A stretch of 64,000 nt of DNA from Acinetobacter lanii (GTDB lineage: Bacteria > Pseudomonadota > Gammaproteobacteria > Pseudomonadales > Moraxellaceae), in the NCBI RefSeq assembly GCF_011578285.1, contig NZ_CP049916.1, positions 2,232,001 to 2,296,000 on the forward strand, read 5' to 3'. This document shows, in pieces, positions 1 to 64,000 of the stretch. The position numbers and the translations under genes were made by a program. Position 1 is the stretch's first letter. Each line of letters starts with the position of its first letter. The notes beneath the pieces are model-generated. The model saw only the letters and a program-made list of their open reading frames with translations. It did no database searches and was not told where the DNA came from.

Positions 1-1440
1 GTCTAAAGTCGCAACCGGGCTTAAAGTGGTCATTTTCAAAGATTGAACTTGACCGACTTTGGTTACACCAATATTCGCTTCACCACGTGCAAACAATTCA
101 TCTGCCACGTTTTGGTTCAGTGTATCGAGTAATTCTGTTGGATAACCTTCAGGAATCACTCGGAACAATACCGATGCAAATTGTGGATCAACCAACATTT
201 CAAGACCATCCGTTGCATCAATATAAGCCGCAACATCACGCGTTAAACCCACACCATGATCGATCATTGAACCGTAAAGTTCTTCACCGAGTGCTTCAAC
301 GGTCATCCACAATTTCAATGCATCAAAACGACGCGTGGTTTGTAGCGACTTAGACACAAGGTTGGGTACGCCATGCTCTTCATCATAAGCCGAGTTTAAG
401 TACTCTGCTTCGTAATGCATGAAACGATAGTTCGCTTCATCTTTCAGCAAAAATGCGCCACATGAAATCGTTTGGAAATAATGCTTATGGAAATCAAGCG
501 TTACTGAGTCAGAAAGCTCGATCCCGTCTAGCATAGAACGATAGTCATTCGAAAGAATCAGTGCACCACCCCATGCCGCATCGATATGCATCCACGCGCC
601 ATATGTGTTGGTGATTTCACGAATTTCTTTGAGTGGGTCAATTGCGCCTGCATCGGTTGTACCTGCAGTTGCCACCACACATGCCACGATCTTACCTTCG
701 TTTTGAAGGTGCGCCATGGTTTTCTCAAGTGCGTTAACATCCATCTGTGCGTTGTCGTTCACAGGAACAGTGACCACAGATTGGAAGCCCATGCCCATCA
801 TCGCCATGTTCTTTTGCACAGAGAAATGTGCATTTTCAGAACAAATGACTTTGACGTTACGCATTGCATCGCTTGGTACGCCATCACGCTGAACAGACCA
901 CGGATTGCCGTTTTCGTCTTTCCAGTTTTTCGCGATGCACGCATCACGCGCAAGTAACACACCCATCAAGTTCGACTGTGTGCCGCCAGAGGTGAATACA
1001 CCGGCTTGACCTGAACCGTAGCCGACTTTTTGACGAAGCCAGTCAATCAGTTGCACTTCCATCAATGAACCTGCAGGGCTTTGATCCCATGAATCCATCG
1101 ATTGGTTGGTTGCGTTAATGAGCACTTCCGCGATTTGGCTTGTCACCATGGTTGGGCAGTGCAAATGCGCGAGTGAATGCGGATGATGGACTTTTAAGCT
1201 TTTATTAAGGAAAAGCTCAACCATACGATCCAAAGATTTTTGTACACCTAAACCTTCTTTAGAAGGATTGAATGCGATGGCAGAGCGCAGCTCTTTAATG
1301 CTACCACCTGTGTACATTTTGTCATTTTGCAACCATGCAGAGACAGCTTTTACAGCTGAATCCATTGCTGACTGATAGTCAGCAATAGACTCTGCATCAT
1401 TGCAGAATAAGGCTTTACGATGTTCTGCAAAATCAACCAT
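1..1440 (-). CDS. ddc: L-2,4-diaminobutyrate decarboxylase, 3' end missing
   Basis: Pyridoxal-phosphate decarboxylase of the group II (glutamate/aromatic amino acid) family, expected to turn L-2,4-diaminobutyrate into 1,3-diaminopropane in the cytosol. The reading frame is open for 480 codons from ATG at 1440 down to the window edge, so the C-terminus is missing; the family is about 510 residues. The PLP-lysine motif DFHKHYFQ is visible, with HIDAAWGGA before it. The start lies 3 bp after the dat stop and has a GAGGCG ribosome site inside the dat 3' end, so translation is probably coupled. The pairing with dat is the main reason to choose diaminobutyrate over other amino acids as substrate. 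Confidence 0.93.
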
Positions 1441-1443
1441 GTC

Positions 1444-2817
1444 TTATGCGCCTCGAGTTGCAACAAGTGCTTCAGCAAGTGCTTTCTTGAAGCGAGCGAT
1501 CACTTCTACACATTCGTCATGATTAATAATCAGTGGGCAAAGTAAACGAATCACTGTACCGTTACGACCACCTTTTTCTAACAACAGTTTGTTGTCGAAG
1601 CATGCGGCTTGAATTGCAGCTGCCAATTGACCATCACCTGGCAATGAACCCATGTGATCAGCAGGCTTACGCTCATCCACGATTTCAACACCAATCATTA
1701 AACCACGACCACGCACGTTACCGATACATGGGAATTCTTGCGCTAATTTTTTCAATTCAGCTTGTAAGAAATCACCGCGTTCTTGTGCGTTTTGCGCCAA
1801 GTTTTGCTCTTTAATGGTTTTGATCGTTGCAAGACCTGTACCCATCGCCAATTGGTTACCACGGAATGTCCCCGTGTGACCTGCTGGCTGCCAGGCATCG
1901 AACTTACGTTTAATACCGAGTACAGCAAGTGGCAAGCTACCACCGACGGCTTTCGACATCACCACAACATCAGGCTCAATGCCCGCATGTTCAAAGGCAA
2001 ACATTTTACCTGAACGTGCAAAGCCTGCTTGGACTTCATCTAGAATCAGTACGATGTTATGTTTTTCAGTCACTTCACGAATTTTTTTCAGCCATTTTAC
2101 CGGTGCTGTCACCACACCGCCTTCACCTTGAATCGCTTCAAGAATCACAGCAGCAGGTTTGGTTACACCGCTCTCGACATCTTCAATAAAGTTTTCGAAA
2201 TAATAAGTTAAAGCATCTACACCTGCTTCACCGCCAATGCCCAATGGGCAACGGTATTCATGCGGATATGGCATAAATTGTACGCCTGGCATTAAGCCAT
2301 TCACCGCATTTTTCGCAGATAAGTTCCCTGTCATGGCTAAAGCGCCATGCGTCATCCCATGATAGCCACCGGAAAAGCTAATCACAGAACTACGACCTGT
2401 ATAGGTTTTGGCTAATTTAATTGCTGCTTCTGTACCATCTGCACCAGATGGACCACAGAACTGTAGACAATACTCAGCCTTACCCCCAGGGAGTTGCTCA
2501 AGTAATGCTTCAGTAAACGCATCTTTTAAAGGTGTTGTTAAATCCAATGTATGCAACGGTAAACCGCTTGCAAGTGTATCTTGGATACTTTGAATGACCG
2601 CAGGATGATTATGGCCTAATGCCAATGTCCCTGCCCCAGCTAAACAATCGAGGTACGTCGTACCTTCAACATCGGTAACCCAGCACCCTAAGGCTTTTGC
2701 TATCGCTAATGGAAGTTTACGTGGATAGCTACGAACATTGGATTCCATTTGACTTTGGCGAGTTAAATAGTATTCGTTAGTAGACTTAGTGGCAGAATTT
2801 ACTGAAGAAACGCTCAT
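1444..2817 (-). CDS. dat: Diaminobutyrate--2-oxoglutarate aminotransferase
   Basis: Class III PLP aminotransferase that makes L-2,4-diaminobutyrate from aspartate semialdehyde with glutamate as amino donor, feeding the decarboxylase that follows. The protein has 457 residues, full family length. [13 protein letters not shown] (about 259-271) carries the PLP-contacting Asp, and [13 protein letters not shown] holds the Schiff-base lysine near residue 289. It is first in a two-gene unit with ddc, 3 bp apart. In Acinetobacter this pair is known to make 1,3-diaminopropane. The roughly 500 bp upstream contain no gene. Confidence 0.93.
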
Positions 2818-3325
2818 ATCGAATTACCATCTCTGATATGGGTTGAAAGAAATAAGTCGGGGGACTTTCGGTCTTTTGACTCGGTGCTTTATGATTTTCT
2901 AGTCAGTTTTAAGAGCTCTTGTATGTAATGGCTAACTAGACGGCGGATAATACCTAATTTTTTTGAAAAATAAATAGGTATAAGTATCAAAAATGCCAAG
3001 AACAGTACAAATAATTGCAATTCAAGTGCATTTCGATTGAATATTCATCTTACAGACCACCCCATGGAATGAAAGCCTATTTTTATATCTATTTGTGTCG
3101 GGTTTTCAATCAATCAAATGTGTAAAATCAGAATTGTGTATGAGTTGGCATTTTTAAATAAAATATAAAATCAATAATCATTCTCAATTCAATTACAAAT
3201 GCACCACATTTTATGCTTCATCTCACCAACATCGAGTTTTAACATAGATTCAAAAATATGAACTTGAAGTTCTGATTTTAAATTTATGATGTCTATATCA
3301 ATCTATTTAAATATTAGGAAAGACC
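2818..3325. other. Long divergent intergenic region
   Basis: About 500 bp of A+T-rich DNA between the outward-reading dat and SIMPL genes, so it must carry promoters for both. I see no convincing coding frame or RNA gene. The only recognisable site is a Fur-like 15-mer at 3172-3186, listed separately. Confidence 0.6.
3172..3186. promoter_or_regulatory. Possible Fur box
   Basis: The sequence CAATAATCATTCTCA fits the 7-1-7 Fur inverted repeat (TGATAAT-N-ATTATCA) at about 12 of 15 positions. It lies 140 bp before the SIMPL gene and 355 bp before dat. A+T-rich DNA gives such matches by chance, so support is weak. Confidence 0.25.
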
Positions 3326-4030
3326 ATGCGCTTACTCACCCTAGCTTCACTTTTCACAACAGTTGCTCTAAGCAATGCCGTCTTTGCCCAATCTACAGAA
3401 AACTTAAACTACAATGTGGTGAATATTCAAGCCGAAGCTACGCGCAAAGTCTCAAATGATGAAATGCATGCAGTTTTATTCATTGAAAAAAGTCACAAAC
3501 AGCCGGCTGAATTGGCCACTCAAATTACCCAACTGATGAATCAAGCCCTATCATTGGCAAAAAAATACCCACAAGTTAAAGTTGAAACCGGTGCTCAAAC
3601 CACCTACCCCGTGTATGACAATGACTCGACCAAACTCAAAGAATGGCGGGGCCGTGCTGAGGTCAATATTGAAAGTACCGATTTTAAAGCCGCTAGCCAA
3701 TTGGTCAGTGAACTGCAACAGAATTTTCAAACTCAATCGATTAACTTCACTGTGTCAGATGCACAGCGTAAAAAAGTTGAAAATGATCTGATGACGGAAG
3801 CCTCCAAAAACTTTCAACAACGTGCGCAATTGTTGACTCAAGCATGGAACAAATCAGGCTATAACTTGGTCAGCCTGAATTTAAATACCAACAACGCATA
3901 CCCACAACCAGTGATGATGCGTGCCAACATGGCCAAGTTTGCAGGCGCTGAATCCGCAGATGCTCAAAATGTAGCGGCAGGTGAATCTAAAATCACGGTC
4001 AATGCCAATGGCGCCATTCAATTCAAGTAA
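3326..4030 (+). CDS. SIMPL-domain (DUF541) periplasmic protein
   Basis: A 234-residue protein with a classic signal peptide (about 1-21, cleavage after AVFAQ), so it is exported to the periplasm. The rest matches the SIMPL/DUF541 family (YggE-like, BP26-like): an N-terminal strand region with IQAEATRKVSNDEMHA, a central helical part, and a C-terminal segment ending ESKITVNANGAIQFK. Relatives are tied to oxidative-stress tolerance or form ring-like oligomers, but the biochemical role is not settled. A ribosome site (AGGAAAG) precedes the ATG. Its stop is followed within 5 bp by the inverted-repeat element at 4035-4232. Confidence 0.82.
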   Translation: MRLLTLASLFTTVALSNAVFAQSTENLNYNVVNIQAEATRKVSNDEMHAVLFIEKSHKQPAELATQITQLMNQALSLAKKYPQVKVETGAQTTYPVYDNDSTKLKEWRGRAEVNIESTDFKAASQLVSELQQNFQTQSINFTVSDAQRKKVENDLMTEASKNFQQRAQLLTQAWNKSGYNLVSLNLNTNNAYPQPVMMRANMAKFAGAESADAQNVAAGESKITVNANGAIQFK

Positions 4031-4034
4031 ATTA

Positions 4035-4232
4035 CTAGACTTCTTGCATAAATCAAATTTTAACCACGGTTTAATTCATAATAAAAGTTCCCTCTCCTTT
4101 TAAAGGAGAGGGTTAGGGAGAGGATTTATATGACCCCCCTCATCCCGACCTTCTCGCAAAGTTAAAAAGGAGCCTTTCAATTTTCATTTTATTATTCAAT
4201 TTTGAACATTTTTCGACTTTTGCAAGAGATCT
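4035..4232 (+). repeat. Short inverted-repeat element, copy A
   Basis: A non-coding block of about 198 bp found again, inverted and nearly identical, at 33231-33431. Its ends form imperfect terminal inverted repeats: TAGACTTCTTGCATAAA at the left, and TAGATCTCTTGCAAAAG as the reverse complement of the right end. A near-perfect hairpin, CCCTCTCCTTT/AAAGGAGAGGG, lies at 4090-4112. Both edges carry TA, as expected for a TA-targeting MITE, but this is inference. There is no transposase. Confidence 0.85.
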
Positions 4233-4358
4233 ACTTTTGATCTAAGCCGGTATTTAAATCATTAGGTTTTAAATACGCTACGCTCACTGGATTATTACTG
4301 ATAATCAACTAGCGATATTAAATTCTTAGATTCTCAAAAACACTGAAAGATTGATTTT

Positions 4359-4389
4359 AAAAACCGCTCAGAAAACCTTAGCGGTTTTT
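4359..4389 (+). terminator. Intrinsic terminator
   Basis: Perfect 10-bp stem AAAAACCGCT/AGCGGTTTTT with an 11-nt loop, ending in a T run. It would stop transcripts from the SIMPL gene and repeat before the permease gene. Confidence 0.8.
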
Positions 4390-4451
4390 ATGATTTGGTA
4401 TTGGCTTTAAAAGCCGTATCATACAATCACACGGATGTGATCTTAAAAATA

Positions 4452-5219
4452 ATGCTCTTCGAATCAATCAATTTTTCATTGGTGTTTTTTGCCTTTTGCG
4501 CGGGTCTAGTCGATGCTACTGTCGGCGGTGGTGGTTTAATTTTAGTCCCTGCGCTGTTGTATGCTTATCCCCAATTAAACATTGCGACGATCTTTGGCAC
4601 CAATAAAGCCGTTGCTTTGGCCAGTGCCTCCTCTTCTGCGATTGGCTTCATTCGCCGCGTGAGTCTGCCATGGACGCTGATTATACCGACCATGTTGTCT
4701 GCATTTCTGTTTGCTTATTTGGGTGCAATATCCATTTCAGTGATTCCTAAAACATTCCTGCAATATGCGGTGTTTGTTTTACTGATCGTTATGGCGGTGT
4801 ACACCTTTTTAAAAAAAGATTTGGGACATGTGCACAGACAAATTCAGATGGGTAAAAAACAGATTGTATCGGGCATTTGCTTTGGTGCTTTGATTGGCTT
4901 TTATGACGGTGTTTTTGGACCGGGTTCAGGTAGCTTCTTTTTGTTTTTATTCATCAAAGTGTTCGCCTTTGATTTTATCCATGCGGTGGCGGCTGCCAAA
5001 CTACTTAATATTGCCACTTTTATTGCAGCGCTGATTTTCTTTATTCCTGAAGGTCATGTGATTTGGTCGGCAAGTATGTACATGGTTTTGGCTGCCATAA
5101 TTGGCGCTTATGTCGGCACATTAGTGGCATTTAAATATGGCAGTGCTTTTATCCGTGTGTTTTTCTTGCTGTTGTTGCTGTTTCTGATTGGTCGAATGGG
5201 CTATCAATTATTTTTCTAA
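4452..5219 (+). CDS. TSUP-family (TauE/SafE) membrane permease
   Basis: Inner-membrane protein of the TSUP family, which moves sulfite, sulfonates, sulfoacetate or related organic anions; the substrate here cannot be told. Family marks are FCAGLVDATVGGGGLILVPA near the N-terminus and the repeated half-motif GALIGFYDGVFGPGSGSF in the middle, each followed by hydrophobic helices, giving about 8 membrane spans. I place the start at ATG 4452 (MLFESINF, 255 residues) because the only longer option is a TTG at 4395 that overlaps the terminator region and adds a non-family extension. It is monocistronic, between two terminators. Confidence 0.85.
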   Translation: MLFESINFSLVFFAFCAGLVDATVGGGGLILVPALLYAYPQLNIATIFGTNKAVALASASSSAIGFIRRVSLPWTLIIPTMLSAFLFAYLGAISISVIPKTFLQYAVFVLLIVMAVYTFLKKDLGHVHRQIQMGKKQIVSGICFGALIGFYDGVFGPGSGSFFLFLFIKVFAFDFIHAVAAAKLLNIATFIAALIFFIPEGHVIWSASMYMVLAAIIGAYVGTLVAFKYGSAFIRVFFLLLLLFLIGRMGYQLFF

Positions 5220-5240
5220 ATGATTATGAATTGCTCCATA

Positions 5241-5269
5241 AAAAAAGCCACTAGATCAGTGGCTTTTTT
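5241..5269. terminator. Bidirectional intrinsic terminator
   Basis: AAAAAAGCCACT-agatc-AGTGGCTTTTTT serves the convergent permease and desaturase genes. Confidence 0.88.
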
Positions 5270-5283
5270 CACATACTTAAGAA

Positions 5284-6378
5284 TTATTTCTTAAATGGAA
5301 ATGCATATTTCACGATACGTTTGATCACACTACCATACTGTTTAAGTAGACTTGCATTGTTATAATTCAAACCATATTTTTCACAGACGGCTTGTACTTT
5401 AGGCGCCATTTTACGGTAACGACGTGCAGGAATATCTGGGTACAAATGGTGCTCAATTTGGTGACTTAAATGTCCTGTCAAAATATGGAAAGCTTCAGAC
5501 CCGGTTAAGTTTGAAGAACCACGAATCTGACGCATATACCAGTGTCCACGGCTTTCATTTTCAAGCACGGTTTTCGGGAACACTTCGACATCTTTGGTAA
5601 AGTGACCACAGAAAATAATACTAAAGGTCCAAATATTACGTAGACCATTGGCAACACAGTTCCCCGCAAGTACAGGTAAAGCCGCAGGACCAGCAATGAG
5701 TGGGAAGAATACATAATCTTTAAACATTTGTTTGCCAATTTTTTTCTTCATTGGCGTCAAACGTTGATTGAATTCTTTTTTGCTCATGCGACCTTTCAGG
5801 TATTTACCAATTTCAAGGTTTTGAATCGCAACGCCCCATTGGAACAACAAGCAAAACGGAATGCTATATAGCGGTTGTAAAAGGTAGCCTTTTTTCCAAC
5901 GTTGCTCTGGGAATAAACGCAATACGCCATAACCAATATCATCATCCATACCTTTAATGTTGGTGTAGGTATGATGTTTAAAGTTATGGGTTTGACGCCA
6001 GTCGTCTGCCGTACCCACGATGTCCCACTCATAGGTGGTGCCTTTGAACTTTGGATCATTCATCCAGTCATATTGACCGTGCATGACATTATGACCGAGT
6101 TCCATATTTTCCATGATTTTGGCAAAGCCCAACAGACCGGTACCTAAAATCCATGCCGGCGGGAACCATCCTGCAAATAAGCAAGCACGCCCTAAAATTG
6201 AACTATAACGAATCGCGGCATAGACACGCTTAATATATTTTTCGTCTTTTTCGCCCAAGTCATCTAAGACTTCTTGTTTAATGGCATCCAATTCACGTGC
6301 AAGTTCATCTAACTGAGCATTGGTCAATTCGCGATTTTTTGGATTTTTAAAATATTGTAGTTGTACTGGCATATTCAT
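5284..6378 (-). CDS. Membrane acyl-CoA/acyl-lipid desaturase (DesB type)
   Basis: Di-iron membrane desaturase that introduces a double bond into fatty-acyl chains using oxygen and electrons from a ferredoxin-like partner. All three histidine boxes are present: HNVMH (96-100), HNFKHH (131-136) and QIEHH (307-311). The Gln in the third box is typical of the front-end/linoleoyl-CoA-desaturase-like branch. The 364 residues include two hydrophobic hairpins around 64-88 and 222-258. It starts 12 bp after its reductase gene, so the two are cotranscribed, as in the Pseudomonas desBC operon. Position of the double bond is not predictable from sequence. Confidence 0.93.
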   Translation of the reverse strand: MNMPVQLQYFKNPKNRELTNAQLDELARELDAIKQEVLDDLGEKDEKYIKRVYAAIRYSSILGRACLFAGWFPPAWILGTGLLGFAKIMENMELGHNVMHGQYDWMNDPKFKGTTYEWDIVGTADDWRQTHNFKHHTYTNIKGMDDDIGYGVLRLFPEQRWKKGYLLQPLYSIPFCLLFQWGVAIQNLEIGKYLKGRMSKKEFNQRLTPMKKKIGKQMFKDYVFFPLIAGPAALPVLAGNCVANGLRNIWTFSIIFCGHFTKDVEVFPKTVLENESRGHWYMRQIRGSSNLTGSEAFHILTGHLSHQIEHHLYPDIPARRYRKMAPKVQAVCEKYGLNYNNASLLKQYGSVIKRIVKYAFPFKK

Positions 6379-6390
6379 ATATGTACTCGC

Positions 6391-7458
6391 TTAAAGGTCG
6401 ATCACTAAGTCAGTTTGGGCTGAATTCACACAGATTTTCAGCAAATTACCGGGTTCAGTATTGCTTGCACCTGTGACCAAATTTTGGGTTGCACCTTGTG
6501 CTTTATTACATGCACATTTATTACAAATACCCATACGACAACCATGTGTCGGTTGGATGTTTTGTTGTTCCAACCCCACTAAAATAGATTGACCTTTTGG
6601 AATAGACACTGTTTTTTGCGATCGAGTTAAGGTCACTTCGATAAAGCCAACCTCATCCGACACCAATTCACTTAAACTAAAAGCTTCACTTTTAAAAGTT
6701 TTCGCTGCTTTAAATAACTGTTCTGCTGTGCTGACAAAACCAGAGGGCCCACACACATAGACGGTGCTTTGTGCTAAATTTTCAATCTCACTCAAATAGC
6801 TTTCATTTAAACGCGCATCTGTAGGTTGTGTTTGGGTGTGCATCACTTCAAATTTAAAATTGGCATGTTGTTGCGCCAGCTGATCAAAAGTCACTTTAAA
6901 CGCGACATCAGCTTCTGTTTTTACCCAATACATCAAATGGATCTGAGCTTTTGGATCTTTTTTTAATGCCTCAATGGTCAAACTGTACATTGGCGTAATG
7001 CCACTGCCTGCCGCCAACAGTACCAATGCCGATTGATCTTGTGGTAACAGCATATCGCCATAAGGTTGACCAAATTCAACGATATCACCAACTTCTGCGT
7101 GATCGATTAACCACGTGCTGACCACACCGCCATTGACCTTTTTAACGGTCAACATGACATGTTGTTCATCCACTTGAGTCAAGCTATAGGTTCGTTCATA
7201 ACGACGTCCATCATGAGTAATAATTACCGGATGATGTTGCCCTGCTTGCGCTTTTTCGAAACGAGAATTGGTTTTTAAGGTGAGACTCACCGTGTCATGC
7301 GCGGTGCTTTGTTTTTTTACAATTTTGCCTAAGGCCTGATTTAAAGACCAAAGTGGATTTAATTTTTGGAGCCAAAAATTTGCTGCATCAGCATCAAAAA
7401 CGGACTCAACCAAAGTTGTTCCGATAGAAGATTTGCGTGGTAAAACAGCGTGCATCAT
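6391..7458 (-). CDS. Ferredoxin-NADP reductase with C-terminal 2Fe-2S domain (DesC type)
   Basis: Electron-transfer partner for the desaturase. From the N-terminus it shows an FAD-binding barrel (RTYSLTQV), an NAD(P)-binding domain (LLAAGSGITPMYSL, YVCGPSGFV) and a plant-type 2Fe-2S ferredoxin domain with cysteines in HGCRMGICNKCAC plus a distal Cys near the end (LKICV). This order matches class IA reductases such as DesC. The frame is open further upstream to 7602, but that would overlap the divergent regulator and encode a low-complexity stretch, so I use the ATG pair at 7458/7455 (MMHAVLPRKSS). It is first in the operon with the desaturase. Confidence 0.92.
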   Translation of the reverse strand: MMHAVLPRKSSIGTTLVESVFDADAANFWLQKLNPLWSLNQALGKIVKKQSTAHDTVSLTLKTNSRFEKAQAGQHHPVIITHDGRRYERTYSLTQVDEQHVMLTVKKVNGGVVSTWLIDHAEVGDIVEFGQPYGDMLLPQDQSALVLLAAGSGITPMYSLTIEALKKDPKAQIHLMYWVKTEADVAFKVTFDQLAQQHANFKFEVMHTQTQPTDARLNESYLSEIENLAQSTVYVCGPSGFVSTAEQLFKAAKTFKSEAFSLSELVSDEVGFIEVTLTRSQKTVSIPKGQSILVGLEQQNIQPTHGCRMGICNKCACNKAQGATQNLVTGASNTEPGNLLKICVNSAQTDLVIDL

Positions 7459-7488
7459 TTGCTCACTACAATAGGGTTTGGAATTATT

Positions 7489-7519
7489 ATACATCTGTAT
7501 ATAAATTTGTATATATATT
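7489..7519. promoter_or_regulatory. Candidate operator between reductase and TetR genes
   Basis: The divergent promoter region has a palindrome ATACAtcTGTAT (7489-7500) overlapping a 12-bp tandem direct repeat: TGTATATAAATT at 7496-7507 and TGTATATATATT at 7508-7519. Position and symmetry suit binding by the adjacent TetR regulator; this is inference. Confidence 0.45.
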
Positions 7520-7594
7520 TGTTCAGAATCTTTCCATTCCCCTGCCTGCTGCTTAAAGGTATAATTCTGTAATGACTCTATATATTTGATCTTT

Positions 7595-8299
7595 ATGCGC
7601 ACTTCTTCACCTATTCCTGCTCAAACCTCTGCTCTTGAAGAAAGTCATGTATTAGGTCAATCGCAAGAAAAAGTACAGGTGCGTAGTGTGGGTCGTAAAG
7701 CCACCATTACCAAGGAAGAGTTATTCCAAGCTACACTCAATTTAATTGGTCCGAAGAAAAGTATTGCATCACTAAGTTTAAGAGAAGTCGCAAGAGAAGC
7801 AGGCATTGCACCGAATAGTTTTTATCGCCATTTTAAAGACATGGATGAATTGGCGATTGAACTGATTGATCGCGCTGCGATTGCCTTGCGTGAAATTTTA
7901 CATCATGCGCGTTTAAAAGCCTCTTTAGACACCAGTATCGTGCGCAGTTCGGTGGAAGTCTTTATCGAGCAGTTAGATCGGGATGAAGGCTTTTTAAGCC
8001 TGATGCTCCGTGAGGGTCATACCGGTTCAGACTCCTATAAAGATGCCGTCGATAAACAGCTCAATTATTTCCAACAAGAACTACAAGAAGACCTGATTCG
8101 TTTAGAAGCGGCGCAGAACCGTACCATGCATCATCCTGATTTGGCGGCCAAAGCGATTACGCAATTGGTGTTTGGGATGGGCGCCAAAGTGATTGATTTA
8201 TCACATGAGCAACGCCATGAAATCGCAGAACAAACCATTGCCATGATTCGGATGATTTTGGTCGGTGCCCGACATCTGGATGATTCCGCACTGCGTTAA
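7595..8299 (+). CDS. TetR-family regulator of unsaturated fatty acid synthesis (DesT/FabR type)
   Basis: A 234-residue TetR regulator. The helix-turn-helix is about residues 28-80 (ITKEELFQATLNLIG to SLREVAREAGIAPNSFYRHF). The C-terminal part resembles FabR/DesT, which sense acyl-CoA saturation and control desaturase genes. It reads away from the reductase-desaturase operon across a shared promoter region, the DesT arrangement of Pseudomonas. I start at ATG 7595 (MRTSSPIP) and not the TTG nine bases earlier. No clear ribosome site is present. The regulatory link is inferred from family and synteny. Confidence 0.85.
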   Translation: MRTSSPIPAQTSALEESHVLGQSQEKVQVRSVGRKATITKEELFQATLNLIGPKKSIASLSLREVAREAGIAPNSFYRHFKDMDELAIELIDRAAIALREILHHARLKASLDTSIVRSSVEVFIEQLDRDEGFLSLMLREGHTGSDSYKDAVDKQLNYFQQELQEDLIRLEAAQNRTMHHPDLAAKAITQLVFGMGAKVIDLSHEQRHEIAEQTIAMIRMILVGARHLDDSALR

Positions 8300-8322
8300 T
8301 TGTGATGCATGAACAATAAACC

Positions 8323-8354
8323 AAAAAGCCCTAAAGATTACCTTAGGGCTTTTT
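8323..8354. terminator. Bidirectional intrinsic terminator
   Basis: AAAAAGCCCTAA/TTAGGGCTTTTT stem between the convergent TetR and acyl-CoA ligase genes. Confidence 0.88.
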
Positions 8355-8385
8355 AAATTAAGCAAGATTCAGTTCAGCGATCAAA

Positions 8386-10080
8386 TCATTCCCACACCAC
8401 ATGTTTAGACTGCTTGTACCACTCTTCTAAACGGTTTTCGTATTTCGCCTCAATCTTATTACGTTTGATTTTCATGGTTGGGGTCAGCATGTCATTGTCC
8501 ATGGTCCAGAGGTCACGGATCACCACAAAGAAGCCAATTTTTTCATGCGGTTCAAGCTTCTGATTAATCTCATTGCGTAGATTTTCTAAATGCGCTTCGA
8601 TTTCATCACGTTTACTGTCTTGTTGCAATTTATTGCGCACTTCTTCCGCCAACATCACAAAAGCCACCGGTTGGGTTTGACTGGCACCCCCAACACAGAC
8701 TGACTCAATGATCGCATCATTACCAATCTTTTGCTCAATCGGCACCGGCATGACATATTTACCTTTTGAGGTTTTAAAGATGTCTTTAACACGCCCTGTA
8801 ATTTTTAAACGCCCTTGACTGTCAATTTCACCCATATCCCCTGTGCGTAGAAAATGGTCAGGGGTAATATCTTCAGCCGTTTTCTCCGGGTTTTTATAAT
8901 AACCCAACATCGTGCCCGGGCTTTTCACCAGGATTTCACCATTTTCATCAATCTTACATTCAACTTTTTCTTGAACATGCCCCACATAACCGCTTTGATA
9001 CTGCCCCATACGGGTAATATGCGAATACCCCGAATTTTCAGTCATGCCATACACTTCTAACAGCTCTAAACCTAAGTTGCGATACCATTTAATAATGTTA
9101 ATGGGTAAAGGTGCAGAACCGGTGAGTGCATAACGCACATGGTTTAAACCCAGTTTAGCCAACAACTTCTGCTTGATAATTTTGCCCAATACCGGAATAC
9201 CAAACAGGATGTTTTGAACTTTAGGTGGAATCTTTTCATTGATGCCCAAATAAAATTTAGTCCAAAGCCGTGGTACAGAGAAGAAAATCGTCGGTTTGGC
9301 ACGGTTTAAATCTTCGACAAAGGTTTCTAAAGAATTGGCGAAATACACTGTGAATCCAGCAATAAGAGATGAAGACTCAATAAAAATACGTTCTGCCACA
9401 TGCGCCAAAGGCAAATAAGACAATGCACGTTCTTTCGAGGTCACTTCAAAGGTGGTACGCAACTCTCCTGATGGTGCAAGTAAGGTCGCAAAACTTTGCA
9501 TCACACCTTTGGGCAAACCGGTACTGCCTGAGGTATAAATAATGGTCGCCAACTGTTCTTTAACGGGAAGCACAGGCTGAGTCGTCGGCTCAGTTTTCGC
9601 AATAATGTCTTCCCAAATGGGCGCATCATAATCTGGCGATAACGGCAACTTCACACACGGCATATCGGTTGGAATAATGGTTTTCACCTCGTTCCAACTG
9701 TCACCTTTACCGTCTAATTTGCCAATGAACATCATTTTGCATTCACTGTGCTCGAGCACGTACTGAGTGCCTTCTGCATTCAGCGTGGTGTACAACGGTA
9801 CAGATACATGCCCCGCCATCCAAATCGCCAAATCCGCCATAATCCAATGCGCACTGTTCTTACCATAGATCGCAATCTGACTCGGTACAGTCAAATCTAA
9901 ACTTTGAATGTATGCCGCCATACGACGAACTTGGTCTGCAATCTGTTTCCATGTATAGGATTTTACCTCTCCATTTGGAAAAGGTTGAATCAAATAATCA
10001 CGATCCGGTGTTTGCTTCTCCCAATGCAACAGATAGTGAATATGCGAGGGTAAATTATTCAATTGCGTTAAATCTTCCAT
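8386..10080 (-). CDS. AMP-dependent long-chain acyl-CoA ligase
   Basis: Adenylate-forming enzyme of 564 residues that activates a carboxylic acid with ATP and CoA. The P-loop-like motif TIIYTSGSTGLPKGVM is complete. VYGMTENSGY supplies the adenine-binding motif, and FLRTGDMGEIDSQGRLKITG followed by RVKDIFKTSKGKYV gives the hinge and C-terminal domain. It resembles the eukaryotic-type long-chain ligases (FAA/ACSL) more than E. coli FadD, since the AMP-loop region carries FLRTGD and the hinge reads KDIFKTSKGKYV. An A8-type domain closes the protein. A GGGAA ribosome site precedes ATG 10080. Neighbours suggest fatty acid or long-chain alcohol/aldehyde catabolism. Confidence 0.88.
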   Translation of the reverse strand: MEDLTQLNNLPSHIHYLLHWEKQTPDRDYLIQPFPNGEVKSYTWKQIADQVRRMAAYIQSLDLTVPSQIAIYGKNSAHWIMADLAIWMAGHVSVPLYTTLNAEGTQYVLEHSECKMMFIGKLDGKGDSWNEVKTIIPTDMPCVKLPLSPDYDAPIWEDIIAKTEPTTQPVLPVKEQLATIIYTSGSTGLPKGVMQSFATLLAPSGELRTTFEVTSKERALSYLPLAHVAERIFIESSSLIAGFTVYFANSLETFVEDLNRAKPTIFFSVPRLWTKFYLGINEKIPPKVQNILFGIPVLGKIIKQKLLAKLGLNHVRYALTGSAPLPINIIKWYRNLGLELLEVYGMTENSGYSHITRMGQYQSGYVGHVQEKVECKIDENGEILVKSPGTMLGYYKNPEKTAEDITPDHFLRTGDMGEIDSQGRLKITGRVKDIFKTSKGKYVMPVPIEQKIGNDAIIESVCVGGASQTQPVAFVMLAEEVRNKLQQDSKRDEIEAHLENLRNEINQKLEPHEKIGFFVVIRDLWTMDNDMLTPTMKIKRNKIEAKYENRLEEWYKQSKHVVWE

Positions 10081-10431
10081 GTGTGTCGATTCCCTATCAT
10101 CCCGATAAATTATTGAAATCCATATTGGCTATTTATTATTCAACTTTAGTCTTACCATAATATTGAGATAAATCAAGCCCAAAAATAATCATTCTCATCA
10201 ACCGGGTTGAGCAGTTAAATCATTCATAAACTTAAAGATCATGACAGATCACACTCTTTTCGCGTTATGTGAATTTATACGTTTTGGAAATATCCAATTG
10301 GAAAATTTAAATGCTCAAGACTGACCAATTGTATGGGTGGATCTGATGATTATCGCCAATGAGTTTGCTGGTTTTTTAACCTATAACTAAAATCACTCAA
10401 GGAAAGACCCTCATCGATCGAGCGAACTTAA
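10081..10431. other. Divergent intergenic region
   Basis: About 350 bp between the ligase and the alcohol dehydrogenase, which read apart. No gene is visible. One Fur-like 15-mer lies at 10183-10197. Confidence 0.55.
10183..10197. promoter_or_regulatory. Possible Fur box
   Basis: AAATAATCATTCTCA shares the ATAATCATTCTCA core with the site at 3172-3186 and fits the 7-1-7 Fur pattern at about 12 of 15 positions. It lies 103 bp before the acyl-CoA ligase start. Weak evidence. Confidence 0.25.
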
Positions 10432-11631
10432 ATGCCTAAAATAACAACATTAATTAAAGCAAAAGCAAAGCTTAAAGCCGTTCAAGTGCTGACCTATATC
10501 TTGCCAGTTTCCCACCCATTGGTCTTTGCAGGCCCCAATTCAGCCTTAAACTTATGTGACAACATTCAGCAATTGGGCATGAAAAAAGTCTTGATCGTGA
10601 CCGATGCGATTTTATTAAATTTGGGCGTGATTCACCCCCTGCAAGATAAACTTGAGCAGGCTGGCATTCAAGTCACGATTTTTTCTGAAGTTAAATCTGA
10701 TCCCACTTTTGATGTGGTTGAAAAAGGCATTGCGCTGTTTAAAAGCTCTGCTTCAGACAGTGTGCTCGCCGTCGGTGGCGGTTCAACCATTGATACCGCT
10801 AAAGTGCTGGCTTTAAGTGCCGCCAACAACAAAGCCCCGAAACAACTGATTGGCATATTGAAAGCCTGTAAACCCGCATTTCCGCTTTTTGTGGTGCCCA
10901 CCACAGCAGGTACAGGCTCTGAAGTGACGGTTGCTGCAGTGCTTTCTGATAATCAAACCCATGTCAAAGGTTTAGTCATCGACCCTAAAGTGGTGCCTCT
11001 TGCCACTGCGCTAGATCCAGTGATCATGCAAGGTATGCCACCTGCGATTACCGCCGATACCGGCATCGATGCGTTGACCCACGCGCTTGAATCTTGGGTC
11101 AGTGGTTTTGCTACCCAAGAAACCGACTTTTATGCACGCGCTGCCACCAAATTGATTTTGGAAAATTTAGTTTTGGCTTGGCAAGATGGTAAAAATTTGG
11201 CAGCACGTGAAGCGATGGCACTCGGTTCGCACTATGCAGGACTTGCCATGAATAAAGCTGCGATTGGCTATGTACATGCGCTTGCGCATCAATTGGGTGC
11301 CAAATATGGCGTCCCACATGGTCGTGCCAATGCCATCATTTTACCGCATGTGCTTGAGTTCAACCGTGAAGCATCACAAAAACGTTTGGCAAAATTGGCC
11401 CGTGAAATTGGTTTAACCCAAACTGCCAATGATCGTGAAGCAACTGAGCTGTTCATTCAACGGATCAAAACGCTGCTGACTGAATTACAAATCAATACGC
11501 AAGTTCAAGGCATTCAACAGCAGGACTTTCCTGAGATGATTGAAGCAGCCTTTAATGAGGCACATGGCATGTACGCTGTACCGAAATATATGAATTATGC
11601 CGATGCTGAACAGATTTTAATGCGTTTGTAG
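10432..11631 (+). CDS. Iron-containing (group III) alcohol dehydrogenase
   Basis: NAD(P)-dependent dehydrogenase of the Fe-ADH family, 399 residues. Family motifs are in order: AVGGGSTIDTAKVLAL (dinucleotide binding), VPTTAGTGSEVT, ADTGIDALTHALESW (first metal ligand Asp and His) and YVHALAHQLGAKYGVPHGRA (metal-binding His residues). The N-terminus is about 30 residues longer than in FucO-type enzymes, and the true start may be downstream, although ATG 10432 is the first in frame. Likely substrate is a primary or medium/long-chain alcohol; the surrounding acyl-CoA ligase and hydratase suit a lipid or alcohol route, but this is inference. Confidence 0.85.
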   Translation: MPKITTLIKAKAKLKAVQVLTYILPVSHPLVFAGPNSALNLCDNIQQLGMKKVLIVTDAILLNLGVIHPLQDKLEQAGIQVTIFSEVKSDPTFDVVEKGIALFKSSASDSVLAVGGGSTIDTAKVLALSAANNKAPKQLIGILKACKPAFPLFVVPTTAGTGSEVTVAAVLSDNQTHVKGLVIDPKVVPLATALDPVIMQGMPPAITADTGIDALTHALESWVSGFATQETDFYARAATKLILENLVLAWQDGKNLAAREAMALGSHYAGLAMNKAAIGYVHALAHQLGAKYGVPHGRANAIILPHVLEFNREASQKRLAKLAREIGLTQTANDREATELFIQRIKTLLTELQINTQVQGIQQQDFPEMIEAAFNEAHGMYAVPKYMNYADAEQILMRL

Positions 11632-11720
11632 TTTTCAATTCAGATGCAAATTATGTTTGCCAAACCAGCCTAATCTATTCGATTCAACACATCGCTTTTT
11701 TAAAATAAGGATATTTTAAA

Positions 11721-12518
11721 ATGTTGACCTGTATTGAACAGCCCGTCCCACACCTCAAAGCACAGCTTGAACAAGGTATCTTGACCTTAATGATTGATCG
11801 ACCTGAGGCCAAGAATGCCCTCGATATGGCGTTGTATATCCATCTTCGTCAAGCCATTGAAGAAGCGGGTCAATCCAATCAAGTACGGGTGCTGATTTTA
11901 AGAGGCATCGATGCTGACTTTAGTGCAGGCAATGACATGAAGTCATTTTTGCAATTGCCTGAGCTTCCTGCTGCGGGTGAGGCCGGCACAACCCCGCCAT
12001 TTATGTTGTTGAAAGCTATCGCTCAGTTTTCAAAGCCGTGTATTGCCGCCGTGCGTGGCGTGTGTATTGGGGTCGCCAATACCCTACTCCTGCATTTTGA
12101 TTTTATTTATGCCGATCAAACAGCAACCTTTCAAATGCCTTTTGTTAGTCTAGGATTGTCTTTAGAAGGTGCAGCCAGTCTTTTACTTGCCCAACGTTCA
12201 AGCTATTTACATGCTGCCGATATTTTATTTAAAGCACAAAAATACGATGCTGAAAAAGCATTACAAGCGGGTATATTAAGTGAAATTGTAGATGATCCCT
12301 ATCAAACCGCTTTGACTGAAGCTCAACATTTGGCATCACTGCCTATTGCCTCGTTAAAAGCAGTAAAAAAATTGATGAAGCATGATTTAGAACGTGTTTT
12401 AAAATGCATCGATGAAGAAGCTGAAGTGGTGATGCAACGTGCCAATTCACCTGAAATGTTTGAAGCTGTCTCTGCCTTTATGCAAAAAAGAGCGCCTGAT
12501 TTTTCACAATTTCATTGA
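11721..12518 (+). CDS. Enoyl-CoA hydratase/isomerase family protein
   Basis: Crotonase-fold enzyme of 265 residues acting on acyl-CoA substrates. Visible are the N-terminal LTLMIDRPEAKNALD, the oxyanion-hole segment DFSAGNDMKSFL, and ACIAAVRGVCIG-like positions (CIAAVRGVCIGVANTLLLHF) for the second backbone amide. The usual catalytic glutamates are partly replaced: where classical hydratases have a Glu after the GGG turn this protein has a leucine-rich stretch, so isomerase or another crotonase reaction is possible. AAGGA precedes the ATG. It is 89 bp after the alcohol dehydrogenase and probably cotranscribed. Confidence 0.83.
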   Translation: MLTCIEQPVPHLKAQLEQGILTLMIDRPEAKNALDMALYIHLRQAIEEAGQSNQVRVLILRGIDADFSAGNDMKSFLQLPELPAAGEAGTTPPFMLLKAIAQFSKPCIAAVRGVCIGVANTLLLHFDFIYADQTATFQMPFVSLGLSLEGAASLLLAQRSSYLHAADILFKAQKYDAEKALQAGILSEIVDDPYQTALTEAQHLASLPIASLKAVKKLMKHDLERVLKCIDEEAEVVMQRANSPEMFEAVSAFMQKRAPDFSQFH

Positions 12519-12536
12519 TAGCGCATTTAAACCGAT

Positions 12537-12569
12537 AAAAAGCGCTGAATTGTTCAGCGCTTTTTTTTT
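12537..12569. terminator. Bidirectional intrinsic terminator
   Basis: AAAAGCGCTGAA-ttg-TTCAGCGCTTTT followed by a long T run, between the convergent hydratase and dioxygenase genes. Confidence 0.9.
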
Positions 12570-12593
12570 GCATCTTAATTTCAAAGCATTGAA

Positions 12594-13526
12594 TTAAACC
12601 GTTTCTGACAATTGTTCGGTCAATTTTTTGCTTTGTAATTGTTCCACTTGATCAGGTTCATTGAAAGTTACACGGTAGTTTTGACGACGGTTTGGCCAAA
12701 AATCGGCAATCGCAAAATGTTGCGTCAAACGATTGTCCCACACCGCAATGCCATTTTTTTCCCAACGATGGCTATAGGTATATTCAGGGTTTTTAATCCA
12801 TTCCGCCAAGAAACGTAAAATATATTTGCTTTCGTTTTCAGGCACGTCATCAATACGCTTGGTGAAGGTTTCATTGACATACAAAACGGTTTTGTCCACT
12901 TCAGGAATGTATTTGGCAATTTTATGGTGTACTGGTTTGAATTTGGTCACACCTTTAATCAAAGCTTCATCGCCTAAAATTTCAAGGTATTCACGCCATT
13001 TACTCACTTCCCAAGTATGTGTTGCCGTCAAACCTTGTAAATAAGTTTTAAAGCCTTCAGACAAGCCTGCATAGGCTTTACTCATACTCGACCACACCGT
13101 ATTCCCCCCATAAGGTGGCACTTCACGAATTTGAATCACGGTGCCACGCGGTGGATTTTCTACCCATGAAATATCGGTATGCCAATGATCAATTTCAGGT
13201 GGACGGCTGGCATCGTTTTCAATCACTTCAATTTCAGGATTATCCCCTGAACGTTGATGGAATGCCCCTAAAGAAATCGGGCCGAACACTCGAGCTAGCT
13301 CAACATGCTGTTCATTGCTAATTTCAACTGGTGGAAAGAAAATGACTTCAAAGTCCAGCAAGGCTTGGCGCAATTCTTGTTTCACTTCTTCTGTTAAAGC
13401 TTGGGTCAAATCGACCCCTTCAATCACTGCGGCAAAATTCGGTAACTGGGGTTTAGGCTGTATATGTTTATATCGTTCTGCAATGGGAACCAATTGGATT
13501 TGCTGACGTTCTGTAAATGTTTTCAT
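12594..13526 (-). CDS. TauD/TfdA-family Fe(II)/2-oxoglutarate dioxygenase
   Basis: Non-heme iron oxygenase of 310 residues that couples 2-oxoglutarate decarboxylation to hydroxylation of a substrate, as in taurine or 2,4-D dioxygenases. The metal facial triad is visible as HWHTDISW (His-x-Asp) and the distal His in RLTQHFAIADFWP, with the 2-oxoglutarate-binding Arg in NRRQNYRVTF. Start chosen at ATG 13526 (MKTFTERQQIQ) because TTGGAATTACAACT gives it a ribosome site; an in-frame ATG at 13556 has none. No sulfonate transporter is nearby, so taurine is not a safe substrate call. The neighbours are lipid genes. Confidence 0.85.
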   Translation of the reverse strand: MKTFTERQQIQLVPIAERYKHIQPKPQLPNFAAVIEGVDLTQALTEEVKQELRQALLDFEVIFFPPVEISNEQHVELARVFGPISLGAFHQRSGDNPEIEVIENDASRPPEIDHWHTDISWVENPPRGTVIQIREVPPYGGNTVWSSMSKAYAGLSEGFKTYLQGLTATHTWEVSKWREYLEILGDEALIKGVTKFKPVHHKIAKYIPEVDKTVLYVNETFTKRIDDVPENESKYILRFLAEWIKNPEYTYSHRWEKNGIAVWDNRLTQHFAIADFWPNRRQNYRVTFNEPDQVEQLQSKKLTEQLSETV

Positions 13527-13604
13527 AGTTGTAATTCCAATATCTGATGACTTCATCTATCTGTTTGTATGGCACGGTTTATGGGTTTAACGATTAAATG
13601 CTGT

Positions 13605-14492
13605 TTATGATTTGGATTGGCGAGCATGGGCCCAAAAGGCTTCACCGGCTTGAATCGGATCATGCGTTTTGGCTAAGGTGTCTACCCATACCTCGTATTG
13701 CGCAATAATCGGATGCTGACTCGGATGAAAATCCGCTTTAAACCAATCTAGATAGTGCGACTTCATTTTGGTGAGTTTGCCGTTTTTACCCAAAAACCAC
13801 GGTAAGCCTTTGGCAAACAGTGTTGCGCGTTGAATTTTGCTAAAGCCGTCTTGCTTGAGCATTGCATTGGTACGGTAACTGTTAAAAATCAGCATCGTCA
13901 CTGAAGCGACCAGCAAGGCCTTTTTACGGGTTTTCTCATCGACTTTGGCGACGTCTTTCATCACATCAAATGCGACATCGCGATGTTCCATTTCTTCAAT
14001 TGAATGCCATGCCAACAATGCTCGCACATAGGGATGCACCTCTTGCATGGTGTCTTTTTCACCAAAGAAACACTCTGCCATTAAGGCAGTCAGATGCTCA
14101 CTGGCTGCCGTCAAAGCGATGCAATAGGCCGGACTTTGATTTTTCAATACACCTTGAAAGCGCGTACGCAGCATGTGGGTAAATTTTTCCACCGGCATGC
14201 CTTGCTTGATCATCTGCTGATTCATGCGATCGTGAGCAATGCCGTGCTGTGCTTCCTGACGGATAAAATCTTTGACTTTGTGCTCTAAGATCGGATCTTG
14301 AATCTGATCACGGTACAAGCGCACACTCTCTATAAAAAAGCGTTCACCTTCCGGAAAAGTCAAACTCAACGCATCAAAAAAACGCGTTTTAAAGGGATCA
14401 TTGCCAAACCAAAATTTTGGAATGTCTTCTATTTTAAAATCCAAATTGCTTCGAACCACAGGATCGACTTGGTGTTTAACTGCAACATTCAT
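13605..14492 (-). CDS. Metal-dependent hydrolase (COG3687/PF10118 type)
   Basis: A 295-residue protein of the 'predicted metal-dependent hydrolase' family. The helix pattern has ferritin-like di-iron signatures: RFFIESVRLY, then EAQHGIAHDRMN, a later Glu in AASEHLTALMAE, and HSIEEMEHRDVAFD. These E...ExxH...E...ExxH spacings suggest a di-metal centre. Family members are often near fatty acid or steroid degradation genes, but the reaction is unknown. The start at ATG 14492 (MNVAVKHQV) is set by a GGAG ribosome site 8 bases upstream; the longer frame abuts the FadL stop. It follows the FadL gene by 24 bp, so it is in the same operon. Confidence 0.75.
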   Translation of the reverse strand: MNVAVKHQVDPVVRSNLDFKIEDIPKFWFGNDPFKTRFFDALSLTFPEGERFFIESVRLYRDQIQDPILEHKVKDFIRQEAQHGIAHDRMNQQMIKQGMPVEKFTHMLRTRFQGVLKNQSPAYCIALTAASEHLTALMAECFFGEKDTMQEVHPYVRALLAWHSIEEMEHRDVAFDVMKDVAKVDEKTRKKALLVASVTMLIFNSYRTNAMLKQDGFSKIQRATLFAKGLPWFLGKNGKLTKMKSHYLDWFKADFHPSQHPIIAQYEVWVDTLAKTHDPIQAGEAFWAHARQSKS

Positions 14493-14516
14493 GTTTGATG
14501 CTCCGTCTAAGTCCAT

Positions 14517-15788
14517 TTAGAAGTGATAGCCCAATTTGGCACCCCATGCCCAAGCATGGTTGTTGGTAAATTCACCGACATAGGCATTTTCCACATTGCC
14601 CGGAATGGCATAGTCACCGCGTTGCACTTTGGCATCACCGAGCCATAGGTATTTGGCACCCAATGAAACATCCAACTGTGGTGTTGGATTAAAACGCAGC
14701 CCAAGCCCCACATTCCAATAGCCATCTGTAGGCCCCAAAGTACTGATCGGATTCCCTGCACCACTGTCATAGCCCACCGAAATATTGCCAGCAAACTGAT
14801 CACTGAGTTTACGCCCAATCCCGATATTGCCTGACCACTGATCTTTGGCATAATCGGTTAAGTCAAAGCCTTGGGTAAATGCGCCACCGGTTCTGATTTT
14901 TCCAATCGCGGTACTGGCCAAATTAAAGCCTTGCGGACGTAAATTAAAGGCTTTCCAATTGACCCAGCGTACATTGGCAAAGGCCACCGTATCTGCCGCC
15001 ACGCCAGTTTGAAAATCAAAATTCACTGACTGTGGTGTGCTAATGGTGAATTCAGATTCAATCGGGTCTCCCACCAAAGGCACCAATTGACTTAACACAT
15101 ATTGATCGACAGGATTGCTTGCTCTTGCCAAAGCATTTTTAACTTGAAAGGCTTCATAGGTTTCAGCCTTGTGATCGATTTCAGAACGATAGGTCAATGA
15201 GGTTTTTAATGCGATGTTTGGAATTTCATAAGCCAAACCTGCCAACCAGCCATAACCCTCTGAGCTTTCAATTTTATTTTGATATCCACTTAAATAGGCA
15301 AAACCGGGGCCTGCAAATTGCACCTCCCCCTCCACGCGCTGATACACAGGCCCTGCATATAAAGACAGATTAGGAACAGGTTTATAACCCACCAGAATCG
15401 ATAGATTTTGAGATTTTACATCGACCTCAGTATTGGCTTTAAAGCCGGCACTGCCCTGTTCGACCAAGGGGTTATTGCCTGTGTATTCAGCGGCCCCACC
15501 AAAGGGATGATCCCAAATTAAGCCAAATGAATATTGCTCGCTGGCTTGAAGCTTGATTGCGCCAGTAAAAAAATCATAGCTGCTGCCCATATCTGAGATC
15601 TTATTACCATCTTTATATTGTCCGGATACGGTGGGATCGATCTGTGAATATGAAATTTCGGCATAGTTCCCCGCTTGCAAAAATGGCGCAATCGATTGTC
15701 CAGAACGATCCATCGCTGCGGCAAAAGACGTTTGAGCTGCCATCAATAGGCTAAGTACCATAGCTGTTTTTATTGCTGTATAACGCAT
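14517..15788 (-). CDS. FadL-family outer-membrane hydrophobic substrate channel
   Basis: Outer-membrane beta-barrel of 423 residues with a signal peptide (about 1-24, ending SFAAAMD). The sequence alternates polar and hydrophobic strands, has YSFGLIWDHPFGG and NLSLYAGPVYQRVEGEVQF, and ends in the terminal aromatic GAKLGYHF required for barrel assembly. FadL proteins let long-chain fatty acids or other hydrophobic compounds cross the outer membrane. Together with the acyl-CoA ligase and the hydrolase that follows 24 bp later, this points to uptake and modification of a lipid-like compound. Confidence 0.87.
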   Translation of the reverse strand: MRYTAIKTAMVLSLLMAAQTSFAAAMDRSGQSIAPFLQAGNYAEISYSQIDPTVSGQYKDGNKISDMGSSYDFFTGAIKLQASEQYSFGLIWDHPFGGAAEYTGNNPLVEQGSAGFKANTEVDVKSQNLSILVGYKPVPNLSLYAGPVYQRVEGEVQFAGPGFAYLSGYQNKIESSEGYGWLAGLAYEIPNIALKTSLTYRSEIDHKAETYEAFQVKNALARASNPVDQYVLSQLVPLVGDPIESEFTISTPQSVNFDFQTGVAADTVAFANVRWVNWKAFNLRPQGFNLASTAIGKIRTGGAFTQGFDLTDYAKDQWSGNIGIGRKLSDQFAGNISVGYDSGAGNPISTLGPTDGYWNVGLGLRFNPTPQLDVSLGAKYLWLGDAKVQRGDYAIPGNVENAYVGEFTNNHAWAWGAKLGYHF

Positions 15789-16094
15789 ATTTCACCACAT
15801 GATCTGTTGGCTTGAATGATTTAAATTTTGGGCTGATCTAAGCTGAGATTTATTCCTTGAATGTGGCGAATATATTTGATTTCTAAAGATTTAAAAGGAT
15901 GAAAAAATGCATTTGTTATGAACTATTTTTATATCAATTTCGTGACTGATCAGTAAACGATGAATTTTAGATAAGTACATCATTTAAAAGCATAAATATA
16001 CATGTAGATCAGATATGGTTTGCAGATATTCTGATTTAAATTTCAGCCCGTTCCTGCCTAGAATATTTCAAAATGATAATGCGAAGGAATGTTC
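15789..16094. other. Divergent intergenic region
   Basis: About 300 bp of A+T-rich DNA between the FadL gene and the BASS transporter gene. I see no gene or convincing regulatory motif. Confidence 0.5.
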
Positions 16095-17015
16095 ATGGAT
16101 CAACTCACACTCATTACCATATTACTGCCTGCAGCCCTGGGCATTATTATGATTGGGCTGGGTTTAGAACTCACCCTTGCAGATTTCAAACGGGTTAAAC
16201 AACGCCCTAAAGCGGTTTTGGTTGCACTGTTTTGTCAGTTCGTTCTACTGACCTTAGTCGCTTTTGGTTTGAGTGAACTGCTTCATTTACCCCCTGAGTT
16301 GGCGGTAGGTTTGGTGTTACTGTCTGCATCGCCGGGCGGTCCAGTTGCGAACTTATACAGCTATTTATATAAAGGCGATGTGGCACTGAATATTACCCTC
16401 ACCGCAATCAATGCGATTATTGCGGCAGTGGCATTGCCGATCATTGTCAATTTAGCTTTAGCACATTTCATTCACGATGATCAGAAAATTGGGCTGCAAT
16501 TTAGCAAAGTGATTCAGGTGTTCTCGATTATTATTGTGCCTGTGATTATTGGCATGACTTTGCGTCACTACCAACCGCATTTGGCGCATCGTTTAAATAA
16601 GCCGGTGAAAATCTTTGCCATTGGTTTTTTAATTTTGATTATGGTCGGTGCCATCAGCCAAGAAGGCAAAAAGATGCTCGACTATGCCGCGCAAGTTGGT
16701 GTAGCAACCGCTCTATTCTGTATTGCAAGTTTAAACATTGGCTACTTTGTGCCACGTTTGTTTAACATCGAAGAAGCGCAAGCACGTGCCTGTGCCTTTG
16801 AAATCGGCATTCATAACGGCACTTTGGCAATGACCATTGCCATTACCGTACTCGGAAGTACAGCGATTGCGATTCCTGCAGCGATTTATGGCATTGTGAT
16901 GTTGTTCTTCACTTGGATCTTTGGCTCGATCATTTCGCGTAAGGATGTCAAAGCTGAAGATAATCCAGCGCATTTAAGCCTTAACCGTGATGTGATTGAA
17001 CTTGGTGTTAAGTAA
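16095..17015 (+). CDS. Bile acid:sodium symporter (BASS) family transporter
   Basis: Inner-membrane transporter of 306 residues with about 9-10 hydrophobic helices. Family marks are SASPGGPVANLYSYLYKGDVAL (the crossing helix region) and the second repeat ACAFEIGIHNGTLAMTIAI with Glu and Asn at the expected sodium-site positions. BASS members carry bile acids, pantoate, pyruvate or other organic anions with sodium; the substrate is not evident. The start at ATG 16095 has AAGGA eight bases upstream, whereas the ATG at 16089 overlaps that site. Confidence 0.87.
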   Translation: MDQLTLITILLPAALGIIMIGLGLELTLADFKRVKQRPKAVLVALFCQFVLLTLVAFGLSELLHLPPELAVGLVLLSASPGGPVANLYSYLYKGDVALNITLTAINAIIAAVALPIIVNLALAHFIHDDQKIGLQFSKVIQVFSIIIVPVIIGMTLRHYQPHLAHRLNKPVKIFAIGFLILIMVGAISQEGKKMLDYAAQVGVATALFCIASLNIGYFVPRLFNIEEAQARACAFEIGIHNGTLAMTIAITVLGSTAIAIPAAIYGIVMLFFTWIFGSIISRKDVKAEDNPAHLSLNRDVIELGVK

Positions 17016-17062
17016 GCATTGGCATTGTTTAACTACAAGATTAGTCAAAAACTTGATCCAAC

Positions 17063-17091
17063 AAAAAAAAGCACCCGAAGGTGCTTTTTTT
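17063..17091. terminator. Bidirectional intrinsic terminator
   Basis: AAAAAAAAGCACC-cgaa-GGTGCTTTTTTT between the convergent BASS and rapA genes. Confidence 0.9.
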
Positions 17092-17131
17092 CTGATTCAA
17101 ATCAAAGTTAGATTTGAATTTCGATTCATAC

Positions 17132-19969
17132 TTATGGTTTAACCACCACCATCACTTGAATCGCTTCAGGGGTTACTGATAAACCATCGAGCAAACCTAA
17201 ACCTTCTTTTTGCAGTTTTTGTAGACGTGCGATTTCATCTTCACGAATACTTGGATTGAACTGTTTCAAATAAGTTAAACGGTCAATCTCGTATTGCCAT
17301 TTGCTGCCATAGATCTCTTTGGCTTGTTGGGTGAGTTCTGGCAACGCACCTTTGGCAATATCCAAAGCTTGTGCATAACGCTGTTCAACCACATCACGAC
17401 GTGCTTTGACCACTTGACGGCAACTGTTGCCATCTAAATGATGTAAATACGGTTTTAAAATTTCAGGTGCAATTTTTTGTGATAGGTCCTGACCTTTTTC
17501 ACTCAATAACACACGAATCAATTGTGTTGGTAAGCTTGCAGGTAAGTTCAGTGCTTTTGGTGCGACCACACCCACCTTGAACCACACTTCAACCAACACC
17601 GAACCTTGTGGAAGTGCCGCTGATTTCAATACCGCTACATTGGTCGAACCAAAAGATTGGGTATTAATCATCTCCATTACGCTTTCTGTGAATGGATGCT
17701 CAAGGGTAATGTACTGTGCATCTTCACGGATTTGTGCTTGGTCACGATAGAAGGTTACGGTCATGCCGTCCTCATCGAGCAACAAGCCTTGAACTTGCAT
17801 TTGATCGGTCGGTTTAATGATCACGGTACCATTGCTTTGTTCATCAAAATCAATGTTGGTCGACGCCATAAAACGCTTCATGAACATTGGCAATAAAGTA
17901 TTGTCATCATAATCTTCAAGTGCAGTCACAATCTCTTGTGCCACCATCGGACGACATGAATTGTATTCTAACAAACGGTCACGACCGGCTTGTAACTCAT
18001 TTTCCAGCGCTTGACGTTGTACATTCACCGCTTCAAGCAATTCTTCAAAGGCTTGACCTTTATCTGACAACAAGCATTCTTTCAAATCAAGAATAAAGTT
18101 TTCTTGAAGGGTTTGCGCCGTCGGTGAAATATTGCTGAAAATATTCAGTGCTTCGTTGTACCAACGGAACATACGCTCTTGCGCAGTACCCAATAAATAC
18201 GGCACATGAATTTGAATACGGTTTTCTTGACCAATACGGTCTAAACGACCAATACGTTGTTCAAGCACGTCTGGGTTTGCAGGTAAGTCAAACAAGATTA
18301 AGTCAGAGGCAAACTGGAAGTTACGCCCTTCTGAACCAATTTCAGAACACAGTAAAATTTGTGCGCCATACGAATCTTCAGCAAAATATGCCGCCGCTTG
18401 GTCACGTTCAAGCAGACTCATGCCTTCATGGAACATCGCAGTACGAATCCCTGCATGGATACGTAGTGCATTTTCAAGAGCTTCAACTACAGGACCACTA
18501 CGTGCAATCAATAACACTTTTTTGTGTTTCAATTGGGTACGAAGCATTTCCATAATCCACGACACACGTGGATCAGACTCCATCCAAGCACCGTCAAGTT
18601 GTGCTTCTTCAGGCCACATTTGTTCACGTAATTTACCGTCTTTAGACCAGCCTTCAGGCGCAGGTAAAGGTGCAGGTTGACAATCCCGACCCGGGAAGCC
18701 TTGAATTGCTTCACGGGTATTACGGAATAACACACGACCTGTACCATGACGGTCTAACAATTCGTGAATCGCACGGAAACGTTGTTCAGGTTCATCTTCA
18801 ATTTTATGACCTAATAACAGTTCAATCGCTTCAAAATGCGCTGCCTCTAAAGGCATATCTGACATTAAGACTTCTGCAATTTGCGCAGTATGGTGATATT
18901 TTTCTTCTTCATCTAAGAAGCGATCAAGCGAACTGAAACGTTGTGGATCAAGCAAGCGTAAACGTGCAAAGTGACTTTCTACACCCAACTGTTCAGGGGT
19001 TGCAGTAAGGAGTAAAACACCCGGGGTTTTTTCAGCAAGCTCTTCCACGAGGTCATAACGGTCATTGCCACCATCTTCTTCAGACCACATTAAATGATGC
19101 GCTTCATCGACCACAAGGAGGTCGAAACCTGCCTCAATCGCCTGCTCACGCAAATCGTCATGGTCAATCATCAAATCGACAGAGGCAATGATGCATTGTT
19201 CAGTTAAGAATGGATTGAGTTCAGGATCATGTTCTTTGATCGACGCTGTACGGGTCAAATCGAACAATGAGAATTGCAGATTGAAACGACGACGCATTTC
19301 AATCATCCACTGATATTGCAGTGAATCAGGCACCAAAATCAGGATACGTTCAGAGCGACCTGTTTTGAGTTGTTGATGAATAATCAAACCCGCTTCAATG
19401 GTTTTACCTAAACCGACTTCATCGGCCAGTAAAACACGCGGAGCGAAACGCTTACCCACTTCATGTGCGATATAGAGCTGATGCGGAATCAAGCCGACAC
19501 GTGCACCCACCATGCCACGGAGCGGACTGTTTTGCATATTGGCTTGCATTTGAAGCGCTTCAATACGTAAGTCATACCATTCTTTATAATCTACTTGGCT
19601 AGCAAGCAAACGATCTAATGGCTTAGATAGTTGAATGGTTGCGCCTAAACGGGTTTCATTCAATGCTTTACGTTCTTCAGTCCCGTCTTCAAGCGTACGA
19701 ATCACGTTATAACGAATGACACCATTACGTTCTTCAAAAGACTCAACCGTCCAAGTGATGCCTTCTTGGTCTTGAAGTTCATCTTTAACATTGAACACAA
19801 TGCGAGATAAAGGGGCATTGTTACGTGCATAGACACGAGTTTCATCACTTTTTGGGAATAAAATACTGAGTGATCGTTCATCGACATCAATCAATACACC
19901 TAACCCAAGTTCCGTTTCTGTGTCTGATAGCCAACGCTGACCAATAGCAAATTGCTGCAATTTTTCCAC
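17132..19969 (-). CDS. rapA: RNA polymerase-associated ATPase RapA
   Basis: Swi2/Snf2-family ATPase that binds RNA polymerase and helps recycle it. The 945 residues match the usual length of about 970. The N-terminus has Tudor-like beta segments (GQRWLSDTETELGLGVLIDV). Helicase motifs follow: LLADEVGLGKTIEAGLI (Walker A), LLVVDEAHHL (DEAH-box), LLLTATPEQLGVESHFARLR, and in the second lobe GSEGRNFQF with EQRIGRLDRIGQ. The start is GTG at 19969, giving MEKLQQFAIGQRW, which aligns with the start of known RapA proteins; GAGATAAGG lies just before it. It appears to be transcribed alone. Confidence 0.96.
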   Translation of the reverse strand: MEKLQQFAIGQRWLSDTETELGLGVLIDVDERSLSILFPKSDETRVYARNNAPLSRIVFNVKDELQDQEGITWTVESFEERNGVIRYNVIRTLEDGTEERKALNETRLGATIQLSKPLDRLLASQVDYKEWYDLRIEALQMQANMQNSPLRGMVGARVGLIPHQLYIAHEVGKRFAPRVLLADEVGLGKTIEAGLIIHQQLKTGRSERILILVPDSLQYQWMIEMRRRFNLQFSLFDLTRTASIKEHDPELNPFLTEQCIIASVDLMIDHDDLREQAIEAGFDLLVVDEAHHLMWSEEDGGNDRYDLVEELAEKTPGVLLLTATPEQLGVESHFARLRLLDPQRFSSLDRFLDEEEKYHHTAQIAEVLMSDMPLEAAHFEAIELLLGHKIEDEPEQRFRAIHELLDRHGTGRVLFRNTREAIQGFPGRDCQPAPLPAPEGWSKDGKLREQMWPEEAQLDGAWMESDPRVSWIMEMLRTQLKHKKVLLIARSGPVVEALENALRIHAGIRTAMFHEGMSLLERDQAAAYFAEDSYGAQILLCSEIGSEGRNFQFASDLILFDLPANPDVLEQRIGRLDRIGQENRIQIHVPYLLGTAQERMFRWYNEALNIFSNISPTAQTLQENFILDLKECLLSDKGQAFEELLEAVNVQRQALENELQAGRDRLLEYNSCRPMVAQEIVTALEDYDDNTLLPMFMKRFMASTNIDFDEQSNGTVIIKPTDQMQVQGLLLDEDGMTVTFYRDQAQIREDAQYITLEHPFTESVMEMINTQSFGSTNVAVLKSAALPQGSVLVEVWFKVGVVAPKALNLPASLPTQLIRVLLSEKGQDLSQKIAPEILKPYLHHLDGNSCRQVVKARRDVVEQRYAQALDIAKGALPELTQQAKEIYGSKWQYEIDRLTYLKQFNPSIREDEIARLQKLQKEGLGLLDGLSVTPEAIQVMVVVKP

Positions 19970-20204
19970 CTTATCTCAAGTTAGGACTGAAAAACCAATG
20001 CTCAATTAGGAGATTATTTGAACAAAGTTTAACGTCTTTAAGCAATATATTTTGACATAAAGCCCACTAAAAAGTGAGCATATTTTAGCAATGATGACGA
20101 ATTTACTGTTCCAGGCTAGATTTGATCCCGAACATAATTTCAGGAGATTCAGAATGCAGCATGATCAAGTGATTCATCAGGTTTAAATCTTAAAAAAAAT
20201 CGGA

Positions 20205-20849
20205 TTAAAAAGGCACAGCACAATAAAAATCCATGCGCTCATCCGTGATCGGATGTTTAAAGCTTAAACGTTCAGCATGGAGGCATAAACGTGGCATTAA
20301 GGCCTGCTGTTCAGGTGTTGCATAGAGCGTATCACCGACAATTGGATGACCTAAATATTGCATATGAACACGCAGTTGATGGGCACGACCGGTAATTGGC
20401 GTCAGTTCGACACGCGTCACGGTATGACCTTGAATATTAAAATGCTCAGTTGCCTTCCAATGCGTAAGTGCCGCTTTGTTGTGGTTGGCATCGACGATAT
20501 GTAAAGGTGGACGCGATGGATCATAGATCACCGGAATATCCACAGTTCCCTCCCCCTCTAAATGCCCGGCAAGCAACGCTTGATAGGTTTTTGAGGTTTC
20601 ACGTTCTTGGAACTGTCTAGAAATGGATTTTTGACCCGCTTTAGATAAGCCAAACACCAAAATACCGGACGTATCCCGATCTAAACGGTGAATGAGTAAA
20701 GTACGGCGTTCTTCTTTAAGGAGACGATTGATGGCACAATCTTGAAGATCTTCAGTTTTGCCGGGCACAGAAAGGAGTCCTGCTGGCTTATGGATCACCA
20801 TAAAATCTTTGTCACGATAAAGCAGGTGTTCTTTTAGAAAATTACTCAA
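20205..20849 (-). CDS. RluA-family pseudouridine synthase
   Basis: RNA-modifying enzyme of 214 residues that isomerises uridine to pseudouridine. The catalytic motif HRLDRDTSGILVFG, with its Asp nucleophile, and the RAHQLRVHMQYLGHPIVGD segment place it in the RluA family. The short length without an S4 domain is like E. coli RluA (23S rRNA U746 and tRNA U32), but RluC/D-type or TruC-type targets cannot be excluded. The start is TTG at 20849, supported by TAGGAA seven bases upstream and by family alignment (YRDKDFMVIHKPAGLLSVPG). Confidence 0.88.
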   Translation of the reverse strand: MSNFLKEHLLYRDKDFMVIHKPAGLLSVPGKTEDLQDCAINRLLKEERRTLLIHRLDRDTSGILVFGLSKAGQKSISRQFQERETSKTYQALLAGHLEGEGTVDIPVIYDPSRPPLHIVDANHNKAALTHWKATEHFNIQGHTVTRVELTPITGRAHQLRVHMQYLGHPIVGDTLYATPEQQALMPRLCLHAERLSFKHPITDERMDFYCAVPF

Positions 20850-21059
20850 AGTTCAATTCCTAGCAGATCGTGAAAATAAGGCGGCAATGATAGAAAGCTT
20901 AGCGCTAAAATACAATCAACTATTACAGATTGAACGATGTTTTTTTCGATATTGTGTCAAAAAAAAATCAATTAAGTGAAATTGTGCGGATTTAAGTATG
21001 TTGAATGTGAGTACAACAAATGCTTCAGAATTAAACATTCAATACGATGATACAGAGAA

Positions 21060-21776
21060 TCAACTTGGCGATTTTAACAGCGTCATCAGCTTTTCTAATG
21101 TACAACTCGACAAAAAGTCTTCGTAGCTAATATGCGCACCATTAGCACGCCATAAACCAATCAGGCTGACCATCGCGATTGAATCGAGTCCATAACTACG
21201 TAAATCTTTCGATGGATCAATTTCAAGCGGTTCTAAATCGAGCTGTTCAGTGATGGCTAATAAAATGCCTTTGTCCGAAAGGACATATTCTGATGGCGCA
21301 CTCAAAGACCACATTCGATTCACCGTTGTACTATTGGCATGGTGAATCCCTTGTTCAGCTAAACTATTGATCCATTGCAGATGCTGTGATTTATTTTCAA
21401 GCAAAATCGCATCATCGATGATACAGATTTGTGTCGTAATTCCTGCAATATGTTGAATCAGCTGTTTTGCCATGGGGTCAATCCAACCGGTAAACATCAG
21501 TTGTCGTTGTTCAGACACCGCCTCACCCAACTGCATCATGCTGTGCATGACATTGTTCGGATTTACATCAAGCACTGTAATATCCAATGTTTTGGCTTTT
21601 TTCAGCACTGCGCTTAAATGAGTGCTGAGATCACAATCTTGAGCATGTAAATCAACCTTCATCCGCTCTGATAGCGTATTCAAGCCCAGCATAATCAAAA
21701 CACTATTGCTCGAATCTATGCGCCATTTGGCTTGGCTCGGTGCAAACTCAATTTTATGCGGCATAGCGTAGAACAT
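21060..21776 (-). CDS. EntB-like protein: degenerate isochorismatase domain plus carrier domain
   Basis: A 238-residue protein whose last 75 residues form a phosphopantetheine-binding carrier domain, with the attachment serine in YGLDSIAMVSLIGLWRANGA; this matches the YGLDSVRMMALAARW-like site of EntB. The first 150 residues follow EntB's opening (YAMPHKIEFAPSQAKWRID, then a hydrophobic strand) but are shorter, and the isochorismatase Asp/Lys/Cys catalytic positions are not recognisable. So this is probably a carrier protein with a dead or repurposed isochorismatase fold. No NRPS, adenylation enzyme or PPTase is in the window. It follows the GlcG/HbpS gene by 30 bp, likely in one operon. Confidence 0.62.
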   Translation of the reverse strand: MFYAMPHKIEFAPSQAKWRIDSSNSVLIMLGLNTLSERMKVDLHAQDCDLSTHLSAVLKKAKTLDITVLDVNPNNVMHSMMQLGEAVSEQRQLMFTGWIDPMAKQLIQHIAGITTQICIIDDAILLENKSQHLQWINSLAEQGIHHANSTTVNRMWSLSAPSEYVLSDKGILLAITEQLDLEPLEIDPSKDLRSYGLDSIAMVSLIGLWRANGAHISYEDFLSSCTLEKLMTLLKSPS

Positions 21777-21806
21777 ACTCTTTAAATTCCAATTCTAAGC
21801 AAAGTT

Positions 21807-22223
21807 TTAATCGGCCAATGCCAAGAAGACTTGAATAGCATGTTGTGCAATTTCAGCATCTTGATGCGATTTCACCCCAGAAACACCCACAGCACCGACC
21901 AATTGAGCTTGGTAAATAATCGGCTCAGCCCCTTCGAGCATGCCTGAAAATGAATTCACGGTTAGAAAACCCAATTGACCATCTTTAATCAGTTCTTCAA
22001 ACACTTGTGTTGGACGACGACTCATGGCTGAACAACGAGCTTTCTCTATACTGAGGTTGGCCGTCATTGGAGATGCACCATCCATACGTTTCATCGCCAA
22101 CAACGTGCCAGATTCGTCTACGACTGCAATGCTGACATTGAATTTTTGGTCTATCGCATATTGATGCGCGCGTGTTAATAAAAATTCAGCATCTTCCAAG
22201 GTTAAGTAATGTTTGGTTTTCAT
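21807..22223 (-). CDS. GlcG/HbpS-family protein
   Basis: A 138-residue protein of the GlcG/HbpS (PF03928) family, seen in LEDAEFLLTRAHQYAI, VSIAVVDESGTLLAMKRMDGA, SIEKARCSA and the closing VGAVGVSGVKSHQDAEIA. Members include extracellular haem-binding HbpS and proteins of unknown role beside oxidoreductase genes. No signal peptide is present, so it is cytosolic. It leads a probable two-gene unit with the EntB-like carrier protein. A role in haem or siderophore chemistry would be inference only. Confidence 0.8.
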   Translation of the reverse strand: MKTKHYLTLEDAEFLLTRAHQYAIDQKFNVSIAVVDESGTLLAMKRMDGASPMTANLSIEKARCSAMSRRPTQVFEELIKDGQLGFLTVNSFSGMLEGAEPIIYQAQLVGAVGVSGVKSHQDAEIAQHAIQVFLALAD

Positions 22224-22297
22224 GTCGATTCATTTATCCCTGAATTTTATACTTACACAATTTACGGTCACTATTCTTACAATACAATTCAACAGCA

Positions 22298-22329
22298 CAA
22301 AGCCCACAGCACGCATGTTGTGGGCTTTG
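22298..22329 (-). terminator. Intrinsic terminator after hemL
   Basis: Stem CAAAGCCCACA/TTGTGGGCTTTG just downstream of hemL. Its T tract is short, so it is moderate in strength. Confidence 0.65.
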
Positions 22330-22353
22330 GTTTATTGATTTTTACCACATTTT

Positions 22354-23652
22354 TTATTGAAGTGTAGCAAAAACTTCTTTAGCTGCTTGAATTGTGTACG
22401 CAATATCTTCATCCGAATGTGCACTTGAGAAAAATCCTGCTTCAAATGCTGATGGTGCAAGATTGACACCACGCTCAAGCATGCCGTGGAAGAACACACG
22501 GAATTTTTCGACATCACATTTCAAAATTGAATCAAAACTACTGATTTCTTTTTGATCGGTGAAATATATACCAAACATTCCGCCCACTTGTTCAGTATGG
22601 AAAGGCACGCCTGCTTCATCTGCTGCAGCCTGTAGACCTGCAAGCAATGTTGCAAGTTTAGCAGTTAAGTTTTCATAGAAACCTGTCGCACGTAAATGCT
22701 TAAACATTTCAATGCCGGCACGCATTGCCAAAGGATTACCTGACAATGTCCCTGCTTGGTACACTTTACCTAGTGGTGCGATACATTCCATCACTTCACG
22801 CTTACCACCAAAAGCCCCCACAGGAAGCCCTGCACCTATGATTTTACCCAAAGTGGTTAAGTCCGGGGTCACGCCATAATGCGCCTGTGCACCACCTAAA
22901 CCAACACGGAACCCAGTCATCACTTCGTCAATGATAAATACAGCACCATGTTCATCACAGACATCACGAATCGCTTGTAAGAAACCATCAATGGGTTTCA
23001 CCAAGTTCATGTTGCCGGCTACAGGTTCTACAATCACCCCTGCAATTTCATGACCGAACTTTGCAAAGCATTCTTTTAAAGTTTCAATGTCGTTGTATGG
23101 CAGGGTTAAAGTATGTTTAGCAAAATCAGCCGGTACGCCTGCAGATGTCGCTTCCCCCTCACCTTTGGTCAATAAACCTGAACCCGCTTTCACCAGCAAT
23201 GAATCAGAGTGACCGTGGTAACAACCTTCAAATTTTACAATCTTGTCACGCCCCGTATAACCACGCGCCAAACGAATTGCAGTCATGGTCGCTTCTGTGC
23301 CTGAATTGGTCATACGCACCAATTCAATTGACGGCATGATGTCACAAATGATGTCAGCCAATGTGGTTTCATGCACCGTTGGTGCACCAAAACTTAAACC
23401 ATCCACCGCTGCGTCTTGCACCGCTTTAATAATGTCAGGATGGGCATGACCCAAAATCATCGGCCCCCAAGAACCTACATAGTCCACATAACGCTTACCA
23501 TCGACGTCATAAAGATACGCACCTTGCGCTTTTTCAATAAACACAGGCGTTCCACCGACACCATTGAAAGCACGTACCGGTGAATTTACCCCACCTGGAA
23601 TATGTTTACTGGCTTGCTTAAAAAGTTGTTCTTGCTTTGCAGATAAGCTCAT
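22354..23652 (-). CDS. hemL: Glutamate-1-semialdehyde 2,1-aminomutase
   Basis: PLP enzyme converting glutamate-1-semialdehyde to 5-aminolevulinate, the C5 route to haem. It has 432 residues, family length. [18 protein letters not shown] and [18 protein letters not shown] (PLP-lysine) are diagnostic, and the N-terminus [16 protein letters not shown] is typical of HemL. Start at ATG 23652 ([11 protein letters not shown]), because the frame's earlier codons are not conserved family sequence. thiE lies 40 bp upstream and reads the same way. Confidence 0.96.
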
Positions 23653-23691
23653 GGCGATTCTCGACTTCAAAATTAAATTTATAAAAAAATA

Positions 23692-24312
23692 CTAAGCGTG
23701 TTGATCAAAAAGCTCAGACCAATCATAAACACGCTGCCCCACCGCTGACATTGAACGTCCTAGAACATCACTGATCACCGCACACAGATCCGCTCCCGCA
23801 GCAATCACTTCAGCACCATTTTCAACGGTTAAGCCACCAATCGCGCAGATCGGCACATTGAGTTTTTGTTTCGCCAGTTTTAAGGTGTCTAAGCCAATGT
23901 TTCCAGCTTCAGGTTTCGTGTCCGTGGCATAAATTGCGCCAAACGCAACATAATTTGCGCCATCGGCAATCGCTTGTTCAGCAAGTTCTAAAGAGTTATT
24001 GCAACTACGACCAATCAAAACATTTTTTGGCAAGCGTTCAACTGCCTCTTGGATGGAGCCATCATCTTGACCCAAATGTACGCCCACGCCGTATTGAACA
24101 GCAGTTTCAAGATCATCATTGATTACAAACGGTACGTTATATTGCTTACATAAAGACTTCATATATTCAATTTCGTAAGCTTGATCTGCTTTTGCTACTT
24201 TTTTACGACGATACTGCAATACAGCCACTTCATAGGTCGCCATTGCGCCTTCTAATTTCGCCAATAGCAATTCAATCGGATCATCGTTGGTAATTAAATA
24301 TAAACCGCGCAT
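23692..24312 (-). CDS. thiE: Thiamine-phosphate synthase
   Basis: Joins the hydroxymethylpyrimidine diphosphate and thiazole phosphate moieties to form thiamine phosphate. The 206-residue TIM-barrel shows VLQYRRKK (pyrophosphate-contacting Gln, Arg, Lys), FVINDDLETA, GVHLGQDDGS, GRSCNNSLELAEQAIADGANYVAFGAIY-type strands and CAIGGLTVEN. The start at ATG 24312 (MRGLYLITND) matches the family; seven codons upstream there is only a TTG. It lies 40 bp before hemL. I looked for a TPP riboswitch upstream and found none. Confidence 0.93.
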   Translation of the reverse strand: MRGLYLITNDDPIELLLAKLEGAMATYEVAVLQYRRKKVAKADQAYEIEYMKSLCKQYNVPFVINDDLETAVQYGVGVHLGQDDGSIQEAVERLPKNVLIGRSCNNSLELAEQAIADGANYVAFGAIYATDTKPEAGNIGLDTLKLAKQKLNVPICAIGGLTVENGAEVIAAGADLCAVISDVLGRSMSAVGQRVYDWSELFDQHA

Positions 24313-24400
24313 AAGTGCAACACTCAAAGCCAATACAAAATATAAGGCTCATTATAAGCCATGCATCACATTATGGCATTTGTATAATTCAATAAAATCA

Positions 24401-24427
24401 AAAAGCCCAGTAGATCTCTGAGCTTTT
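24401..24427 (-). terminator. Intrinsic terminator after the DUF962 gene
   Basis: On the minus strand, AAAAGCTCAG-agatcta-CTGGGCTTTTT with a T-rich tail; one mismatch in the stem. Confidence 0.65.
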
Positions 24428-24473
24428 ATTTGATGTATCAAATCTTTTCAAATGCTTTTTAAAATCATGTTTT

Positions 24474-24857
24474 CTAACTTTCAATTTTATCCAAAGCACG
24501 ATCTTTTAAACTTAAATTGCCACGCAGAATATCGGACAACATTCGCCAATCTGAAATGAAGCTGTATAAGGGTTGTTTAAAACTGGCGGGTTTGTTTTTT
24601 TCAAAGACAAAGTGCCCCACCCATGCACAGGCATATCCTGAGACTAATCCATACGCTACATATTTGAGTTTGCGTTGACGAATAGCCTTACTAAAAAAGT
24701 ACAGTCCCACACTACTGCCCACTGCATGTAGACGACGACTGGTGATATGACGGTGTTCAGTTAAATAAAAACGGTAAAATTCTGAATAATTCCGTATCGG
24801 CAGTGAAAATTGGGGTTGTTCAATGAGTTCACCTTTAGGTTCAACTTGTGCATTCAT
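24474..24857 (-). CDS. DUF962/Mpo1-like membrane protein
   Basis: A 127-residue protein of the DUF962 (YGL010w/Mpo1-like) family. The marks are FYLTEHRHITSRRLHAVGSS, two short hydrophobic segments, and GHFVFEKNKPASFKQPLYSF. The conserved histidines (EHRH, RRLHAVG, VGHF) are the proposed iron ligands; the yeast homologue Mpo1 is an Fe(II) dioxygenase that alpha-oxidises 2-hydroxy fatty acids. Whether the bacterial protein does this is not established. A GGAAAG ribosome site precedes ATG 24857. It is monocistronic. Confidence 0.82.
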   Translation of the reverse strand: MNAQVEPKGELIEQPQFSLPIRNYSEFYRFYLTEHRHITSRRLHAVGSSVGLYFFSKAIRQRKLKYVAYGLVSGYACAWVGHFVFEKNKPASFKQPLYSFISDWRMLSDILRGNLSLKDRALDKIES

Positions 24858-25092
24858 TTTATTCTTTCCGATCCTTTTTTAACCACCATAATGTAAATTA
24901 CTAGAGATGAAAAGAACATTAAGATAAAGCTGAAAACTTCAGCATTTGGCACTGAATTTAATCTCCTCTTCTCATCTTTGTGGGTGATTAATCAGTTACA
25001 ATCCGCATTTGAACATTGTGTCTAATGCTTTAGACACGCATCTATTGATTTCATTTTGTTTTTATATAAAAAGACTGTTTTAGGAAGTTGCA

Positions 25093-26553
25093 ATGATTGA
25101 AGTTGAATTAAAGTTTCAGATTCCAGAAGCGCGTCGCAATGCTTTACTTAAAGCAGTCGACCCGAAAAAATCTGAAGTGATTCAATTACAAGCCAAGTAT
25201 TTCGATACACCTGAGCGTTTATTGTCACATCACGGCGTGGCGCTACGTCAAAGACTTGAAGGCACACGTTGGATTCAAACCCTAAAAGCAGCAGGACAAA
25301 GCCATTTACATCGTTTTGAAAGCAATATTGATTTGGGTGAACTTGAGCATGCACCTGAACTGGATTTATCGGTATACGATGATCATGCTGAAGCTAAAGC
25401 CATTCTGGACAATGCCCTAGGCGCTCATAAAGATCAGCTTCAATTACAGTTTGAAACTGATATTCAACGGACGTTACGGGTGAACACTTATGAAGACAGC
25501 GAGATTGAAGTGGCTGTTGATCAGGGTGAAGTCCGTACCTTGGATAAAAAACAAGAGATTCATGAAGTTGAATTTGAACTGAAATCAGGCTCGATCGAGT
25601 CATTGTTGGCCTTTAGTTTTGAATGGGTCAAAAAATATCAACTATGGCTCGATGTGCGTAGCAAAGCAGAATTTGGCAACCTCTTGGTCTTAGATTTGGC
25701 GGTTAGTCCTGCCAAAACTGAAAAAGAATTCATCTTTGCGAAAAAAGAAACGGCTGAAAAAAGCATTCGTGCCTTGATTGCCAATCAAATGGATCATCTT
25801 CTACCGAATATCGCTGCCATATCTGCTCAGGTGGCTGAAGATGAGCATATTGAACAAGCCTATCAAGCCCTAAATCATTTATATCTGACGTTATCGATTT
25901 TAAAAGATTGGACGTCTAAGGGCGTGGATAAATGGGCACATCAATTGGCGGCTTTCAAAAGTCATTTTGAAAATTTAAAACATGTTCAACACATGCAACA
26001 AACTTTGGGTGCTTTATTACAAAACCCAAAAACAGCCGAAAGTTTGAGTAAAGATGTGCTGTATGCAGAAGAAAAATTAAATAACTTGGTCAAGTCGACG
26101 CAAAATGTACAGCATTATTTAGAACTATTGATGTTTAGTTTAGGCACATCCAAGCGCGTTCAAACAAATGATTTGAAATGGTATGCACAGACCACCTTGC
26201 AGAATCAATATCGCCTACTTCAAGACGCTCTAAATCAAGCTGATCTTGCCGATTTAGATACTTTAGATGAATTGGCCCTACGTCTGAATGAATTGAAATT
26301 TAGCTTCCCGCTCCTCACTTCAATTTTTGATGTAAAAAATCTGCAAAAGTACGGTAAATCTTTAAATGATGCGCAACATGCTGCAGAGCAATATCAAATT
26401 CTTGCATCGTCATCCTCTTATTTGCAACAAACCGATTTAGAAGCCAGTGACTGGTTTGCATTGGGTTGGCTGACCGCTAAACAAGAGGTCTATGCCGAGA
26501 AACTGTTAGAAGCAACCGAACAGTTCTTGGTCAGTCGCAAATTTTTAAAATAA
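25093..26553 (+). CDS. CYTH-CHAD domain protein (YgiF-like triphosphatase)
   Basis: Two-domain protein of 486 residues. The N-terminal CYTH domain (1-205) begins with the ExExK signature in MIEVELKFQ and has paired charged strands such as EIEVAVDQGEVR and EVEFELKSG that line the triphosphate tunnel. The C-terminal CHAD domain (about 215-480) is helical, with histidine- and lysine-containing helices proposed to bind polyphosphate. E. coli YgiF with this architecture hydrolyses inorganic triphosphate. AGGAAG lies 6 bases before the ATG. It is monocistronic and ends before the terminator at 26618. Confidence 0.88.
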   Translation: MIEVELKFQIPEARRNALLKAVDPKKSEVIQLQAKYFDTPERLLSHHGVALRQRLEGTRWIQTLKAAGQSHLHRFESNIDLGELEHAPELDLSVYDDHAEAKAILDNALGAHKDQLQLQFETDIQRTLRVNTYEDSEIEVAVDQGEVRTLDKKQEIHEVEFELKSGSIESLLAFSFEWVKKYQLWLDVRSKAEFGNLLVLDLAVSPAKTEKEFIFAKKETAEKSIRALIANQMDHLLPNIAAISAQVAEDEHIEQAYQALNHLYLTLSILKDWTSKGVDKWAHQLAAFKSHFENLKHVQHMQQTLGALLQNPKTAESLSKDVLYAEEKLNNLVKSTQNVQHYLELLMFSLGTSKRVQTNDLKWYAQTTLQNQYRLLQDALNQADLADLDTLDELALRLNELKFSFPLLTSIFDVKNLQKYGKSLNDAQHAAEQYQILASSSSYLQQTDLEASDWFALGWLTAKQEVYAEKLLEATEQFLVSRKFLK

Positions 26554-26617
26554 CATTAAGGGCTTAAATACAAACGTGTTGTGTGTTTAAAAAAGATGCG
26601 CATTGAAGTGTTGTTCG

Positions 26618-26648
26618 AGGAAGAGAAAGCGATATCTCTTCCTTTTTT
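26618..26648 (+). terminator. Intrinsic terminator
   Basis: AGGAAGAGA/TCTCTTCCT stem followed by T5, after the CYTH-CHAD gene. Confidence 0.8.
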
Positions 26649-26699
26649 ATGGATACAAATGCGATCCATTGAATCATGCTGGATCAATGATTTCTTGGC

Positions 26700-28427
26700 T
26701 CATTGAGTCTCATGTGCGTGCTTTGAAATGATTTCATTAAAATCGATAATTTCATCGGCAAAATGCAATGCATAGCTGGCATGTGAAATCATAAAAATCG
26801 TACTGACCTGTGCTTTTAAAATCGGGATTAATTCTAAGCTGGTACGTTCATCTAAAGCTGCGGTAGGTTCATCCATAATCAACAATTGGGGTCGTTTTAA
26901 TAGCGCACGAATAATACTGATACGCTGCTTTTCTCCGCCTGAAAAACTTTTATAAAGGTCTTGTAAATCATCATCTAAATCGAGCTGATTGTCTTTTAAC
27001 AATGTACTGAGGTGAAAACGTCGTAACCATTCATAGAGTTCATCATCGCTATAGGTATAGCGACTGTTATGCACGAGGTTTTGTCGTAAGGTGCCTGAAT
27101 ACACCATCGGGTTCTGACTCACAAATGCAATGTCGTTAAACACCTGTTCGGAAAATTGTGTGCTTAGATCCAGATTTTTATAGGTGAGTTTGCCACTTCG
27201 AATGTGTTGTAAACCCATTAAATAATGAATAAAACTGGTTTTACCTATGCCTGTTCGCCCAATTGCCACATAGCATTTGCCCTGTTCAATTTTAAAATTA
27301 AAATGCTCAATCACATGCTGACCTAGCATCAATGAAGCATCTTCAAAAGTATAGAAAACGTTGTGATCGCTATAAGTATGATGGGAAAATTGATCTACAT
27401 TGAGTTGAAAATAATCATAATATTTTTGAGTGGCAATAAAATCTCCACGCAGTCGAATAATACTTTGAGACATCATCATCAGCGGTAAGGTCAGACTCAC
27501 GATATAAGTGCTAATGAGGACAAAATCACCAGATGTGAGCTGTTGTTTATCAAATAGATATACCGAAAACAACATAAAAAACAGCAGAAATAAACCAATA
27601 AAAACCAGTTGATACATCATAAATAACACAGCTTTTTTATAATTTTTGCCAGTTTTTTGTTTAAAGATCTCAATACGAGAGCGAAATTCGTTTAACTCAT
27701 AACTTGCCGCCGCATTGACCTTAATGTCATAGGCACTTTGAATTTTTTCAATAATGAATTGATTTAAACTATTTCGAGATGCATACATTTCCGAAAAAAT
27801 ATCTTCTGTTTTAAAGGTAATCAGAATAGATAAGCCTAAGGTCACAATAGAAAAAATAAAGAAATACAGCGCATAGACGAGCCCAATGTTTTGCGCCAAC
27901 ACCCAAACCATGCCTAAAATCTGTACCACTACCGGAATAAGAATAAATAAAATGGTATAGGTCAGTTGCCCAAAGGCTGTTGCACCGCGCCATAAATCAC
28001 TATTAAACACGCCTGCATCAATCTTTTTTTGCTCCTCATAGTGCAAATTAAAAAAATTCTGAATGCCTTGATAGACCAATGCAGATTCAAAATTTCGTAA
28101 AAAAAATGCACTGAGCATATTTTTCAATTGGTCTAAACTCTGTGAAATAAACCAACCCATGGCATAAGCAAATGCCAATAGATACAACATGGAAATATTA
28201 AAAACCGTCTGGGTTTTAAACTCGCCCAATTGGGATTGGTCAATCAGCAACTTGAGTACATAGGGCAGCAGCACACCAAGCCCTGTAGAAAGCGCAATCA
28301 AGACACCCACCAGCGTCATCAGGCGTAATGGGTGTTGCTCAGATTGTTTTGCAATGTGCCAAACAGCTCGATAAGTTTGAAATTTGGATGGGCGCATCAT
28401 ATTCAATCTATGTTGATGGTTTTCCAT
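26700..28427 (-). CDS. ABC exporter, fused membrane and ATPase domains
   Basis: A half-size ABC exporter of 575 residues. Residues about 30-330 carry six membrane helices (for example MTLVGVLIALSTGLGVLLPYVL and LFLLFFMLFSVYLF). The ATPase domain follows with Walker A AIGRTGIGKTSF, Q-loop FVSQNP, signature SFSGGEKQRISI and Walker B LLIMDEPTAALDE. A homodimer would be the working unit. There is no adjacent substrate gene, peptidase domain or membrane-fusion partner, so the cargo is unknown. It stands alone, and its coding sequence is somewhat richer in A+T than its neighbours. Confidence 0.85.
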   Translation of the reverse strand: MENHQHRLNMMRPSKFQTYRAVWHIAKQSEQHPLRLMTLVGVLIALSTGLGVLLPYVLKLLIDQSQLGEFKTQTVFNISMLYLLAFAYAMGWFISQSLDQLKNMLSAFFLRNFESALVYQGIQNFFNLHYEEQKKIDAGVFNSDLWRGATAFGQLTYTILFILIPVVVQILGMVWVLAQNIGLVYALYFFIFSIVTLGLSILITFKTEDIFSEMYASRNSLNQFIIEKIQSAYDIKVNAAASYELNEFRSRIEIFKQKTGKNYKKAVLFMMYQLVFIGLFLLFFMLFSVYLFDKQQLTSGDFVLISTYIVSLTLPLMMMSQSIIRLRGDFIATQKYYDYFQLNVDQFSHHTYSDHNVFYTFEDASLMLGQHVIEHFNFKIEQGKCYVAIGRTGIGKTSFIHYLMGLQHIRSGKLTYKNLDLSTQFSEQVFNDIAFVSQNPMVYSGTLRQNLVHNSRYTYSDDELYEWLRRFHLSTLLKDNQLDLDDDLQDLYKSFSGGEKQRISIIRALLKRPQLLIMDEPTAALDERTSLELIPILKAQVSTIFMISHASYALHFADEIIDFNEIISKHAHETQ

Positions 28428-28582
28428 CTAAATCGATTCGAAAATTGAATGCCACCCCGTTATGTAAAATTCATGTAAAAGTCCTGTAAAAGATCTGTAG
28501 TGTTTTTATACTTGCTTATACTTGATTATTTCGATGCGTAACTCACTTACTTATAGAAAGTTAAAATTTAAGATAGAGTGAT

Positions 28583-29278
28583 TTAAAGCAAGAGATCCCA
28601 CGTTTTGATTGCGGTTTGAACTACCTTCTCAAGCTGTTGAATAGTTGCACCATCCCGTGCTTGAATGGTCATGCCCTGTAAAAGCGTGACATAAAAATCA
28701 GTCATAGCTGCTAGATCTGTGGTTTGTGGAATATCACCTGCAATCTGACCTTGTTCTAAGCGCTGATAAATTTTGGATTTGGTGATATTGCGCTTTTCAA
28801 GCAAGTGTTGCTGAATCTCATGATTCGCGGTTGAACAGTTCATAGTCGATACCACCAACATACAACCTTTCGGTTTATTGGCTTGTACTAAAGATTTCAG
28901 GTTCTCTCGCAAGTACAATTCCATGGCGATTTTGGCTGTTTTGGCTTGGCTGAAGATTTGTTCGATGGCACAGGCTTCATGCGCCAAATAATAATCTAAG
29001 CATTTTTCAAACAAGCCAGCTTTATCGCCAAAGCTACTGTACAGACTCGGTGCGGTAATGCCCAAAGCGTGGGTCAAATCACTGATGGAAGTGGCTTCAT
29101 AGCCGTATTGCCAAAACAACAACATGGCTTTTTCTAAAGCCTGTTGTTCATTAAAACATTTTGGTCGTCCACGACGTCGCACCGAAGCAACGACATTAGA
29201 AACATCTACATCAGAAGTAATACCCTCAGAATCAACCCGACTATCCAACTGATTTTTCGGCTTTATCATTTCAGTCAT
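28583..29278 (-). CDS. TetR/AcrR-family transcriptional repressor
   Basis: Regulator of 231 residues. The DNA-binding domain lies at about residues 34-92 (RRGRPKCFNEQQALEKAMLLFW to ITAPSLYSSFGDKAGLFEKCL), after a 30-residue polar leader. The RRGRPxxFxxxxAL start and the C-terminal half resemble the TetR_C_11/AcrR group. It reads away from the MFS gene, and two copies of one palindrome lie between them, so it very probably represses the transporter and itself. ATG 29278 is preferred to the TTG two codons upstream; no strong ribosome site is seen. Confidence 0.86.
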   Translation of the reverse strand: MTEMIKPKNQLDSRVDSEGITSDVDVSNVVASVRRRGRPKCFNEQQALEKAMLLFWQYGYEATSISDLTHALGITAPSLYSSFGDKAGLFEKCLDYYLAHEACAIEQIFSQAKTAKIAMELYLRENLKSLVQANKPKGCMLVVSTMNCSTANHEIQQHLLEKRNITKSKIYQRLEQGQIAGDIPQTTDLAAMTDFYVTLLQGMTIQARDGATIQQLEKVVQTAIKTWDLLL

Positions 29279-29292
29279 ATCCAAGCCAATTT

Positions 29293-29316
29293 ATTTTATA
29301 ACGATCACTATTAAAT
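29293..29316. promoter_or_regulatory. TetR operator, copy 1
   Basis: Imperfect palindrome ATTTTATA-acgatcac-TATTAAAT, with the same 8-8-8 layout as copy 2 at 29350-29373. It lies 15 bp before the TetR start. Confidence 0.65.
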
Positions 29317-29349
29317 TAATTGACTGCTATGCATAAATCAAATAGTTTT

Positions 29350-29373
29350 ATTTCATAACAATCACTATGAAAT
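29350..29373. promoter_or_regulatory. TetR operator, copy 2
   Basis: Perfect 8-bp inverted repeat ATTTCATA-acaatcac-TATGAAAT, 24 bp before the MFS start. The spacer matches copy 1 at 7 of 8 bases, and the two sites start 57 bp apart. Confidence 0.7.
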
Positions 29374-29396
29374 TAAAATTCAAGGAGTGGTCGTCA

Positions 29397-30656
29397 ATGA
29401 CTAGCCAAGCTCATCTGAACCCACCTGATTTACACTCTCCCTCCCCCAACAAAACCGAAGGCAATTGGTATGCGGTGATTACTCTATCCATTACCGCATT
29501 TGTACTGGTCACCAGTGAATTTTTACCGATTGGTGTACTTACTGCCATTGCACAGGACTTAAATATCAGCATAGGCACTGCAGGACTGATGATTTCACTG
29601 CCGGGGGTCATGGGTGCATTTGCCGCACCGCTGGTTTCTGTGTGGGCGAAAAGTTTAGACCGTCGTTATCTATTGATCGGTCTAACGGCGGTGATGGTGG
29701 TCGCGAATTTTGTCACTAGCCTTTCGCAAAGCTTTGAAATTGTATTGGCGAGTCGATTTGTCTTAGGGATTGCCATTGGTGGTTTTTGGGCAACTGCCAT
29801 TGCACTGAGCGGGCGTGTTGCACCTGCACATTTACCGATTGCCAAAGCCACGGCAATCGTGATGGCGGGGGTGACCTTAGCCACGGTGCTCGGTGTTCCG
29901 ATTGGGACATGGCTGAGTGAGCTTTATGGCTGGCGCAGTGCTTTTCTAATCACCTCGATCATAGGTGCAATCATTTTGATTTTAGAGTGCATTTTCTTGC
30001 CTCGATTAAAACCGACATCTGCCATCAAGTTAAGTGATTTACCAGCTTTATTTATCGACCCTCAAGCCCGTAAAGGTCTGGTGATTATCTTACTGATTGG
30101 CTTGGCACATTTTTCGACTTATAGTTATTTGGCTCCATTTTTTAAAAATGTCGCCGGATTTAATGGTGCGACCATCAGTGTATTGCTATTGATCTATGGC
30201 ATAGCCGGCTTCTTTGGCAACGCCTTTGCCGGTTATAGCAGTAACATTAACGTGCGCTATACCTTGGCAATCGTGGGCGTATTTTTAGCGATTGTATTTG
30301 TCGGGTTCCCGATGTTTGCCACCCATCTCACCGGTGCGTATCTGCTCACGGCTTTATGGGGATTTGCATTTGGGGCATTTCCAACCACCGCCAATATTTG
30401 GATGTTCTTACATGCTCCTCAAGCGGTTGAGAAAGGCATGCCTTTATTTGTTGGCATGTTCCAAGTCATTATTGCTTTAGGTGCTTTGATTGGCGGTTAT
30501 ATGGTGGATCATTTTAGTACCAGCATCTTACTCTATAGCGTGGTGGCGTTTATCGCCTTTGCTTTATTGGCGGTATTTACCCACAGTCGTGGACTGAATA
30601 ATCCTAAAGTACAGCCTACTAACGTCAAAACAAGCAAAGTATGTGAAGCCAGCTAA
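29397..30656 (+). CDS. MFS drug/sugar efflux transporter (DHA1, SotB-like)
   Basis: Inner-membrane proton antiporter of the major facilitator superfamily, 419 residues with about 12 membrane helices. The first helix pair carries VTSEFLPIGVLTAIA, and the loop 2-3 motif is seen around SVWAKSLDRRYLLIG. RFVLGIAIGGFWATAIAL and GVPIGTWLSELYGWRSAF (antiporter motif) place it with the DHA1 SotB/YdhP-type exporters. The start at ATG 29397 has AAGGAG nine bases upstream; the upstream ATG at 29367 overlaps operator copy 2. The divergent TetR gene is the likely repressor. Substrate unknown. Confidence 0.87.
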   Translation: MTSQAHLNPPDLHSPSPNKTEGNWYAVITLSITAFVLVTSEFLPIGVLTAIAQDLNISIGTAGLMISLPGVMGAFAAPLVSVWAKSLDRRYLLIGLTAVMVVANFVTSLSQSFEIVLASRFVLGIAIGGFWATAIALSGRVAPAHLPIAKATAIVMAGVTLATVLGVPIGTWLSELYGWRSAFLITSIIGAIILILECIFLPRLKPTSAIKLSDLPALFIDPQARKGLVIILLIGLAHFSTYSYLAPFFKNVAGFNGATISVLLLIYGIAGFFGNAFAGYSSNINVRYTLAIVGVFLAIVFVGFPMFATHLTGAYLLTALWGFAFGAFPTTANIWMFLHAPQAVEKGMPLFVGMFQVIIALGALIGGYMVDHFSTSILLYSVVAFIAFALLAVFTHSRGLNNPKVQPTNVKTSKVCEAS

Positions 30657-30736
30657 AGCGTCTTTTCAAGATTCCATTTAAACAGCCTGTCTCAAGCTAG
30701 AAACAGGCGTTTTAATTTTCAATTTTGGAATATCAC

Positions 30737-31369
30737 TTAACGATATTTACCAAAGACACGCCAAGTATTGTTGTCGGCTAAAGGATCACGATAGGAATCA
30801 TTGCGTTGTTTACGCGGTTTTTCTCGCGCATCGACCAATTCAAAATGTGGCTCGACGCTCAGAACAATACCATTGACATAAAAACGGGTACGAGTATATT
30901 CCGTCTGACCATGTTGAAACACATAGGTGCGTAAATCGATGAACTCACGGTGCGCCACCAAAGCGGCAGTGTCATCACTGTCGAGCCAGCGCGACATGGC
31001 TTGTACTTGATCGGGTTCAAACTGACCACATTTCTCGATGAGACTGGCTATTCCGCGAAAAGTTTTCGATTCTTTGGCACGGGTTTTATTGATCCGAATC
31101 CGATCGACATGAAAATAAAACAACGGCAAGTTGAGATGACTCGGCAAATGAATTGCATCCAGCACTTCATCCTCCATAAAGGGTTGAAATAGATCTTGTG
31201 CGCTTTCAATCAAGCCTGACCATTGGGTGTAATAAGCATCGACTTGATCTTTCGTTCCATAATAGATCGGCAAACCTTCGACATTGGCCAAATCCGCAGG
31301 TGGCCAAATGTTTTGGCGTAATAAGGCAATATCACTTTTTAAACTTTGAACCGCTATTGCATCCTGCAT
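30737..31369 (-). CDS. Conserved-looking protein of unknown function
   Basis: A soluble protein of 210 residues (214 if the GTG at 31381 is used). I do not recognise a family. It has no signal peptide or membrane helix. The central part (DEVLDAIHLPSHLNLPLFYFHVDRI...) is mixed alpha/beta, and the last 50 residues are polar and basic (DAREKPRKQRNDSYRDP). Codon use and base composition match the neighbours, so it is very likely a real gene. It sits head to head with the DUF3144 gene. Confidence 0.7.
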   Translation of the reverse strand: MQDAIAVQSLKSDIALLRQNIWPPADLANVEGLPIYYGTKDQVDAYYTQWSGLIESAQDLFQPFMEDEVLDAIHLPSHLNLPLFYFHVDRIRINKTRAKESKTFRGIASLIEKCGQFEPDQVQAMSRWLDSDDTAALVAHREFIDLRTYVFQHGQTEYTRTRFYVNGIVLSVEPHFELVDAREKPRKQRNDSYRDPLADNNTWRVFGKYR

Positions 31370-31479
31370 CTCAATGCTCACATATTTGCTTAGGCTATTT
31401 TTAGATTAAGTCAAAGGTTTAGTTTATGCAAGGCTTTGCCCTATAATACCGCATCAGATTTTTATGCTAGGAATCATTC

Positions 31480-31896
31480 ATGGTTCAGAAGATTGAAGCT
31501 ACAGATGTAACCGAAGAAGAAGCGTTGAATGCAATTTTCTTTGAACGTGCAGATGAATTTATTAAGCAAGCCAATGAATTTTGTCGTGTAGAAAAAGGTT
31601 CGACCATCAAACCGACTGAGGCGCGTGGTCAAGTCAGCGCTGCAATGTTATTCGGTACAGCGCGTTTTAATACATGGGTGGCTGCCAATAACTTCAAAGA
31701 TGGCAATGAAATGCGTGATGCCAAAGAACAAGTGATGTCATATATCATGCAACAGTTCCACATGATGCTTGAAGACAACTATGACGAATACTGTGAACAG
31801 TTTGAAAACTATTTACGTTTCCGTCGTAATGAAGAATTCCATGCCAATAAACATGATCATGATGCGAAAGATGGGCACAAACACGATCACCAATGA
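31480..31896 (+). CDS. DUF3144 family protein
   Basis: A 138-residue cytosolic protein matching DUF3144: FFERADEFIKQANEF, then AAMLFGTARFNTWVAANNF, and YIMQQFHMMLEDNYDEYCEQFENY. The family is all-helical and of unknown role. The C-terminus is a His/Asp-rich tail (HANKHDHDAKDGHKHDHQ) that could bind a divalent metal such as nickel or zinc; that is inference. AGGAA lies six bases before ATG 31480. A terminator follows at 31975. Confidence 0.85.
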   Translation: MVQKIEATDVTEEEALNAIFFERADEFIKQANEFCRVEKGSTIKPTEARGQVSAAMLFGTARFNTWVAANNFKDGNEMRDAKEQVMSYIMQQFHMMLEDNYDEYCEQFENYLRFRRNEEFHANKHDHDAKDGHKHDHQ

Positions 31897-31974
31897 TTAA
31901 GCATTCACAGATAAGTCTTGTGTAGACCTGTTCAAGTCACTTTAAAAGTTACTCCCAGCTTGAACCCAAACTTT

Positions 31975-31997
31975 AAAAGCCCTACGGGGCTTTTTTT
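31975..31997 (+). terminator. Intrinsic terminator
   Basis: AAAAGCCC-tac-GGGGCTTTTTTT after the DUF3144 gene. Confidence 0.88.
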
Positions 31998-32124
31998 GTG
32001 TGTTGTCAATAAAGCTGAATGTTTGATTGCTTTAGCAAATGTTTCATTTTGAACAAAAATACAATGTCCGAGTAAAGTCATTTTGATTATCTTAAATGGA
32101 TTAATGACTCAATTCAGGACGATC

Positions 32125-33198
32125 ATGAATCATTTAGATTTTCCCATTATTGATGCGCACATCCATCAATGGGATCCCTACAACACCCCTCATGCTGCGG
32201 CACGTGCAGTAAAACTGTTTGGAAAACGTCCATATTTACTCGATAAAGTGGTGCGTTTGCTACAACCCAAGGACATGCTTGAAAGTTTAGGCAAAACCCA
32301 ACATATTACTGCGCCCTATTTACCGCAGCAGTATAAAAAGGATATTGGGCACTATCAGGTTAAAGATGTGGTGCATGTTGAAGCCAATTGGCATCATCAA
32401 AAAGGCAAAGGCGTGGTTGAGGAAACCCGTTTTATAGAATCTTTGCCCTTTAATGCACAAGGTTTGAATTTGGGCGCTGTGGTGGCGACCGCCGACCCTC
32501 GTCACAGCAACTTTAAAAAAATACTTAAACTGCACAAACAAGCATCCCCAAATTTTCGTGGTATTCGAAAAATGGCCAGTGTGCATGAGGATTCGGGTAT
32601 TCATGCGTGGACAGATGAACCGCATTTATACCGCAATACTCAATTTCTTAAAGGCTTTGAACTACTCGCGCAATACAATTTAAGTTTCGATGCTTGGGTC
32701 TATTCAACCCAGCTCTCTGATGTGATTGCACTGGCGAAACAGTTTCCTGAAACGTCGATCGTACTCGATCATTTTGGGACACCTGCGGGACTGTTTGGAG
32801 CTGTCGGTAAAGTGACTGGACTGACTCAAACCGCCAGAGACAACATTTTATTCCAATGGAAACAAGACATGGCAGAGCTGTCTGAATGTGCCAATGTCTA
32901 TACCAAAATGTCAGGACTGTTGATGCCTGTATTGGGTCATCAATTTCATAAGCACAATCAAATCGCCAGTAAAAATGAAATCTTTGATTTGGTGCATCCG
33001 CTGATCACGCATGTGTTACAGCATTTCGGGGCATATCGGGTGATGTTTGCCTCTAACTTCCCGATGGACAGTGTCAGTAGCTCTTTAATAAACATCATCG
33101 ATGCCTTTAGTGATGTGGTTGCAAGCTATGATCCAGATCTTTTAGAACAAGTGTTTCACCATACCGCTCAACAATTTTATCGAATTCAATCGCATTAA
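32125..33198 (+). CDS. Amidohydrolase-family (COG3618) TIM-barrel hydrolase
   Basis: Metal-dependent hydrolase of 357 residues. It opens with the metal motif IIDAHIHQWDPY, has VEANWHHQKG for a second metal-site histidine, TSIVLDHFGTPAG after strand 6, and VMFASNFPMDSV near the end for the closing Asp region. The family includes lactonases and the decarboxylase-type ACMSD/amidohydrolase_2 enzymes; substrate is unknown. ATG 32125 (MNHLDFPIID) has CAGGA just upstream and matches the family start; the frame extends to a TTG at 32083. It stands alone and is followed by the repeat element copy B. Confidence 0.84.
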   Translation: MNHLDFPIIDAHIHQWDPYNTPHAAARAVKLFGKRPYLLDKVVRLLQPKDMLESLGKTQHITAPYLPQQYKKDIGHYQVKDVVHVEANWHHQKGKGVVEETRFIESLPFNAQGLNLGAVVATADPRHSNFKKILKLHKQASPNFRGIRKMASVHEDSGIHAWTDEPHLYRNTQFLKGFELLAQYNLSFDAWVYSTQLSDVIALAKQFPETSIVLDHFGTPAGLFGAVGKVTGLTQTARDNILFQWKQDMAELSECANVYTKMSGLLMPVLGHQFHKHNQIASKNEIFDLVHPLITHVLQHFGAYRVMFASNFPMDSVSSSLINIIDAFSDVVASYDPDLLEQVFHHTAQQFYRIQSH

Positions 33199-33230
33199 AA
33201 TATGTGGCTGATAAGGTTTTTATTTTTCAA

Positions 33231-33431
33231 TAGATCTCTTGCAAAAGTCGAAAAATGTTCAAAATTGAATAATAAAATGAAGATTGAAAGGTTCCTTTTT
33301 AACTTTGCGAGAAGGTCGGGATGAGGGGAATTTTCATATAAATCCTCTCCCCAACCCTCTCCTTTAAAAGGAGAGGGAACTTTCATGATGAATTAAACCT
33401 TGGTTAAAATTTGATTTATGCAAGAAGTCTA
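33231..33431 (-). repeat. Short inverted-repeat element, copy B
   Basis: Inverted copy of the element at 4035-4232, nearly identical along about 200 bp, starting 33 bp after the amidohydrolase stop. The hairpin CCCTCTCCTTT/AAAGGAGAGGG is at 33355-33377. The main length difference is a 3-4 base insertion near the centre. No coding capacity. Confidence 0.85.
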
Positions 33432-33470
33432 ATGAATTGACCATCATTAACGCATGCAACTGTATCCCAT

Positions 33471-33507
33471 AAAAAATGCCCTCAAGCGATCAACCTGAGG
33501 GCTTTTT
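33471..33507. terminator. Bidirectional intrinsic terminator
   Basis: GCCCTCA/TGAGGGC stem flanked by A6 and T5 between the amidohydrolase/repeat and the convergent M16 gene. Confidence 0.78.
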
Positions 33508-33555
33508 ATCATTCAACAGATTCCCTAAATGAATTTAGGGTAACAGTTACAGCAA

Positions 33556-36420
33556 TTATTTCACTTGAAGTACTTTTTCAGCTGACTTCACTTGATCCAC
33601 GGCTTTGTTCAGCACTGTGTTTTGTTTAGGCTGAACGCTCTTTTCAGAAGCGTTTAAATCTGTGGGCTGACCGTATTGATCTGCCATCACTTCCACCAAC
33701 TGATCCAACTTGATGTATTTTTTAATCGCAGCATCGACATCTGCTTTCGTCAATTGTGCAAAGGCCTGATCCCGTTTTTTGCGATACAGTAGATCACGTT
33801 TTTTATCGAGTTGTGCCACCAACATGCGATGAATACGGCGCTCATCTTCCAATGAGGTCACCCGTTTTTTCATAATATTGGCTTTGGCCGCTTCTAACTC
33901 CTGTTCTGTGATGCCCTTATTCAGCAAATCTGTAAGCACTTTATGCACCGCTTGTGAGACCTGTGCAGATTTACCTGCCGTGTAATTGGCACTGATGGTC
34001 AAAGCCCCAGAGTTACTGTCCTCACTAAAACTTTGTCCACTGCTAAAACCATAGACCAAGGCATTTTTTTCACGCAGTTCCATCGCTAAACGAGAAGACA
34101 GTTGCGACTCCCCTAAAACATAACCAAACACCATCAATGCCACAGCATCAGGATGATCATTACCCACAGGGAAAGTCAGGAAACTTTGATAGCTGCCGAA
34201 CTCACGTTGCTCGGACAAGACATGCTTTTTCTGTGCAGGATAGGCTGTAAATGGCTCACTCAATTTTGCATAAGCCTGTTTGCCTGTCCACCCTTTCAAA
34301 GTCGTATTTAAATATTTCAGCATGGCTTTTGAATCAATATCACCTGTAATGGCAATCTTGGCATGATCCATATTAAAGAAATCTGCATAGAACTGTTTGA
34401 CCTGTTCAACGGTCGCCGCTTCAAGCTGTTTTTTCGCAAAGTCAGGCTCAAAATGATAACGCAAATCTCCCGGCTGAAAGGTTTCAGCAATCCGAGCAAT
34501 GGTCAGTGAAGCCACTGTTTCAGGTTCGGTATAGGGACGGTTCAAACTCGATAGGCTTTGCGATTTAATCAAATCAAATTGGGTTTGTTCAAACTTCGGT
34601 GATTTCATGACTTTGACAATATAATCAAAGAAATCAGCAAAGTTTTCTTTATTGGCGACAATTTGAATATTCATGCCATTGTCCGATGCACTTGCAGAGG
34701 CACTGCCACCCGAAGCAATCGATTTATCTGCAATGTCTTGTAGGCTATAGTCTTTTGAAGCACGCAGTAACAAATAAGCCGTAAGATCAATGATCTCAGA
34801 TTTATTCATTAAGCTTTCTGCCGTACCAAAATCCACTGCAATGCTGGCATAGGTTTTATCATCCCGTGTGATGGTCGGATAAAACGCATACGGCATGCCA
34901 TTTTTCAGCTGTCCACGTTGAATCTTTTTCTCTGTGGCGTTTAACATCGCTGTCGATTTTTTCAGTAGATCTGCCACTTCTGCTTTATACACGCTAACAT
35001 CTTTAAGTGGTTCAACCACTTGGTCTTGTTGATCTAAGGTTTTTCCAAGTTCAGCGACTTGAGCCTGTTGTTGCGCTTTCTTTTGATCTTCAGGTGTGGG
35101 TTTCACGTCGCCTGTAATCCGATGCTCAGGACTTAAAAATTCTGATAAAACTTGATTGACCTGTTTGACATCTAGATTCATCAATTCATCTTGATCTCTA
35201 AAGAATTTTGTCCAATCTCCATCATAATTCACCACATAGTCACTCAAAATACCACCGACTGCTGAAGCACTGCTCATCATGGCCTTTTGATTGTTTTTGA
35301 CTAAATTTTTAATGCGTGATAATTCGGTGTCGGTAAAGTTTTGCGGTTTCTCGACACTGCTGTTGAGCTGTGCGCCGACTTTCTTTTCGTCATGGTTGGG
35401 CGCATAGATTGCGCCTAAAAATACCAAGTTAAAATCTTGTGCTAACCACGTGGTCGCTTGCACATTGGTAGCGATACCATTTTCAACAATGTCTTTATAC
35501 AGATGTCCGCTCGGTTGCATGGTATATAAGTAAGGCGCGACCGACAAAGCCGTTTGAATCTTAAGATTTTTACCATTCAAATAAATGTTAAATTTGCCGA
35601 AATCACTGCCCTTTTGCACCATGAATTGACGCACTTTCATTTGAGTCGAATCAAGATTCGGTACTTTGGCAGATTCAGGAATCGTACGCGCTGGAATGCC
35701 ACTAAAATTTTTATCGATGGCTTTTAGCACATCGGCTTTATCAAACTTCCCCGCAATCACCATCACCGCATTATTCGGTGCATACCATTTTCGATAAAAC
35801 GTATTGAGTTCATCCATTTTGATCGATTGCAGCTCTTTCAAATCACCAATCGGTAAACGCCCTAAAGACTGATTGCCATAGGCCGATTTCCACATTTGAT
35901 CCATCAATACCGCGTAAGGCTGATCCATACGCACTTCACGTTCACGCATCACGATATTGATTTCAGACGGTACAAATTTTTCCTGAAGTACGAGTTTATC
36001 CATACGCTCAGCTTCAAGATAAATCATCTCATCTATAGCGGTTTTTTCAGGACGGATCACACTCATATATTTAGTCGAGTAATAATCGGTACTGGCATTA
36101 CTCATTAAAGTGTATTGATCTAAACGGCGTTGGTATTCCTCGCCTTTGACATTTTCAGTACCTTTAAAAGCCAAATGCTCAAGCAGATGCGCCAAGCCAC
36201 CTTTACCTTGAGGATCATTCAGCGCACCGGTCAAATACACGGTATTCATAAAGACTTTACTTTCTTTATCGTTAGGGGCAAGGATCACCCGTAGCCCATT
36301 GTCGAGCTTATATTCTTCGATATTTTGCTCAGACTTCACCAATACTATTTGTGCAAAACTGCCTGCACTGACACCGAAAACCCATAAAGCAACCGTCAGT
36401 TTTTTTAACCGCATCAACAT
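33556..36420 (-). CDS. M16-family zinc metallopeptidase, exported
   Basis: Pitrilysin-type peptidase of 954 residues with a signal peptide (about 1-23, ending AGSFAQ), so it is periplasmic. The inverted zinc motif HLLEHLAFKGTE is at about residues 77-88, and the third ligand Glu follows in SEINIVMREREVRMDQP. The second half repeats the fold (KNGMPYAFYPTITRDDKTYA; SSRLAMELREKNALVYGFSS) without the zinc site, as usual for two-domain M16 enzymes. The substrate is probably a small peptide or unfolded protein. GGAC precedes ATG 36420. It is monocistronic. Confidence 0.92.
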   Translation of the reverse strand: MLMRLKKLTVALWVFGVSAGSFAQIVLVKSEQNIEEYKLDNGLRVILAPNDKESKVFMNTVYLTGALNDPQGKGGLAHLLEHLAFKGTENVKGEEYQRRLDQYTLMSNASTDYYSTKYMSVIRPEKTAIDEMIYLEAERMDKLVLQEKFVPSEINIVMREREVRMDQPYAVLMDQMWKSAYGNQSLGRLPIGDLKELQSIKMDELNTFYRKWYAPNNAVMVIAGKFDKADVLKAIDKNFSGIPARTIPESAKVPNLDSTQMKVRQFMVQKGSDFGKFNIYLNGKNLKIQTALSVAPYLYTMQPSGHLYKDIVENGIATNVQATTWLAQDFNLVFLGAIYAPNHDEKKVGAQLNSSVEKPQNFTDTELSRIKNLVKNNQKAMMSSASAVGGILSDYVVNYDGDWTKFFRDQDELMNLDVKQVNQVLSEFLSPEHRITGDVKPTPEDQKKAQQQAQVAELGKTLDQQDQVVEPLKDVSVYKAEVADLLKKSTAMLNATEKKIQRGQLKNGMPYAFYPTITRDDKTYASIAVDFGTAESLMNKSEIIDLTAYLLLRASKDYSLQDIADKSIASGGSASASASDNGMNIQIVANKENFADFFDYIVKVMKSPKFEQTQFDLIKSQSLSSLNRPYTEPETVASLTIARIAETFQPGDLRYHFEPDFAKKQLEAATVEQVKQFYADFFNMDHAKIAITGDIDSKAMLKYLNTTLKGWTGKQAYAKLSEPFTAYPAQKKHVLSEQREFGSYQSFLTFPVGNDHPDAVALMVFGYVLGESQLSSRLAMELREKNALVYGFSSGQSFSEDSNSGALTISANYTAGKSAQVSQAVHKVLTDLLNKGITEQELEAAKANIMKKRVTSLEDERRIHRMLVAQLDKKRDLLYRKKRDQAFAQLTKADVDAAIKKYIKLDQLVEVMADQYGQPTDLNASEKSVQPKQNTVLNKAVDQVKSAEKVLQVK

Positions 36421-36633
36421 AAAATGTCCAATCTTTAAAATGCTGTAGTGCCCATCTCTATTTTAAATGTTTTACTGTTGATAGAGATGAGCGAAATCAT
36501 CATGAATATTAGTAACACATCAGGTATTAATGAAGATCATTATTGTTAACGCAGTAGTTTAGAGCTCTTTGCTTAGGCATTATTTAAGCCTTTAAAATTG
36601 ATCATGATCTTTCATTCTCCTATGCGAAGAGGC

Positions 36634-37476
36634 TTAGCGAGAAGCGATTGATAAATAAATCTCAGCCTGCATATATAACTTGGCATAGCCTGAAATCAGA
36701 ATGCGATTGTCTTCGAGCAATTTACAATACAACTTTCCACCACGCGCTGAACTTTGAAATCCAATCAATTCATTTTTACCCAATTGCCCTGCCCAAAAAG
36801 GCGCTAAACCAGTATGCATAGAGCCTGTAACTGGGTCTTCATCAATGCCTTTATGCGGAGCAAAATATCGCGCCACATAATCATAGTCTTTAGACTCAGC
36901 CGTGATGGTCACATCCAAAGCATCCGATGCAGTTAGGGCTGTACTCAGCGCATACTGCTGTGCAATCTCTCGAATGACATTTAAATTCGGCACTGCTTCA
37001 ATCACATCTTGCTCATGTTCACACACCAAGATATACGCTTGTTCATTGGCATATACGGCCTTAAAAGGTCGATCAATCACTTGATTCAGTAACGACGGAT
37101 AATCTTTGACTGGCTTCGGTAGGCGGGTTGGAAAATTCATTTCGATTTTGCCGTCTTCAGCTTGATTCATGGTAAAAATGCCTAAATTTTTAACATGAAA
37201 TTTAATCTGTTGCGCTTGGGTATAGTCTTTAAATAAGACAAAAGCACTGGCTAATGTAGCATGACCACAAAAGTCCACTTCGACTTGCGGGGTAAACCAC
37301 CGGATTTCATAATTTTCGGCATCAATCACTTTTACAAATGCGGTTTCAGCCAAATTATTTTCGAGCGCAATATTTTGCATCAAAGACACATCAAGCCAAT
37401 CATTGCTGACAATCACTGCCGCAGGATTGCCCTTAAACAGTTCTGTTGTAAAAGCGTCGACTTGATACATCTTCAT
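36634..37476 (-). CDS. PhzF-family epimerase/isomerase-like protein
   Basis: A 280-residue protein of the PhzF family (diaminopimelate-epimerase fold). Diagnostic stretches are YQVDAFTTELFKGNPAAV, NNLAETAFV (with the catalytic Glu equivalent), RWFTPQVEVDFCGHATLASA and DEDPVTGSMHTGLAPFW. In phenazine producers PhzF isomerises a DHHA intermediate, but most relatives, including YddE, have unknown substrates, and no other phenazine gene is here. The start at ATG 37476 (MKMYQVDAF) has GGAG six bases upstream; the frame extends four codons further to ATG 37488. Confidence 0.88.
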   Translation of the reverse strand: MKMYQVDAFTTELFKGNPAAVIVSNDWLDVSLMQNIALENNLAETAFVKVIDAENYEIRWFTPQVEVDFCGHATLASAFVLFKDYTQAQQIKFHVKNLGIFTMNQAEDGKIEMNFPTRLPKPVKDYPSLLNQVIDRPFKAVYANEQAYILVCEHEQDVIEAVPNLNVIREIAQQYALSTALTASDALDVTITAESKDYDYVARYFAPHKGIDEDPVTGSMHTGLAPFWAGQLGKNELIGFQSSARGGKLYCKLLEDNRILISGYAKLYMQAEIYLSIASR

Positions 37477-37669
37477 AGCATTCTCCATCGTGAGATTTAT
37501 TTAATAATTGGTTGATAAAGCGCTGATTTTTAAATCGCTTATTGTTTAAATTAACATGATTTAAATCGCATCATTGAGATGCGTTTCAAGATTTGATGAT
37601 ATTTATTGCATTTGTAGTTTTCAAAAAATATCCCTGCAAAATTATCCTTATATTGAATTGTATTGTTAA

Positions 37670-37884
37670 TAGAGCTGTTTCAAAAATCAAAAAAATGATC
37701 ATAGAACCACGATCTAAAGGATCAATGAAATTTCCTACTCTGTCTGTGAGAAAGTAGGGATAAAGGTATTTTAATCTAAAAACAACCTCTCCTTTATGAA
37801 GCCTGCTTCTCATCTCCTAAAAGGAGAGGGAATCTCCATGATTAAATTTTAATAGGATAAAAATTGATTTATGAAAGACGTTTA
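37670..37884 (-). repeat. Short inverted-repeat element, degenerate copy C
   Basis: Same orientation as copy B but strongly diverged. Recognisable parts are the left end (TAGAGCTGTTTCAAAAATC against TAGATCTCTTGCAAAAGTC), a central AGAAAGTAGGGAT-like stretch, the hairpin arm AAAGGAGAGGGAA at 37819-37833, and the right end AAAATTGATTTATGAAAGACG. It looks like an old, decayed insertion. Confidence 0.6.
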
Positions 37885-37940
37885 ATGTTGATCAACGCTT
37901 ATCTCCAAAATCTTTATTTCAACCCCTAAACCCCAGACAC

Positions 37941-37964
37941 AATAAAGCCCTCGAATTGAGGGCT
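37941..37964 (-). terminator. Probable intrinsic terminator
   Basis: AGCCCTC/GAGGGCT stem. On the minus strand it is followed by TTTATT, so it could end the transcript of the Gln/Asn-rich gene, 140 nt after its stop. Confidence 0.55.
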
Positions 37965-38102
37965 GGTTGAATGGTCGGGTGAACAAAATCTTCCTCCGTC
38001 GGTATCTGTATCTCTTCACATCAACATCATGATGTTCTTTTGGTTTCAGCTAACATGCATTTAAACAACGTTTATTAAAACCGCGTAGATGCAGATAAAA
38101 GA

Positions 38103-38330
38103 TTAACGCTGTTGATTTTGTTTTTGCTGATCTTGTTGCTGTTTTTGTTGATCAGACTGCTGTTGTTGCTGACGTTGATTGTCATTTTGCTGATTGTGTT
38201 GATTTTGCTGACGCTGATCATCACGTTGCGGATTTTGTTGCTGTTGTTGGCGTTGCTGATCAGATTGTTGTTGCTGCTGATTATGTTGTTGGTTTTGTTG
38301 ATTCGATTGATTCTGTTGTTGATTACTCAT
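38103..38330 (-). CDS. Gln/Asn-rich low-complexity miniprotein
   Basis: A 75-residue protein made almost only of Gln, Asn, Asp, Ser, Arg, Lys and His; it starts MSNQQQNQSNQQNQQHNQ and has no hydrophobic core residue after Met1. Short units such as QQQQQSDQQ(R/K)QQQ recur twice (about 18-30 and 56-68), implying growth by internal duplication. A strong ribosome site, ATGGAGAATTGAA, lies directly before the ATG, and a minus-strand terminator follows, so translation is likely. It must be disordered. I do not recognise a family. Upstream, 38343-38358 forms the hairpin CGCTA/TAGCG in the leader. Confidence 0.6.
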   Translation of the reverse strand: MSNQQQNQSNQQNQQHNQQQQQSDQQRQQQQQNPQRDDQRQQNQHNQQNDNQRQQQQQSDQQKQQQDQQKQNQQR

Positions 38331-38780
38331 TTCAATTCTCCATCGCTAAAGCATTAGCGTGACAAAAGTTGCGTAGTAAAAATTACCTGATAAAAATAGT
38401 TGAATCTTGTTATACCGTTTAACGCTGTTGCGCTAACCGATACATCGAACATACGCCATTTTTTTCGCGGGGAAAGTCCAAAGCTGTTTCAAGATAATGC
38501 AATGTAACCCTAGGTCAAATTTTTATCTTAAGAATCAATAGCGTTAAATTTTGCCTATTACTTTAAACACCAAAGCATCAAAAACCTTAACTTACACTTA
38601 CAAACTATTAAGCTAAATAATTGAATTTATTATATTCCCAATCGAAAAGTAAATCTTAAAACATGAAAAGCCTACATGCAGCAGACTTTTCAAACTATTC
38701 AAAATCTATTTACAATCATGATTCGAATCAGTTAAACAGTCTTAAGCTTATCTGCGTAGACGTCTTGTCTCGCTTCTGAC
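38331..38780. other. Intergenic region upstream of the Gln/Asn-rich gene
   Basis: About 450 bp of A+T-rich DNA, containing the promoter of the Gln/Asn-rich gene and the 3' flank of icd. No gene, RNA or convincing terminator was seen. Confidence 0.5.
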
Positions 38781-40037
38781 TTAATCCTGCATATGCTCAA
38801 TAATCGCTTGCCCAAACTGTGAACAACTGAGCAGGGTTGCACCCGTCATCAAACGCTCAAAGTCATAGGTCACGGTTTTGGTTTCAATTGCCCCTGCAAT
38901 GCCCTTAATGATCAGATCGGCCGCATCCGTCCAGCCCATATCACGTAGCATCATTTCCGCAGACAAAATAATCGAACCGGGATTGACTTTATCTTGCCCT
39001 GCATATTTTGGGGCTGTGCCATGAGTGGCTTCATATACCGCAATCGCCCCGCCGATATTGGCACCCGGTGCAATGCCAATGCCCCCGACTTCGGCGGCTA
39101 GAGCATCCGAAATATAATCGCCATTGAGGTTTAAGGTCGCAATCACAGAATAGTCCGACGGACGCATCAAGATCTGCTGTAAAAACGCATCGGCAATCAC
39201 ATCCTTAATCACGATCTCTTGACCATTTTTGGGATTTTTAATGCTGACCCAAGGTCCACCATCGATAAGCTGACCGCCAAACCGTTCTAACGCCACTTCA
39301 TAGCCCCATTCTTTAAAGGCACCTTCGGTGTACTTCATGATATTGCCTTTATGCACCAAAGTCACATTGGGACGATTGTTATCGATGGCAAATTGTATCG
39401 CCTTTCGCACAAGCCGTTGTGTACCCTCTTTCGATACGGGTTTGATGCCAATTCCGCAATTTTCTTCAAAGCGAATTTGCGTCACACCCATTTCTTCTTT
39501 TAAGAATTTAATGATTTTTTTGGCATCCTCTGAATCCGCTTTCCACTCAATGCCGGCATAAATGTCTTCTGAATTTTCACGGAAGATCACCATATCGGTT
39601 TTTTCCGGATGCTGAACGGGAGATGGAACGCCTTTAAACCAACGTACAGGTCGCACACAGACATACAAATCCAGTTCTTGGCGTAACGCAACATTGAGTG
39701 AACGAATCCCGCCACCCACTGGTGTGGTCAGTGGACCCTTAATCGAAACGATAAACTCGCGGAGTGCCTCATAGGTTTCGTCCGGCATATAACTGCCATA
39801 GATGGTATTGGCTTTTTCGCCTGCGTAAACTTCCATCCAAATGATTGAGCGTTTAGCACCATAAGCTTGATGCACGGCTGCATCGACCACAGTTTTCATC
39901 ACCGGTGTGATATCAACACCAATCCCGTCTCCCTCAATAAATGGAATGATCGGATGATTTGGGACATTTAAAGATAAATCTGCATTGACCGTAATTTTAC
40001 TGCCATCGACCGGCACCACAATTTTCTGATAGGTCAT
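38781..40037 (-). CDS. icd: NADP-dependent isocitrate dehydrogenase
   Basis: TCA-cycle enzyme oxidising isocitrate to 2-oxoglutarate. The 418 residues match the dimeric E. coli type. [17 protein letters not shown] opens the fold; [20 protein letters not shown] holds the phosphorylatable serine and substrate arginines; [15 protein letters not shown] and [19 protein letters not shown] (NADP site) follow. It stands alone with about 275 bp of upstream DNA. Acinetobacter species often have a second, monomeric isocitrate dehydrogenase; this is the other type. Confidence 0.96.
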
Positions 40038-40312
40038 ATTGTATGCGCTCCTTGTTGTTGTTATTTCCTGCTGTTTAAATAATAATCACCATTCAGGCAA
40101 TTTTCACAGTGTTTCTTATCGCATAATATTCGAATTGGAAATGGCTATTGTTGCGATTTATATGAGGAATTGATGTATTTCACCCTTAAATAAAACTTCA
40201 TCTTATTTCCTCTGATTCTTATCTATTCAAAACACTCTTTTTTAAAAATGACCATTCTCAGATAAAACACATTAGCGATGTAAAAGTAAAACGGTTAACC
40301 ATCGGAGGTCTA

Positions 40313-40597
40313 ATGAATCGCATAAATGAAATTAAATGGGTGATGACCTGTCCAGCCTATCCTGAACAGTACGATGCGTTTTGTCAGAGCAAACAGGTGG
40401 GCTACCTCAGATTACGTCATGGTTGTTTTAGTGTGGAATATCCAAATGCCGGTGGTGAACGGATTTACTACGCAGAAAACCTCAATGCGGATGGATGCTT
40501 TGATGACGATGAAAGAGCGCATTTCTTAAACATAGCTAGACAAGTGATCGCGATGAAGCTTGCTGAAAAGGACAAGTCAGTGAACCTTGCAGATTAA
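40313..40597 (+). CDS. Small protein of unknown function
   Basis: A 94-residue protein I do not recognise. It has a strong GGAGG ribosome site five bases before ATG 40313. The sequence is polar and mixed, with two cysteines in the first 35 residues (VMTCPAYPEQYDAFCQSK), an aromatic-rich middle (LRLRHGCFSVEYPNAGGERIYY), and an acidic DGCFDDDERAHF before a C-terminal helix. No membrane helix or signal peptide. Composition matches the neighbours. It is probably a lineage-specific cytosolic protein. Confidence 0.68.
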   Translation: MNRINEIKWVMTCPAYPEQYDAFCQSKQVGYLRLRHGCFSVEYPNAGGERIYYAENLNADGCFDDDERAHFLNIARQVIAMKLAEKDKSVNLAD

Positions 40598-40775
40598 TGC
40601 AGTTCAATCCAAAAAACTCAATCAACTCATTTGAATTGAACACGCTCCATTTTATGGGCTTGTTCAATCAGGTGAAATCAAACACCCCATATTTGAGTTT
40701 TAAATCGAAGAGCTTTGCTATAGTCACCATGTTCAGCCTAAAGTCGAAGACCATCAGGTAGAAGCATGATACAAT

Positions 40776-40799
40776 AGCCCGCATATAGTGGGCTTTTTC
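40776..40799 (+). terminator. Terminator-like hairpin upstream of rluE
   Basis: AGCCC-gcatatagt-GGGCTTTTTCTTTT with a good T run. It may end transcripts from the small gene at 40313 or a short RNA starting near 40720. Confidence 0.55.
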
Positions 40800-40894
40800 T
40801 TTTACCCCTCCCTAGACTCTGTATTTAAACAGGTCATTTAATGGGTAATCAGACAACCACACAAAATTTTATTTAATTATATCAGTAGATTCCA

Positions 40895-41683
40895 GTGAAA
40901 ATAGTTATTCTCAATAAGCCATATGACGTTCTCTCCCAGTTCCGTAAAGACGAAGCTCACATGACGATGTCTGACTTCGTAGATGATCCAAGCTTGCGTT
41001 TAGCGGGTCGTCTCGATATGGACTCTGAAGGCTTGGTCTTTCTAACCGATCATGGTGGTTTGAATCAGTACATTACCAACCCTGCGAACAAAAAGTTCAA
41101 AACCTATGTAGTGCAAGTTGAAGGCGATTTCACTGAAGAAGCGCTTGAGCAACTCCGCAAAGGCGTTGAACTCAAAGATGGTATTACACTGCCTGCCAAA
41201 GCGAACAAAATTGAACAACCTGAATGGTTGTGGGATCGTGATCCTCCGGTTCGTTTCCGTGCATCTGTACCGACTTCATGGGTTGAAATTCAAATCTGTG
41301 AAGGGCGTAACCGCCAAGTGCGTCGTATGACCGCGGCTGTAGGTTTCCCGACTTTGCGTTTGATTCGTACCCGTATTGGTGCGATTGATTTGGTTCAGTT
41401 GCAATTGCAACCGGGTGAAACCAAAGAAATCGAACCTTTGCTATATCCTGACTTTCAAAACATTCCTGCGGAAGAACCTTACCGTTCACGTTCGTATGTG
41501 AAAAAACCGGGTGGTACTGGTGGTAAGCCTATGGTCCGTAAAAAGAAAGATGGGACTGTGAAAAAATCAGGCACCAAACGTATTTGGCAAATGGATGACA
41601 GTGAGAAACCGAAACGTCGTACCAATGGTACAACTCGTCCAAATGCTAAAGCACCTCGCGGGCGTGGACGTGGTCGCGGTTAA
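40895..41683 (+). CDS. rluE: 23S rRNA pseudouridine synthase RluE with basic C-terminal tail
   Basis: RsuA-family enzyme that makes pseudouridine in 23S rRNA (U2457 in E. coli). VILNKPYDVLSQF, the catalytic Asp motif AGRLDMDSEGLVFLTD, ITLPAKANKIEQPEWLWDRD and EGRNRQVRRMTAAVGFPTLR all follow RluE closely. The start is GTG at 40895, which gives the family's MKIVILNKPYDVL. After the catalytic domain (about 1-190) there is an extra, strongly basic tail of about 70 residues rich in Lys, Gly, Thr and Arg, ending RGRGRGRG; E. coli RluE lacks this. A terminator follows at 41699. Confidence 0.9.
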   Translation: MKIVILNKPYDVLSQFRKDEAHMTMSDFVDDPSLRLAGRLDMDSEGLVFLTDHGGLNQYITNPANKKFKTYVVQVEGDFTEEALEQLRKGVELKDGITLPAKANKIEQPEWLWDRDPPVRFRASVPTSWVEIQICEGRNRQVRRMTAAVGFPTLRLIRTRIGAIDLVQLQLQPGETKEIEPLLYPDFQNIPAEEPYRSRSYVKKPGGTGGKPMVRKKKDGTVKKSGTKRIWQMDDSEKPKRRTNGTTRPNAKAPRGRGRGRG

Positions 41684-41698
41684 TCCGATGTAATATAT

Positions 41699-41725
41699 AA
41701 AAAACCCACTAATGTGGGTTTTTTT
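41699..41725 (+). terminator. Intrinsic terminator after rluE
   Basis: AAAAAACCCACT/AATGTGGGTTTTTTT stem-loop. It marks the left edge of the A+T-rich insert. Confidence 0.88.
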
Positions 41726-41811
41726 ATGTTTATAAATCTATGATAATATTGTGTTTTATGATATTTATAATTCTTTATTGATATAAAAATTTTAAAATTT
41801 GGGGGAATAAA

Positions 41812-44556
41812 ATGGCTACTATGAAATTTAAAGATTTGGTTGAAAAGGAACTACAGAATAAAAAAAGATCTGTTAAAGATTTAGTGAATTATGTTGGTAA
41901 AACTCCAATGTCTCATCCAAATTATAGTATTTTCCTTGGTGCAGGTGCCTCCGTAACGTCGGGTATAAATAGTGGTGGTCACTTAGTTCATAATTGGAGA
42001 AAAGAAATTTATGAACAATATTGTGGTGACTATTATTCAAAAAATATTGAACATAATGCTGAATTGCTCAATGAAGATGATGCTAAAGATAGAGCTATCA
42101 ACTACTTAATTAGAGAACAAGGTCATTGGTACAATCCTCAAAATGAATATTCATCGCTTTTTGAAAGAAAATTTGATCTACCATCGCAACGCCGTAGATT
42201 TGTCGAAAGCTTAGTCGATGAAAAACTACCTTCTATAGGTTATTTACACTTAATAACTTTAATAAATAATTCTTACTTTAATACAATTTTTACTACTAAT
42301 TTTGACGATTTAATTAATGAAGCATTTTATCAATTTTCAAATACAAGACCTTTGATTTGTGCCCATGACTCTGCTGTTGGAAGTGTATCTGTAATATCGA
42401 AAAGACCCAAAATCATTAAATTACATGGTGATTATTTGTATGATGATATAAAAAATACAATTAAAGAAACCGAATCATTAGAACAAAATATAAAGGAAAA
42501 ATTTATTGAGTTCACAAAGGACAATGGATTAATTATTGTTGGATATTCTGGACAAGATCGCTCAATTTTAGATGTACTAAACTATTTATTACAACAAGAA
42601 GAATATTTAAAAAATGGACTATATTGGTGCTTTAGAGCCGATGATGAGATTAATCATGAAGTTAGAAAAATTCTATGGCGCGATAAAGTCTATTGCGTAG
42701 AAATCGATGGTTTTGATGAATTATTTACTGAATTTTGTCATCATGTAAATGTTAAGCCTAATCTTATAGATTCAGCTACTGATTCAAAACGTGAAAAATG
42801 TATTAAAAAATTCATAACAGACTACGAAACTTCAGATATAAAAAATATTCTAATTAAGGATTTCATTGAAGAAGTATCAACTGCTAGAAATAACCAGAAC
42901 ATTTCTGATTTAATTAGACAATTAAATGAAAATACCAACTCTCATATATCACAAGAAAACTTTAAAAACCTATTAGAAGTTGAACAATTAATAAGCAAAT
43001 TAGATTATGATAAAGCTTTAGAAAAAATCAATTTTGAATTAAAAAATATAAATGACAAAGAAATTGAAGAAAGTTATATCTCACTAAAAATTAGAGTTCT
43101 AAAATTACAAAAGAAAGATCGACTAGCTATTGAAATAATTGAAAATTTAATTGAAAGTGATCCTTATAATCCTAAATTCTACCAATGGAAACTCAATTTC
43201 ATTAACAACATTGAAGAACGTATTAATTATTTATTTGATGTTAATAATAAGATTATAAACAATCAACATTTTAAAAATTTATTAGTAGAGGCCTTTATTT
43301 ACAATTTAGAAAATGACGAAATTAAAAATAATGTTGAATTTGAATATTGTGAAAAACTAATAAATGAAAGTATACAAATTTATCCGAGCTTGGATAATGA
43401 TGCATATGAATTAAAATACAAATTATTAAATATAAAAATTAATAAGCAATTATTTAAAGATAAAATTCAGAAAAATAAAATTGAACATGAGCTTAAGATA
43501 AATAGTGAAATTTCAAAAATAATTGAAACCATAACTTCAATCAATAAGTTTAACATTAATGCAATAAATTTAAAAAAAGAATACATCATGGATAAAAAAA
43601 ATATCACTTTAATTAATGATTTTATTTCAGATTTAGAATCTTACATAAGTAAATCACACAATGATAAAGCAAAAAAAATTATAGGTATAATTTCATCAAT
43701 TTACTTAAAATTAACTACCACAAACATAGCTTCATTTAAAGATAGTGATAAAATTAATTATTCTAAAATTGATGATTTCTTTTTTAATTATGCTGATGAT
43801 TTTACAAAAGAAGACAATTTTAAATTTTTATTAAATAAATTTAACTACTTCTATTCAAGAAATTTAGATTTAGATAATTTGGAAAGTGATTTAAATCAAA
43901 TCTTAGCATTAAAAGATAGTTTAGAATATATAAAATTAACTGTTTCAAATTTCACATCTTTTAGCATTAAAAATATTAATGAAACTCTTAAAAAATTCAT
44001 CGAAGAAAAGAAAAAAATCATCAAAATTGAAGATTATTATTATTGCCTTTCTGAAATAGAAAAATCTAATAAAAATTTTAATGATGCACTTTCACTTTTG
44101 CATAAAAGTTACAGCTCATCTGAAAAAGATTTAAACGGTTCAGAAATAATTTCATATACATATGCTTTATTACTTGCAGAAAAATATGAAGATTTGGATA
44201 AATTTATATCAAAATCTTCAAATATTATTAAAAAAATTGAAAAAGATGATAGACTAATAATCGAAATAAATACTTTAGTTGCGAAGAAATTAAATAGTTT
44301 TTTAACAGAGACCGACAAAGCAATATTGCAAACATATCTATCAAAACATTCTAATAACAAGAGAGTATTTATTTGTATTAATTCATTATTAGAAAAAAAT
44401 AATGAAGCTTTATTCCATATTAAAGAACAAATTAATTTAGATTATAGAGCATATTATGAATTTAAAGAATGGCCTAGTATTAATAAAATAATAAAACTCG
44501 AGATGGAAAAATACTATAACACTTTAAGTAACACTAATTTAGTTAATATCGCTTAA
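41812..44556 (+). CDS. SIR2-domain protein with helical-repeat C-terminus, probable anti-phage NADase
   Basis: A 914-residue protein. The SIR2-like domain (about 35-310) keeps the NAD-binding and catalytic marks: FLGAGASVTSG (41-51), TTNFDDL (161-167), KLHGDYLY (203-210, catalytic-type His205) and GYSGQDRS (244-251). The remaining 600 residues are helical and Lys/Glu/Asn-rich, with TPR-like helix pairs at about 390-460. I find no Walker A motif, so it is not an Avs5-type STAND protein. The layout resembles stand-alone defence-associated sirtuins (DSR), which deplete NAD on phage sensing. DNA is much richer in A+T, with many ATA and AGA codons, than the flanks, indicating transfer. A GGGGGA ribosome site precedes the ATG. 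Confidence 0.82.
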   Translation: MATMKFKDLVEKELQNKKRSVKDLVNYVGKTPMSHPNYSIFLGAGASVTSGINSGGHLVHNWRKEIYEQYCGDYYSKNIEHNAELLNEDDAKDRAINYLIREQGHWYNPQNEYSSLFERKFDLPSQRRRFVESLVDEKLPSIGYLHLITLINNSYFNTIFTTNFDDLINEAFYQFSNTRPLICAHDSAVGSVSVISKRPKIIKLHGDYLYDDIKNTIKETESLEQNIKEKFIEFTKDNGLIIVGYSGQDRSILDVLNYLLQQEEYLKNGLYWCFRADDEINHEVRKILWRDKVYCVEIDGFDELFTEFCHHVNVKPNLIDSATDSKREKCIKKFITDYETSDIKNILIKDFIEEVSTARNNQNISDLIRQLNENTNSHISQENFKNLLEVEQLISKLDYDKALEKINFELKNINDKEIEESYISLKIRVLKLQKKDRLAIEIIENLIESDPYNPKFYQWKLNFINNIEERINYLFDVNNKIINNQHFKNLLVEAFIYNLENDEIKNNVEFEYCEKLINESIQIYPSLDNDAYELKYKLLNIKINKQLFKDKIQKNKIEHELKINSEISKIIETITSINKFNINAINLKKEYIMDKKNITLINDFISDLESYISKSHNDKAKKIIGIISSIYLKLTTTNIASFKDSDKINYSKIDDFFFNYADDFTKEDNFKFLLNKFNYFYSRNLDLDNLESDLNQILALKDSLEYIKLTVSNFTSFSIKNINETLKKFIEEKKKIIKIEDYYYCLSEIEKSNKNFNDALSLLHKSYSSSEKDLNGSEIISYTYALLLAEKYEDLDKFISKSSNIIKKIEKDDRLIIEINTLVAKKLNSFLTETDKAILQTYLSKHSNNKRVFICINSLLEKNNEALFHIKEQINLDYRAYYEFKEWPSINKIIKLEMEKYYNTLSNTNLVNIA

Positions 44557-44587
44557 AAAAAACCGAAGCTTTAGCTTCGGTTTTTTT
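44557..44587. terminator. Bidirectional intrinsic terminator
   Basis: ACCGAAGC-ttta-GCTTCGGT with A8/T7 flanks, directly after the SIR2 stop and just before the convergent deaminase stop. Confidence 0.92.
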
Positions 44588-44594
44588 ATTTTAT

Positions 44595-45833
44595 TTATTT
44601 AATTTCAAGAATCTCAAGCTGACGGCGCATAATTACCTTGCCATTTTTCACACTTAAAATCGCTTTGGCTTGATTGGCTACCACGTCATAATCATTCTTG
44701 GCAGGCATAATGATGAAACTTGCAGGACGACCGACTTCAATGCCGTATTGATCCCCTAAGCACAGCGTTTTTGCAGAGTTGTCCGAAACAAAATCTAAGC
44801 ACCGTTGCAGGTCTTCATAACCGAGCATATGACAAATATGTAAACCCGCATCCAAGATGCGTACGATATTGCCATTACCGACTGGATACCACGGGTCACG
44901 AATCGAATCCTGACCGAAGCAAATGTTCATCCCTGCACGATCAATTTCAGCCACACGGGTAACACCACGACGTTTTGGATAGGTGTCAAAACGCCCTTGT
45001 AAATGAATGCTTTCCGTTGGGCAAGACACAAAATTGATTTTTGAGCGTTTGAGTAAACGGAACAATTTATAGCAATAGGCATTGTCATAAGACCCCATTG
45101 CAGTGGTATGACTCGCAGTGACACGATGTCCCATACCACGTACACGGGCTTCATCCGCCAAGACTTCTAAGAAACGTGATGCAGGATCATCGATTTCGTC
45201 ACAGTGCACATCGACCAAACAGTTATATTTTTCAGCCAAGTCCATCAGGAAATGCACTGAACTCACGCCTTTTTCACGGGTGTATTCAAAATGTGGAATC
45301 CCACCGACCACGTCCGCCCCGAGTTTAATCGCCTCTTCCATCAGGTTGCGACCATTGTGGTAAGACTCGATGCCCTCTTGTGGGAACGCCACAATTTGCA
45401 GATTAATCAGATCTTTAATTTCTTCCTTAATCTCGAGCATCGCTTTTAGCGCTGTTAAATCAGGATCTGTGACATCGACGTGGGTACGTACATGCTGAAT
45501 CCCATGTGCCACCAACATATCAATGGTTTTATGGGTACGTTGTTTGGTGTCTTCATGGGTAATGGTTTCTTTACGTTGTCCCCAACGCTCGATGCCTTCA
45601 AACAATGTGCCTGACATATTCCATTCAGGTTCACCTGCTGTCAGCACTGCATCCAAATGGATATGCGGTTCAACCAAAGGCGCCATCAGCAGTTGTTGCT
45701 GTGCATCGATCACATCCGCTGCTGAACTTTGAATCACACCCGATTGCGCTTCAATAGATTCAAATACACCGTTGTTGTAGCTCAGGGAGAATAAGCCGTC
45801 TTTACCACGCAAAATCGCGTTAATTACTTTCAT
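44595..45833 (-). CDS. codA: Cytosine deaminase-type amidohydrolase
   Basis: TIM-barrel deaminase of 412 residues, similar to E. coli CodA over its length with a constant 4-residue offset. Metal and catalytic positions are kept: His57 and His59 (EPHIHLD), His210, Glu213 (VHCDEID), His242 (SHTTAM) and Asp309. However, the motif FGHDD of CodA reads FGQDS here, so CodA Asp314 corresponds to Ser310 and His312 to Gln308; this alters the substrate pocket. Together with an NCS1 permease it should act on cytosine or a similar compound such as creatinine or isoguanine. It is last in a three-gene operon, 10 bp after the regulator. Confidence 0.82.
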   Translation of the reverse strand: MKVINAILRGKDGLFSLSYNNGVFESIEAQSGVIQSSAADVIDAQQQLLMAPLVEPHIHLDAVLTAGEPEWNMSGTLFEGIERWGQRKETITHEDTKQRTHKTIDMLVAHGIQHVRTHVDVTDPDLTALKAMLEIKEEIKDLINLQIVAFPQEGIESYHNGRNLMEEAIKLGADVVGGIPHFEYTREKGVSSVHFLMDLAEKYNCLVDVHCDEIDDPASRFLEVLADEARVRGMGHRVTASHTTAMGSYDNAYCYKLFRLLKRSKINFVSCPTESIHLQGRFDTYPKRRGVTRVAEIDRAGMNICFGQDSIRDPWYPVGNGNIVRILDAGLHICHMLGYEDLQRCLDFVSDNSAKTLCLGDQYGIEVGRPASFIIMPAKNDYDVVANQAKAILSVKNGKVIMRRQLEILEIK

Positions 45834-45843
45834 AAATTACTCT

Positions 45844-47055
45844 TTAGTGATGCGTCATGCGCCAAATCAGTAATGCCACAGCGGCATTTAAACGAAAATG
45901 GGCAGACGTGAGAGATTGACCCATGAGGGCTTCAATTTTTTGAATCCGTTGATTCAAGGTATTTCGGTGAATCCCTAAACGTTGGGAAGTGGCAATGACA
46001 TTGCCATTTTCTTTAAACCAAGCATCTAAGGTTTCTACCAACAAATAAGGATGTTTACGTTCAGGTTCAATCAGCATGCCAATGCAGTCTTGCATAAACT
46101 GCTGAAGCAGTTGTTTATTGGGAATGGCTTTGAGCAGTTTTAGCAAACCTAAATCTCGATAATGACACACGCCCTGTTCAGCCGCTAAATCGGCTGCCAC
46201 CTCTTGGGCATGACATGCTTCCCAAAACCCACGTTGGAATGCCACCGCAGACTGCACAGGGTTCGACAGACCGATGTAAATCTGAAGATCATGCGTCAAG
46301 TCTTGCAGTTGTTGCCTAAGTTGCATCAGATGCGCTTGCCATTCTTCTTCATTCAACTGCTCAAGTGACAACACCAAATGAAATTGATCACTTTGCCGTG
46401 TCACAGGAAATTGCTGTTGCTGTTGTTTGTGCCATTGTTCCAGCAGTTGATAGGCACTTTGCTTGAATTGGAAAAAAGCTTTTTCATGTGCAAGCATGTC
46501 CCGTTCATTCACGGTATGTGGCTGTACGCATTTGAGCACCACAATCACATGTGATTCAAACACAGGTAAACTCACCTGTTGCGCGCGCATGTGGATGCTG
46601 TCCAATGAGGGAAAATCGCCCTGTAATAACTGCATCACCACATCTTCAGCCGAACGTTTAAGCTGAGAAAACTCCACCAAACGTGTGCCAATAATATGGG
46701 TGACTTCAACCATTTTTAAGCGATACGGCTGTTCTATCAACGGCAATGCCAAGGCTCCCGCTTTAGCAATCACAGATTCAGGAATACTGGGGATAAAATC
46801 TGGACTGGTTAAAATCACCATTGCAGCTACATCACGTTGCTGGGCTTGATCAAGCAGTGCCAATAAATTGGCTTCATCTCGAATGGTATTCACGCCGACA
46901 AAAATAATTTCGCCGCCACTGATCCATTCCGAGATGCTTTCATTTTCAGCCACATAAAACCAACGCACAATCCGATGTAAATGCTGATGCCCTGCACGCA
47001 CCTGCATTTCAAACAGTTGCGGCAAATCCAGAACATCCTGAACCGTCATGCTCAT
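45844..47055 (-). CDS. PucR/CdaR-family transcriptional regulator
   Basis: A 403-residue regulator. The N-terminal PucR-type domain (about 1-125: VQDVLDLPQLFEMQVRAG, SGGEIIFVGVNTIRDE) probably senses a purine- or pyrimidine-related ligand. The C-terminal HTH_30 is NVIATSQRLGIHRNTLNQRIQKIEALMG. PucR-type proteins regulate purine or amino-acid catabolism, often as activators. It lies between permease and deaminase genes, 4 bp after the former and 10 bp before the latter, so it most likely controls this operon. An AAGAGG site precedes ATG 47055. Confidence 0.87.
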   Translation of the reverse strand: MSMTVQDVLDLPQLFEMQVRAGHQHLHRIVRWFYVAENESISEWISGGEIIFVGVNTIRDEANLLALLDQAQQRDVAAMVILTSPDFIPSIPESVIAKAGALALPLIEQPYRLKMVEVTHIIGTRLVEFSQLKRSAEDVVMQLLQGDFPSLDSIHMRAQQVSLPVFESHVIVVLKCVQPHTVNERDMLAHEKAFFQFKQSAYQLLEQWHKQQQQQFPVTRQSDQFHLVLSLEQLNEEEWQAHLMQLRQQLQDLTHDLQIYIGLSNPVQSAVAFQRGFWEACHAQEVAADLAAEQGVCHYRDLGLLKLLKAIPNKQLLQQFMQDCIGMLIEPERKHPYLLVETLDAWFKENGNVIATSQRLGIHRNTLNQRIQKIEALMGQSLTSAHFRLNAAVALLIWRMTHH

Positions 47056-47059
47056 GGCG

Positions 47060-48316
47060 TTATGCCTCTTTCAACTGTGCATGTTTGATCGGAAAAATTG
47101 CCGTTAACGTTGCATAACAAGCAAATGCCACCGCAATCCCAACAATCGGTGCCACCCACGGAGAAACATAGGCACAAATCGCACCGATGGCATACGCAGA
47201 TAAGCCCAGCCAATTAAAATTCGGCAGTTGTGCGTCGCATAAGCGTGGGTATTTGCCTTTATAGCGTACCCAATAATCCGCCATGATCACGCCACCTAAA
47301 GGCGGAATAATCGCACCGAGTAACAACAGAAATGGAATCAGAAATTGGTACATACCCAGTACCGCCAATACAATCCCGATCGCAGCCGAAGCCAAGACCA
47401 TGGTTTTACGGCGTTCAGTACGCACCAAATGACAGGCTGCTGCTGAGACGTTATAAATGGTCGGGCCTTGAATGGTCCAGAGGTTTAAGCACAGCATCAC
47501 AATCGCAGCCAATGATAAGCCTTGTAGAATGAGTACTTCGACAATATCCGCTTGCTGATAGACAATCGCCATCCATGCCCCGGCAAGCACCATAATGCCA
47601 TTACCAATAATAAAGCTGACCAAACATGCCCAAACTGCAACACGGCTGCTTTTCGCCATACGTGTCCAATTGGTGATTTGGGTCGCACCACTGGCAAATG
47701 TCCCAAACACCATGGTAATGGCTGTGGCAAAGGTCATTTTTTCAGTGGGTTGTGCACTGTTGAGTCCATGCCATCCGCCCACATGTTGGGTCGCCAAATA
47801 AATGGACACCACCAATAAAATAAACATCAGCGGAATCGAAATTTTAGACAGAAACTCAAGTCCTTTAAAACCGACAATGGCGGTGATGGAAAAACCCAAA
47901 CCGAATAACACCATTAAAGGGATAGTCCATGTCTCAGGTAAATGTACAATTTTGGTCAATGAAATGGCTAAGGTTGCGGTGCCCCACGCATACCAACCCA
48001 GTTCAGCAAATCCCAATAAAAAATCCGAGAGTTTGCTGCCCAAGTTACCAAAACAAAAACGGCCCATCAGGACGGTATTTAAACCACTGCGGGCCGAGAT
48101 TAATCCCAGAGATGCGGCATATAAGCCGAGTAGCACATTGCCAATGACGGTTATCCAAAGAATATCGGTAAATTCAAAGGCAACCCCGATTTTGCCGCCG
48201 GCAAACATGGTCGCGGTAAAAAACGTAAAACTGAATAACACCAAAGCGATGGGAAAAAACCCTTTACGCTGCGAGTCCGGTGTTTCTGTCAGTGGACTTT
48301 CATCATGTGTATTCAT
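47060..48316 (-). CDS. codB: Cytosine/purine permease (NCS1 family)
   Basis: Inner-membrane nucleobase symporter of 418 residues with about 12 hydrophobic helices. Family marks are GKIGVAFEFTDILWITVIGN near helix 1-2, TVLMGRFCFGNLGSKLSDFL, FASGATQITNWTRMAKS, and GAIIPPLGGVIMADYWV. It is close to CodB-type cytosine permeases, though purine transport cannot be excluded. It is the first gene of the codB-regulator-codA unit, with AGAGGGAAAG as ribosome site. A candidate operator lies about 90 bp upstream. Confidence 0.88.
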   Translation of the reverse strand: MNTHDESPLTETPDSQRKGFFPIALVLFSFTFFTATMFAGGKIGVAFEFTDILWITVIGNVLLGLYAASLGLISARSGLNTVLMGRFCFGNLGSKLSDFLLGFAELGWYAWGTATLAISLTKIVHLPETWTIPLMVLFGLGFSITAIVGFKGLEFLSKISIPLMFILLVVSIYLATQHVGGWHGLNSAQPTEKMTFATAITMVFGTFASGATQITNWTRMAKSSRVAVWACLVSFIIGNGIMVLAGAWMAIVYQQADIVEVLILQGLSLAAIVMLCLNLWTIQGPTIYNVSAAACHLVRTERRKTMVLASAAIGIVLAVLGMYQFLIPFLLLLGAIIPPLGGVIMADYWVRYKGKYPRLCDAQLPNFNWLGLSAYAIGAICAYVSPWVAPIVGIAVAFACYATLTAIFPIKHAQLKEA

Positions 48317-48408
48317 CGCTTTCCCTCTGCATAGCTGTTGTGCTTATGCCTCTGCAAGAGCGATACCATTTTTTAATCGAATGATTTGGTATTCATCTCC
48401 CACCTTTT

Positions 48409-48425
48409 ATGTGCAAGTTGCATAT
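48409..48425. promoter_or_regulatory. Candidate operator upstream of codB
   Basis: 17-bp palindrome ATgTGCAA-G-TTGCAtAT with one mismatched pair, about 95-110 bp upstream of codB. It is a plausible site for the PucR-like regulator of the operon; the assignment is inference. Confidence 0.45.
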
Positions 48426-48497
48426 AAATCTTATTTTTTATGCGCCTTTTTGGACAAACAGGTGTGCGAGGCGATGAATCATACCCAAATTCGTTGC

Positions 48498-48527
48498 AAA
48501 AAAAAAGGATGCCGTAGCATCCTTTTT
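48498..48527. terminator. Intrinsic terminator after the M61 peptidase gene
   Basis: AAAAAAGGATGC-cgta-GCATCCTTTTT, immediately downstream of the minus-strand M61 stop. Confidence 0.88.
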
Positions 48528-48538
48528 AAAAATTTATA

Positions 48539-50242
48539 TTAGGCTTTCAACCATTTATTTATACTGTCTTGATTTTCAACCTTTAACTCCACTGTGCTGA
48601 GTGCATTTTCCTGACCCTGCACTTCAAACTGCATCAGCTCATCACGGCGGAATGCATACACAGTATAAGTGCCTGCTTGTTTGGCATATTTCTGCAACAA
48701 TTTGTCAGATGCTTTTAAGCCATCGATGGCAATAATCACATCTTGTGCAGACAAACCGGCGTTTGCACCAGCGCCATCACGTAGTGCAGACTGCACCAAT
48801 ACACCCTCAGGTTTATCTAGCAATTTCAAACCGAATGGCAAGGCTTTTTCAGTCTTAAGGTTGTAGCTGAGACCAAACTCAGGTAACAATTGATCCAGCG
48901 GTAATTCATCAGTGGTATTGATCAAATGATTGATCTGTTCCAACCAACTGTCACCAGTCAATTCTTTACACAAATCAAAAATAGTGCGCTCATTGACTTG
49001 AATACCGTTTTGCGCATTTTCATAGAGCTTACGCATTAAGGCATCTAAACTTGAACCACGTAAACGTAAACCCAAATCAAGACACAATGCCACTAAACAG
49101 CCTTTATTGTAATAACTGGTGCCGGCATTATTGGAGTTTTCATCTTGACGGTAGAATTTCACCCAAGCATCAAAACTCGATTCAGCCACCGTTTGAATGG
49201 CACGACCCGGATTTTGTAAATAACGATCAATCTGTGCTTTGAGTAATGCAATATACGATTCTTGATTAATCACGCCACTACGGAGCAAAATCAAATCATC
49301 GTAATATGAGGTAAAGCCTTCGAAGATCCACAATAAAGAGGTATAACCTTCTTTATTTAAATCATAATTCACAAAATTTTCAGGACGAATAAATTTCACC
49401 AACCATGAATGGAAATATTCATGACTGCATAGCCCCAAGAAACGTTGATAATCTTTTGATGGCTGTTCAGGTTCATTGGCTTTGGGCAAATCATCACGTG
49501 GCGAAATCAGACTGGTGCTGTTCGGATGTTCTAATCCGCCATAGCTGTTGCCTGTCGCCATGGTCATAAAGGTATAGTTTTCAAAAGGCGCTGAGCCAAA
49601 CATCGAAATTTCTGTGGCACAGATTTTTTCAATGTCTTGTTTCATGCGTTGTTCGTTCATGGCATGTTTACCCGACACCACAAATTCATGTGGAATGCCA
49701 TTCGCTTCAAAGCTAAAACGCGTTTGCTCTGCCAACTCAAATGGGGAATCAATCAGCGCGGCATAGTTTTTTGCTTTCAGGGTATAACGACCTTTGACTA
49801 AGGTCTTGGACTGCATACCGGTGGCCAATTGGAAATGTTTCAGTTCAGGCGGTAAAAATACCTCAACTTCAACCGGACTGTCTTCTTGACCTTCTAAGCC
49901 CAAGCACGCACAGGCTGGATTGACATATAAGCGGTTTTGGTCGACATAGGCGCCACGCACCGACAGATCATAGGCATAGACATCATATTCAACCGTGATT
50001 AACTCAAAATCCGTATTGAACAACTGCCAACGATTTTTATCGGTCTTTTGAATTTGCAGTAAACGCCCATCTTCATCATAGGCACGTACCGATTCAATAT
50101 GTTTGGAAAACTCACGAATCAGGTAGCTTCCCGGAATCCAAGTGGGTAAGGTCAGGGCTTGTGTCGGCTGTGCAACAAAACGAACAGTCACGTGAATAAG
50201 ATGCTGACGATAATCGTCAAATTCGATCTGATAATGCAACAT
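48539..50242 (-). CDS. M61-family metallopeptidase with PDZ domain
   Basis: Glycyl-aminopeptidase-type zinc peptidase of 567 residues. The zinc motif is HEYFHSWLVKFIRPENF (about 277-293), followed by the downstream Glu in WIFEGFTSYYDDL. An N-terminal beta-sandwich (PTWIPGSYLIREFSKHI) precedes it, and a PDZ-like domain (about 460-550: LLDKPEGVLVQSALRDGAGA, LSAQDVIIAIDG) closes it. No signal peptide is seen, so it is likely cytosolic. The PDZ domain probably helps choose peptide substrates. Ribosome site is weak. It stands alone. Confidence 0.93.
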   Translation of the reverse strand: MLHYQIEFDDYRQHLIHVTVRFVAQPTQALTLPTWIPGSYLIREFSKHIESVRAYDEDGRLLQIQKTDKNRWQLFNTDFELITVEYDVYAYDLSVRGAYVDQNRLYVNPACACLGLEGQEDSPVEVEVFLPPELKHFQLATGMQSKTLVKGRYTLKAKNYAALIDSPFELAEQTRFSFEANGIPHEFVVSGKHAMNEQRMKQDIEKICATEISMFGSAPFENYTFMTMATGNSYGGLEHPNSTSLISPRDDLPKANEPEQPSKDYQRFLGLCSHEYFHSWLVKFIRPENFVNYDLNKEGYTSLLWIFEGFTSYYDDLILLRSGVINQESYIALLKAQIDRYLQNPGRAIQTVAESSFDAWVKFYRQDENSNNAGTSYYNKGCLVALCLDLGLRLRGSSLDALMRKLYENAQNGIQVNERTIFDLCKELTGDSWLEQINHLINTTDELPLDQLLPEFGLSYNLKTEKALPFGLKLLDKPEGVLVQSALRDGAGANAGLSAQDVIIAIDGLKASDKLLQKYAKQAGTYTVYAFRRDELMQFEVQGQENALSTVELKVENQDSINKWLKA

Positions 50243-50417
50243 AATATGAGTTCAAAATAAAAGAAAATAATATGCTGTTAGATTAGCATTTTTTACAAGG
50301 ACATGCGTTGTTCGTGTTATTTGTCTGCAACTCAGACTAGCGAAGCATGTGAAAAAAGCATAGCATGCGAGTGCTTAAATTCTCTGCCATCGGATCGGCT
50401 TTTAAAGGTAATTGTCG

Positions 50418-51728
50418 TTGAAAATTTTCATTTCATTTATTGTTTTTCTCAGTGTTTTCGTCTCTACTGTGGTCAATGCGGCGCTGCTCAATATTGACCC
50501 AGCAAGCGTTGAAGCTGAGGCATGGACCGTGCTTGACGCACAGTCGGGTCAGACCATCGCTGAATACAACAGCCATGTACAACGTGCCCCAGCCTCAATG
50601 ACCAAAATGATGGTCGCCTACATTGCCTTTAAAGAGATCCAAGCCGGACGCTTGAAAAAAGAAGAGCTGTTAACAGCCACCCCTGTGGTGAATGTGGTGC
50701 AGTGGGATGAATCGCAAATGTACCTCAAACCGGGTGAACAAATCACCATTGACCAGTTATTGGCGGGTTTAATTGTGATGTCTGCCAATGATGCTGCGGT
50801 CAGTTTGGCAGAGCGCATTTCAGGTTCTGTGCCTGCCTTTGTTGCACGCATGAACAAAGAAGCCCAAGCTTTAGGGATGAATGACACACATTTTGCCAAT
50901 CCACCGGGCGTGACCATGGATGACCACTATTCGTCTGCACATGATATGGCGTTATTGGGTCAGGCGGTCACTGCACAAACCCCTGAATATATGCAGTATT
51001 CAGTGTTGCCGAATTTCACTTACAAGCAGCATTATCATCGTGCGACCAATTTGGTGCTTAAAGTTGACCCCAGTGTCGATGGTTTAAAAACAGGCTTTAC
51101 CAAAGCCGCAGGTTATAATCTAACCTTAACGGCGCATCGCCCATCAGGGTTGGCTGAAATGCCAGAGCGCCGGATTATTGTGGTGGTGATGGGCTCTAAG
51201 AGTGCTATAAAGCGTGCTGAAATCGCGCATAAATTGTTAAACTTGGCTTATACCTACACCCGTGATGAAGTTGCAATCAAAGATAAGCAATTGATTGCAG
51301 AACTTCCTGTGGTGCAATCGACCTTAAAAATGTTTAAAGTCGAAGCGAAACAGCCTCAATTTATGACCACTGCCCTGTATAACCCCGATACCCTGATTCA
51401 ATTAAACGACTTTGACGAAACTCAACAAAGAATGGTTCAAGTCGATGAAACAGGACTACTCACCCCTGTTGAGCCTTTGGCGCAAACCCAAACCCATATG
51501 GATATACAACTTAAGGCACAATCCTTAACTGCGCCTTTGGCTAAAATGGTTGAATTGGCACAAGTGCATGTTTATCAAAATAACAAATTGATTCAAACTT
51601 TTATGATTGAAGATGAAGTGAAGCTTGAAGAATCAAGTTGGTTTGAACGCTTAATCACTTGGTTTAAAAATCTGCTGCCTTTTGGTTCAGATGCGCAGAG
51701 TCAAGCCAAGACCTATCCATTGGGTTAA
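50418..51728 (+). CDS. dacC: D-alanyl-D-alanine carboxypeptidase (PBP5/6 type)
   Basis: Periplasmic low-molecular-weight penicillin-binding protein that trims the terminal D-Ala from peptidoglycan pentapeptides. After a signal peptide (MKIFISFIVFLSVFVSTVVNA) come the active-site motifs SMTK (Ser60, Lys63), SAND (SxN) and KTGF. A beta-rich C-terminal domain follows, then an amphipathic helix (SSWFERLITWFKNLLPF) for membrane attachment, as in PBP5/6. The start is TTG at 50418 with AAAGG nine bases upstream; a TTG two codons earlier is too close to that site, and there is no suitable ATG. A terminator follows at 51817. Confidence 0.9.
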   Translation: MKIFISFIVFLSVFVSTVVNAALLNIDPASVEAEAWTVLDAQSGQTIAEYNSHVQRAPASMTKMMVAYIAFKEIQAGRLKKEELLTATPVVNVVQWDESQMYLKPGEQITIDQLLAGLIVMSANDAAVSLAERISGSVPAFVARMNKEAQALGMNDTHFANPPGVTMDDHYSSAHDMALLGQAVTAQTPEYMQYSVLPNFTYKQHYHRATNLVLKVDPSVDGLKTGFTKAAGYNLTLTAHRPSGLAEMPERRIIVVVMGSKSAIKRAEIAHKLLNLAYTYTRDEVAIKDKQLIAELPVVQSTLKMFKVEAKQPQFMTTALYNPDTLIQLNDFDETQQRMVQVDETGLLTPVEPLAQTQTHMDIQLKAQSLTAPLAKMVELAQVHVYQNNKLIQTFMIEDEVKLEESSWFERLITWFKNLLPFGSDAQSQAKTYPLG

Positions 51729-51816
51729 GATATGACACAGCCAAAATAAAAGACTAAGACACTGGTTTTTATTGTAAAAATGTAACTTGTTATACAATTC
51801 ATCTGGTTCAAGATCA

Positions 51817-51850
51817 AAGAGATGGCATAGTGATGCCATCTCTTTTTTTT
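51817..51850 (+). terminator. Intrinsic terminator
   Basis: AGAGATGGCAT/ATGCCATCTCT stem with T8 after the carboxypeptidase gene. Confidence 0.92.
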
Positions 51851-51886
51851 TACTCCATTCATTTTAATAAAAACAACAGGTGAGCC

Positions 51887-53197
51887 ATGTCTAATTTTGA
51901 TCTTACATCAGCCAAAGTGATCCATCATATTGTCATCGTCGGCGGGGGTGCCGGAGGACTCGAGTTAGCCACGCAGTTAGGAAACAGCTTAGGCAAAGCG
52001 AAAAAAGCCAAAATCACCTTGGTCGATCAACGTCTCACCCATATTTGGAAACCGCTGTTACATGAAATTGCCGCAGGAACACTGAACCCCAGCAATGAAG
52101 AAACCAATTACTATGCGCATGCAGCCAAACACCATTATGAATTTGTATTGGGTCATTTAGATCAGGTCGATGCACAAGCCAAAAGCATTACCCTCAGCAA
52201 AACCCGCACCCTTAAAAACAGCACCGATACAGAAACATTCAGCCTGAGTTATGACACCTTAATTTTAGCGGTGGGTTCAGTATCAAATGACTTTAATACC
52301 GCAGGTGTTGCAGAACACTGTTATTACCTCGATACACCTGATCAAGCGCAAATTTTTCAGCAAGACTTACTGCATTTGTATTTAGATGCACAGAATCAAA
52401 GCAATGAGCGTGAACTCAATATCGGCATTATTGGTGCCGGTGCAACTGGGGTGGAGCTTGCTGGGGAATTGGTTCAAGCCAAAGAAAAATTCTACAACTA
52501 TGGTCTCAATAAAATTAATCCTGAAAAGGTCAAAATCACGCTCATTGAGGGTGCAGCACGAATTCTGCCTGCCCTATCTGAGAAAATGGCAGCACACAGC
52601 ACTGAGCAGTTAAAAGACATGCATGTGGAGGTGCTGACCAACAAGCGTGTAGAAAAAGTCGATGCCGAATTTATCTATTTTAATGATGGCAGCAAAGTTC
52701 CTGCCGACTTGAAAGTTTGGGCAGCCGGTATTAAAACGCCACCGATCATTCAAGCGCTTGAAGGCTTTGAAAAAGATCGTATGGGACGACTGCATGTCTA
52801 TGCCACTTTACAAACCAAATCTGACCCGAATATTTTTGCACTCGGCGATTGCGCCTATTGTATTTTAGACGCGCGTGAAGCGGCGTTAGGGCCTCGTGCG
52901 CAAGTGGCGAGTCAACAAGCTACTTTTCTTGCTGAAGCGATGAAAGATCGCATTGCTGAACGTGCACTGCCGATGTTTAAATTTTCAGAAAAAGGCTCAT
53001 TGGTGTCTTTAAGTGAACATAAAGCCGTGGGTGAATTGCTTGGACAGGTCAATGTACAAGGTGTGATTGCCAAGTCAATGTATGTGTCTTTGTATCGTTT
53101 ACATCAAGCCACGATTTATGGCTATGCCCATGCCGGACTGCTCACTGCCAAAGATTTTGTGACAAGGAAAATCGTGCCAAAAATAAAATTGCATTGA
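51887..53197 (+). CDS. ndh: Type II NADH dehydrogenase (NDH-2)
   Basis: Single-subunit flavoprotein of 436 residues that passes electrons from NADH to quinone at the inner membrane without pumping protons. The FAD-binding motif VIVGGGAGGLELATQLG opens the protein; NIGIIGAGATGVELAGEL is the NADH-binding Rossmann motif; NIFALGDCAYCILD is the second FAD motif. The C-terminal part (YVSLYRLHQATIYGYAHAG and a basic tail) suits membrane binding. AGGTGAGCC precedes the ATG. Other FAD oxidoreductases share the fold, but the length and C-terminus fit NDH-2 best. Confidence 0.87.
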   Translation: MSNFDLTSAKVIHHIVIVGGGAGGLELATQLGNSLGKAKKAKITLVDQRLTHIWKPLLHEIAAGTLNPSNEETNYYAHAAKHHYEFVLGHLDQVDAQAKSITLSKTRTLKNSTDTETFSLSYDTLILAVGSVSNDFNTAGVAEHCYYLDTPDQAQIFQQDLLHLYLDAQNQSNERELNIGIIGAGATGVELAGELVQAKEKFYNYGLNKINPEKVKITLIEGAARILPALSEKMAAHSTEQLKDMHVEVLTNKRVEKVDAEFIYFNDGSKVPADLKVWAAGIKTPPIIQALEGFEKDRMGRLHVYATLQTKSDPNIFALGDCAYCILDAREAALGPRAQVASQQATFLAEAMKDRIAERALPMFKFSEKGSLVSLSEHKAVGELLGQVNVQGVIAKSMYVSLYRLHQATIYGYAHAGLLTAKDFVTRKIVPKIKLH

Positions 53198-53332
53198 AAT
53201 CTGAAAAAATGCCCTTATTAATGAAAAAAGCATCAAAAAATGAGTTAATCGCATTTTTTTAGTAATTTTTGTCTACAAATTTTGCTTTTCACTTTATGAT
53301 GTACCCTTAAAATATTTGAATGGATCATTAAC

Positions 53333-53815
53333 ATGACTGTTATTGCAAATGACCTTGTGGTTTTATTTAACTATAAATTGACTAATGCTGAGGGTGAAAC
53401 TCTCGATCAATCTCAAGCTGAACCACTAGCATATTTGCACGGTGCGGGTAACATCATCCCAGGTCTTGAAAAAGCTTTAGAAGGTAAAGCTGTTGGTGAT
53501 AAATTCACAGTAAACGTTCCTGCTGCTGAAGGTTATGGCGAATACAACGCTGAACTTGTTCAAGAAGTGCCTAAACAAATGTTCCAAGGCGTTGAAAACA
53601 TTGAAGCAGGTATGCAGTTCCAAGCGCAAACTGATGATGGCGTTCAAATCGTAACTGTTAAATCAGTAGATGGCGACAATGTAATCGTTGATGCGAACTT
53701 CCCACTTGCTGGTCAAGACTTAACATTTGACGTTGAAATCGTTGAAATTCGTGAAGCATCTGCTGAAGAATTAGAACACGGTCACGTTCACGGTGTAGGT
53801 GGTCATCACCACTAA
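53333..53815 (+). CDS. slyD: FKBP-type peptidyl-prolyl isomerase SlyD
   Basis: Cytosolic prolyl isomerase and chaperone of 160 residues. The FKBP part carries VLFNYKLTNAEGETLDQS, the aromatic-pocket segment YLHGAGNIIPGLEKALEG and VPAAEGYGEYNAELVQEVP. The insert-in-flap chaperone domain follows (about 70-125). The tail is His-rich (HGHVHGVGGHHH) but much shorter than in E. coli SlyD and lacks the cysteine-rich part, so nickel handling may be reduced. A terminator follows. Confidence 0.93.
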   Translation: MTVIANDLVVLFNYKLTNAEGETLDQSQAEPLAYLHGAGNIIPGLEKALEGKAVGDKFTVNVPAAEGYGEYNAELVQEVPKQMFQGVENIEAGMQFQAQTDDGVQIVTVKSVDGDNVIVDANFPLAGQDLTFDVEIVEIREASAEELEHGHVHGVGGHHH

Positions 53816-53834
53816 GATCTTTTGATCTTCACCC

Positions 53835-53864
53835 AAAAGGCAAAGTGAAAACTTTGCCTTTTTT
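53835..53864 (+). terminator. Intrinsic terminator after slyD
   Basis: AAAAGGCAAAGT-gaaa-ACTTTGCCTTTTTT. Confidence 0.9.
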
Positions 53865-53972
53865 ATTGGCTGATTTTGGTTCAATTGAGCCGTATCATTA
53901 CAGGGCTTACACAGTTTAAATCATTTATTTTTATATCATTGTATGTATATGCTTATCCTCAATCACAGATAG

Positions 53973-55439
53973 ATGAATCTGCCCATGCAACTGATTTGGT
54001 TTAGACAAGATTTAAGAATACACGACCAAACCTCGCTTTGGCATGCCACCCAAGCCGGTCAAACTGTAGCGGTGGTGATGTTATCGCCCGGGCAATGGCT
54101 ATTGCATGATGATGCACCCATCAAAATCGATTTTTATTTAAGACAATTACAACAACTTAAACAGCAACTTGATGCGCTTAATATTCCGCTGCTCATTGAA
54201 ACTGTGCCCTTATGGAAAGATATTCCAGATTCGATGCTCAAGCTATGCCAACAGTTTAAGATTGAAAAATTGCATGCCAATATTGAAGCGGGCGTCAATG
54301 AACAACAACGAGATGCACAGGTTGCAGCGATTTTATATCAACATCAGATCGCCACTGAATTTTATCTCGATCGAACGCTGTTTCCTTTAGGCAATATTCG
54401 CAACCAATCCAATGCCCCCTATCAAGTGTTTGGTGCATTTAAGAAACGCTGTTATGAACATTTAAGTCTATCATTACCGAGTTGTCTGCCTGCCCCTGAA
54501 GCACAGCCTGCTATCAACACACTTGAGTTCAATATTTCTGAATTTTCGACTTCCATTCCCTGTGTACAGACGTTCTATCCTGATTTCACAGCTCCTGCAT
54601 CGATGTGGACAGTGGGTGAAGCACACGCTTTTGCGCTACTGGATGAATTTTTAGATGAGCATGTCCGTCATTATCCGACTGAGCGTGACTATCCACATCT
54701 TCAAGGCACCAGTCAGCTTTCAGCCTATTTAAATATGGGTGTTTTATCGATTCGTCAATGTGTCAATGCCCTGTTTAGAGAACAACATGGACAGCTTGAT
54801 TTTGAACATACAGGTCAACAGATCTGGCTGGATGAATTGTTGTGGCGCGAGTTTTATCAGCACATTTTGCATGACTTTCCTCGCGTATCCAAACATTTGC
54901 CCTTTCGCTTAAATACCCAAAAAGTGGCTTGGCGATCTTTAGCAGATCCCATTGTGGCAGATGACTTTCAAGCGTGGAAACAGGCTCAAACTGGCATTCC
55001 GATTGTGGATGCAGGCATGCGTCAAATGTTAGCCACCGGTTGGATGCATAATCGGGTACGCATGATCGTGGCGATGTTTTTGAGTAAAAATTTACTGATC
55101 GATTGGCGTTTGGGTGAACAGTGGTTTATGCAACATCTGATTGACGGTGACTTAGCTGCCAATAATGGTGGCTGGCAATGGTGTGCCTCGACCGGAACGG
55201 ATTCTGTGCCCTATTTCCGCGTGTTTAATCCTGTTAGTCAGTCACAGAAATTTGATGCCAATGGTGACTATATTCGGACATGGGTGCCAGAACTGGCAGG
55301 TTTGGATGCAAAAAGTATTCATGCACCTTATGCAAAAAATCCTAATTTAAACTTGAATTATCCTAAGCCGGTTGTGGACTTAAAAATGAGTCGTATAAGG
55401 GCGATTGAGGCGTTTAAAAATGCTCAAGGCAAGATTTGA
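53973..55439 (+). CDS. phrB: Deoxyribodipyrimidine photolyase
   Basis: Class I DNA photolyase of 488 residues that reverses cyclobutane pyrimidine dimers using blue light and FADH. The N-terminal alpha/beta domain begins LIWFRQDLRIHDQTSLW, typical for antenna binding. The FAD domain carries TSQLSAYLNMGVLSIR, WLDELLWREFYQHIL, GWMHNRVRMIVAMFLSKNLL and ANNGGWQWCASTGTD with the conserved Trp residues. ATG 53973 is taken as start, but ATG 53985 (MQLIWFRQD) fits the family as well; neither has a strong ribosome site. Confidence 0.93.
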   Translation: MNLPMQLIWFRQDLRIHDQTSLWHATQAGQTVAVVMLSPGQWLLHDDAPIKIDFYLRQLQQLKQQLDALNIPLLIETVPLWKDIPDSMLKLCQQFKIEKLHANIEAGVNEQQRDAQVAAILYQHQIATEFYLDRTLFPLGNIRNQSNAPYQVFGAFKKRCYEHLSLSLPSCLPAPEAQPAINTLEFNISEFSTSIPCVQTFYPDFTAPASMWTVGEAHAFALLDEFLDEHVRHYPTERDYPHLQGTSQLSAYLNMGVLSIRQCVNALFREQHGQLDFEHTGQQIWLDELLWREFYQHILHDFPRVSKHLPFRLNTQKVAWRSLADPIVADDFQAWKQAQTGIPIVDAGMRQMLATGWMHNRVRMIVAMFLSKNLLIDWRLGEQWFMQHLIDGDLAANNGGWQWCASTGTDSVPYFRVFNPVSQSQKFDANGDYIRTWVPELAGLDAKSIHAPYAKNPNLNLNYPKPVVDLKMSRIRAIEAFKNAQGKI

Positions 55440-55471
55440 GAAATTGATCTTGATTATTCAACTGATGACTA

Positions 55472-56044
55472 TCAGCATAAGCATTTGTCTTTAAAAGGTG
55501 CTGAACCACTTTTTTTTACTTTTTCTTTAGTAAGTAGAAGATCTTTAAGCAATATATAATAGGCTTCCGCGATATGTTTGATTACAGGATCAAATGAAAA
55601 CCTTTCCTCTTCTATACAAGCCCGTAGATCAGGAGCTAATTCATTTAAATTAAATGAAGATTGCCTCAGTTTTAGCTGAATATGATCTACAAGCTCTTCA
55701 AAACATTCCTGATGATTTTGATTAAGAAAATATTCAATATAGTTCAATAGTGGAATCCTTAATTCTTCCCCATTGACGTCAATACGTTCTAACCAATTTA
55801 AGGTGACCTGAGACGTAAGTAACGATCTTTCAAATGTTTTTCTCTTTTGAAAATTGATGCACGAGCGAACAATTGCATAAAATGGTAAAAATAAAAAGCG
55901 TAATGCGATACTTATCACCATGCCGATACGTGGATCATTAAAAATAAAGAATGAGAGAACCAAAATTGTAAAATAAACAATGATTATCATTACATTTTTT
56001 ACTTTAGACCATCGCTTAACCACAATTTTCGAATGACCTTGCAT
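55472..56044 (-). CDS. Two-TM protein of unknown function, related to the C-terminus of the HD protein
   Basis: A 190-residue protein. Two hydrophobic helices span about 18-36 and 40-59, and the rest is a cytosolic helical module. That module (LRIPLLNYIEYFLNQNHQE then FNLNELAPDL and IAEAYYILLKD) aligns with the last 120 residues of the HD protein encoded just upstream (LRVPLLIYVIYLIDKFSCD, FDLNMVDASL, ISETFYSLLDH). I know no family for it. The gene follows the HD gene by 43 bp on the same strand, so they are probably cotranscribed. The frame looks intact and ends with Cys-Leu-Cys. Confidence 0.72.
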   Translation of the reverse strand: MQGHSKIVVKRWSKVKNVMIIIVYFTILVLSFFIFNDPRIGMVISIALRFLFLPFYAIVRSCINFQKRKTFERSLLTSQVTLNWLERIDVNGEELRIPLLNYIEYFLNQNHQECFEELVDHIQLKLRQSSFNLNELAPDLRACIEEERFSFDPVIKHIAEAYYILLKDLLLTKEKVKKSGSAPFKDKCLC

Positions 56045-56087
56045 AGTTATTATCTCAATGTGTATTCGGTCTTTATACGTCTTTGAA

Positions 56088-57416
56088 TTATGATTTTAAC
56101 AGTATCAAGTCATATAAATGCTTATCTTCGAATGCAATCTCATGATCTAAAAGGCTATAAAATGTTTCTGAGATATTCTGCATAATCAATTGAATGTTTT
56201 CTGAATCAATCGATTGATCATTCAAAAGATCAGATAAAATCCTCGCTATTTGAGCTATATTAGGGCTTTGTTCAGAATAAGCCTCTCCAATCTTTTCCAT
56301 TAAACTCGCATCTACCATATTTAGATCGAATTGTTTATTACCCATTTTTTGAGTAATTAAAATGGCAACCTCTCGCAATGAATCACAAGAAAATTTATCG
56401 ATTAAATAGATAACATAAATCAGTAACGGCACTCTTAATGGTTCATAAGCTTTGACATGATTAAGAAGCGTATATGTGTGAACAAAAGCCTTTGACTTGC
56501 TGTGATCGAGTTGTAAAGTTATCTGTTTTGATTTCTTCTTAAAGTAAATATAACCTATCATAACGAGCAAAATGCAAACAAACAGAGCCATGAAACGATT
56601 CGAAATCAAATCAGTCATAGCTGCTAATACAATGCCTATAAGTAGATACAAGATCATTTCGTTCAAGCACTGGACAAATTCTGCTTTCAATAATTTCTTT
56701 CCGGCAATTTTCTTGTTAGCGCTCTGTGTTTTAAATTTTTCTAACGTTTGGATTGCAGGTAAATTTTCAATCTGAATATAAGCTGACAGATTTTTTCTTG
56801 CATTAAACTCGAATAAATCTTGAAAATACGCCGTTTGATATAAGGGCTGCATGTCAAAAAACTGCTTGAGCACAGCGCTTCGCTTATCCGCATAAACCTG
56901 CTTATCTACCCAAGCATACTCAGATTGAATCTGTTGTTGATACTGTAGAAAACGTAAACTCGAACTGCCTAAAATCGCTAAATCAATATCAAGCAAAGTA
57001 TTTAGATCAGCATCTAAACTCGGTTGATGCTGTTGAGTCGCGATAATCCATTGATAGACTTTTTCAAGCTGACCCGGATGCAAAAAATCAGCACAATGCG
57101 CCATCATCACTTCAGCACTGCGCTGTTCATTGTCTGATGACTTCGGATCATAAATCACATCATGGAACCAAATTGCACTTTGTACTGCGATTGGATCACT
57201 CAGTTCATGCTCAACCTTATAAAATAAATCCAGACATTCAACGATATGTTGAACAGTGTGATATGCCCGTTGAGGCTCAGTATATGCCGTGAATAACACA
57301 GCATAAATGGTTTCACGCTGTTGATCAGTGAGTTCAACTAGATTGGAAAATGCCCACCAAAAGTCGTGGAAAGGCTCACTAAAAGCATGGATATCAGTTG
57401 TCGCTGAATCTTTCAT
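56088..57416 (-). CDS. HD-superfamily phosphohydrolase fused to a two-TM helical module
   Basis: A 442-residue protein with two parts. Residues about 12-210 match the predicted HD phosphohydrolases of COG4339: AYHTVQHIVECLDLF (His53, His57), AIWFHDVIYDP (His85, Asp86) and LLDIDLAILG (Asp144) supply the metal ligands, and EPQRAYHTVQH is typical. Usual members are about 200 residues and stop there. Here two membrane helices follow (about 255-270 and 275-292), then a helical cytosolic module (about 310-440) that resembles the neighbouring 190-residue protein. The enzyme part probably hydrolyses a nucleotide or phosphate ester; what the membrane part does is unknown. Confidence 0.75.
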   Translation of the reverse strand: MKDSATTDIHAFSEPFHDFWWAFSNLVELTDQQRETIYAVLFTAYTEPQRAYHTVQHIVECLDLFYKVEHELSDPIAVQSAIWFHDVIYDPKSSDNEQRSAEVMMAHCADFLHPGQLEKVYQWIIATQQHQPSLDADLNTLLDIDLAILGSSSLRFLQYQQQIQSEYAWVDKQVYADKRSAVLKQFFDMQPLYQTAYFQDLFEFNARKNLSAYIQIENLPAIQTLEKFKTQSANKKIAGKKLLKAEFVQCLNEMILYLLIGIVLAAMTDLISNRFMALFVCILLVMIGYIYFKKKSKQITLQLDHSKSKAFVHTYTLLNHVKAYEPLRVPLLIYVIYLIDKFSCDSLREVAILITQKMGNKQFDLNMVDASLMEKIGEAYSEQSPNIAQIARILSDLLNDQSIDSENIQLIMQNISETFYSLLDHEIAFEDKHLYDLILLKS

Positions 57417-57450
57417 TGAGCACCTCCATCAGCAAACTTCAATTCAATGA

Positions 57451-58230
57451 CTAAGCTGCTTGCTCATCACGTTTAAACACCAACTCACCGTTCAATGAGC
57501 TTTCAGCATCAAAATAATAACCATCGCTATTAAATGATTTTAGATCTTCAGCACGTTCAAGCTTATGTTCAATGATGTAACGTGCCATGAGGCCACGGGC
57601 TTTTTTGGCATAAAAACTGATGACTTTATATTTGCCATTCTTTTGATCCAGAAACACAGGTTTGATAATTTCGGCTTTGAGTTTCTTTTCATTCACCGAT
57701 TTATAGTATTCGTCAGAGGCAAGATTGACCAGTAGTCTAGATTCAGTTTCAGCCAAATCTGCATTGATCAGATTAGTAATGTTCTCTCCCCAAAAGGCGT
57801 ATAAATTCGCCCCTACTGGATTCGCCAGTTTTGTGCCCATCTCCAAGCGATATGGCATCATCAAGTCCAAAGGACGTAATAGACCATAAAGACCCGACAA
57901 CATACGCACATGTTGTTGTGCAAATTGAAGCTCATCATCCGCCAAAGCATACGCATCTAAGCCGGTATAGACATCACCTTTAAATGCAAATAACGCCTGA
58001 CGTGCATTGGAAAAATTAAAATCCGCTTGCCAATCATTGAATCGTGCCACATTCAGCTGTGCAATCTTTTCACTAACGCTCATCAGTTGAGCAATTTCAG
58101 AGACTGACAGTTTTTTGGCAACGTCAATTAGTTGTTGCGATTGTTGCAATAATCGAGGAAAAGTGTGGCGATCTGTCGGAAGGGGGGATTCATAATCCAA
58201 CGTCTTGGCTGGTGAAATTAACGCGAGCAT
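57451..58230 (-). CDS. yaaA: Peroxide stress protein YaaA
   Basis: A 259-residue DUF328 protein. It starts [18 protein letters not shown], with [26 protein letters not shown] and [34 protein letters not shown] family sequence. In E. coli YaaA lowers free iron during peroxide stress and binds DNA. ATG 58230 is the family start, with AGG upstream; the frame extends seven codons further. It lies 34 bp after the HD gene's start region on the same strand and may be read with it. Confidence 0.93.
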
Positions 58231-58355
58231 AAAAACCTGATCAAAAAACAATGAATTAAACTATAACAGCGAGCTTATTTTATTACCAATTGTGTTTTTT
58301 TATCGTATTGATTGTAAAATACTCAATCTTTCCCTGCATCATCATCGGTATTGTT

Positions 58356-58985
58356 ATGTCTGAACAGTTGTTCATTCAAGGGCCTGTTGGCAAAATTGAA
58401 GTTTTTGTTGACTACCCTCAGGGCGAAGTGAAAGGATTTGCTGTCGTTTGTCACCCTCATCCCTTACAAGGTGGCACCCCCCAACATAAGGTTCCCGCAC
58501 TTCTTGCTCAGATCTTAACTGAAGAAGGTTGCATCGTTTATCGTCCAAGTTTCCGTGGCTCAGGCCAAAGTGAAGGCATTCATGATGAAGGCTTTGGGGA
58601 AACGGATGATATTTTAGAAGTGATTCGTCAAGTGCGTATGACGCATGTCGGTCTGCCTTTTTATGCAGGTGGTTTTAGCTTTGGCGCACATGTCATGGCA
58701 AAAAGCTATCATGCTTTACCCGATGAACTCAAACCCAAACAATTGGTGCTTTTTGGTTTACCGACGGCTACGGTTCAGGGCTTACGTCATTACGTTACCC
58801 CTGCCATTAAAGGCGACATCTTGTTTATTCATGGTGAAGCGGATGATGTTACTTTACTGTCAGATTTGATTGAATGGGCAAAGCCGCAGCGCCATATTTT
58901 GACAGTATTGCCGGGTGCCAATCATTTCTTTACCGGATATTTAAAGCATTTAAAAATTGCACTACATCGTTTCTTGGTGATCTAG
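58356..58985 (+). CDS. Alpha/beta hydrolase (COG2945 type)
   Basis: Cytosolic alpha/beta-hydrolase of 209 residues. VVCHPHPLQGGTPQHK supplies the oxyanion region, FRGSGQSEGIHDEGFGETDD is typical of COG2945, the nucleophile elbow is GGFSFGAHV (Gly-x-Ser-x-Gly), and the acid and base are in HGEADDVT and LPGANHFF. Substrate unknown. The frame begins at 58290, but ATG 58356 (MSEQLFIQGPVG) matches the family start and avoids a hydrophobic leader with no family support. Confidence 0.88.
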   Translation: MSEQLFIQGPVGKIEVFVDYPQGEVKGFAVVCHPHPLQGGTPQHKVPALLAQILTEEGCIVYRPSFRGSGQSEGIHDEGFGETDDILEVIRQVRMTHVGLPFYAGGFSFGAHVMAKSYHALPDELKPKQLVLFGLPTATVQGLRHYVTPAIKGDILFIHGEADDVTLLSDLIEWAKPQRHILTVLPGANHFFTGYLKHLKIALHRFLVI

Positions 58986-59012
58986 TTCAAAGCTTTCGTT
59001 ACCTAAACGTAA

Positions 59013-59044
59013 TAAAAAAAAACAGCCCGATGTGGCTGTTTTTT
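59013..59044. terminator. Bidirectional intrinsic terminator
   Basis: AAAAACAGCC-cgatgt-GGCTGTTTTT between the convergent hydrolase gene and the small gene at 59067. Confidence 0.87.
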
Positions 59045-59066
59045 TATTGATCACTTCAATATCAAT

Positions 59067-59444
59067 TTAGCCTTTCCAGCTAAATTCACTAAAATGCGCA
59101 TCTTGCTTTAAGGTGTCTTCAACAGCCTGTGCCAATTGTTTAATCACACTTTGGGTTTCAATTTTTTCAAACCAATCTTGTTCTTCATTGGCATGTGCGC
59201 TAATTTCACAGACCAACACGCCATCTTTATTTTTGAGGCTACAGTTCACACCCAGCTCAATCGGATTATCTTCAACCTGTATCGCCAATTGCTCATTGGC
59301 TGACTGCACATTCCCCATTTTAAAGCCATGTTCAACTAACTTTTTAGACAGCAGTTCCGTCACATAGCCTTGCGTTACATGGCACACATTCTCCTGTGAA
59401 TGATCATGCTCACGACAGTCTGCGGTAAATTGTAATTTTCTCAT
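59067..59444 (-). CDS. Small protein of unknown function
   Basis: A 125-residue protein starting MRKLQFTADCREHDHSQENV at ATG 59444, where GGGAAAG gives a ribosome site; the open frame extends further but crosses a terminator hairpin. No signal peptide or membrane helix. The sequence alternates amphipathic strands and helices (TQGYVTELLSKKLVEHGFKMG; LGVNCSLKNKDGVLVCEIS), with a short Cys/His stretch near the N-terminus (CREHDHSQENVCH) that might bind metal. I do not recognise a family. Confidence 0.68.
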   Translation of the reverse strand: MRKLQFTADCREHDHSQENVCHVTQGYVTELLSKKLVEHGFKMGNVQSANEQLAIQVEDNPIELGVNCSLKNKDGVLVCEISAHANEEQDWFEKIETQSVIKQLAQAVEDTLKQDAHFSEFSWKG

Positions 59445-59492
59445 TGCATCTTTCCCAAGGCTTTTTATTCTCTCGCTTGAGCATAAGCAATA

Positions 59493-59524
59493 AATACAAA
59501 ACAGCCAAGCATTTCGCTTGGCTG
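59493..59524 (-). terminator. Intrinsic terminator after tyrA-aroA
   Basis: CAGCCAAGC/GCTTGGCTG stem, followed on the minus strand by TTTTGTATTTATT. Confidence 0.75.
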
Positions 59525-59586
59525 AATCGTTGAAATTTTGACTATTTTTGTGACTGTATTCAATTAACAATCAATAACAAGCCAAT

Positions 59587-61839
59587 TTAATCCAATTCAG
59601 AAACCTGAATCTTTAAACCCGCTTGCTCAGTCAGTGCTGTAAATGTTGGGAAACTGGTGGCAACGGTTTCAGTCCCTACAATTTTAATCTCGCCTGAAGT
59701 ACGTAAGCCTGCCATCGCAAAACTCATGGCAATACGATGGTCATGATGTGATTCGATCTCACCGCCATTAAAGATGGGTGACCAATCGCCTGATTTGCCT
59801 TTACCTTGAATGATGATGCCATCTTCAGTCGGTGTACAGTCAATCCCCATGGTTTTTAAACCATCTGCCATGACTTGAATACGATCAGATTCTTTGACAC
59901 GAAGCTCAGCAGCACCGGTTAAAATGGTTTGACCTTCGGCACATGCAGCTGCAATGAACAATGCTGGGAATTCATCAATCGCCAAGGGCACTTGATCTTC
60001 AGGCATATGAATGCCTTTTAAGGTACGTGAGCCTTTAATGCGAATATCTGCAATCGGTTCACCACCAGCAATGCGTTCATTTTCAACCGTTAAGTCTGCA
60101 CCCATTTGCTTTAAGATTTCAATCACACCAGTACGGGTTGGATTAATTCCGACTGCTTCAAGGGTGACATCAGAACCTTCCGTAATCGCAGCACCGACCA
60201 TAAAGAACGCAGCCGATGAAATATCGGAAGGGACTTGGATGTTGGTGCCGACCAACTTACCACCACCTTGCAGTGAAATACGATTGCCTTCGGTTTTGAC
60301 TTCATAGCCAAAGGCACGCAACATGCGTTCAGAGTGGTCACGGGTCGGTTCAGGTTCAGTGACTGAGGTTTCACCCTCCGCCCACAAACCTGCCAATAAA
60401 ATGCCTGATTTCACTTGTGCAGAAGCCATCGGTAAATCGTAGTGAATGCCTTTTAAAGCTTGATTCCCTGAAATCGACACAGGCGGTGTACCGCGTTCAC
60501 CTGTAGTCTGAATCTGCGCACCCATTTGACGTAGTGGTTTGGCAATACGTTCCATTGGACGTTTCGACAGTGAAGCATCACCAGTCATCACAGAATCAAA
60601 TTGCTGTGCAGACAGCATGCCTGAAAGCAGGCGCATTGATGTGCCGGAGTTGCCCATATACAACTCACCTTTCGGTGCTTTTAAGCCATGCATCCCCACG
60701 CCGTGAATGGTGACTTCGCCATCTTTCGGTCCTTCAATATTTACCCCCATGGCACGGAAAGCTTGCAGGGTTGCCAATGCATCTTCACCTTCCAAGAAAC
60801 CGGTGACATGCGTGGTACCTTCTGCAATCGCGCCAAACATGATCGAGCGATGTGACACAGATTTGTCGCCCGGTACGGTAAATGTCCCTTTGAAAGTATG
60901 TGCACCCGGCAAAATCGTAAATTGTTGTGTCACTTTATTGTTCTCCATCAAGGGCTTCTTAGCGAGCATATGATTGAAATGCTGACGTGCGGCTTGCGCA
61001 TGCCCAAGCAATCCCATCAATGCATGTGAATCTTCATTTTCAATCAGGTTTTTTAAAGTCGCCAGTTGTGCTTCAAAGCCATCAACTGCATTTAAAATGG
61101 CTTTCTTATTGGCAAAGAATATGTCATGCCACATTTGTGGATCACTGGCTGCAATCCGTGAGAAATCTCGGAAGCCGCCTGCGGCATAACGGAAAATGTC
61201 GAGGTTGTCTTCACGATTGGCCAGTTGTTCAACTAAGTTGAATGCCATCAAATGCGGTAAATGACTGGTATGCGCCAACACTTCATCGTGCTTTTCCACA
61301 TCCATGCAAATCACTTCGGCTTTGGCATATTCCCATAAGCGAATCAGCTTTTGTACCGCCCAATCTGCACTACTCGGCAGTGGCGTCAAAATCACTTTGT
61401 GATTGGCAAATAAGTCGACTTTGCCTGCGTGCACACCCGTGTGTTCTGCCCCTGCAATCGGATGTCCGGGGACAAAACCTTCAGGTAAACGCGCACCAAA
61501 CACGGCTTTGGCGGCATCCACCACATTGCCTTTGGTACTTCCGACATCAGTGATGATGGTTTTTTCAGACAAATGTGGCTTGATGACGTCTAAGATATGT
61601 TGTGTGGCACGTACCGGTAGTGCCAGCACCACCAAATCCGCTTCTTGAACAGCATCAATGGGGTCATGAAAGCCCGCACTAATCAGCCCCAAGCTAAGCG
61701 CATCATCCAAAGTCTTTTGCGAACGCGTTGAAGCCACGACTGTTTTCGCCAGTCCTTCAGCAGCAATCACACGGGCTAGACTTGAACCAATCAGCCCAAG
61801 TCCAATAAACGCCACTTTTTGAAATAAAGGTTGAGTCAT
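59587..61839 (-). CDS. tyrA-aroA: Bifunctional prephenate dehydrogenase / EPSP synthase
   Basis: A natural fusion of 750 residues in aromatic amino acid synthesis. Residues 1-290 are TyrA (VAFIGLGLIGSSLARVIAAEG Rossmann motif; GHPIAGAEHTGVHAG), which oxidises prephenate to 4-hydroxyphenylpyruvate. Residues about 305-750 are AroA, starting FTVPGDKSVSHRSIMFGAIAEG, with MGNSGTSMRLLSGML and HDHRIAMSFAMAGL; it makes 5-enolpyruvylshikimate-3-phosphate. The linker is about 15 residues and the frame is continuous. This fusion is known in Acinetobacter and relatives. It begins 15 bp after pheA, so both belong to one operon. Confidence 0.96.
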   Translation of the reverse strand: MTQPLFQKVAFIGLGLIGSSLARVIAAEGLAKTVVASTRSQKTLDDALSLGLISAGFHDPIDAVQEADLVVLALPVRATQHILDVIKPHLSEKTIITDVGSTKGNVVDAAKAVFGARLPEGFVPGHPIAGAEHTGVHAGKVDLFANHKVILTPLPSSADWAVQKLIRLWEYAKAEVICMDVEKHDEVLAHTSHLPHLMAFNLVEQLANREDNLDIFRYAAGGFRDFSRIAASDPQMWHDIFFANKKAILNAVDGFEAQLATLKNLIENEDSHALMGLLGHAQAARQHFNHMLAKKPLMENNKVTQQFTILPGAHTFKGTFTVPGDKSVSHRSIMFGAIAEGTTHVTGFLEGEDALATLQAFRAMGVNIEGPKDGEVTIHGVGMHGLKAPKGELYMGNSGTSMRLLSGMLSAQQFDSVMTGDASLSKRPMERIAKPLRQMGAQIQTTGERGTPPVSISGNQALKGIHYDLPMASAQVKSGILLAGLWAEGETSVTEPEPTRDHSERMLRAFGYEVKTEGNRISLQGGGKLVGTNIQVPSDISSAAFFMVGAAITEGSDVTLEAVGINPTRTGVIEILKQMGADLTVENERIAGGEPIADIRIKGSRTLKGIHMPEDQVPLAIDEFPALFIAAACAEGQTILTGAAELRVKESDRIQVMADGLKTMGIDCTPTEDGIIIQGKGKSGDWSPIFNGGEIESHHDHRIAMSFAMAGLRTSGEIKIVGTETVATSFPTFTALTEQAGLKIQVSELD

Positions 61840-61854
61840 GTTTCAGATCAAACC

Positions 61855-62964
61855 TTAAAGTACAGCGACAGGGTAAGAACCCAAAACACGAACTTCTTTC
61901 ACCAGTGGACGGATTTCTTCAATCGCTGCTTTGACATTGTCTTGTGCCACATGGCCTTCTAAATCAATAAAGAACACATAGGCCCATTTTTCAGGTAAGG
62001 CAGGACGGGTTTCAATACTGGTTAAGCTGATGTTATGTTTGGCAAACGGTGCCAAAATTTCAAGCAATGCCCCGGCACGATCATGTGCAGAAATCAATAA
62101 TGAGGTTTTATCATTACCACTTTCAGGCACTTTTTCACGACCAATCACCAAGAAACGGGTGGTATTTTCAGGATTATCTTCGATGTTGCCATGTAAAATT
62201 TCTAGGTCGTACAAGCTTGCCGCGGTTTCAGAAGCAATGGCTGCTGAGTGCCATTCGTTACGAATACGGCGTGCAGCTTCTGCATTTGAACTCATGGCTA
62301 CACGTTCAACCCCCGGATAATGGGCATCAAGCCAACCCCGGCACTGCGCCAAAGTTTGCTGATGTGCATAAATCTGTTTAATGCTGTCTTTACGTGTATT
62401 TGAAGAGATTAAGAATTGGTGATGAATACGCAATTCCACTTCACCAATCACATTTAAATGCGAGGTTTTAAAACAGTCTAAAGTATGGTTCACCACCCCT
62501 TCAGATGAGTTTTCAACCGGCACTAAACCATAGTGTGCAGAACCTGCTTCCACTTCACGGAACACTTCATCAATGGTTGGCAGTGGACGAATCACCGCAT
62601 CTTGACCAAAATGTTTCAGTACCGCTGAATGGGTATACGTTCCCACAGGGCCCAAAAATGCAATGCTTTGTGGGGCTTCTAAGGCCAAACATGCCGACAT
62701 AATTTCACGGAACAAACGTGCCATGGTGGTGTCAGACAATGGACCTTCATTACGCTCCATAACATTACGTAAAACTTGTGCTTCACGCTCAGGACGATAA
62801 AACAGTGGATTTTCTTCAGAGGCAAATTTGGCTTTTGCAACAGCTTCAGCCAAACGTGCACGACGATTGATGAGTTGTTGTAATTGTTGGTCGACAGAGT
62901 CAATATCTTGACGGATTTGCGCTAAATCTAAAGAATTCGTAGTGTTTTGATCATCGTTGATCAT
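61855..62964 (-). CDS. pheA: Bifunctional chorismate mutase / prephenate dehydratase (P-protein)
   Basis: A 369-residue enzyme committing chorismate to phenylalanine. The N-terminal chorismate mutase (about 12-95) has IRQDIDSVDQQLQQLINRRA and later LFREIMSACLALE. Prephenate dehydratase (about 100-280) opens IAFLGPVGTYTHSA and has ENSSEGVVNHTLD and NTTRFLVIG. The C-terminal ACT domain (LISAHDRAGALLEILAPFA, then SIETRPALP) should give phenylalanine feedback. The start at ATG 62964 (MINDDQNTTNS) has AGGGCG upstream; the open frame reaches 63006. First gene of the pheA-tyrA/aroA operon. Confidence 0.95.
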   Translation of the reverse strand: MINDDQNTTNSLDLAQIRQDIDSVDQQLQQLINRRARLAEAVAKAKFASEENPLFYRPEREAQVLRNVMERNEGPLSDTTMARLFREIMSACLALEAPQSIAFLGPVGTYTHSAVLKHFGQDAVIRPLPTIDEVFREVEAGSAHYGLVPVENSSEGVVNHTLDCFKTSHLNVIGEVELRIHHQFLISSNTRKDSIKQIYAHQQTLAQCRGWLDAHYPGVERVAMSSNAEAARRIRNEWHSAAIASETAASLYDLEILHGNIEDNPENTTRFLVIGREKVPESGNDKTSLLISAHDRAGALLEILAPFAKHNISLTSIETRPALPEKWAYVFFIDLEGHVAQDNVKAAIEEIRPLVKEVRVLGSYPVAVL

Positions 62965-63183
62965 TGTTATTTCGCCCTGCAAAAAAGGATGTGAACAGTA
63001 TAACAATAGTTAGCTTTGAAATGTTAAGCAACAAGACTTTGTGGGAGAGCGTGTTAAAAATATACAGTTGATTTATTCATCAATTTTTTTAATGAGACAG
63101 CAATCTTAAAGTTTGCTTTTATATTTTTTTGATACTTCATTTGGTCTGATTTTTTACACACTCAAGATTTATTCTAGAACTCA

Positions 63184-63462
63184 TTAGAACCGTAGTTCAG
63201 GCTTAAAAAGACCAACAACAAACCAAAGACTAGAAAAAATCCAGATGATTAAAATATAGAGTCGAATTTGCTCAGCATTCCAATCCCAAGTGATCCAACC
63301 TAAAGTCAATGCAGATTTTAATCCCACTAACCACTTTGCCCCACCCCAAGATAAAATCCATTTATACAATAAGGACTGTACAGCATACTGAATAATCCAT
63401 GCAATTAGACTCAAGAGATCACCATTTGCTTCTGAATCAACATCATTTGAGATTCCCCTCAT
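63184..63462 (-). CDS. Small putative membrane protein
   Basis: A 92-residue protein with two hydrophobic stretches (LLSLIAWIIQYAVQSLLYKWI at about 17-36 and IRLYILIIWIFSSLWFVVGLF near the C-terminus), rich in Trp. I do not recognise a family. ATG 63462 has no clear ribosome site, and composition is A+T-rich, so it may be a real but poorly expressed gene or a decaying one. Confidence 0.42.
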   Translation of the reverse strand: MRGISNDVDSEANGDLLSLIAWIIQYAVQSLLYKWILSWGGAKWLVGLKSALTLGWITWDWNAEQIRLYILIIWIFSSLWFVVGLFKPELRF

Positions 63463-63513
63463 CAAATACGATTCTAACGATCGATTTAATGAGGAGAGTC
63501 TGCATATGAGACA

Positions 63514-64000
63514 CTAGCGCCCTAAAATGCCACGCGCCACAATCTCTTTCATGATTTCATTGGTGCCACCGTAAATACGTTGAATACGCGCATCCACAAA
63601 GAAGCGTGAAATTGGATACTCCGTCATATAGCCATAGCCACCGAACAACTGAAGCAAGTTATCTGCAATTTTCATTTGCATATCGGTACTAAATGACTTT
63701 AATGCGGCTGCCGTTTCTACATCCAATTTGCCTTCTTTATAGAGTGCTAAATTTTGATTGTAAAACGCAGCGGTTGCCAATTCATCAATTTTAGCCTGTG
63801 CCAAAACAAAGCGGGTGTTTTGGAAACTTCCCACCGCTTGCCCAAAAGCTTGACGCTCTTTGACGTATTGCGTTGCAAGGTCGATACAGCCACGAATTGC
63901 ACCCAATGCCGTTGCTGCAATTGAAGTCCGTTCACGGGGTAATTCTTGCATCATATAAGCAAAGCCTTGCCCAGCTTGTCCCAAGAGTTGATTGGCAGGC
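63514..64000 (-). CDS. Acyl-CoA dehydrogenase, N-terminal part missing
   Basis: C-terminal 161 codons of an acyl-CoA dehydrogenase; the frame stays open through the right edge, so the gene starts outside. The visible part is the helical C-terminal domain: YVKERQAFGQAVGSFQNTRF, KIADNLLQLFGGYGYMTEYP and RFFVDARIQRIYGGTNEIMK. The catalytic Glu, expected in the IYGGTNEI region for long-chain/isovaleryl types or earlier for medium-chain types, cannot be assigned firmly. The enzyme oxidises an acyl-CoA to the 2-enoyl-CoA with FAD and passes electrons to ETF. Confidence 0.92.
   Translation of the reverse strand, partial: PANQLLGQAGQGFAYMMQELPRERTSIAATALGAIRGCIDLATQYVKERQAFGQAVGSFQNTRFVLAQAKIDELATAAFYNQNLALYKEGKLDVETAAALKSFSTDMQMKIADNLLQLFGGYGYMTEYPISRFFVDARIQRIYGGTNEIMKEIVARGILGR

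Follow-up and report, generated by a model that had tools for sequence, protein, structure and literature searches.

Bacterial immune systems repeatedly employ SIR2 proteins as killing effectors, each coupled to a sensor of its own, such as Argonaute, a STAND ATPase, the solenoid of DSR2 and others. In DSR2, the SIR2 NADase becomes active when the phage tail tube protein binds to the middle and C-terminal regions (PMC11087589). In Avs5, the repeat domain is the sensor and the SIR2 domain hydrolyses NAD+, and the motifs GAGXS and TTNXD are described as those of defence SIR2 proteins (PMC12931631).

Investigating a stretch of 64,000 nucleotides of Acinetobacter lanii (contig NZ_CP049916.1, positions 2,232,001 to 2,296,000; hereafter the window), we found a gene in which a SIR2 domain is joined to another type of C-terminal part. 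It is one intact open reading frame of 914 codons with an ATG start and the sequence GGGGG six bases 5' of it. Its features are as follows, the conservation counts referring to 33 aligned rows of the long clade of the family:

41812..44556, plus strand: SIR2-TPR gene, 914 aa (open reading frame listing and sequence; match to PHROG_14359)
41812..42756, plus strand: N-terminal SIR2 domain of the NADase type, residues 1-315
41938..41952, plus strand: nucleotide-binding motif GAGAS, residues 43-47 (G43, G45 and S47 invariant, 33/33 rows)
42292..42306, plus strand: TTNFD motif, residues 161-165, with the catalytic-type Asn163 (33/33 rows)
42418..42432, plus strand: KLHGD motif, residues 203-207, with the catalytic-type His205 (33/33 rows)
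42541..42564, plus strand: GYSGQDRS, residues 244-251 (G244, Y245, G247, D249 and S251 invariant, 33/33 rows)
42763..44553, plus strand: C-terminal all-alpha TPR-like superhelix, residues 318-914, presumed sensor (AlphaFold2 model, profile matches, Foldseek)
44470..44475, plus strand: Trp887-Pro888 near the C-terminus (Trp in 33/33 rows, Pro in 31/33)

The complete SIR2 active-site set that an earlier note on this DNA had listed could thus be located motif by motif, and the defence-SIR2 (NADase-type) set of GAGxS, TTNxD and a catalytic His is present in full. Since N163 and H205 are kept in every one of the 33 long-clade rows, these motifs do not occur by chance. About 590 C-terminal residues are predicted to be helical and a motif scan of the window protein retrieved no Walker A motif, in agreement with the earlier description of about 600 helical residues and no P-loop; a loose Walker A pattern occurs in one of the 33 aligned rows (L052). 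The same description considered the C-terminus unlike any nameable family, which did not hold: the C-terminal profile matches designed TPRs (best E 8.9e-11), the region modelled alone with AlphaFold2 is all-helical (pLDDT 85.8, pTM 0.77), and the top Foldseek rows for this model are mostly TPR- and HAT-repeat proteins. Searching the viral structure library yielded a single match below E 0.001, to a giant-virus protein, the remainder being mostly generic repeat proteins. The structures solved so far that lie nearest to the SIR2 part are defence sirtuins. Within the family, mean pairwise identity is 0.61 in the conserved SIR2 part and 0.21-0.30 in the divergent helical part (residues 321-800), as would be expected if an effector were joined to a sensor under changing demands, a pattern to which other explanations apply as well. 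The full-length model reaches a pTM of 0.55, so that the mutual placing of SIR2 domain and superhelix, and hence autoinhibition, draws no support from it.

The gene is flanked by the following elements:

40895..41683, plus strand: pseudouridine synthase (PseudoU_synth_2; rluE in the earlier note), upstream, in 145/149 Acinetobacter genomes
41699..41724, plus strand: terminator-like hairpin 3' of the pseudouridine synthase; the DNA common to relatives extends to 41735
44556..44587, no strand assigned: hairpin bearing A and T runs where the SIR2 gene ends, which may serve both convergent genes
44595..45833, minus strand: convergent codA-like amidohydrolase, accessory (Pfam Amidohydro_3; 9/149 genomes); the shared DNA of relatives resumes at 44619

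Both genome counts include the window's own genome, and codA was counted at E <= 1e-50. With three sites in 41500-44800 against 0.8 expected from shuffles, the terminators noted earlier are borne out as terminator-like hairpins; of the two neighbours taken for core genes, the synthase was found in 145/149 genomes, and codA (9/149) is not core. Similarity to the DNA of relatives stops at 41671-41735, varying by relative, and restarts at 44619 in two relatives with an adjoining codA, which indicates that the insert consists of the SIR2 gene and little else. Rfam at gathering scores gave no match in 40000-46000. Synthase and codA-like gene adjoin in three of the nine codA genomes (the window's, G087 and G073), and the space between them holds a 244-aa AT-rich gene in one of the latter two and an LA2681-type HEPN protein in the other. 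Another genome, G142 (C1:2522640-2523861; L110, L111), carries, in addition to a whole codA-like gene, another copy whose match falls into two pieces and includes a stop, consistent with turnover of this accessory gene.

To what extent the gene is a constant inhabitant of this junction can be seen from 48 of the 145 synthase-bearing genomes (loci L142-L149 and L153-L192, inspected at the position of window stretch 41684-44594): none of the 48 carries the SIR2 gene 3' of the pseudouridine synthase, as would suit an acquired gene and as the earlier note had anticipated, the gene being far from universal here. AT-rich single genes of other kinds are common at this position, namely a 245-aa family (20/48), a DUF2971 family (4) and a HEPN family (2). 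With different AT-rich genes at the same place, the junction looks like a site for exchangeable single genes, and its role in accessory or defence functions may have been overlooked; no integrase was identified at it. By eye, the 245-aa family has a hydrophobic start, and the L177 junction holds a possible nuclease adjoining a transposase. The DUF2971 family also matches PDC-S31 (4 loci) and the HEPN proteins are of the LA2681 type (2). Further upstream in the window, a minus-strand open reading frame of 75 aa at 38103-38330 consists mostly of Q and N and is of low complexity.

The base composition of the gene was originally read as a sign of acquisition. It is indeed far richer in A+T than its surroundings (23.7% GC versus 41.6% in the rest of the window); as a sign of transfer, the figure loses its value, as the GC content of the SIR2 gene lies below that of its flanks in all of the 30 long-clade rows chosen for comparison (median difference 17.6 points), even where the flanks have 65-71% GC. 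AT-richness is therefore a family trait which cannot date the transfer, and we discarded it as evidence of a recent one. Among five E. coli alleles the gene is under purifying selection, with dN/dS of 0.05-0.15 over its whole length (values with dS > 1 are saturated), which means that the protein has been kept functional in E. coli.

The earlier suggestion of a new SIR2 defence subtype has to be narrowed, since the family is already catalogued, as PHROG_14359, a phage protein family to which no function is assigned (match to residues 4-893, E 6.8e-179), and as 'SIR2 family protein' in E. coli P2-like prophages; a member from the P2 hotspot (L070) matches PHROG_14359 with 1614.8 bits. Our literature search found no experiment on any member, the papers on SIR2 defence and P2-like hotspots, mostly judged from listings, included none that we recognised as naming or testing the family, and the accession numbers of six members returned no mention in papers. 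The family is rare in the vicinity of its host: a full-length homologue occurs in one of 148 other Acinetobacter genomes, and a profile search at E <= 1e-60 in 299 genomes of the family Moraxellaceae, a sample different from the 149 Acinetobacter genomes, recovered two besides the window's own. Matches of full or near full length in genome_contigs stem mostly from Gammaproteobacteria, with some Betaproteobacteria, Bacteroidales and a Desulfospira, judging host classes by organism names. Single-sequence scans of genome_contigs and viral_contigs yielded no relatives, and a five-row alignment did find them.

The closest relatives share 53-54% identity with the window protein. In a quick tree of 69 rows, made without bootstrap and placing long branches (L018, L050 and others) unsurely, the window protein groups with L061, L022 and L062 (support 100) and next with L035 (again support 100). 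Rows that were duplicates, fragments or very distant had been removed beforehand, 27 loci including L033, L054, L056, L079, L080 and L094. All four of these relatives adjoin the tail gene gpD in prophage contigs: L022 belongs to Acinetobacter sp. ANC 4169 (the same contig as L023), L035 to Alkanindiges illinoisensis, and L061 and L062 to contigs of the viral collection. No phage gene adjoins the window copy among the open reading frames around it, and a search without positive control found no relative of gpD in its genome. One could consequently regard it as what is left of a lost prophage, inactive or in decay, a reading that is very hard to reconcile with an intact 914-codon frame, motif residues kept without exception, a ribosome-binding site and terminator-like hairpins, and to which we attach hardly any weight.

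Other members are plainly carried by mobile elements. In 12 rows from viral contigs, phage-like by the composition of that collection, the gene lies between the portal gene Q and the replication gene A of P2-like phages. Of 5426 E. coli genomes, 19 have a copy that spans 80% or more of the query, and in all six of the 19 that were opened it is placed between portal and replication endonuclease. This interval of P2-like phages has been described as a defence hotspot, with SIR2 named in the legend of Figure 4 (Rousset et al. 2022, PMC9122126); as the name stands in the legend of panel 4B, the SIR2-TPR family may be listed among the systems of that paper. Eight further systems were cloned from the hotspot, and the three described as active are not SIR2 proteins; non-defence genes, for example a toxin and partition systems, also occupy the hotspot (PMC9122126). 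In a functional selection, four of the 21 systems obtained came from the same position (Vassallo et al. 2022, PMC9519451). Two further members (L025, L077) adjoin P4-type integrase and primase genes and are read from these genes as P4-like satellites, and a conjugative Pantoea plasmid carries another member adjoining an integrase. Of the long-clade tree rows, 22 come from named or same-genus genomes; three of these have phage structural genes, two an integrase and 17 neither, as judged with our own phage profiles in a fetched stretch of about 8 kb a side. As these profiles derive from six integrases and our own clusters, they can miss distant phages; one of the 17 (L040) adjoins a phage lysozyme and is also present in the viral collection, and the label 'other_phage' rests on single phage genes and membership of that collection. 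Taking the 17 together with the phage-borne rows, the family occurs in two settings, as phage cargo and as genes standing alone in the chromosome, and the window copy belongs to the latter. That the gene is typical single-gene defence cargo, as had been proposed, is strengthened by the relatives in phage hotspots, a link to temperate phages which the first reading had not seen, and the closest relatives of the protein, which ride in temperate phages, appear to guard their host against rival viruses.

Some of the isolated copies have defence-type neighbours, picked by eye: Abi_2 (L024), KAP NTPases (L036, L039) and AAA_21 with DUF4276 (L041). In Pseudomonas koreensis a predicted pPIWI-associating nuclease (PF18165/PF18166; L026:10757-11698) adjoins the SIR2-TPR gene, and the Argonaute profile was silent there. 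A 328-aa protein adjoins the SIR2 gene in L022 (13442-14428), L062 and L035 with its duplicate L063, and is absent beside the window gene; by eye it contains hydrophobic stretches, PADLOC matches it weakly to an RT-associated SLATT (E 8.5e-4), and a partial relative of it with 36% identity is encoded elsewhere in the window's own genome.

No partner gene is kept across the loci of the family. This weighs against a toxin or addiction gene that stabilises its carrier element and defends against phages as a side effect: an antitoxin-like partner adjoining the gene is lacking across loci, the SLATT-like neighbour being confined to four loci (three distinct) of one lineage, and the idea, which the single-gene carriage on prophages, satellites and a conjugative plasmid would suit, seems to us quite improbable. 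Carriage in phage hotspots would equally suit a superinfection-exclusion or lysogeny factor acting without NAD hydrolysis, for instance an ADP-ribosyltransferase or a binder of phage proteins, and sirtuin domains can ADP-ribosylate proteins (PMC9503650). We consider such a factor unlikely, if the least unlikely of the alternatives, given that the motifs of NADase-type defence sirtuins are kept and that defence sirtuins provide the nearest solved SIR2 structures.

A sister clade of short SIR2 proteins (about 530-665 aa; L016 matches PHROG_23427) is found in a PM2-like tailless Vibrio prophage, adjoining an integrase, from a prophage set described elsewhere (PMC11630473), as well as in a P2-like Vibrio prophage; several viral contigs have a member next to O/P replication genes of the lambda type. 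In E. coli, a protein of 643 aa encoded behind the replication gene P of a lambda-like element looks like a further member, assigned by length and PADLOC profile, not by the tree. The gene in the PM2-like prophage (PQ189367.1, L016:1354-3228) bears the record label pAgo__SIR2APAZ; none of the 24 annotated features of the record is named Argonaute and the Argonaute profile was silent.

Labels of this kind bear on the window protein itself. Its best PADLOC models are Argonaute-associated SIR2 proteins, and in the sequence search SPARSA SIR2 was the only solved homologue of its SIR2 domain. It could thus be a SPARSA-type effector whose partner, a short Argonaute, is encoded at another place in the genome, a reading for which we see a slim chance. 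The match to 8jkz ends at residue 309-311 of the latter, close to where the SIR2 domain ends; with the C-terminal profile, TPR chains and no SPARSA protein were retrieved at E <= 0.01. Among the open reading frames around the gene (38000-48000) no Argonaute was seen; an Argonaute profile made from one sequence was positive in seven of 95 loci (some of them duplicates), all distant SIR2 rows, and all 69 loci whose SIR2 match exceeded 200 bits were negative. Searching the window's own genome for a Piwi domain gave no match; the same search was positive in one of 14 controls, and a divergent short Argonaute could escape it. Membership in SPARSA was accordingly rejected, as the SIR2 domain is alike but an Argonaute was not found alongside. 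The Argonaute-system labels, both those of PADLOC and the pAgo__SIR2APAZ of the Vibrio member, follow the SIR2 domain, and orphan SPARSA calls on prophages may be members of the SIR2-TPR family or its sister. Since no Argonaute lies in the fetched stretch around members that match Argonaute-associated models, an orphan 'SIR2-APAZ' call on a prophage may be mistaken.

Hotspot carriage, intact catalytic residues, rarity and the absence from 48 relatives together bear out the earlier view of a stand-alone SIR2 protein that spread horizontally and is most probably an NADase directed against phages. With a probability of roughly three in four, we take the product of the window gene to be such a stand-alone anti-phage NADase with a TPR sensor. 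By analogy with DSR2 and Avs5, the TPR superhelix is proposed to bind a phage product and to release the NADase: in the healthy cell the superhelix would hold the SIR2 domain inactive; a product of the invading phage, probably a protein, would bind to it; SIR2 domains would then assemble and hydrolyse NAD+ through N163/H205, and the cell would die or stop growing before the phage cycle is completed. More broadly, SIR2-TPR might represent an unnamed one-protein class of abortive infection, in which a SPARSA-type SIR2 acts without Argonaute guidance under a fast-diverging TPR superhelix. This module and its short sister would have entered the defence slots of temperate viruses that are not related to one another: tailed phages of the P2-like and lambda-like types, tailless PM2-like phages, P4-like satellites and, with a SIR2-TPR protein that is more distant, an archaeal pleolipovirus. 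A copy of the long form would have been domesticated at the exchangeable single-gene site beside the Acinetobacter pseudouridine-synthase gene; for this wider picture we judge the odds to be about even. Because this widespread TPR-wired SIR2 protein has alleles in a known defence hotspot of E. coli, its trigger can be sought directly in laboratory strains.

Compared with known systems, the nearest solved relative of the window SIR2 domain is the SIR2 of SPARSA (8jkz, 8jl0, 8in8), ahead of DSR2, to which the earlier note had likened the layout of the protein. SPARSA has, according to the literature, an APAZ part where the window protein has the TPR-like superhelix. DSR2 resembles the window protein in standing alone and in having an N-terminal SIR2 domain, a long helical C-terminal part and the same Asn/His pair, its N133 and H171 (PMC11087589) being taken as counterparts of N163 and H205. 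Foldseek aligned the whole model with DSR2 at E 1.4e-8 and a whole-chain TM-score of about 0.2, and DSR2 was not among the best 50 rows for the C-terminal model. DSR2 chains, which are present in the PDB, were not retrieved at E <= 1 by the single sequence or a 33-row profile, and no DSR model appeared among the matches from PADLOC, which we take to contain such models; membership in DSR2 was rejected for want of sequence homology at these thresholds. Avs5 (SIR2-STAND) likewise combines a SIR2 effector with a C-terminal repeat sensor, TPR in some cases (PMC12931631). It has a STAND ATPase between SIR2 domain and repeats, whereas the window protein is without Walker A. Thoeris ThsA is distinguished by a C-terminal SLOG domain, an alpha/beta fold, the C-terminal part of the window protein being modelled as all-helical. 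PHROG_14359 comprises the family itself, from whose phage-borne members the window copy differs in being chromosomal and without phage genes, and the short clade (PHROG_23427, L016) shares the homologous SIR2 domain and travels as phage cargo beside integrase or replication genes, with a C-terminal part that is shorter than, and different from, that of the window protein.
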